In this document: piece after piece, positions 1-21,593 of the stretch
Numbering within the stretch: position 1 is the first letter of the stretch
How the letters are laid out: each line of letters starts with the position of its first letter
Origin: a virus
Virus record (IMG/VR): IMGVR_UViG_3300022851_000131
Span: 1 to 21,593 of that record
DNA length: 21,593 nucleotides
Reading direction: 5' to 3' (one strand)
Notes under the pieces: generated by a model
What the model saw: the letters and a program-made list of their open reading frames with translations, nothing else
The model's database searches: none
Told to the model about the DNA's origin: nothing
Translations under genes and position numbers: made by a program

Positions 1-75
1 AAAGCCCTTTGCCGCCATGCTCGCCCGATACGTGGTTTGGCGACTAGCGCAAGTTTTGTCGGTTTTCTTTGCCAT
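1..75 (-). CDS. Small phage protein, N-terminal fragment (runs off the left edge)
   Basis: Minus-strand reading frame open from an ATG at 75-73 to the window edge; 25 codons are visible. The peptide begins MAKKTDKTCASRQ and is basic. An AGGG-type ribosome binding site lies about 6 bases before the ATG. The start overlaps the 3' end of the next upstream gene (44-190), as expected for a packed leftward operon. The product is not recognised and the C-terminus is not visible. The call rests on the RBS, the operon position and the open frame. Confidence 0.5.
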   Translation of the reverse strand, partial: MAKKTDKTCASRQTTYRASMAAKGF

Positions 76-190
76 GCTTCACCCTTGTTGCCATCGGTTT
101 ATGTTTTGGCCGGTCTACCATGCTGATAACCTGGCAGACAAAGAACCATGCTAAAATCATTATAACAATTATACTTAATACCATTTCCAT
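44..190 (-). CDS. 48-residue single-span membrane peptide
   Basis: The ATG is at 190-188 and the TAG at 46-44. It starts 2 bases after the stop of the upstream gene (192-353), and a GAGGGT sequence upstream could act as RBS. Residues 4-24 form one hydrophobic segment rich in V, I, L, M and F, followed by a basic tail (RPKHKP, RVKHGKENR). This predicts an inner-membrane anchor with a cytoplasmic basic tail. Small membrane peptides are common in phage early operons, often acting on host functions or lysis timing, but no family is recognised. Length, spacing and the clear membrane segment support a real gene. Confidence 0.6.
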   Translation of the reverse strand: MEMVLSIIVIMILAWFFVCQVISMVDRPKHKPMATRVKHGKENRQNLR

Positions 191-191
191 A

Positions 192-353
192 TTATTGACC
201 CTCTCGCCATGCTATCGCTATTGCGCCGTCTGTTGCCGCCTTGCCCAGCTTTACCGTTAACTGCCGCAAGGCTAGTGCTTCAGCTTCGCCCCTGCTGGGG
301 GCGCTCACAGGAACCTTAACGATTAGACTAACCTCAACCATATAATCTGCCAT
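192..353 (-). CDS. 53-residue hypothetical protein
   Basis: The ATG at 353-351 overlaps the TAA of the upstream gene (353-355) in a TAATG junction, with AAGGGA about 8 bases upstream. The product begins MADYMVEVSLIVKVPVSA, an alternating pattern suggesting a beta strand. A helical part (GEAEALALRQLTVKLGKAA) follows and it ends IAWREGQ. The strand-then-helix layout would suit a small alpha/beta or dimeric fold, but no family is recognised. Translational coupling to 353-634 suggests co-expression. Confidence 0.6.
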   Translation of the reverse strand: MADYMVEVSLIVKVPVSAPSRGEAEALALRQLTVKLGKAATDGAIAIAWREGQ

Positions 354-634
354 TACTTTTTCCCTTCAACTATACCGGCGATGTATGCCGTTAATTGCTC
401 GAACAATTCGCGTTTGGGAACATGCCCATTCATTAATGGGCACCTGACTCCGCCGCCCTCATTGCTCATTTGATGCAGGCATACGCCGCCATATGCTTGG
501 CTAATGTGATAATTCCCGATATTAGCGGTCATTTTCCCGTTTTTATCCTTGGAATAGGGGGCTTCATTCTCGTTCATCAATTCGTTGAGTGAATCGACGC
601 GGATTTGTAGTGATTTTAATGTGATTTTTTGCAT
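353..634 (-). CDS. Conserved phage hypothetical protein (93 residues)
   Basis: The ATG follows GGAG at a 7-base distance (GGAGTCTACACC-ATG). The N-terminus is helical (KITLKSLQIRVDSLNELMNE). A conserved-looking core follows, with the words APYSKDKNGKMTANIGNYHI, AYGGVCLHQM and NEGGGV, and then a C-terminal helix (ELFEQLTAYIAGIVEGKK). This pattern (helix, P-Y-x-K-D-x-x-G-K, GNYH, YGG-x-x-LHQM) is recalled from many small phage proteins of unknown role. It is usually in early or accessory operons. No catalytic motif is evident. Family recognition is from memory of the pattern only. Confidence 0.8.
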   Translation of the reverse strand: MQKITLKSLQIRVDSLNELMNENEAPYSKDKNGKMTANIGNYHISQAYGGVCLHQMSNEGGGVRCPLMNGHVPKRELFEQLTAYIAGIVEGKK

Positions 635-728
635 GGTGTAGACTCCAGGTTTTGAGATTGCGCCCCGAAAGGCGCGTATTGGTTTATTAAGTTTTTTGGT
701 TAGTTATGCCCTGTTAATCTGATTTCGA

Positions 729-941
729 CTATGCGGCTTTTCTATGCGCTCGATACCAATTCGCGACTAGGCGATTAAATTCCTCGTGTCCGCCGTCGCA
801 GTGAATGGTTGACCCAACGAAGCCCCCGCCCTTGCATATTTGGCGAGCTGGGGCGCCATCGATTTCTAAATAGACGTAGCTGCTACCAGGGCGTGTGAAC
901 TCAAATTTATGGCCGGTCACTGTGTTAATTGTCTTTTTCAT
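729..941 (-). CDS. 70-residue hypothetical protein
   Basis: The frame could start at 956 (MRERTMKK), but the ATG at 941 is preferred because the purine run GAGAGAGAAC lies just upstream and would otherwise be coding. The product begins MKKTINTVTGHKFEFTR, is rich in beta-type segments (SYVYLEIDGAPARQICKGGG), and ends in a helix (EEFNRLVANWYRAHRKAA). Two cysteines and two histidines (C in RQICKGG, H in TIHC, C in IHCDGGH) could suggest a metal site, but spacing is not diagnostic. It sits between 353-634 and 961-1596 in the leftward operon. Function unknown. Confidence 0.7.
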   Translation of the reverse strand: MKKTINTVTGHKFEFTRPGSSYVYLEIDGAPARQICKGGGFVGSTIHCDGGHEEFNRLVANWYRAHRKAA

Positions 942-960
942 AGTTCTCTCTCTCATTGGT

Positions 961-1596
961 TTATTTAACTTTGCTAATGTCTATTGGCATGATGACAAAT
1001 GTTCCATGCTCTGAATTGCCCCAAACAGGATTGAATTTGCTGGCAGTGTTCGAGTTTAACTCGACCGATTCAGCGCCATTCATTGCAGCGTCTAAAAATG
1101 ATGCTTGTACGTGAATATCACCGACGGGGTAAACACTAATGCGACCATTCACAATGGTAGGTGTCTCACCCATGACAGTATCGCCAAGAGGTGAGGAACC
1201 TTTAAAAGCCGAATCAATAACGCGCTGAACATCAGGGTATTTGTCAGTGCTATCGGATAGAACGCCTGATTTCGGATCATACAGGCCGTCTGTCAGGTCT
1301 GTATTTGCCCAGTGAACACGACTACCATCAGATCCATAAATTGTTCCGTCATTAACGCAAACATAGTTAAGCGCCGGCCGGTAGTCACGCTTGCCGCAAG
1401 CCTTTGCAACCCAATCAAACGCGGTCTTGGCTATTTTTGGCTGTGCTGGTAGCGTCATTTTGAATAGTCTCTCTAACGTGGCGTAATCAACCTCAATACT
1501 GCCGCCGATTCGTTCATCTGCCCGATTCAGAAACCCTAGTAATGCTGCGTGCGCGTCTTTCTTGCTGAATGCTTTTGATTGTGTAAGTTTTAACAT
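961..1596 (-). CDS. Sliding-clamp-like (DnaN-like) mini protein, putative
   Basis: The 211-residue protein has an RBS (AAAGGGGA) 7 bases before its ATG. Several words occur in the same order as in bacterial DNA polymerase III beta clamps. These are VNDGTIYGSDGSRVHW at residues 81-96 (compare the clamp 'atDGhRLa' motif), DKYPDVQRVI at 118-127 (compare 'FPDyrrviP'), a helix ASFLDAAMNGAESVEL at 165-180, and a C-terminal TFVIMPIDI at 199-207 (compare the clamp terminus 'yviMPmrl'). Clamps are about 366 residues in three domains, so this would be a reduced version. A role as a phage processivity factor or a decoy for host clamp partners is inference. Alternatively it only shares a fold fragment. 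Confidence 0.5.
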   Translation of the reverse strand: MLKLTQSKAFSKKDAHAALLGFLNRADERIGGSIEVDYATLERLFKMTLPAQPKIAKTAFDWVAKACGKRDYRPALNYVCVNDGTIYGSDGSRVHWANTDLTDGLYDPKSGVLSDSTDKYPDVQRVIDSAFKGSSPLGDTVMGETPTIVNGRISVYPVGDIHVQASFLDAAMNGAESVELNSNTASKFNPVWGNSEHGTFVIMPIDISKVK

Positions 1597-1630
1597 GGTG
1601 TATCCCCTTTCTTTGATTATGATTCTGATT

Positions 1631-1855
1631 CTACTGGTTGAGGCTCCAAGATATGTAATGGTAGCTGTTTATGCCATCACTCAAACCTTGTCGAACTTCA
1701 TTAAACTCGTGGCAAACCTTAAAACAACGCAGTGTTGCCAGCTCAGAGCCAAACACATACAACGTTGATCCTATTTGCTCAACGGTCACTGGCTCACCCG
1801 ATATGGTCGTGTATTCTTCGGTTACTCTTGCTTGTTGCTGCTCAGTCATTCTCAT
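1631..1855 (-). CDS. 74-residue hypothetical protein
   Basis: The ATG at 1855-1853 sits 2 bases after the stop of the upstream gene and has a strong RBS (AGGGGA, 7 bases away); a second in-frame ATG lies at 1849. The product starts MRMTEQQQARVTEEY and then reads ISGEPVTVEQIGSTLYVFGSELATLRCF, beta-like. The remainder is mixed helical and ends SWSLNQ. The G-x-x-V-x-V-x-x-I-G-x-x-L-Y-V-F-G-S layout looks like a short beta-hairpin domain. No family is recognised. Operon position and RBS support it. Confidence 0.7.
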   Translation of the reverse strand: MRMTEQQQARVTEEYTTISGEPVTVEQIGSTLYVFGSELATLRCFKVCHEFNEVRQGLSDGINSYHYISWSLNQ

Positions 1856-1857
1856 GC

Positions 1858-2046
1858 CTATTCCCCTATTGCGGTCTTGAATGTCATTGCTCTTTGGTCT
1901 AACAGCAGATTCACCTTGTCATGTTGCTGTGCCGCCTGTGCCCTAGATATCTCTTGAGTGTAGTTGTTGTAGTGGTCTACCTGTCTGTCAGACATCACAA
2001 CGCCGTTAAACGCCTTGTATTTGTAGTTGAGTAGTTGAGTATTTAT
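1858..2046 (-). CDS. 62-residue hypothetical protein with an apparent ATA start
   Basis: The frame ends in TAG at 1860-1858, 2 bases before the next ATG. Its sensible start is ATA at 2046-2044, preceded by AAAGGA and then ATACGGAC. The gene before it (2092-2220) has AAGGAG then the same ATACGGAC before a normal ATG, so the two initiation regions are near copies with ATA in place of ATG. The product would read (M)NTQLLNYKYKAFNGVV, then MSDRQVDHYNNYTQEIS, and a helical C-terminus (LLLDQRAMTFKTAIGE). The only in-frame ATG, at 1995-1993, would give 45 residues but has no good RBS. Function unknown. The real start could be either. Confidence 0.6.
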   Translation of the reverse strand: MNTQLLNYKYKAFNGVVMSDRQVDHYNNYTQEISRAQAAQQHDKVNLLLDQRAMTFKTAIGE

Positions 2047-2091
2047 GTCCGTATTCCTTTCGTTGGTGATGTGGCCTAAGCCCCTTTGTGG

Positions 2092-2220
2092 TTACGCTGC
2101 TAGTGATGTGATTATCAAGCGTACTGGACCTGCCAGTGCTATAAGGCCACAACCGACAACCATTATCCAATGCACTACGCTTATAAGCATGTCGAGGGTC
2201 TTGTCTGTGTTGTTTCTCAT
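2092..2220 (-). CDS. 42-residue membrane peptide, first gene of the leftward operon
   Basis: The ATG at 2220-2218 has a strong RBS (AAGGAG, 8 bases upstream); the TAA is at 2094-2092. The peptide has a short polar head (MRNNTDKTLD) followed by a hydrophobic stretch from residue 11 to about 40 (LISVVHWIMVVGCGLIALAG, then VRLIITSLAA), which could be one long or two short membrane spans. It is the first gene found downstream of the leftward promoter candidate at 2801-2829, after a leader of over 500 bases. Unknown family; small phage membrane peptides often modulate host envelope or lysis. Confidence 0.6.
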   Translation of the reverse strand: MRNNTDKTLDMLISVVHWIMVVGCGLIALAGPVRLIITSLAA

Positions 2221-2265
2221 GTCCGTATCTCCTTGCTAATGATTCAATACACACACATTAGTGCA

Positions 2266-2455
2266 TTAGGCGTGACTTGTAACGCGAAACGTTTTCATGA
2301 TGATTGGGGGGAACATGAGGGTGATTCATGTACCAGGATGCCACAGTATCAAGGGCTTAGGCGTGAATGATGCGTGATTGAGGGTTAATGAGGCTGATAT
2401 AGGCGCTATTACGTGCGTTATCGTCACTAATGGCATCATCCATGCGTGATTCATG
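2266..2455. repeat. Dispersed GCGTGA-type repeats (possible iterons or operators)
   Basis: TTAGGCGTGA occurs at 2266-2275 and 2357-2366. ATGCGTGATT occurs at 2370-2379 and 2442-2451. GTGATTCATG occurs at 2321-2330 and 2446-2455. ATCATCCA occurs at 2435-2442 and 2459-2466. The shared GCGTGA core therefore appears four times in the same orientation, two copies being 11 bases apart (about one helical turn). This could be a binding array for a phage regulator or origin protein. Spacing is irregular, so the call is tentative. Confidence 0.4.
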
Positions 2456-2496
2456 CGTATCATCCAACGTGTGCATATTCATTGGGCTGTAGCGAT

Positions 2497-2519
2497 AGTG
2501 AGTACTCACTGGGGGGGGG
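2497..2519. promoter_or_regulatory. Perfect 14-base palindrome abutting a nine-G tract
   Basis: AGTGAGTACTCACT at 2497-2510 is its own reverse complement, a form typical of dimeric repressor operators. It is followed directly by nine G residues (2511-2519) and then by an imperfect inverted repeat, GTAAG-TTAGCG-CTTAC (2519-2534). No promoter is obvious right beside it. Operator function is inference. Confidence 0.4.
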
Positions 2520-2654
2520 TAAGTTAGCGCTTACTAACGTGATGCTGAGAGAGTTGAGATAGGCAAGGGTAGGGGGGGTGAAGGAAAAGTGGGGTGGCAT
2601 CTGATTGAGAGGGACTCCACCAAATCCAGAGAATCCAATTCTGGAAGCATGTAA

Positions 2655-2686
2655 CCACGCTCACAAAGGCTCTACGTGGACAGAGC
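2655..2686. other. Mutually exclusive hairpins
   Basis: CCACG at 2655-2659 can pair with CGTGG at 2675-2679. GCTCT at 2669-2673 can pair with AGAGC at 2682-2686. The two stems overlap, so only one can form at a time. This is seen in attenuators and riboswitch expression platforms, but with 5-bp stems it could be chance. Confidence 0.25.
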
Positions 2687-2747
2687 TATCCTTAAAGACT
2701 CAAGATGGGTAAGGGCATTTGGATGCAAACTAAAGGGAGATGATACA

Positions 2748-2784
2748 GGGGTAGATGTTCTCTAGTAGAGCTACTCGCCACCCC
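2748..2784. other. Nested hairpin near the predicted start of the leftward leader
   Basis: GTAG (2751-2754) pairs with CTAC (2771-2774), and the outer GGG (2748-2750) can pair with CCC (2781-2783). Inside is CTCTA-G-TAGAG (2760-2770), itself an inverted repeat. On the minus strand this lies about 10 bases downstream of the predicted start of a transcript from the TTGACA promoter, so it would form the 5' end of that leader RNA. Confidence 0.35.
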
Positions 2785-2800
2785 GCCCTCCAATACCTTT

Positions 2801-2829
2801 AGTATTAGTATAATCTCAATATTTGTCAA
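2801..2829 (-). promoter_or_regulatory. Leftward sigma-70-type promoter candidate
   Basis: On the minus strand a perfect -35 box TTGACA (2829-2824) is followed by a 17-base spacer and AATACT (2806-2801), 4 of 6 matches to TATAAT. A second TTGACA lies 20 bases upstream (2849-2844). The AT-rich spacer and the direction toward the leftward operon support it. It would start transcription near 2794. Confidence 0.5.
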
Positions 2830-2842
2830 GTGATTTCCCATA

Positions 2843-2872
2843 GTGTCAACTTAGGGTTACACTGTCCATAAT
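2843..2872 (+). promoter_or_regulatory. Rightward promoter candidate (weak)
   Basis: GTGTCA (2843-2848, 4 of 6 to TTGACA), an 18-base spacer and CATAAT (2867-2872, 5 of 6 to TATAAT) lie just upstream of the first rightward ORF at 2894. Its -35 overlaps the upstream TTGACA of the leftward side, so the two directions may interfere. Late transcription could instead use a phage-specific activator. Confidence 0.35.
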
Positions 2873-2893
2873 TGATCATAACAGGTGGATGTC

Positions 2894-3022
2894 ATGTATG
2901 TGGTATACGGTGGAGTAGTTCATAAAGCTGAGGTGATTATCAAGGATGGTGTGGTGGGTATGCGTATGGGTGAAAGGTTTATCCCATTGGTAAGGAAAGC
3001 GCGTCTATCGCTCGCTGCTTGA
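2894..3022 (+). CDS. 42-residue hypothetical protein
   Basis: The ATG at 2894 follows AGGTGGA (spacing about 4-6 bases); the TGA is at 3020-3022. The product starts MYVVYGGVVHKAEVIIKDGV and continues as a two- or three-strand beta-type pattern (VVGMRMGERFIPLV), ending basic (RKARLSLAA). It is the first rightward ORF after the control region. No family is recognised. Short length keeps confidence moderate. Confidence 0.45.
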   Translation: MYVVYGGVVHKAEVIIKDGVVGMRMGERFIPLVRKARLSLAA

Positions 3023-3079
3023 CTACGTTGGTTACATGATTAGAATGAATACTCTATTCAATCACAGAGTAACTTTGCT

Positions 3080-3184
3080 ATGTCATACGGAAGCTCACCT
3101 AACAAACCCAGCAAGAAGAAATCGACTAAACCGGCCTCTAAGCTAGGTACGGGTAATACCAATCCTAAAAAGAAGCCCAGCTAA
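3080..3184 (+). CDS. 34-residue lysine/serine/proline-rich basic peptide
   Basis: The ATG is at 3080 and the TAA (3182-3184) overlaps the next ATG as TAATG, the junction style used throughout the rightward operon. The peptide contains SPNKPSKKKSTKPASK and ends NPKKKPS. It is strongly basic and disordered, so it could bind nucleic acid or membrane phospholipid. The RBS is weak (CAGAG about 10 bases upstream). Function unknown. Confidence 0.5.
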   Translation: MSYGSSPNKPSKKKSTKPASKLGTGNTNPKKKPS

Positions 3185-3651
3185 TGATAACCGCATTCGA
3201 CGCTTATCTATTCATCACTATCCTATTGGCGCTGGCACTGACCAAAGAGCCTAAAAAAATCGCCGTATTAGCCTGCGTATTTGTGTTGGGATCGATCATG
3301 GCCCTGAACGTCTACTTAGAACCGGGCTGGCCTTTTTACTATGCGGCGACGCTTATCGAAATAACGGCATCGTTTGCCATGATACTGGGTGCCAGGGTTC
3401 AGGTTAAACGAGCAAACCGAATGTATTTCAGGGCGATGGGAGCCTTTTTCGGCTTATCAGTGCTGGTTACTTTTGGTCTAATCATGGATGTATTGCCGTT
3501 TAGCTCATATCTGAGCATGAGTCATGCGGTTGCATTTAGTCACGTTACATTCATGTTGGGATTTTCAGATGGAATTGGAAACGCTATTCAAAATATTCGT
3601 GATTATCTGTCTCGCAGCAATAACCATTCTGTTGGGGTTCGACACGACTAA
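3184..3651 (+). CDS. Multi-span membrane protein (155 residues)
   Basis: Four hydrophobic segments are clear at about residues 6-20, 25-44, 49-70 and 83-104, with a possible fifth at 110-127. The C-terminus is soluble and polar (AIQNIRDYLSRSNNHS). Its start overlaps the stop of the basic peptide upstream and its stop overlaps the next start, both as TAATG. It sits at the head of a cassette with another membrane protein, an endolysin and a holin, so a role in lysis or envelope change is plausible (perhaps an extra holin or antiholin). No family is recognised. Confidence 0.75.
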   Translation: MITAFDAYLFITILLALALTKEPKKIAVLACVFVLGSIMALNVYLEPGWPFYYAATLIEITASFAMILGARVQVKRANRMYFRAMGAFFGLSVLVTFGLIMDVLPFSSYLSMSHAVAFSHVTFMLGFSDGIGNAIQNIRDYLSRSNNHSVGVRHD

Positions 3652-4145
3652 TGACGACGATTGCCACAATCCTAAAGGCCGCAGGTGCAAGCCCAAATGA
3701 ATCATGGCTCCGTACCGGCCAACTGCTGGTTGTAGTCGGGACAGTCTCTTACATGGGTATCAACGGGTTTGGCGTCCATATCGAGCCATCAGCCGACATC
3801 TACAGCCCCCTAATCATGATGACTGCTGGCTTTATGGCAATGGCATACGGAACCAAGCTTAAAAAGATCCTTGCTATCGCTCAAGAAAAGCATTCATTGG
3901 CCTTGGTAGAGGCAGAAGCCCCCAAGTCCGAGCCAACAAAAGGATTGTTGGAGTTTTTGGAGTGGTTTTCGACACTGGATCACCCTATTACGCTGAAAGA
4001 GCTAAATATCATTGATTTCGGGCATGATGCCAAACGATCACATGAGGATGTTGCCGAATCCTTGAAGGGTCTACGGGCCGAATGGTGGGTTCAGCATGGT
4101 GAGATCGTCAAATACGGCAACGCGTACCACCTGAAGGGGAAGTAA
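3651..4145 (+). CDS. Two-span membrane protein with soluble C-terminal domain
   Basis: The 164-residue protein has a short polar N-terminus, two hydrophobic segments (about 21-40 and 49-67) forming a hairpin, a linker rich in E, A and P (ALVEAEAPKSEPTKG), and a helical C-terminal part from about residue 97 (LLEFLEWFSTLDHPITLKEL, then EDVAESLKGLRAEWWVQHG, YGNAYHL). The latter resembles a small winged-helix layout: helix, turn, helix, then a strand pair. Translational overlaps link it to both neighbours. It could be a membrane-tethered regulator or a lysis-associated protein; the family is not recognised. Confidence 0.7.
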   Translation: MTTIATILKAAGASPNESWLRTGQLLVVVGTVSYMGINGFGVHIEPSADIYSPLIMMTAGFMAMAYGTKLKKILAIAQEKHSLALVEAEAPKSEPTKGLLEFLEWFSTLDHPITLKELNIIDFGHDAKRSHEDVAESLKGLRAEWWVQHGEIVKYGNAYHLKGK

Positions 4146-4591
4146 TGCCTGCGTTCACATCAGATAGATCAATCCGCGTCTTGAGCGAGCTTGATGAGCG
4201 ACTTCAACGCGTTTGCAACATAGCGATAAAGAAGATCGACTTCTCGCTAATTGACGGTGTGCGCACTGTAGAGCAACAACAGGCTTTATTTGCAGACGGA
4301 AAAAGCAAGCTAGACGGGATCAACCGAAAATCTAAGCATCAGCCTCGAAGCGTATATGGCCCAACTAATCCGGCAATGCCAGGGCCAGCCGGTGCATTTG
4401 ACTTTATTCCATCTCCGTTTACACATTGGGGCGACACTCAGCTATTTACGGCCTACGCTCATTACTTTATCGGCTTAGGTGATAGTCTTGGCATCGAGCT
4501 TCGATGGGGTGGTGACTGGGACAAGAATTTTAGATGGGATACAGACGCATTTAACGACTCGCCGCACATTGAACTTGTCGATTGGCATTAA
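4145..4591 (+). CDS. Endolysin: M15-family L-alanyl-D-glutamate/D-Ala peptidase
   Basis: The 148-residue protein matches single-domain M15 (VanY/T5 endolysin-like) peptidases in size and motif order. It has an N-terminal LIDGVRTVEQQQALFADGKS segment (residues 35-54, compare 'sGyRs...Q..ly..G.s'), SKHQ with zinc ligand H65, GAFDF with zinc ligand D86, and a C-terminal DSPHIEL with probable catalytic D138 and zinc ligand H141. These enzymes cut peptide bonds in peptidoglycan stems and lyse the cell at the end of infection. No signal peptide is present, so release should need the holin encoded 18 bases downstream. Its start overlaps the upstream stop (TAATG). Confidence 0.9.
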   Translation: MPAFTSDRSIRVLSELDERLQRVCNIAIKKIDFSLIDGVRTVEQQQALFADGKSKLDGINRKSKHQPRSVYGPTNPAMPGPAGAFDFIPSPFTHWGDTQLFTAYAHYFIGLGDSLGIELRWGGDWDKNFRWDTDAFNDSPHIELVDWH

Positions 4592-4609
4592 CCATAGAGG
4601 TTTATCGTT

Positions 4610-5005
4610 ATGAGCATCCTTGCAGCATTACCCGTAATAGGCGGGTTACTAGACAAGCTTATTCCCGACAAGGACGCGAGAGCAGCAGCACAAGAACTAT
4701 TGCAACAGTCTGAGCAGTCAGGCGAGCTTCAGTTGATGTTAGGGCAGATGGAGGTAAATAAGGTTGAAGCGTCATCAGGCAGTTTGTTTAGAGGTGGCTG
4801 GCGTCCTGCTGTTGGTTGGGTATGCGCTAGTGCTATGTTTTATTCATTCGTGCTATCTCCACTCCTGCAATTTATAGTGATACTGGTAATGAACGAACCG
4901 CCTACTTTCCCCGAATTATCAATGGGCGAGCTTATGCCGGTACTGATGGGAATGCTTGGCTTTGGTGCCATGAGAATGAATGAAAAGATTAAGGGAGTTG
5001 GTTAA
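4610..5005 (+). CDS. Holin of the 3TM (GTA-type) superfamily
   Basis: The 131-residue protein has a hydrophobic N-terminus (LAALPVIGGLLDKLIP), an amphipathic Q/E-rich helix (about 25-50), the characteristic GGWRPAVGW turn at 62-70, then hydrophobic segments at about 67-93 and 106-122, and a short basic C-terminus. This arrangement fits the 'holin of 3TMs' family found in gene transfer agents and many phages. It would permeabilise the inner membrane so that the M15 peptidase upstream can reach peptidoglycan. The RBS AGAGG lies 9 bases before the ATG. Confidence 0.8.
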   Translation: MSILAALPVIGGLLDKLIPDKDARAAAQELLQQSEQSGELQLMLGQMEVNKVEASSGSLFRGGWRPAVGWVCASAMFYSFVLSPLLQFIVILVMNEPPTFPELSMGELMPVLMGMLGFGAMRMNEKIKGVG

Positions 5006-5008
5006 CCA

Positions 5009-6457
5009 TTGGCTGTTATAAATTTTCCTGTTAACTGGGAGCCTCGCGGGTATCAGCTACCGGCATGGAACTACCTGACCAACGGGGGTAAGCACGCGGA
5101 GCTTATCTGGCACCGTCGTGCAGGCAAAGATGAAATTTGCATGTACTTTACTGCGTGCGAAATGCTTGAAAACCCCGCAAACTACTGGCACATGCTGCCT
5201 CAAGGCAACCAGGTAAGAAAGGCGATTTGGGAGGCCACGAATCCCCGCACCGGCAAACGTCGAATAGATGAAGTCTTTATTGACGAGCTATTTACCAAGC
5301 GCGAAACCGATATGTTTATTAAGTGCAAGGTCAATGCCTCGACTTGGCAGTGTTTAGGGTCTGATAACTATGAAGGCTCGATTGGTTCATCCCCTAAAGG
5401 TATCGTGTATTCTGAGTGGCCCCAAGCAAACCCGTCTGCACGCGGCTATTTACGCCCGATTATTGCTGAAAACGATGGCTGGCAGATATTTATCGGAACG
5501 CCACGGGGTAAAAACCACGGATATCGAACATACAACCAAGCAATTAAAAACCCCAATTCTTTTGCCGAAAAACTGACTGTTTATGACACCGGGCGGATGA
5601 CGCCGCAACAGCTTCAAGAAGAATTGGTTGAGTACGTGACAACCTATGGCGAAGATATGGGCATTGCCTTGTTTGAGCAAGAATACGAATGCTCATTTGA
5701 TGCAGCCATTATGGGCGCTTACTACGCCTCAGAATGCAGAAAGCTTGAAGAAGATGGCCGTTTGGCCGAGTTTGAATGGAACCACAAATACCCTGTTCAC
5801 GCTGCAATGGACATTGGCCGGTCAGATGATACCGCTATTTGGTTTTTCCAGTGCTACGGCGGTGCTATTCACGTTTTAGAGACTTATGCGACTCATGGCA
5901 AAGATCCGGACCACTTTATTGGCGTTATCGCAGGTCGAGATTGTTCAATAAATATCATTGATGGCAAGTGTATTGCCGAATGGGGTGATGCTAATGAGTA
6001 CGCCCACCATAGAGACTGGCAGTACGGGTCAATCAACATGCCTCACGACGCAAGAGCCAAAACATTTGCTACGCTGAAGTCTGCCGAGGAACAATTTGCC
6101 GCGGCTTTTGGCTGGGATTTGATTGAGCTAGTACCGGGCTTATCGGTTGAAGACGGCATTAACGCGGGTCGCAAGGCTTTGAATATTGCCAGAATTCACG
6201 CTGAAGACGCCGCGGACGGATACGAAGCGGTAAAGGCCTACCACCGAAAATGGAACGATGAAAAGAAAGCGTTTTCGCAAGGTCCAGACCATGATTGGTC
6301 CTCACATTATGCTGATGGATGGCGGTACTTGGCAATTGTCTACAGTCGGGATAAACTTCCTAGCGAAGCCCCACCGTCAAAATACGCAAAAGATCGCACA
6401 TTTAACGAAATTGTGGCAAATCAGACTAAGCGAAGACTGGCAAGCGAGAGCGAATAA
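5009..6457 (+). CDS. terL: Terminase large subunit
   Basis: The 482-residue protein is the packaging motor and nuclease. The ATPase half has a Walker A variant HRRAGKDE (35-42), a Walker B-like strand IVYSEW (132-137, with S-E where D-E is usual), and the coupling motif IGTPRGKN (162-169). The nuclease half has acidic residues in HAAMDIGRSDDTA (D268) and the C-terminal HDWSSHYADGWRY (D436), typical of the RNase H-like fold. The start is TTG at 5009, 3 bases after the holin stop, with AAGGGAG about 11 bases upstream. No small subunit is recognised nearby. The end overlaps the next start (TAATG). Confidence 0.95.
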   Translation: MAVINFPVNWEPRGYQLPAWNYLTNGGKHAELIWHRRAGKDEICMYFTACEMLENPANYWHMLPQGNQVRKAIWEATNPRTGKRRIDEVFIDELFTKRETDMFIKCKVNASTWQCLGSDNYEGSIGSSPKGIVYSEWPQANPSARGYLRPIIAENDGWQIFIGTPRGKNHGYRTYNQAIKNPNSFAEKLTVYDTGRMTPQQLQEELVEYVTTYGEDMGIALFEQEYECSFDAAIMGAYYASECRKLEEDGRLAEFEWNHKYPVHAAMDIGRSDDTAIWFFQCYGGAIHVLETYATHGKDPDHFIGVIAGRDCSINIIDGKCIAEWGDANEYAHHRDWQYGSINMPHDARAKTFATLKSAEEQFAAAFGWDLIELVPGLSVEDGINAGRKALNIARIHAEDAADGYEAVKAYHRKWNDEKKAFSQGPDHDWSSHYADGWRYLAIVYSRDKLPSEAPPSKYAKDRTFNEIVANQTKRRLASESE

Positions 6458-6747
6458 TGACTATTACTGAATGGGAGGCAGTTGCCGTTAATGTAGCTGA
6501 TGATTCGACTACGGTAAGTGCTGTGCCTGCTTTGTTAAACGCTATTTTTATTAATACGGCGCTCTCTGCTCAACCGTTGCTTATTAAAGACGGCACCACA
6601 ACGGTTTATACAATACCGGCGTCTGCCGCTGCCGGCACTCGGTTTTTATTTGGTCCCACTCGGTTTAATACATCGCTCATTGTAGACCCTGATAACAGTG
6701 GCAGTGGGTCTATTACTGTTGAATACGCTGATTTGGAGAGAAGTTAA
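6457..6747 (+). CDS. Small beta-rich virion-associated protein (96 residues), putative
   Basis: The product is rich in short strands and T, S, A and V (DDSTTVSAVPALLNAIFINT, then KDGTTTVYTIPASAAAGTRF). It ends SGSITVEYADLERS. The pattern suggests a beta-sandwich of the kind seen in head decoration or head-fibre base proteins. Its location between terminase and portal suits a structural or accessory role. Both ends overlap neighbours as TAATG. There is no firm family assignment. Confidence 0.7.
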   Translation: MTITEWEAVAVNVADDSTTVSAVPALLNAIFINTALSAQPLLIKDGTTTVYTIPASAAAGTRFLFGPTRFNTSLIVDPDNSGSGSITVEYADLERS

Positions 6748-7037
6748 TGCAGGAAATACTTAAATTTAATCGTCCTAGTCGCGTCGTTATGCACTTTAAG
6801 CAAGATGAGGAAATGGCCGCAAAGCATGGCTCGCGGATAGTTTACTACCAAGCAGAAATTGGCGGTGATGATCAGCTAATTTCGCCATGCGGCGAGTTTG
6901 TTCGATTTAACTTCGCTTCAAAGGACGGCGAACCAACATCCGAAATTCATGGCTGGATGAAAGTTGATGATATTTTGATAGATTCAGTTTTGTGCGAATT
7001 TAAAAACGAGGAATGGTTAGGTGTTTCTCATGGATAA
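6747..7037 (+). CDS. Hypothetical protein (96 residues)
   Basis: The product begins MQEILKFNRPSRVVMHFKQD and contains SRIVYYQAEIGGDDQLISP, RFNFASKDGEPTSEIHGWM and KVDDILIDSVLCEF. It looks like a compact alpha/beta or beta-barrel protein. It begins on the stop of the previous gene (TAATG) and its 3' end overlaps the portal start. It lies in the terminase-portal interval, where small accessory or head-morphogenesis genes are common. Not recognised. Confidence 0.7.
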   Translation: MQEILKFNRPSRVVMHFKQDEEMAAKHGSRIVYYQAEIGGDDQLISPCGEFVRFNFASKDGEPTSEIHGWMKVDDILIDSVLCEFKNEEWLGVSHG

Positions 7038-9138
7038 GGAAGATGTAAAAACGACTAATGACGAAGTAGAGCGATACGCCGAGGACATCAAGTTATCTGA
7101 AAAGCGTGATGAAGACTGGTGTGAAGACGGAAAGCACGCAATAAAAACTTTCCGAAACGGCGAATCAAAGAATTCCAAAGGCGAGAAATCGAATTCATTT
7201 AATATTTTGTGGGCAAACGTCGAAACACTTGAGCCGTCGTTGTATTCACAGATCCCTAAGCCCGATATTCGCCGTAGGTTTCGGCAAGAGGATATTTTAG
7301 GCCGGCACGTATCGAAAGTGCTTGAAGACGCATCAGCGTATTGCCTAGAAGAATACGGCATGGATAACGCTATGGAATCGGCTGTGCATGACATGCTGTT
7401 GCCCGGTCGTGCGGTTACCCGAATAAAATACAAAGCAGAGATTACACCGGCTGAAGTCGATGATAACGACAACGAAACATCGCCAGCTAAAGTAGAGTCA
7501 GAAGAAATTAAGCTTGTGCCGTGGGACTGGGACAAAATATTGCTAGGTCCGGCGGAATCATGGGAAGATTTGCCGTGGTTGGCGTTTATTCACCACCTCG
7601 ACAAAGCACAGGTAAAAGATTTTGCGAAAGAATTTGCCGATAAAATTTCCTATGACATTGCTTCTGACATGAGTGATGCAAAAACGGACAAGACCGAGCG
7701 AATTGACGACCGGGCTACGATTTACGAAATCTGGTGCAAAGAAGACCGGAAAGTAAGGTGGTACGCGCAAGGCTACAAAGATTCGTTTATTAAAATCGAA
7801 GACGATCCCTTGTCCCTGAAAAAGTTTTGGCCGATGCCGAAGCCGTTGTATTCGATAAAATCAACAACTTCAATGGTTCCGCTTACTGAATATTCCCAAT
7901 ACGAGGCTTTAGCGACTACTTTAAATACTGTGGTAGTACGAGAGCGACGTATATCTGATTCTTTGCGGGTTCGCGGCGTCTATGACAACACTTTGGCAGA
8001 GTTAGACAAGTTGTTTGATGCAGGCGACAACAAAATGATTCCTGCTGAAAATCTATCAAGATTAATTGAAAACGGCGGCATCGAAAAAGCTATCTGGATG
8101 TTTCCAAACAAAGCCTTGGTTGAGGTCTTGTTGCAGCTTCGCGTGTATCGCCGCGATTTAGTTCAGCAGATTTACGAGATTACCGGCATTTCAGACATTA
8201 TGCGTGGTCAATCGGACCCTTATGAAACGCTTGGCGCCCAAAAGATGAAGGGAAGCTATGGTTCTCAACGCCTGCAAAAACGTCAACGAGCAGTCCAAAA
8301 GTACGCAAAAGATATTTTAAAGCTAGTCGTTGAGATTATTGGCGAGAAATTCTCAATTGAAAGCTTGGCGGGTATTACCGGGCTAAAATTCCCAAGAGAA
8401 GCGGAAAAACAGCAGTTTGAAGCGCAACAACGTATGCTGCAACAGCAGGCAGAGCAACAAGCAATGATGGCTCAACAGCAAGCCCAGCAATCAGGGCAAG
8501 AAGTTCAGCCGCCACAACAGCCTCAAGTTGACCCAGAACAAATGCGATTTATGTCTTTGCCTACGTGGGAAGATTTAAAAGGAGTTATGGAGCAGGATTT
8601 GGCGCGTAGCTACATGATCGACATTGAAACTGACTCAACGGTACTAGCCGATCAAAATGCCGATCAAGAGTCGCTGACACTGCTTTTAGGTGGCGTGTCT
8701 CAATATGTCCAAGGCGTTATGCCGGCGGTTGAATCAGGAATGATAACCAAAGACGCTGCTACGGCGTTGCTTAAGTCGATTGTAAGCCGGTTTAGATTAG
8801 GCCGGGAAGTAGAGGAAGCCATAGAAAACTCTGTAAACGAGCAAGGCGCACAGCAACAACAGCAGCAGCAAGCGCAACAAGCAGCCCAACAACAGCAACA
8901 GGCCGAACAACAAGCTGAGCAAGCCCGGCAAGAAGCGGAAAGCGAGGCAAAGGCAGCGGAGAACCAAGCAAATCAAGCTAAATATGCCCATGAAGAACGA
9001 ATACGGCAAATGGATGCTCAAGCCAAGCAAGTTGAGCACCAAAACACGATGCGTGAGTTGCAACTAAAAGGCCAGCTAACAGAGGCTAGGGCGCAACAAG
9101 ACATGCAAAAATTAAGGATGACTAATGAGCAAGGTTAA
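7021..9138 (+). CDS. Portal protein
   Basis: At about 705 residues it fits P22-type portals (725) and follows the terminase. The N-terminal half has portal-like segments (SFNILWANVETLEPSLYSQIP, then a helical wing; VPWDWDKILLGPAESWEDLPW; TSMVPLTEYSQYEALATTLN). The stem/crown part has the typical YEITGISDIMRGQSDPYETL, followed by glutamine-rich coiled-coil stretches at about 463-505 and 600-650. The portal forms the dodecameric gateway for DNA. The start may be GTG at 7021 (GAGGA 8 bases upstream) or ATG at 7030 (AGGTG 6 bases upstream). The C-terminus is unusually Q/A/E-rich. Confidence 0.9.
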   Translation: MFLMDKEDVKTTNDEVERYAEDIKLSEKRDEDWCEDGKHAIKTFRNGESKNSKGEKSNSFNILWANVETLEPSLYSQIPKPDIRRRFRQEDILGRHVSKVLEDASAYCLEEYGMDNAMESAVHDMLLPGRAVTRIKYKAEITPAEVDDNDNETSPAKVESEEIKLVPWDWDKILLGPAESWEDLPWLAFIHHLDKAQVKDFAKEFADKISYDIASDMSDAKTDKTERIDDRATIYEIWCKEDRKVRWYAQGYKDSFIKIEDDPLSLKKFWPMPKPLYSIKSTTSMVPLTEYSQYEALATTLNTVVVRERRISDSLRVRGVYDNTLAELDKLFDAGDNKMIPAENLSRLIENGGIEKAIWMFPNKALVEVLLQLRVYRRDLVQQIYEITGISDIMRGQSDPYETLGAQKMKGSYGSQRLQKRQRAVQKYAKDILKLVVEIIGEKFSIESLAGITGLKFPREAEKQQFEAQQRMLQQQAEQQAMMAQQQAQQSGQEVQPPQQPQVDPEQMRFMSLPTWEDLKGVMEQDLARSYMIDIETDSTVLADQNADQESLTLLLGGVSQYVQGVMPAVESGMITKDAATALLKSIVSRFRLGREVEEAIENSVNEQGAQQQQQQQAQQAAQQQQQAEQQAEQARQEAESEAKAAENQANQAKYAHEERIRQMDAQAKQVEHQNTMRELQLKGQLTEARAQQDMQKLRMTNEQG

Positions 9139-9427
9139 CGACAAGTTCCTATTAAACCGCCTTAAAGCTATGTACGGCAAAGACTTTGATCCAATTATGA
9201 ACATGGCAAAAAATGCTGTCTTGTTGCAAGCAAAGGTGGACAGTGCTGAAGCGGGCGACAACGAGGCTAATCACGATTTAAGCGCAACATTAATTGACGT
9301 GAACAAAGAATGGGAGCGTATTGCACAATTTACCTCACCAAAACTGAAGTCTATGGAAATTAAAGGCGATGGCGAGGCTATTCAGGTTCACATTCATCGT
9401 GGCGGAGATAAAAAAGATGGCGGGTAA
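9125..9427 (+). CDS. Conserved portal-adjacent phage protein (100 residues)
   Basis: The product begins MSKVNDKFLLNRLKAMYGKD and has FDPIMNMAKNAVLLQAKVDS, then a helix ending in ERIAQFTSPKLKSMEIKGDG and a basic strand QVHIHRGGDKK. The 'YGxDFdP...mA.nAv.lq...a.ft.PKLK..Ei' pattern is recalled from small proteins beside portal genes in many phages. Their role is unsettled; some are annotated as small terminase or head-completion proteins. It overlaps the portal gene by 14 bases and the next gene by 11 bases. Here it is the best candidate for a missing small terminase, but that is inference. Confidence 0.7.
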   Translation: MSKVNDKFLLNRLKAMYGKDFDPIMNMAKNAVLLQAKVDSAEAGDNEANHDLSATLIDVNKEWERIAQFTSPKLKSMEIKGDGEAIQVHIHRGGDKKDGG

Positions 9428-9932
9428 AGGCTCAAATCCAAGACCGTATGGCGTTAATAAGGCTACTTTTGACAGCAATTACGACGCTATATTTGGCAAA
9501 AAAGAAAAGAATCATGATGTAGACCCCGAAACAGGCCGCGTCAGATACAAGGCGCATCCCGAAACCGGCGCTATGATTCCGGACTATATGTGGTCTCAGT
9601 ACGGCATGAACCCGCCTCCGGTGCCTAAAACGCATCACATTATGCGTGACGCAAAGGATTACAAGTGCCCCGTGAACGAAGGCAACAAAATGATTAGTGG
9701 TCGGCGCCAGCACAGAGAAAACCTCAAGCGTACTGGTTGTCGGGTGTACGAAGGACGGGAATCCGAACAGCGTGCGGCAGATTCACACGTTGCCCATGAA
9801 GACAAACAGATGGATCGTGCAATAGAAAAAACATTGGGGCAAACCCTCAATGATATGCGGCATGGCAATAATGCGCCCATTGAACGGGCAAGTGACGGCA
9901 AGGCCAAAAACTCATGGACGTTTGGATTATAG
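9417..9932 (+). CDS. Conserved phage structural-module protein (171 residues)
   Basis: The frame could extend upstream to 9369, but the ATG at 9417 is chosen because GGAG lies 9 bases before it and the product then begins MAGKGSNPRPYGVNKATFDS, a recurrent phage N-terminus. It contains NYDAIFGKKEK, SGRRQHRENLKRTGCRVYEG and a C-terminal helical part (EDKQMDRAIEKTLGQTLNDM). It is highly polar and basic, with no membrane segment. The set MAGKGS...R...Y...W/YdaIFgK is common in head-gene clusters; exact function unknown, perhaps linked to packaging or scaffold assembly. Confidence 0.75.
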   Translation: MAGKGSNPRPYGVNKATFDSNYDAIFGKKEKNHDVDPETGRVRYKAHPETGAMIPDYMWSQYGMNPPPVPKTHHIMRDAKDYKCPVNEGNKMISGRRQHRENLKRTGCRVYEGRESEQRAADSHVAHEDKQMDRAIEKTLGQTLNDMRHGNNAPIERASDGKAKNSWTFGL

Positions 9933-9941
9933 GCAACCTAT

Positions 9942-11024
9942 ATGGCTAACGAAGAAGTAGAAACAACGATCGACGAAGATATGGCAGAAACCTTGCGTGA
10001 AATACAAGGCCGAACTGATGAATCGTTGGTAGAAGAAGTTGACGCAGAAGAAGTTGTTGACGAAGTTGAAGACGAAATTACTGACGCTGAAGAAGTCGAG
10101 TCTGAAGTCGATACGTCCAAACAAACCGATCCTAAACCAGATGAAATTGTCGCCGCAGATGATGCGCCGGTAATCCCCGTAACGGGCGATATTGACCGAT
10201 CATTGGCAAACGCGCCTTCTAGCTGGCGCGCTGGTGCCAAAGCAAAATGGGCAAGCCTCGACCCTGAAATCCGCAGCGAAATCGCCAAGCGCGAACACGA
10301 TATGCACAAAGGTGTCGAAAAGCTAAAGGAAACGGCAGATTTTGGCGAACGCATTAATCGAACACTTCAACCGTATGAAGCTTTGATTAGAGCGGAAAAC
10401 GGCACGCCTGAGACTGTTGTGCAAAATATGCTAAATAGCGCACACGTCTTGCGTCAAGGAACAATTCGCGATAAATTGAATATGACTGTGCAATTAGCAC
10501 AACAATATGGTTATTTTGACGAATTAAAGACGGCTTTGATTAACGGTGCTCCGCCCCCACAAGAGCAGAAACCCGGTTTAACTGAAGCTGACATTGATCG
10601 ACGTGTAGAGGCCCGGTTTGCTGCACAACAGCAGAGCATTAGCCAACAGGCGTTGGATACAGAGGCAAATGAATTTGCAACAGCAGTAAATAGTAAGGGC
10701 GAGCTTAAATACCCTTATTTTGCCAATGTTGTAGATGATATGGCAGATATTTTAGAAAGAGCAGACAACAAAGGCGCCATCATGTCTTTTGAGGAAGCTT
10801 ACAATAACGCTCTATGGGCAAACCCCGATACCCGACCTTTGATACAGGGACAACAATCCCAAGGCGGCGGAAACGGCAAGAACCATGTTGCAAACGCTAT
10901 CAAAGCCAATGCGAACAACATTGACAAGAAGCCGGCGCATGTTTCTACAAAGCCAAAACCCACCGGAAGTGTTGACGATACATTGCGTGAAACGATGGCT
11001 GACATCAAATCTCGTAGTGCTTAA
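9942..11024 (+). CDS. Scaffolding protein
   Basis: The 360-residue protein directly precedes the major capsid gene, the usual place for scaffold. The first 70 residues are extremely acidic (VEEVDAEEVVDEVEDEITD region). The middle contains LANAPSSWRAGAKAKWASLD followed by PEIRSEIAKREHDMHKGVEK, a motif typical of podovirus scaffolds. A predicted helical Q-rich stretch (AQQQSISQQALDTEANEF) follows, and the C-terminus is basic (KKPAHVSTKPKPTGS), as in scaffolds that bind coat protein through a basic tail. It would guide procapsid assembly and then leave. RBS weak. Confidence 0.85.
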   Translation: MANEEVETTIDEDMAETLREIQGRTDESLVEEVDAEEVVDEVEDEITDAEEVESEVDTSKQTDPKPDEIVAADDAPVIPVTGDIDRSLANAPSSWRAGAKAKWASLDPEIRSEIAKREHDMHKGVEKLKETADFGERINRTLQPYEALIRAENGTPETVVQNMLNSAHVLRQGTIRDKLNMTVQLAQQYGYFDELKTALINGAPPPQEQKPGLTEADIDRRVEARFAAQQQSISQQALDTEANEFATAVNSKGELKYPYFANVVDDMADILERADNKGAIMSFEEAYNNALWANPDTRPLIQGQQSQGGGNGKNHVANAIKANANNIDKKPAHVSTKPKPTGSVDDTLRETMADIKSRSA

Positions 11025-11030
11025 CTTAAC

Positions 11031-11049
11031 TTTTGAGGATTAAATCCTA
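11031..11049 (+). promoter_or_regulatory. Capsid RBS inside a small hairpin
   Basis: TGAGGAT precedes the capsid ATG at 11050. AGGAT (11036-11040) can pair with ATCCT (11044-11048) across a TAA loop, so the Shine-Dalgarno bases sit in the stem. The decoration-like gene has the same TTTGAGGAT leader (12058-12066) without the matching ATCCT arm. This may tune capsid translation, or be a stability element. Confidence 0.35.
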
Positions 11050-12036
11050 ATGACATCACCAAATAGCACTTTTTCGGAGCTAATTTCTAGCACATTCCGA
11101 AAGCACAAAGCGGGGTACGCCGACAACGTATCAAACAACAACGCCCTCCTGATGCGTATGAATCAGAAAGGCCGTAAGCGCGTCGAAGACGGTGGTTTGA
11201 CTATCGTTGGTGGGCTTGACTACGGAACCAATCAATCGTGGCAGCGATACAGCGGCTATGACACGCTGGATATTTCCACGTCGCAGGTCTTAACCGCCGC
11301 CGAGTACAACTGGCAGCAAGCGGCAGTGCACGTAACGGCTTCCGGTCGAGAAATGCGCATTAACTCAAGCGATTCACAAATCATCAACTTGGCTAAGTCT
11401 CGTTTGACGAATGCCATGAAAACCTTCAAAAACAACCTTTCAAGCGACGTTTATTCAGACGGCACTAGCGCCAACCAGATCAACGGTTTGGGCGCAATCT
11501 GCCCTGACACCGCCGGTGGTACGCTTGGCGGCATTGATGGTGACATTTACGATTGGTGGCAGACAAAGGTGCAGGACGCAAGCTCGCCTATTTCTGGCGG
11601 TGCTATTACGCTGTCGTCTAGCACTTTTGAGTCTCCCTTCATGTCCCAGCTTTACCTTGATCTGGTGCGTGGTTCGGACAAGCCTGATCTAGTCGTGCTT
11701 TCTAACGACTATTACAGCTTTTTTGAAGACTCTCAAGTATCGCTGAAGCGTTACACATCCGATACAAATGCCAGTTCCGACAAGGCAAATGCCGGTTTTG
11801 TTTCGTTGAAGTACAAGAATGCTGACGTTATCTTTGATGGTGGCTCCGGTATTACAGCGGCTCATGGCTACATGCTCAATACTGATTACCTTGAGTTAGT
11901 ATGTCACCGTGACGCAGAAATGACGCAGGTTGAAGACCAACGCGCCATTAACCAAGATGCTGTTGTTATTCCAATTATCTGGATGGGCAACATCTGTGTC
12001 ACTAACCGTCGCAACCAAGGTGTTTTACACGCGTAG
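11050..12036 (+). CDS. Major capsid protein
   Basis: The 328-residue protein follows scaffold and precedes a decoration-like gene. It begins MTSPNSTFSELISSTFRKHK and contains NNALLMRMNQKGRKRVEDGG, WQRYSGYDTLDIS, SAEYNWQQAAVHV-like strands, a spine-like helix (SDSQIINLAKSRLTNAMKTF), and GLGAICPDTAGGTLGGIDGD followed by YDWWQ. These features match HK97-fold coat proteins of short-tailed and related phages. The RFKKN-like helix and the late P-loop region (VVIPIIWMGNICVTNRRNQG) agree with coat C-termini. It would form the icosahedral shell. Confidence 0.88.
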   Translation: MTSPNSTFSELISSTFRKHKAGYADNVSNNNALLMRMNQKGRKRVEDGGLTIVGGLDYGTNQSWQRYSGYDTLDISTSQVLTAAEYNWQQAAVHVTASGREMRINSSDSQIINLAKSRLTNAMKTFKNNLSSDVYSDGTSANQINGLGAICPDTAGGTLGGIDGDIYDWWQTKVQDASSPISGGAITLSSSTFESPFMSQLYLDLVRGSDKPDLVVLSNDYYSFFEDSQVSLKRYTSDTNASSDKANAGFVSLKYKNADVIFDGGSGITAAHGYMLNTDYLELVCHRDAEMTQVEDQRAINQDAVVIPIIWMGNICVTNRRNQGVLHA

Positions 12037-12072
12037 TCTTTAGACGCCTGCAATTCATTTGAGGATACAATT

Positions 12073-12564
12073 ATGACTTTTTATGTGAGTGAACCCCGAA
12101 TAGGCGCACAGCCTATTGGTGATACTGATACTGTCAAAAATCACCCTTTTGGCACTATTCTGAAAGCAAACTCGGCAACTTACGGCGAGGGCGAGTTTAT
12201 CTATCTTGCCGGCGTTGCGAATACTGTCGTTGGCTCTTGGGTAACCGTAGCCGAAGACGGCTTTACAACCAGCCTATTGGCTGCTAATGACAAAGGCCGC
12301 GTAGCTGTTGCCATGTCTATTAATGTTGCCAGCTCCTATGGTTGGTATCAGATCAGCGGTAAAGCGGTAGGCAAGTGTCTAGCAAGCTATGCGGACAATG
12401 GCCTTGTTTATGCGACGGCTACCGCCGGCAGCATTGATGATGCGGTTGTTGCCGGTGATCGAGTCAAGAAGGCTATCGGGGCATCTGCCATCGGCACTCC
12501 TTCTACTGGCTTGGCTGAGTTTGAGATTGACCGTCCGTTTATGGACGACGCAGCTTCAGCCTAA
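12073..12564 (+). CDS. Capsid decoration/stabilisation protein, putative
   Basis: The 163-residue protein is rich in small residues and beta strands (GTILKANSATYGEGEFIYLA, SSYGWYQISGKAVGKCLASY). It carries RVKKAIGASAIGTPSTGLAE and ends with EFEIDRPFMDDAASA. Strand-rich proteins of this size directly after coat genes commonly decorate or stabilise capsids. The RBS TGAGGA lies before the ATG. It is followed immediately by a strong intrinsic terminator, so it is the last gene of the capsid transcript. Confidence 0.7.
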   Translation: MTFYVSEPRIGAQPIGDTDTVKNHPFGTILKANSATYGEGEFIYLAGVANTVVGSWVTVAEDGFTTSLLAANDKGRVAVAMSINVASSYGWYQISGKAVGKCLASYADNGLVYATATAGSIDDAVVAGDRVKKAIGASAIGTPSTGLAEFEIDRPFMDDAASA

Positions 12565-12571
12565 ACAGGAT

Positions 12572-12600
12572 AGGGGGCTTAAAACACCCCCTTTTCTTTA
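12572..12600 (+). terminator. Intrinsic terminator after the capsid/decoration genes
   Basis: GGGGG (12573-12577) pairs with CCCCC (12587-12591), extended by an A:T pair, with a 9-base loop (CTTAAAACA). TTTTCTTTA follows. It is a classic rho-independent form, comparable in position to the T7 late terminator after the coat gene. Confidence 0.85.
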
Positions 12601-12627
12601 ATTGATAACCAATTAGCGAGTAATCCT

Positions 12628-13464
12628 ATGCCCTTTAGTGACGAAGACATCGAACGCGCCTCAAGAAATCCCGGCGCCCTAAAAGAAGATACACCCCCAT
12701 TCCTACGTTTTACCGAATCAACTGTTGAGGACCGCGAGGCCTCACTAAAAGCCGGTCGAACTATCTATGCGCCGATCACTAAGGTTTATTCTCGCGCAAG
12801 AGGCGACACAAAAAGCGAAGTTCCGGCAGTAGTGCGCGGTTGGACGTTTAAAAGTCGCGAAGTACAGAAAGAAGTGCAGCGCCCGGCCTCTCGTTGGGTA
12901 ACACCGGAAGAAGGCGGCCCGCCTGTTGAGCAAAAGGTAATGATTGATGATGTCGAAATTGAGACATACAAATATCGCGAACCTACAACGCCGTGGATCG
13001 ACCAGCTTAAAGAAAAGCTACGCAATGAGTTCATTTCTCAAGATTATTACGATTATTGCTTGAAAAACCTGAAGGCTTGGGAGGAAAACCGCGAGGCTCC
13101 TATTGATGGAACTCCTATTACTGGTTGGAATCAAATCACTCAAGCTATGCAGAAAAACCTAATTGAATTGGGTATTCGCAGCGTTGAGGAAGCGGCAGAA
13201 ATGACGGAAAACGCGATGGATGCACTAGGCATGGGTTCGCGGGACGTTAAACGTAAAGCCTCTAACTTTCTGCACACAGCGCCAAATGGTGTTGCTTCTG
13301 CCGAATTTACGCATTTACAAGCCAAAAACGATCAGATGGCAGATACCATCAGTGGTTTTGAGTCTAAAATGCAGATGCTTCAAGAAAAGATCGACGAGCA
13401 AGCCAAAGCCAATGAGCCTAAAAAGCCAGGCAGACCCAAAAAAGCTGATTCTGAGGCCGCATAA
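12628..13464 (+). CDS. Conserved phage structural-module protein with AT-hook-like tail
   Basis: The 278-residue protein has a mixed N-terminal domain (APITKVYSRARGDTKSEVPA, then VVRGWTFKSREVQKEVQRPAS), and DQLKEKLRNEFISQDYYDYC and ITGWNQITQAMQKNLIELGI segments. A helix RSVEEAAEMTENAMDALGMG resembles a small helix-hairpin-helix module ('lGI.svee.A..te.a...lGmG'). A coiled coil (KNDQMADTISGFESKMQMLQ) precedes a basic C-terminus with PGRPKKA, a GRP-core AT-hook. This suggests a DNA-contacting virion or assembly protein. It is the first gene after the terminator and its stop overlaps the next start (TAATG). Function not established. Confidence 0.75.
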   Translation: MPFSDEDIERASRNPGALKEDTPPFLRFTESTVEDREASLKAGRTIYAPITKVYSRARGDTKSEVPAVVRGWTFKSREVQKEVQRPASRWVTPEEGGPPVEQKVMIDDVEIETYKYREPTTPWIDQLKEKLRNEFISQDYYDYCLKNLKAWEENREAPIDGTPITGWNQITQAMQKNLIELGIRSVEEAAEMTENAMDALGMGSRDVKRKASNFLHTAPNGVASAEFTHLQAKNDQMADTISGFESKMQMLQEKIDEQAKANEPKKPGRPKKADSEAA

Positions 13465-14177
13465 TGCCACTTCTTGACATGCTGCAACGCGCAACGCAAC
13501 GACTTGGTATTGCAAAGCCTGCATCGATTATAGGCAATTCGGATATACAAGTTGGGCAGTTGCTTGAGATTGCAAACACTGAGGGCGAAGATTTGTCGGC
13601 CAGATACCAATGGTCGGCCAAAAAGCGTTCAAACGTGTTCAATCTTGTGCTTGCAACAAGTCAAGGGAAGATGAACGGGGCGGTAGTAGACGACGCTGGG
13701 TTTGACTACATCATCCCCGAAACCTTCTGGAATCGAACTATATCATTACCTATCAGGCCGATGGACTCGATTGCTTACCAGCAAATTAAGTCTTTTCCAT
13801 TCACCGGGCCTTATCAACGGTTTCAGATCCGTGGTGGCAACCTGCTTTTTATTGAGCCTACCCCTACTACAACCGACGAATGCGCGTTTGACTACATTAC
13901 TAAGTCTTGGTGCGAAAGCGCCAGTGGAACCGCTCAAAAGCTATGGACGGCAGACGGTGATGTTGGCCTTTTAGACGAGGATTTGATGCGTCTTGGCATC
14001 ATTTGGCGGTGGCGTCATGCCAAAGGTTTAGAATACGCACAAGATTTTGAGAATTACGAAGCGCGGGTATTGGATGCAATGGCCCGTGATGGTGCCAAAG
14101 AAACGCGAGATATTGGCGGCGAAAGCCAACAGCCTGAAGCCGGGATTATTATACCGATTGGTAGCTGGGACTTATAA
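13464..14177 (+). CDS. Head-to-tail adaptor / tail accessory protein (P22 gp4 / T7 gp11-like)
   Basis: The 237-residue protein begins with a helical segment (LLDMLQRATQRLGIAKPASI), then DIQVGQLLEIANTEGEDLSA followed by RYQW. The W/Y-rich pattern 'qLl.lan.eg.dla.ryqW' is found in tubular adaptor proteins of short-tailed phages. A beta-rich centre (FRIRGGNLLFIEP-like, residues ~125-140) and a helical C-terminal part (LDEDLMRLGIIWRWRHAKGL) follow. It would attach the tail nozzle to the portal. It precedes the nozzle gene, sharing TAATG, as in P22 (gp4-gp10) and T7 (gp11-gp12). Confidence 0.8.
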   Translation: MPLLDMLQRATQRLGIAKPASIIGNSDIQVGQLLEIANTEGEDLSARYQWSAKKRSNVFNLVLATSQGKMNGAVVDDAGFDYIIPETFWNRTISLPIRPMDSIAYQQIKSFPFTGPYQRFQIRGGNLLFIEPTPTTTDECAFDYITKSWCESASGTAQKLWTADGDVGLLDEDLMRLGIIWRWRHAKGLEYAQDFENYEARVLDAMARDGAKETRDIGGESQQPEAGIIIPIGSWDL

Positions 14178-15745
14178 TGCGAAGACCGGCCTTTAGAAAA
14201 GCCGTTAAAGGCGCTCAAATTAGCAAAACCGCTTCTGTGCCGGCGCCTATTCGTGGCTGGAACACAAAAGACCCACTCGCAGAAATGGACCCTACTTTTG
14301 CCGTTAATACCGAAAATTGGTCTGGTCGCTCTACAGACGTTCGTGTGCGTCGTGGCAACGCCAATCACGTAACCGGCATATCTGGTCAAGTTGAGTCGTT
14401 AATGCCCTACAACGCGCAGGGAGGAACACAAACGCTATTCGGCGCGGCTGGAAGTAGTATTTACGACTTTACAACGGCTGGTGGTGTTGGATCTGCCGTT
14501 GTTGACTCGCTATCTAACGCTAGATGGCAGCATGTAAATTTTACTAACTCCGCGGGTGATTCGTATTTGTGCTGTTTTAACGGCGCAGACGCACCTCAAT
14601 ATTGGGATGGATCTAGCTGGACATCAATTACAGCGTCATCCTCGCCGGCCATTGTCGGCGTTACTGCCACTACGCTGATTAACGCATGTGTGTTTAAGCG
14701 TCGATTGTATTTGGTTGCTGTTAATTCACTAAGCCTGTATTACCTGCCAATTGATTCAGTTGGCGGAACCGTTAATGCTACCAGGTTAGACGGATATTTC
14801 TCCAAAGGCGGATACATTGTTTCATGTGAAACGTGGACGGTTGATGGCGGCGAAGGATTTGACGACCACCTTGTCGTCGTGTCTTCTGAAGGCCAAGTTG
14901 CGGTATTTAAAGGCACCAACCCTAGCTCGGCTTCAAGCTGGGCATTAGCCGGGGTTTGGAATCTTGGCGAACCCATTGGCCGGCGCTGCATGATCAAATA
15001 CAAAAGCGACGTGACATTGCTAACCGTAGAAGGTGTTGTGCCGCTCGCTAAAGCATTGCAGTCAAGTCAAATTGACCCTTCAACGTCATTAACGTTTAAC
15101 ATCCAAGAAGCCATTCAAGCATCTTCTGAAGCTTACAAATCTAATTTTGGCTGGGAAATGACCGTTTATCCGCAAGATAATCAGTTGATTCTCAACGTAC
15201 CAGTGCGTGAAGGTAGCGAGCAACAACAGTACGTCATGAACACCTTAAACGGGTCGTGGTGGCGCTGGACCGGGTTAGCGGCTAATTGCTGGGCAATATC
15301 TAATGAAATAGCTTATTTTGGAACTGATGGCGGAGTCCAATTATTTGGCACCGTTTATGCTGATGTGGGCGCCAATATTGCGACAGATATTCAGCAAGCC
15401 TATTCGTATCTTGGCTCAAGAGGTCGGTTAAAAAGCCTTAAATCTGCTCGGCCTAACATTTTGGCAAACGGCAACCCTTCGGTTTTTGTTGGGGTATCAA
15501 TTGATTTTAACTCTATTCCCGTGACCAACCCAGCGTCTTTTACGCCTTTATTCTCCGGCATTTGGGATAGCGGAACTTGGGATTCTGCGGTATGGTCAGG
15601 CGATATTTCGACGTTTACTGACTGGCAAACCGTTTTTGCTGTAGGCACCGCATGCGGATTGAGGGTAAAAACCGTATCCAATGGCCTTGATTTACGCCTT
15701 GCTGCTACCGATTACTTGTACGAATTCGGGGGCGTTGTTGGATAG
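14177..15745 (+). CDS. Tail nozzle / DNA stabilisation protein (P22 gp10 / T7 gp12-like)
   Basis: The 522-residue protein opens with basic residues and PAPIRGWNTKDPLAEMDPTF, followed by AVNTENW, a common start of phage stabilisation/tail nozzle proteins ('P.gGwn..dpla.m.p..A..l.Nw'). Repeated blade-like strands (GTQTLFGAAGSSIYDFTTAG, DSYLCCFNGADAPQYWDGSS) suggest a beta-propeller. Later blocks have NTLNGSWWRWTG, and the C-terminus ends YLYEFGGVVG. In such phages six copies close the tail channel after packaging. It follows the gp4-like adaptor with a TAATG overlap. Confidence 0.85.
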   Translation: MRRPAFRKAVKGAQISKTASVPAPIRGWNTKDPLAEMDPTFAVNTENWSGRSTDVRVRRGNANHVTGISGQVESLMPYNAQGGTQTLFGAAGSSIYDFTTAGGVGSAVVDSLSNARWQHVNFTNSAGDSYLCCFNGADAPQYWDGSSWTSITASSSPAIVGVTATTLINACVFKRRLYLVAVNSLSLYYLPIDSVGGTVNATRLDGYFSKGGYIVSCETWTVDGGEGFDDHLVVVSSEGQVAVFKGTNPSSASSWALAGVWNLGEPIGRRCMIKYKSDVTLLTVEGVVPLAKALQSSQIDPSTSLTFNIQEAIQASSEAYKSNFGWEMTVYPQDNQLILNVPVREGSEQQQYVMNTLNGSWWRWTGLAANCWAISNEIAYFGTDGGVQLFGTVYADVGANIATDIQQAYSYLGSRGRLKSLKSARPNILANGNPSVFVGVSIDFNSIPVTNPASFTPLFSGIWDSGTWDSAVWSGDISTFTDWQTVFAVGTACGLRVKTVSNGLDLRLAATDYLYEFGGVVG

Positions 15746-15771
15746 ATGCAATTATTGGGAAATTGAGTAGA

Positions 15772-16200
15772 ATGGACATTATTGCGCTCGAACCGTGGCA
15801 CGTTAACGCCATGATTGACTCACGACCACCGATGACCGAAGGAACAAAGGGTCTTACGGTAATGAAAGAGGGCCAGGTGCAAGCGGTTTGTGTCTTAGAT
15901 AGCTGGTCAGATACAAGTTGCATGATACATATATGGATTGGTAACCCAATGGTTTTAAAAAACGGCTTTGCTGAAGAAATATTTAATTACGTATTCAACA
16001 CTGCCGGCAAACTAAAAATCATTGGCTCGACGCCTTCAGATAACCTCAAGGCTCTAAAGTTCATCAAGCACATAGGATTCGAGGAATTATATCGGATCAA
16101 AGATGGATACAGGGTAGGTGTAGATTACGTTCTCACCGAAATCAACAAAGATACTTGCAGGTTTATAAGTCATGGGAAAGAAAGCGCCTCCACCACCTGA
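15772..16200 (+). CDS. GNAT-fold internal-virion-like protein (T7 gp13-like position)
   Basis: The 142-residue product begins MDIIALEPWHVNAMIDSRPP and has strands GLTVMKEGQVQAVCVLDSWS and HIWIGNPM. It carries LKIIGSTPSDNLKALKFIKH followed by IGFEELYRI, a pattern matching the GNAT acetyltransferase 'N..A.kfy.k.GF.' helix-strand motif. A Q/R-x-x-G-x-A/G acetyl-CoA loop is not obvious, so it may be inactive. The gene lies just after the nozzle and before large internal proteins, the same slot as T7 gp13 internal core protein. A TTG at 15763 is an alternative start. The 3' end overlaps the next gene by 29 bases. Confidence 0.65.
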   Translation: MDIIALEPWHVNAMIDSRPPMTEGTKGLTVMKEGQVQAVCVLDSWSDTSCMIHIWIGNPMVLKNGFAEEIFNYVFNTAGKLKIIGSTPSDNLKALKFIKHIGFEELYRIKDGYRVGVDYVLTEINKDTCRFISHGKESASTT

Positions 16201-18409
16201 TTACGCCGCAGCGTCACGCGCACAGGGCGAAGCTAACAAAGATTCCGCCATTCAAACAGCGGTATTATCCAACCCCAATATTGTCAATCACCTTGGCTCG
16301 TCAACAACTACATGGGGCGCGCCTTCTGGTGGCTTTAATATGGGGCCGGGTGCGCAAAATCAACAGATTGCCGGTGGTCTTTACGATGACGGTCAATCTA
16401 ACGCGCCACAAAGCTATCAAAGCGGGTTTGACACTGCTGATTTGGGAGGGGCTGATAATTCGGTTCTTAGCGCCTATAGAGCGGCGTCTCAGAATTTGGA
16501 AAGACGAACTCCTATGGAAAGACCATCGTCCGGAATAGGCAATGGTGTTGCCATTCGCGGACGGAGTCAACCCAATGTGACAGAGGCAGATAGATTGCCT
16601 TATCAAGCAATGCCTGTGCAAGCCGGTGTGACTGGATCCAATGGGTTTAACATGCGCGGGCCGGAAGGCACTAGATCGGATGGGCGAGTATTAGCGCAAA
16701 ACAATATGCGAAACAATCAGCCAAATATGGGATTTAGTGGCGATGCGGGCAACGAGGGCGGAAACGGCAATCAATTGTCTAACCAAATTCGTCAAAACAT
16801 TCGCAATATGTCGAACGGAACCCCCAATGCTGTAAGTGGTGTTCCTCAAGCAACGGTAACTCAAAGACTATCGCCTACTGAACAAGCAAAGTATGACAGA
16901 AACGCAAACCTTGACCTTAGATTGCTGGATACGGCAACAAGCGGGCTTGGTCGCGTGAATAACATGATGGATACGCCATTTGACATGAGCCAAGTTAACG
17001 ACTTTGAAACGCCTAATTATGGCGACCAAAGCCGCAATACGCTGTCAACCGCTGGAATGCAGGACTTTTCTGGCATTAATTTAAACTCTTTGGCGCCTGA
17101 AGGCAGTATTGATAGTTCCGGTTTTAGAGACTTTGCGCCTCTTAATGCCGATGGTATGCAGAATTTAACAGGCATAAATACCGATGCTTTGTCGCCCGAA
17201 GGCAGCATTGACAGATCATCGTTTAATGACTTTAGCTCGTTAAACAGCGACGGCTTGGGTAATTTTCAAGGCGTTAATGCCGGAGAACTAAGCCCAACAG
17301 GGCAGCTTCAGAACCTTGATCAACGAAACATGCAGGGCACTGTAGGCGGTCAAGAAGACGTATTTCAAGCAATGGTTGCTAGGCGAGGCGATGAATTCCG
17401 CAACCAGCGTGAGCAGATGGAATCAGACCTTATTTCGCGTGGCTTCACGCCGGGCACTGAAGGCTATCGTAGTCGAATGGCTGAAATTGACGAACAGCAA
17501 AATGATTTTAATCTTGGTGCTAGGGTGCAGGCCGGTCAAGAGCAAGAGCGTTTGTTTAACATGGAATCAAGATCAAGGGATCAGGATTTTGGTCAAAATG
17601 CTCAAGTAGCGCAATTTGCTCAACAGCTTCGTGCGCAAGGCATGAACGAACAGCAGATTGAGGCGCAAATAAACAATCAGATTAGAGGCCAGCAGTTTAA
17701 TGAGAGAAACGCAACCTCTCAAAACGCTATGGCGGAACGAGGCCAACGCTTTAACGAGCAAGAAAGAACTGCTCAATTTGCCCAGCAGCTTCGAGCTTCC
17801 GGTTTGAATGAACAGCAAGTGCAAGCGCAAATTAATCAGCAGATTAGAGGCCAGCAGTTCAGTGAGCGCGGCGTCGTTTCTGACGATGCTAGAGCGCAGC
17901 GCGGGCAGCAATTCCAAGAGCAAGAACGCATGGCAGTGTTTCAGCAAGGCTTGAGATCGCAAGGTCTAAACGAACAACAAGTGCAGGCGCGTACTAATGC
18001 CGCTATTCGTAGCCAGCAGTTTGGCGAGCGTGGCGCACAAGCTTCGTTTAACCAGTCTGAGCAGAACCGGGTAGCCCAGCAAGAAAGAGCCTCACAGGGC
18101 GCCAATGACTCGCAGAGAGCGCAGCAAATTCAAGAGCAGGCGTATTTGCGTCAATTGCCATTGAACGAAATTAATGCGCTTAGAACAGGCACACAGGCCA
18201 ACATGCCACAGTTTCAGGCTTACACAGGCGCTAATGTTGCTCCGCCCCCTGTATTTGATGCTTCAGTAGCCAAAGGAAATTACGATATGAGCGCATTCCA
18301 AGCAGGCCCTGACATTATGGGCGGCTTGTTTAGTCTTGGCGGTGCAGCGTTAGGCGGGCCATTAGGAGCTAAAGCCGGCGGGTTTGCAGCAGGACTGATG
18401 GGGGGGTAA
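16172..18409 (+). CDS. Large internal virion / DNA-ejection protein, Q/N-rich with two repeat families
   Basis: The 745-residue protein begins MGKKAPPPPDYAAASRAQGE, a start seen in many podovirus internal/tail proteins. The first third is disordered and G/N/Q-rich. Residues 296-394 hold three roughly 33-residue repeats (SLAPEGSIDSSGF, ALSPEGSIDRSSF; last copy degenerate). Residues 480-641 hold three 54-residue repeats (FAQQLRAQGMNEQQIEAQIN, FAQQLRASGLNEQQVQAQIN, FQQGLRSQGLNEQQVQARTN), helical and probably coiled. The C-terminus is a glycine/alanine-rich hydrophobic stretch (GGLFSLGGAALGGPLGAKAG), as in ejection proteins that enter membranes. Its neighbours are other internal-type proteins. 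No enzyme domain is seen. Confidence 0.7.
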   Translation: MGKKAPPPPDYAAASRAQGEANKDSAIQTAVLSNPNIVNHLGSSTTTWGAPSGGFNMGPGAQNQQIAGGLYDDGQSNAPQSYQSGFDTADLGGADNSVLSAYRAASQNLERRTPMERPSSGIGNGVAIRGRSQPNVTEADRLPYQAMPVQAGVTGSNGFNMRGPEGTRSDGRVLAQNNMRNNQPNMGFSGDAGNEGGNGNQLSNQIRQNIRNMSNGTPNAVSGVPQATVTQRLSPTEQAKYDRNANLDLRLLDTATSGLGRVNNMMDTPFDMSQVNDFETPNYGDQSRNTLSTAGMQDFSGINLNSLAPEGSIDSSGFRDFAPLNADGMQNLTGINTDALSPEGSIDRSSFNDFSSLNSDGLGNFQGVNAGELSPTGQLQNLDQRNMQGTVGGQEDVFQAMVARRGDEFRNQREQMESDLISRGFTPGTEGYRSRMAEIDEQQNDFNLGARVQAGQEQERLFNMESRSRDQDFGQNAQVAQFAQQLRAQGMNEQQIEAQINNQIRGQQFNERNATSQNAMAERGQRFNEQERTAQFAQQLRASGLNEQQVQAQINQQIRGQQFSERGVVSDDARAQRGQQFQEQERMAVFQQGLRSQGLNEQQVQARTNAAIRSQQFGERGAQASFNQSEQNRVAQQERASQGANDSQRAQQIQEQAYLRQLPLNEINALRTGTQANMPQFQAYTGANVAPPPVFDASVAKGNYDMSAFQAGPDIMGGLFSLGGAALGGPLGAKAGGFAAGLMGG
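17057..17340 (+). repeat. 33-codon tandem repeats within the internal protein gene
   Basis: Copies at 17057-17155 and 17156-17254 are complete (99 bases each) and share PEGSID, F.DF and LN.DG words. A third copy starts at 17255 and decays after SPTGQ. The start phase is set by ATGCAG at 17057 and 17156. Confidence 0.75.
17609..18094 (+). repeat. 54-codon tandem repeats within the internal protein gene
   Basis: Three units of 162 bases, at 17609-17770, 17771-17932 and 17933-18094. They share LNEQQ-x-x-A-x-x-N and QQF-x-ERG words. The DNA word CAGATTAGAGGCCAGCAGTT recurs exactly 162 bases apart (17678 and 17840), with a third, changed copy 162 bases further on, indicating internal duplication with drift. 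Confidence 0.8.
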
Positions 18410-18412
18410 ATA

Positions 18413-19714
18413 ATGCCATATACACCACAAAAGAATTTAAATCGACGCCAGGCTTTGATGTCTGCATTGCAGAATACCCCAATGAACAATACGGGTAAGC
18501 GTACCGATGTCGGTCGAGGCTTGGCGCACATGCTTAGGCAGTACCAAGCAGGCCAAATGGGTCGGCAGATGGATACCGAGCAGGCTGAAAACGAGCAAAT
18601 GGTTGTTGATGAAACCAATACGTTTGGCAACTCAATGGGAGCCTTTCAAACCGGGGTCGCAGATCAAGGCGTTGGGCCTATGCGCCCGGGGGAAATGCCT
18701 ACGTTCCAAACACCTGAAGTATCAAACAGGTCAGCCGCATTTAAAGAAGCCATGATGATGCGCGACCTTGATCAAAAAGACGCCATGAATTTGCAGGAGT
18801 CTAAAAACAATGCCGCGCTTTCTCGAACGCGTGAAGGCGGCAGGGCTGCAAACTTGGAACTTGAAGACGAAGATTATTTAGACACCGATCCTAACAGCCC
18901 TACTTATGGGGAGCAGCGAACAAGAAAATCAATATTTAACCCCTCGACTGGAACTCTGACGCCTTATGACGAATATCAAGCGCAAGTCAATTCGCCTAAC
19001 CAAAGCGGTGTTTCAAGCGCCTTAACTAAAGCGGCGGCGGCTGTAACCGCAAATCAGCCGCGCCCAACAGAATTTTCTAAAGGAAATGACGACCCGTTTA
19101 AAAACTCTAAGCGACCGCAAGAAATAGCTTCGAGGGTTGGGGCGCAAAAGGGTGTTAATGACATGCTTTCTACAATGGGCAAATCGTTTCAGCAATTGTA
19201 TTCGATGGGCGGGGCGGTTAGTGGCGACCAAGACGCACTAACGAACCTAAAAAACGGCATTATGGGCACCGAAACATTTAACAACTTGCAGTCAAGAATA
19301 TCGCCTGATGCGGCTTCGTCTATTCGCAGAACTATTATGGCAACGCGACCACTGCTTATTGGTAAGATAATACAAGCATCGGATATGTCGGCTAAGGCTC
19401 TTGATAGTAACCGAGAGCTAGACTTCTACCTTTCTGCACTTGCTGACCCTGGCAGAGACATTCAAAGTCAAATGTCGGCAGTCGTAAAGCTTAATGAAAT
19501 GATGGGTGGCGGTATAAGTCTTGGGCCTTGGGCTGAATCTGTAACAGATATTCAAAATCAGTTGTCGAAAGAGTTTAATCAGTCGCTAGACAAGAACAAA
19601 GCCGACATGAGCTACACAATGGAAAAATACGGGATGAGCGAGGAAGATCTTAGGGAAAAGTTAAGCCAGAACCTAAGCGAAAGCTGGCAGTCTCAAATGT
19701 CTGAGGAATATTAG
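18413..19714 (+). CDS. Internal virion protein, putative
   Basis: The 433-residue protein has no signal or membrane segment. It starts MPYTPQKNLNRRQALMSALQ, is M/Q/N-rich, and carries a helical N-terminal half (GLAHMLRQYQAGQMGRQMDT). A disordered central part contains DTDPNSPTYGEQRTRKSIFN. The C-terminal half is helical (ISPDAASSIRRTIMATRPLL; GMSEEDLREKLSQNLSESWQ). Position and composition resemble the set of two to three internal core/ejection proteins found after the nozzle in T7- and P22-like phages. The RBS is a G-rich run overlapping the upstream gene's end. Confidence 0.65.
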   Translation: MPYTPQKNLNRRQALMSALQNTPMNNTGKRTDVGRGLAHMLRQYQAGQMGRQMDTEQAENEQMVVDETNTFGNSMGAFQTGVADQGVGPMRPGEMPTFQTPEVSNRSAAFKEAMMMRDLDQKDAMNLQESKNNAALSRTREGGRAANLELEDEDYLDTDPNSPTYGEQRTRKSIFNPSTGTLTPYDEYQAQVNSPNQSGVSSALTKAAAAVTANQPRPTEFSKGNDDPFKNSKRPQEIASRVGAQKGVNDMLSTMGKSFQQLYSMGGAVSGDQDALTNLKNGIMGTETFNNLQSRISPDAASSIRRTIMATRPLLIGKIIQASDMSAKALDSNRELDFYLSALADPGRDIQSQMSAVVKLNEMMGGGISLGPWAESVTDIQNQLSKEFNQSLDKNKADMSYTMEKYGMSEEDLREKLSQNLSESWQSQMSEEY

Positions 19715-19716
19715 AA

Positions 19717-21042
19717 ATGCCTTTAGACCTTATAACAGGCGAAAGTGACGACGAAAGCGAAGACTTTTCTTTTGACCGTATGCTGGGAAATATCATTCCG
19801 TCTGGAAAGCAATTTGTTGACGACCTCACGTACCCTATTAGACACCCTATAGACACCGTTAAAGGGCTTAACCAGATAGGCTCTGGCATTGGTCAAATGC
19901 TTGCGTCTGACAACCCCGAAGCGTTTGTAAGCCCTGCCAACGTAGGCGCGGCTAAAGCTGTCAAGCAGTTTTACATTGACCGATACGGCGGCGTCAATAA
20001 TCTAAAAAACACGATTGAAAATGACCCCGTAGGTTTTGTTAGCGACTTATCCACTATTCTAACTGGTGGAGCTGCTGCGGCATCAAATGTAGGCGGTAAA
20101 GTCGGGAGTGGAGCTGCTGCAATAAGGAAGGTTGCCGCCGCACTTGACCCTGCCGCAATGCCGACTAATTTGGCAAAAGCACTGCCGTCAAAGTCTATTT
20201 ATAAGACAGGAATGAAATTCAAATACGGGCAAGGCAAAGGAAAGGTCACTCAATCGGAGGCTTCAAATCTGGCTAACCAAGCCTACGACCTTGAATTACG
20301 ACCTAACGATGTCGGAATGGACACCTTAGCAGATGAAAAAATTCGCAGGGGCCAAGCAATTGACCAATCTGTTCGAGATATGCCGCAAGACCCTATTCCT
20401 GTTGATGAAATTGGGAGATTTCTGCCTGATGAAAGAGCAAAAATGCTTGGCACAGGACAAGGATCAAAGCGGTCAAGCTATGTCGACCAATTTGATTCAG
20501 CTACAGAAGACTATTTAAACAGGGTTGTTGATGCCAATGGCGATACGATGACTCCAATGCAAATGCAGGGCGCAAAAATAGGACGATATAGCGAAGCTGG
20601 CCCGGCAGCATACGGCGATGCGCCTAAGTTCCCTGCTGAAGTTCAAGCAAATAAAACAATGGGTCGAGGCGCTAAAGAAGCTATTGAAAGCAGAAATCCA
20701 AAGGTAAGGGCTTTGAATAAAGCTTATGCAGACGTTAAAAAAATGGGTGACGCGCTGCCGTTTAACAGCCCTAGCGCGTTTGGTACAGATTATAGCTCTA
20801 GGGTGGTTGCTGGTTCCGCCGGTATGGGGCAGGTTCCTACGTCAATGGTGGGCTTTATGTCTCACTTACTGAGAACAAAAGCAATTGACGCCGCTCTTGC
20901 TATTAAATGGGCAGGGAAAAACCCAACAAAAAATAACATTCTTAGGCAGGCAAGTAGACAAGCTGGAATTCAGACTGAAACAGCAGATGAAGCAATGCCT
21001 GAAGACTTGCTAGAAAAATACGGAATAGGAGAAAGCAACTAA
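19717..21042 (+). CDS. Internal virion / ejection-type protein, putative
   Basis: The 441-residue protein is preceded by GAGGA about 9 bases before its ATG and by only 2 bases of intergenic DNA. The N-terminus is acidic (ESDDESEDFSFD). A region with LTYPIRHPIDTVKGLNQIGS is followed by helical A/G-rich segments (VGFVSDLSTILTGGAAAASN; KVGSGAAAIRKVAAALDPAA) that resemble parts of podovirus internal core and P22 gp16/gp20-like ejection proteins. The rest is polar and helical, ending EKYGIGESN. No transglycosylase motif is evident. Reading continues open past its TAA to 21141. Confidence 0.65.
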   Translation: MPLDLITGESDDESEDFSFDRMLGNIIPSGKQFVDDLTYPIRHPIDTVKGLNQIGSGIGQMLASDNPEAFVSPANVGAAKAVKQFYIDRYGGVNNLKNTIENDPVGFVSDLSTILTGGAAAASNVGGKVGSGAAAIRKVAAALDPAAMPTNLAKALPSKSIYKTGMKFKYGQGKGKVTQSEASNLANQAYDLELRPNDVGMDTLADEKIRRGQAIDQSVRDMPQDPIPVDEIGRFLPDERAKMLGTGQGSKRSSYVDQFDSATEDYLNRVVDANGDTMTPMQMQGAKIGRYSEAGPAAYGDAPKFPAEVQANKTMGRGAKEAIESRNPKVRALNKAYADVKKMGDALPFNSPSAFGTDYSSRVVAGSAGMGQVPTSMVGFMSHLLRTKAIDAALAIKWAGKNPTKNNILRQASRQAGIQTETADEAMPEDLLEKYGIGESN

Positions 21043-21043
21043 T

Positions 21044-21141
21044 GTGGCCCAAACAGAATAGTACGAATTCTTTGTAGTAAACGGCATAATGCCTCCAATA
21101 ATTTAACTTCAAGTGTGCCAGTAATGGTAACAGGAGGGTAG
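21044..21141 (+). pseudogene. Decayed small gene before the tail fibre (candidate)
   Basis: From GTG at 21044 the reading is VAQTE, TAG stop, YEFFVVNGIMPPI, then a -1 shift into LTSSVPVMVTGG and a stop at 21139-21141. Joined, this reads like a compact 30-residue protein placed where small tail-associated genes often lie. The intact frames are interrupted by one stop and one frameshift, so it is either a pseudogene or a stretch with sequence errors. Alternative: the frame of the upstream gene is open from its TAA to 21141 and gives a 32-residue readthrough tail that also ends LTSSVPVMVTGG. Confidence 0.4.
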
Positions 21142-21148
21142 TAGAATT
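21132..21148 (+). promoter_or_regulatory. Strong RBS with ATT start codon (tail fibre)
   Basis: AGGAGGG (21132-21138) is followed after 7 bases by ATT (21146-21148), which opens the tail fibre frame. An in-frame TAA at 21128-21130 rules out an upstream start, and no ATG, GTG or TTG lies between. ATT (AUU) is a known rare initiation codon (for example in infC). Confidence 0.6.
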
Positions 21149-21593
21149 CCTAGAAATGGCTCTGGTACATACGCGCTTACAAGCGGTCAACCTGTTGTCA
21201 CCGGCACAGTAATTTCATCATCGGTGCACAACGCTTTGGCGGCTGATATTGCGGCTGAATTAACGAATTCTCTCGATAAAGACGGTCAAACGGTTGTTAC
21301 GGGCGATATTGACTTTAACGGTCTAGCCTTGATTCTTGATCCTACCGGCAATACTAAGATGCAAGCCGGCACAGACAATATTTTGGTGATAACGATCAAT
21401 AATGCGGCTGATTTCGAGCTTAGGGCTAACATCCTAAGAGCTTTATCTGGCTCGGTTATTGAGACAAACACCATTAACGAAACCACTTCCGGTTCTGGCG
21501 TCACTATTGATGGGGTTTTGGTCAAGGATGGGGGAGTTAACGGTTCATTAGGCGCAACTACCCCGTCTACTATTGCTGGCACGACACTAGACA
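21146..21593 (+). CDS. Tail fibre / receptor-binding protein, N-terminal fragment
   Basis: The frame runs open from ATT at 21146 to the window edge, about 149 codons. It reads (M)PRNGSGTYALTSGQPVVTG, then TVISSSVHNALAADIAAELT and NSLDKDGQTVVTGDIDFNG. This is the recurrent N-terminal anchor of podovirus tail fibres and spikes ('MPRNGSGTY.lp.gnpVvtGt.Iss..hN....Dia.alt.sl..dGqt'). It continues with strand repeats (IDGVLVKDGGVNGSLGATTP). The anchor would bind the tail and the missing C-terminus would contact the host. ATT as start is inferred from the RBS and conserved N-terminus; sequence error is an alternative. Confidence 0.75.
   Translation, partial: MPRNGSGTYALTSGQPVVTGTVISSSVHNALAADIAAELTNSLDKDGQTVVTGDIDFNGLALILDPTGNTKMQAGTDNILVITINNAADFELRANILRALSGSVIETNTINETTSGSGVTIDGVLVKDGGVNGSLGATTPSTIAGTTLD

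Follow-up and report, generated by a model that had tools for sequence, protein, structure and literature searches.

The two-domain clamps T4 gp45 and PCNA assemble as trimeric rings, and several copies of E. coli β*, an internal dnaN product (not a phage protein) that starts near residue 135 and lacks domain I, also form a ring. Unlike the phage clamp-like protein described here, β* keeps domains II and III complete, making ring closure possible. The full-length β dimer is held by the I-b residues K74, I78, R96, R103, R105 and F106, which face I272, L273 and E298-E304 of III-a, and the pocket that receives its partners, 18 residues in all, is built from II-a (152-177), the 242-247 linker and III-b (320-365) (PMC11139829). 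E. coli cells were not viable on alanine mutants of the loop II residues D150/R152, for which a role in loading was proposed (PMC5042465). Short phage β-like proteins have already been annotated by others, as in the case of gp53 of Bacillus phage Sam46, the annotation of which rests on homology only (PMC8190038). Within the literature searched, to which the 2016 survey of replication proteins in viruses (NAR gkw322) did not belong, reduced or pocket-only phage clamps were not described, and an earlier account is possible.

Results

The gene of interest occupies positions 961-1596 of the window, by which the whole 21.6-kb IMG/VR fragment analysed is meant. The plus strand is full of stops across this interval, and the open reading frame that coincides with it exactly lies on the minus strand (1596..961); on the basis of ORF, homology and fold it is assigned to a reduced β-clamp-like protein of 211 aa (P0001). 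A Shine-Dalgarno-like AAGGGGA (1603-1609, minus strand), a good ribosome-binding site, precedes the ATG by 7-13 nt. The next gene of the operon (729-956, 75 aa) is of unknown function, as are those at 353-634 (93 aa, with a weak phrog_15513 match) and 192-353 (53 aa) and the gene upstream at 1631-1855 (74 aa, with a weak match to phrog_26253), all of them on the minus strand; the genes at 353-634, 729-956 and 1631-1855, which flank the clamp-like gene, are small, conserved-looking and early-type. This operon continues past the left end of the fragment, the left side of which holds small minus-strand genes, divergent from a right side that codes for endolysin, terminase, portal, major head and tail proteins. 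The "early operon" proposed in the sequence-only reading is made plausible by the divergence of these small genes from the lysis, terminase and structural genes, and is kept short of proof by the cut at the left end. No family-A polymerase was found within the window, and a PADLOC search returned nothing.

When searched singly, the window protein matched no Pfam family at E ≤ 10, nothing meaningful in the PDB and no relative in IMG/VR, and in a profile comparison with DnaN it reached only P 3%. As the protein by itself is too diverged to score, the clamp assignment was made through its family. A tblastn search against phages retrieved gp33 of Shewanella phage SppYZU01 (E 9e-12), Psychrobacter prophage Psymv2 and three Vibrio phages. 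The first five-sequence alignment was too diverged for seeding a scan; iterated pattern scans with small alignments added more relatives from IMG/VR and from three bacterial genomes. The two resulting alignments are A6, of 22 rows, and the family profile A7, of 13 diverse rows; in these, the invariant or near-invariant positions are W62, K65-A66, R73, L76, G91, R93, G104-x-Y106, A171 and a C-terminal V-I-M motif. The family profile had no match in nine terminase-related records, most of which are fragments. Two candidate relatives were discarded: L010 is a structural protein, and the match in Pseudomonas phage Lu11 (H4) belongs to the unrelated phrog_8902. Among the additional members, the clamp fragments of Psychrobacter prophages (L021-L030) form a subfamily that lacks the N-terminal helical extension and is located near an integrase, with no polymerase nearby; a Candidatus Sabulitectum MAG contig (L029:7941-8486), from a very different bacterial host lineage, encodes a 181-aa clamp fragment with the end HAAVMPFKM.

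Against all PDB sequences, the A7 profile raised only DnaN above the noise (best 7rzm, E 4e-10; first non-DnaN match, E 0.44), with three collinear blocks at 7rzm residues 150-193, 237-268 and 315-373. Comparison of A7 with 21 DnaNs by hhalign gave P 98.8% and E 9e-17, as opposed to P 1.4% for the best of 40 column-shuffled profiles and 0.2% for one reversed profile. The AlphaFold2 model of the window protein has pLDDT 84.8 and pTM 0.77, that of its relative L018 pLDDT 91.5 and pTM 0.86. By VIA, the window model matched 4n94 with Z 13.8 (2.7 Å, 146 residues), residues 57-207 being superimposed on E. coli β 136-366, and the best DnaN match of the L018 model had Z 12.8. The best 50 matches listed by Foldseek/VIA were all DnaN, and the alignment covers two half-domains rather than two full domains. 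No Pfam clamp domain scored above its gathering threshold, the best family member reaching 17.4 bits against a cut-off of 27. Taken together, the sequence profiles and structural models indicate that the protein is a true but far-diverged homologue of the bacterial β clamp. Its initial description as a reduced sliding-clamp-like protein is backed alike by the profile search and the comparison of profiles, by modelling of the structure and by the fold search, and the predicted structure, which had been named as the place where the idea could fail, contains the clamp fold.

The phrog_3007 profile matched the window protein at E 1.5e-4 and 10 of the 13 family members (best 4.8e-12). This profile, labelled RusA-like, is the best single-sequence PHROG match, and one could accordingly take the protein for a RusA-like resolvase, or for an unrelated fold bearing chance motifs. 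However, cellular DnaN itself matches phrog_3007 at 9e-21, and the label is therefore wrong or at least misleading; no RusA Pfam domain is present in the window protein, and the shuffled and reversed controls and the fold search favour a clamp. We consider a non-clamp identity very improbable; to the extent that sequence and predicted fold can decide, it has been refuted. DnaN also matches phrog_6615 ("DNA polymerase") and phrog_12598 ("RusA-like"), the labels of which look wrong; the labels of all three profiles have spread into GenBank phage records.

Positions were mapped by hhalign in E. coli numbering (the reference DnaN, of 366 aa, has the same landmark positions). Confidently aligned positions number 0 in I-a, 0 in I-b, 37 in II-a, 10 in II-b, 6 in III-a and 34 in III-b, and the blocks 106-109 and 138-154 of the window protein have a low posterior probability. 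In the place of domain I stand residues 1-56 (1429-1596, minus strand), a family-specific N-terminal helical extension with helices at 12-28 and 38-48 and a conserved "PA.PK.AK" linker; since some VIA alignments extend into it, the modelled helices may partly replace domain I. The DNA-contact and central-pore residues R24, R73 and R80 are gone along with that domain. With regard to the dimer interface, the domain I side (K74, I78, R96, R103, R105, F106) is absent, and on the III-a side E298-E304 are unaligned and I272/L273 map only at P ~0.1. As judged by the alignment, the three-domain clamp architecture is lacking, domain I being absent and II-b and III-a largely so. From the residue lists of PMC11139829 and the alignment, we infer that the halves which meet at the pocket were kept and those which face ring neighbours were lost, and the protein probably does not close a DnaN-type ring. 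Two functions suggested earlier gain no support from this pattern. Pairing with host DnaN through the normal interface was rejected, as neither of the two β dimer-interface surfaces is retained and their residues have no confident counterpart; a higher-order ring would have to be built with the half-domains facing ring neighbours mostly lost.

The partner-binding pocket presents the opposite picture. Residues 64-105 (1282-1407, minus strand) correspond to β 143-188, the first half of domain II with pocket subsite I (hhalign, mean P 0.8), and hold D71/R73, the counterparts of the essential D150/R152, as well as L76 and S89-D-G-S-R-V94 (TDGHRL 172-177 in β); D71 and R73 are kept in the family. 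Residues 118-128 (1213-1245, minus strand; DKYPDVQRVID) align by hhalign with β 239-249 (GRFPDYRRVLP), which contributes P242, R246 and V247 to the pocket. Residues 156-207 (976-1131, minus strand) align with β 312-366, the second half of domain III with pocket subsite II; this C-terminal block (mean P 0.91) ends in FVIMPIDI, equivalent to YVVMPMRL of β. The clamp-like words quoted from the sequence beforehand are all present and in clamp order: DGTIYGSDGSRVHW (residues 83-96), YPDVQRVI (120-127) and FVIMPI (200-205).

All pocket positions were aligned by hhalign (18/18). Averaged over the 18 pocket positions, the family match to the DnaN consensus was 0.69. For the remaining 125 aligned positions the value was 0.17 (Mann-Whitney p 5e-10), and for those 22 outside the pocket with at least 80% conservation among DnaNs it was 0.24 (p 3e-5); these figures are to be read with the caveat that profile alignment favours matching columns. 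The window protein itself is identical to the reference DnaN at 11/18 pocket positions versus 14/125 elsewhere; for its consensus matches in the pocket versus elsewhere, Fisher p was 1.3e-4. Its pocket substitutions are T172S, H175S, L177V, N320Q, Y323F, M364I and R365D, among which H175S, N320Q, M364I and R365D could change the specificity of the pocket. These computed data show that the canonical pocket for clamp-binding motifs is retained.

The genomic surroundings of the relatives link the clamp-like gene to a polymerase. The clamp-like gene and the beginning of a family-A polymerase gene overlap in SppYZU01, in L008/L009 (its near-identical kin from IMG/VR) and in L033, and the polymerase bears the N-terminal exonuclease motif DFETYSEAG; in L018/L019 the two genes adjoin, and in L020 the clamp-like gene lies ~1 kb upstream of the polymerase. 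In Vibrio phage CKB-S1 the clamp forms the N-terminus of a single 950-aa polymerase ORF, and the clamp frame of VP16C and VP_EVC_2013 continues into the DFETYSEAG motif and is then frameshifted. In these last two (L005:4989-7834 and L089:3989-6834, respectively) the clamp-exonuclease and polymerase ORFs lie in different frames, the CKB-S1 frame being continuous; the cause may be a sequencing error common to both records, a genuine split or programmed frameshifting. No fused clamp-polymerase relatives were found in IMG/VR. A family-A polymerase match was present in 11 of the 23 records tested, several of which are near-duplicates, and was absent from the records of the Psychrobacter prophages, L035 and L037/L038. 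For the window phage itself, we infer the link from its relatives.

Within the linked polymerases, no canonical clamp-binding motif was found save one weak candidate, QAILGW in CKB-S1. In the fused copies (CKB-S1 and VP16C) the pocket looks degenerate, and both proteins score poorly against DnaN; the degeneracy would fit a fusion that replaces the peptide contact, in a sample of two related phages. The same copies bear on the possibility of a true processivity clamp, in which several molecules form a ring round DNA by new contacts and tether the phage polymerase. The polymerase linkage, the clamp fold and the family-wide retention of the loop II pair D150/R152, with its proposed loading role (PMC5042465), are in line with such a clamp, but little is left of II-b and III-a, the carriers of ring-neighbour contacts, the domain I residues that contact DNA are missing too, and pocket decay in the fused copies argues against it as well. 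We hold such a ring to be quite unlikely.

Discussion

The reading that best accommodates these results, to which we give about an even chance, is that of a pocket-only clamp, probably not ring-forming, that serves as a polymerase-associated accessory binding clamp-binding peptides; homology and pocket retention are computed, and the oligomeric state, ligand and function follow by conjecture. By computation, the protein corresponds to the II/III junction of β, the first half of domain II and the second half of domain III together forming the pocket for clamp-binding motifs (CBMs), with domain I and the recognisable ring-neighbour halves of II and III dropped and a short helical N-terminus added. 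Such a soluble module would bind short clamp-binding peptides without a DnaN-type ring. Because the relatives make the clamp beside, or fused to, a family-A polymerase, its most likely job would lie in phage replication, where as an accessory subunit of that machinery it would link the polymerase to CBM-bearing partners of phage or host origin; a hold on these partners could also keep them from the host clamp. The polymerase link adds a replication role to the three functions guessed from the sequence. The best fit among those three is a role as competitor or adaptor towards clamp partners, since the peptide pocket is the part that was kept; binding itself is a prediction. Several observations weigh against this reading, namely the near absence of canonical CBMs from the linked polymerases, the lack of a family-A polymerase match in the window fragment and in some relatives, the substitutions that could alter the specificity of the window pocket, and the low alignment confidence of two mapped blocks.

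An alternative explanation of the retained pocket and lost ring surfaces is that of a host-takeover decoy, a free pocket module made early that occupies host CBMs (those of clamp loader δ, Pol III α, Hda and MutL are proposed as targets) and blocks host replication or repair without involving a phage polymerase. The location of the window gene among small unknown early-type genes agrees with this, as do the Psychrobacter prophage records without a family-A polymerase and the related short clamps of Dhillonvirus/Guernseyvirinae coliphages, which lie alone and antisense within structural genes, one of them annotated as a "possible moron". A pure host decoy, however, would have no need to be encoded directly upstream of the polymerase, as it is in several lineages, or fused to it, as in one, and we regard it as rather unlikely.

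Returning to the polymerase-associated pocket module, the findings point, tentatively and with somewhat less than an even chance in our estimate, to a phage class in which the clamp has been cut down to its docking pocket: non-ring "pocket modules", some of them fused to a family-A polymerase, that recruit or sequester replication proteins via the docking code of the host clamp. Sliding clamps are viewed as rings first and as docking hubs second, and a phage family with the hub and no ring would split the two functions. Antibiotic developers target the clamp pocket, which such a family would allow to be probed with a natural protein, and a function would be assigned to genes called hypothetical or mislabelled as RusA. 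The clamp-polymerase fusion also lends itself to testing how processivity is gained by family-A phage polymerases.

Compared to bacterial DnaN (PF00712/PF02767/PF02768), the phage protein is homologous, shares the fold over β 136-366 and carries the pocket motifs DxRxxL, TDGHRL, FPDYxRV, N..Y and VMPMR in the same order. It differs in its length (211 versus 366 aa), in the absence of domain I, of most of II-b and III-a and of both dimer surfaces, in its extra helical N-terminus and in the family-A polymerase link of its relatives. Sam46 gp53 ("PolIII beta-like processivity factor", 217 aa) is of similar length and is a weak fold match (Foldseek E 1.6e-6).

Also related are short coliphage proteins annotated as "DNA polymerase III beta subunit" (Dhillonvirus/Guernseyvirinae; bas14_0007, fEgEco19_23c; phrog_3007-type). 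They consist of domain II and III-b, domain I and III-a being absent as in the window family, and the pocket is likewise kept, with up to 15/18 pocket positions identical to DnaN (15/18 in two of them); their profile matches that of the window family with P 98.6% and E 9e-16. Unlike the window protein, these coliphage proteins are 171-173 aa long, retain the second half of domain II and have no N-terminal helical extension, and their genes stand alone within structural genes and not in a replication module. In TheodorHerzl/Bas14, fEg-Eco19 and W5_chr3 (L090:3453-3971, L091:3447-3968 and L093:2953-3468), these antisense, pocket-retaining clamp fragments occupy a moron-like position and are tractable in E. 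coli K-12. The best annotated relative, and a member of the same family, is SppYZU01 gp33 (ARB06270, BFVD A0A1V0DYJ8; 33% over 81%, E 9e-12; Foldseek E 2.7e-15), which is annotated as hypothetical only and is encoded immediately upstream of the polymerase gene.

What the first reader, a model, noticed from the sequence alone, without database searches (positions are those of the whole stretch)
21128..21200. Tail fibre frame starts at ATT behind a near-perfect Shine-Dalgarno
The conserved N-terminus PRNGSGTY follows ATT, AGGAGGG lies 7 bases upstream, and an in-frame TAA plus the absence of ATG/GTG/TTG leave no other start near it. A receptor-binding gene with an AUU start would be unusual and could tune fibre expression. 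It is the second non-canonical start in this window.
Basis: partly seen in the sequence, partly recalled or inferred. Interest (0 to 1): 0.7.

Follow-up and report, generated by a model that had tools for sequence, protein, structure and literature searches.

The report
Phage tail-fibre gene starting at AUU
A gene for a phage tail fibre almost certainly begins with the rare start codon AUU behind a very strong ribosome-binding site, and relatives in other phages do the same, so such genes are being mis-annotated and may be made at a deliberately low rate.

Summary
ATT lies exactly where homologous tail fibres have their start. Among 125 distinct fibre 5' ends fetched without regard to start codon, 112 have ATG, 7 GTG, 2 TTG, 3 ATT and 1 ATC. 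The same N-terminus preceded by AAG/ACG/AGG/CAG/CCG/CGG occurs in 0 viral contigs, against 8 with ATT/ATC. The ATT/ATC starts have stronger Shine-Dalgarno pairing than nearly all 188 ATG fibre starts, and codons 2-26, upstream of any canonical start, evolve as coding sequence. So AUU is very probably a real, SD-compensated weak start; that it tunes fibre dosage is inferred. A control over other genes turned up a second late gene family ('IDP', between fibre and lysis genes) with ATT or ATA directly behind a stop codon in 82 distinct contexts. AUU starts are known (infC; phage TP-J34 orf28), so this is a new variant of a known kind. No translation data exist here.

The parts
21146..21593 (+). 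tail-fibre reading frame from ATT, open to the window end; first 40 residues match phrog_24210 'tail fiber protein' positions 1-40
21146..21148 (+). ATT, proposed start codon, at the column where homologs have ATG/GTG/TTG
21132..21138 (+). Shine-Dalgarno AGGAGGG, 7 nt before ATT; pairing energy -10.8 kcal/mol, stronger than all 188 ATG fibre starts
21128..21130 (+). in-frame TAA closing the fibre frame upstream
21124..21141 (+). out-of-frame short ORF ATG GTA ACA GGA GGG TAG, holding the SD; considered as a frameshift or coupling donor, not favoured
21224..21226 (+). first in-frame canonical codon (GTG, codon 27); would truncate the conserved N-terminus
19717..21042 (+). upstream gene (441 aa, no family match), ends 103 nt before the ATT

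Best explanation
The fibre gene is translated from the AUU at 21146-21148. A near-perfect Shine-Dalgarno seven bases upstream holds the 30S subunit over AUU; initiator tRNA pairs imperfectly with it (with fMet as first residue, from general knowledge), so initiation works at a fraction of the AUG rate and is probably sensitive to IF3. Shown by sequence: position, absence of other starts, recurrence of ATT/ATC at this column in other fibres, SD strength, coding constraint on codons 2-26. Inferred: actual initiation there, reduced yield, and that low yield suits a virion part needed in few copies.
For: Start column: homologs L002, L003, L010, L011 have ATG exactly there. Unselected sample: ATT 3 and ATC 1 of 125 distinct fibre ends. 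All held ends: 5 of 213 ATT/ATC, every other end has ATG/GTG/TTG at or within 2 codons of the column. Codon control: ATH in 4+4 contigs, MVG in 0+0. L083/L085 and L076/L084 keep ATT while codons 2-50 differ by 11 synonymous and 0 non-synonymous changes. ATC kept in three contigs of different IMG samples, 99.6-99.98% identical. SD energy: ATG median -6.25, GTG -9.25, TTG -8.7, ATT/ATC -13.1 to -8.7; Mann-Whitney p 1e-4, not corrected for kinship. N-terminus under protein constraint: window vs L002 codons 2-26 dS 0.70, dN 0.24.
Against: No proteomics, ribosome profiling or reads. The only other copy of the window's allele is an identical contig, not a diverged relative. Few lineages: the tree needs 4 changes, 3 forced by starred branches, but holding all ATH rows as one clade is not rejected (p-AU 0.41, quick tree). 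L063/L082/L265 has an in-frame ATG eight codons upstream, so its ATT may be internal. No ATT start in the six named-phage fibres read: BUCT555, ctMlz233, Mwe-JY13 and ppBjS10J-1 have ATG or TTG, and Mx8 and Mx9 carry an N-terminal extension.
Confidence: 0.86

Rival explanations
1. The ATT is a sequencing/assembly error or a recent inactivating mutation of ATG.
For: Metagenomic contig; its one twin is identical and may share reads.
Against: ATT/ATC recur at this column in other phages and samples; the equally reachable second-base variants (AAG/ACG/AGG) never do; the SD is stronger than at all 188 ATG starts, which error would not produce.
Confidence: 0.07
2. The fibre is entered by +1 frameshift from the short ORF ATG GTA ACA GGA GGG TAG at 21124, with AGGAGGG acting as an internal SD as in prfB (recalled).
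For: An SD-like motif directly before a stop codon, and the +1 frame leads into the fibre frame.
Against: ATG 21124 has no SD of its own in the sequence; L083/L084 have in the fibre frame only AGG AGA GCT AAA after a stop, with ATT 7-8 nt behind AAAGGAG; the SD spacing suits ATT.
Confidence: 0.03
3. Translation starts at GTG 21224, giving a fibre without its first 26 residues.
For: It is the first canonical codon and what gene callers would report.
Against: Codons 2-26 are conserved protein sequence in homologs whose ATG lies upstream.
Confidence: 0.03

Closest known systems
infC (IF3), ATT in E. coli, ATC in Streptomyces (PMC5472188, passage read)
   Same: Non-NTG start of the AUU/AUC kind; shows which codons are tolerated.
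   Different: infC is autoregulated because its product is IF3; a fibre cannot close that loop.
S. aureus cvfC1 (AUU), ccpN and citZ (AUA), with extended SD (PMC13009471, section 10 read)
   Same: Near-cognate ATH start directed by a strong, extended SD; about 10% of AUG reporter output in poor medium.
   Different: Cellular genes, shown by ribosome profiling and reporters; here sequence only.
Streptococcus phage TP-J34 orf28, predicted AUU start (PMC3952083, passage read)
   Same: Phage gene with AUU start; sequencing error excluded there by repeated PCR sequencing.
   Different: A gene in the region amplified with terS primers, not a fibre; one predicted case.
E. coli pcnB, AUU (seen only as a cited title)
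   Same: AUU limiting expression.
   Different: Cellular gene.

Membership tests
Genes with a genuine AUU/AUC/AUA start | No in-frame NTG between upstream stop and conserved N-terminus | tested here: met
Genes with a genuine AUU/AUC/AUA start | Codon aligned with the start of homologs | tested here: met
Genes with a genuine AUU/AUC/AUA start | Strong, well-spaced SD | tested here: met
   -10.8 kcal/mol, 7 nt
Genes with a genuine AUU/AUC/AUA start | Ribosome or N-terminal peptide at that codon | not testable with these tools
   no expression data
Genes with a genuine AUU/AUC/AUA start | Output rises on change to AUG and depends on IF3 | not testable with these tools
   needs reporters
Phage tail fibre (phrog_24210) | N-terminal profile match from residue 1 | tested here: met
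   residues 1-40 to profile 1-40, E 7.7e-4, weak; no Pfam match
Phage tail fibre (phrog_24210) | Receptor-binding C-terminal domain | not testable with these tools
   the window ends inside the gene

The most novel reading that the evidence does not exclude
A group of uncultivated phages uses AUU/AUC/AUA starts as a recurrent device for late genes: SD-driven in tail fibres, and stop-coupled (TAA directly followed by AUU or AUA) in the 'IDP' gene between fibre and lysis genes, giving a dosage throttle that depends on host IF3 and that standard gene callers cannot see.
Probability: 0.35. Interest if true: 0.72.

Novelty: new variant of a known kind. Interest (0 to 1): 0.52.

Why it matters
ATT is not among the start codons that the usual gene finders offer (general knowledge), so such fibres and IDP proteins would be truncated or missed, including the N-terminus, which in many fibres attaches to the virion. 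In 36 groups of prokaryote genomes only 1 of 61,358 ancestral AUG starts was seen to switch to AUU (PMC5622118, passages); here ATT/ATC make up 4 of 125 distinct ends of one gene (different scale and sampling, so a hint and not a rate). It gives natural constructs for testing when a strong SD, or a neighbouring stop codon, rescues AUU initiation.

Tried and rejected
RNA structure around the starts: z-scores +0.29, -1.15 (window), -1.07 (L087), -0.46 (L083), nothing notable. Promoter/terminator consensus 20900-21300: none. Phage-borne tRNA (a special initiator): none in the window or in 20 loci. Rfam at gathering cut-offs: none. Amber recoding or readthrough upstream: the frame VAQTE*YEFFVV... 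from GTG 21044 holds several stops and was left as chance. A domain-sharing contig, L009, has a different fibre with ATG that shares 127 identical nt at the point where the window ends. In the 954-gene start vote, L212 (ATT) was judged an artefact because the GNAT homologs start downstream; CGT in L158 was not followed; GAT in L289 is a misplaced vote in the same GNAT family; two GAA cases are IDP genes whose next codon is ATT or ATC. 114 of 954 genes with a non-canonical voted column but a canonical codon nearby or upstream were set aside. In one search, rows L070, L075 and L078 of the IDP table picked a wrong ORF and were ignored. In one search, the single ATC hit (L403, 6 codons) was dropped as chance. 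In one search one listed window start (9432) was a wrong coordinate and is disregarded. One search failed on a file name and was rerun. Literature: searches listed no paper on AUU/AUC starts of fibre genes in the open-licence library searched.

Full report
What is there. The window is an IMG/VR virus record of 21,593 bases. It carries terminase, portal and major head protein genes by PHROG match and ends inside a tail-fibre frame. The fibre frame reads TAA CAG GAG GGT AGT AGA ATT CCT AGA AAT GGC (21128 onward), with AGGAGGG at 21132-21138. The first in-frame ATG/GTG/TTG after the ATT is GTG 21224, codon 27.

Is ATT the start? tblastn-confirmed homologs in viral contigs (80 loci kept of 249) were read at the aligned start. 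Of 73 loci whose N-terminus was present, 62 have ATG, 6 GTG, 1 TTG and 3 ATT, and in 1 (L024) the column is off the ATG. With all loci held then, a profile of the N-terminus found 213 distinct fibre 5' ends in 289 loci: 184 ATG plus 4 with ATG one or two codons off the column, 16 GTG, 4 TTG, 4 ATT, 1 ATC. This set is biased, because some loci were fetched by start-codon pattern. In the part fetched without regard to the start (L001-L080, L210-L288) the counts are 125 distinct: 110 ATG plus 2 shifted, 7 GTG, 2 TTG, 3 ATT, 1 ATC. One of the ATT rows is the window's own twin, L001.

The ATT/ATC cases. (i) Window, L001 and L089: identical over the 10,216 bases compared, so possibly one population or one read set. 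(ii) L086, L087, L088, L215: ATC behind GGGAGGGTAGTTCA, from three IMG samples, 99.6-99.98% identical. (iii) L083/L085 and L076/L084: ATT behind AAAGGAGAGCTAAA, preceded by an in-frame stop with only AGG AGA GCT AAA between. Codons 2-50 differ between L083 and L084 by 11 synonymous and no non-synonymous changes, and the ATT is kept. (iv) L063/L082/L265: ATT with GGAGG in place, but with an in-frame ATG eight codons upstream, so ambiguous.

Codon control. With the same downstream pattern, ATT/ATC/ATA in front gave 4 contigs in each of two fibre types, while AAG/ACG/AGG/CAG/CCG/CGG gave 0 in each. Random error would hit the second base of ATG about as often as the third. The 8 contigs are only about 3-4 lineages, so the control is suggestive in number and clear in direction. 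On a tree of 211 fibre ends the ATH label needs 4 changes, with 3 forced by starred branches, but a single ATH clade is not rejected (p-AU 0.41) and long branches are present.

SD compensation. Pairing with the anti-SD has median -6.25 kcal/mol for 188 ATG fibre starts, -9.25 for 16 GTG and -8.7 for 4 TTG. The five ATT/ATC starts have -13.1, -10.8, -10.8, -8.7 and -8.7. Three of the five beat every ATG start; for the other two, 6 of the 188 ATG starts are as strong or stronger. Kinship is not corrected for. In the window itself the start at 18413 has a still stronger SD (-12.0). Stronger SDs at weaker starts are a known trend (PMC5622118, passages), and S. aureus AUU/AUA genes have extended SDs and about 10% of AUG output in poor medium (PMC13009471, section 10).

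Control over other genes, and a second family. Over 2724 distinct ORFs of all loci held then, 954 had a start column agreed by at least four homologs: 784 ATG, 32 GTG, 14 TTG, 114 set aside because a canonical codon lies near or upstream, and 10 with none (5 ATT, 1 ATC, 2 GAA, 1 CGT, 1 GAT). Three ATT and the ATC are fibres; one ATT (L079) and both GAA cases belong to a family beginning MIDP..., called 'IDP' here, which lies between fibre and holin/lysis-like genes. Of 34 distinct IDP 5' ends, 18 have ATG before IDP and 16 lack a canonical codon there, with ATT or ATC as the Ile codon; 3 of the 16 have a canonical codon further upstream in frame. A pattern scan for GGGG(C/T)T(G/A)TAA-ATH-GAY-CC found 107 contigs. 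Across held loci this gave 83 distinct contexts: 78 ATT, 4 ATA, 1 ATC, the last being a 6-codon chance hit, so 82. The TAA stands directly before the ATT by construction of the pattern. In 23 members of one subfamily, codons 5-17, before any canonical codon, show dS 0.45 and dN 0.065, so this stretch is under protein-level constraint. The upstream genes vary, L398 has an in-frame TAG just upstream and L140 has tandem TAA TAA, which speaks against simple readthrough. SDs there are weak (median -4.9), which suggests reinitiation by the terminating ribosome; this is inferred. In five distinct fibre ends on loci with such an IDP gene the fibre start is ATG (4) or GTG (1), so the two traits do not travel together.

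Named phages. Fibre homologs in BUCT555, ctMlz233, Mwe-JY13 and ppBjS10J-1 start at ATG or TTG, and Mx8 and Mx9 have an N-terminal extension. IDP homologs in DC31, ctnlZ23, ctjtQ328 and ct2t2046 have ATG or GTG available. Thus all ATT/ATC/ATA cases found here are uncultivated contigs.

How it most likely works. Shown by sequence: location, conservation and SD. Inferred: the strong SD recruits 30S, the AUU is accepted slowly by initiator tRNA, and IF3 discriminates against it, so that fibre yield is low for its mRNA level. Why low yield would be favoured (fibres are needed in few copies per virion) is general reasoning and was not tested.

Novelty. AUU starts are known in cells and one was predicted in phage TP-J34 (PMC3952083, passage). 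I saw no report of their recurrence in tail-fibre genes or in the IDP family in the searches (open-licence papers only).

Noticed in passing
L045:4818, L072:3764, L140:3010-3720 (- strand), L333, L374 and others: IDP gene family (mostly 164-244 aa) next to the lysis genes of phage contigs has ATT (78 distinct contexts) or ATA (4) directly behind a TAA stop, with weak SD; looks like stop-coupled reinitiation at a non-NTG codon.
   Followed up: partly
window 21467-21593 and L009:3001-3127: The window contig ends in a 127-nt stretch identical to another phage contig with a different, ATG-started fibre; the assembly breaks at shared fibre modules.
   Followed up: partly
L082/L063 upstream of the fibre: Short MPYVWRCQ reading frame fused in frame to the ATT, where sister phages (L045, L059) have a stop overlapping a GTG start: small overlapping leader ORFs before fibres.
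   Followed up: no
window 18393-18413: A run of G directly before the ATG of the gene at 18413 gives the strongest SD pairing of the window starts listed (-12.0).
   Followed up: no
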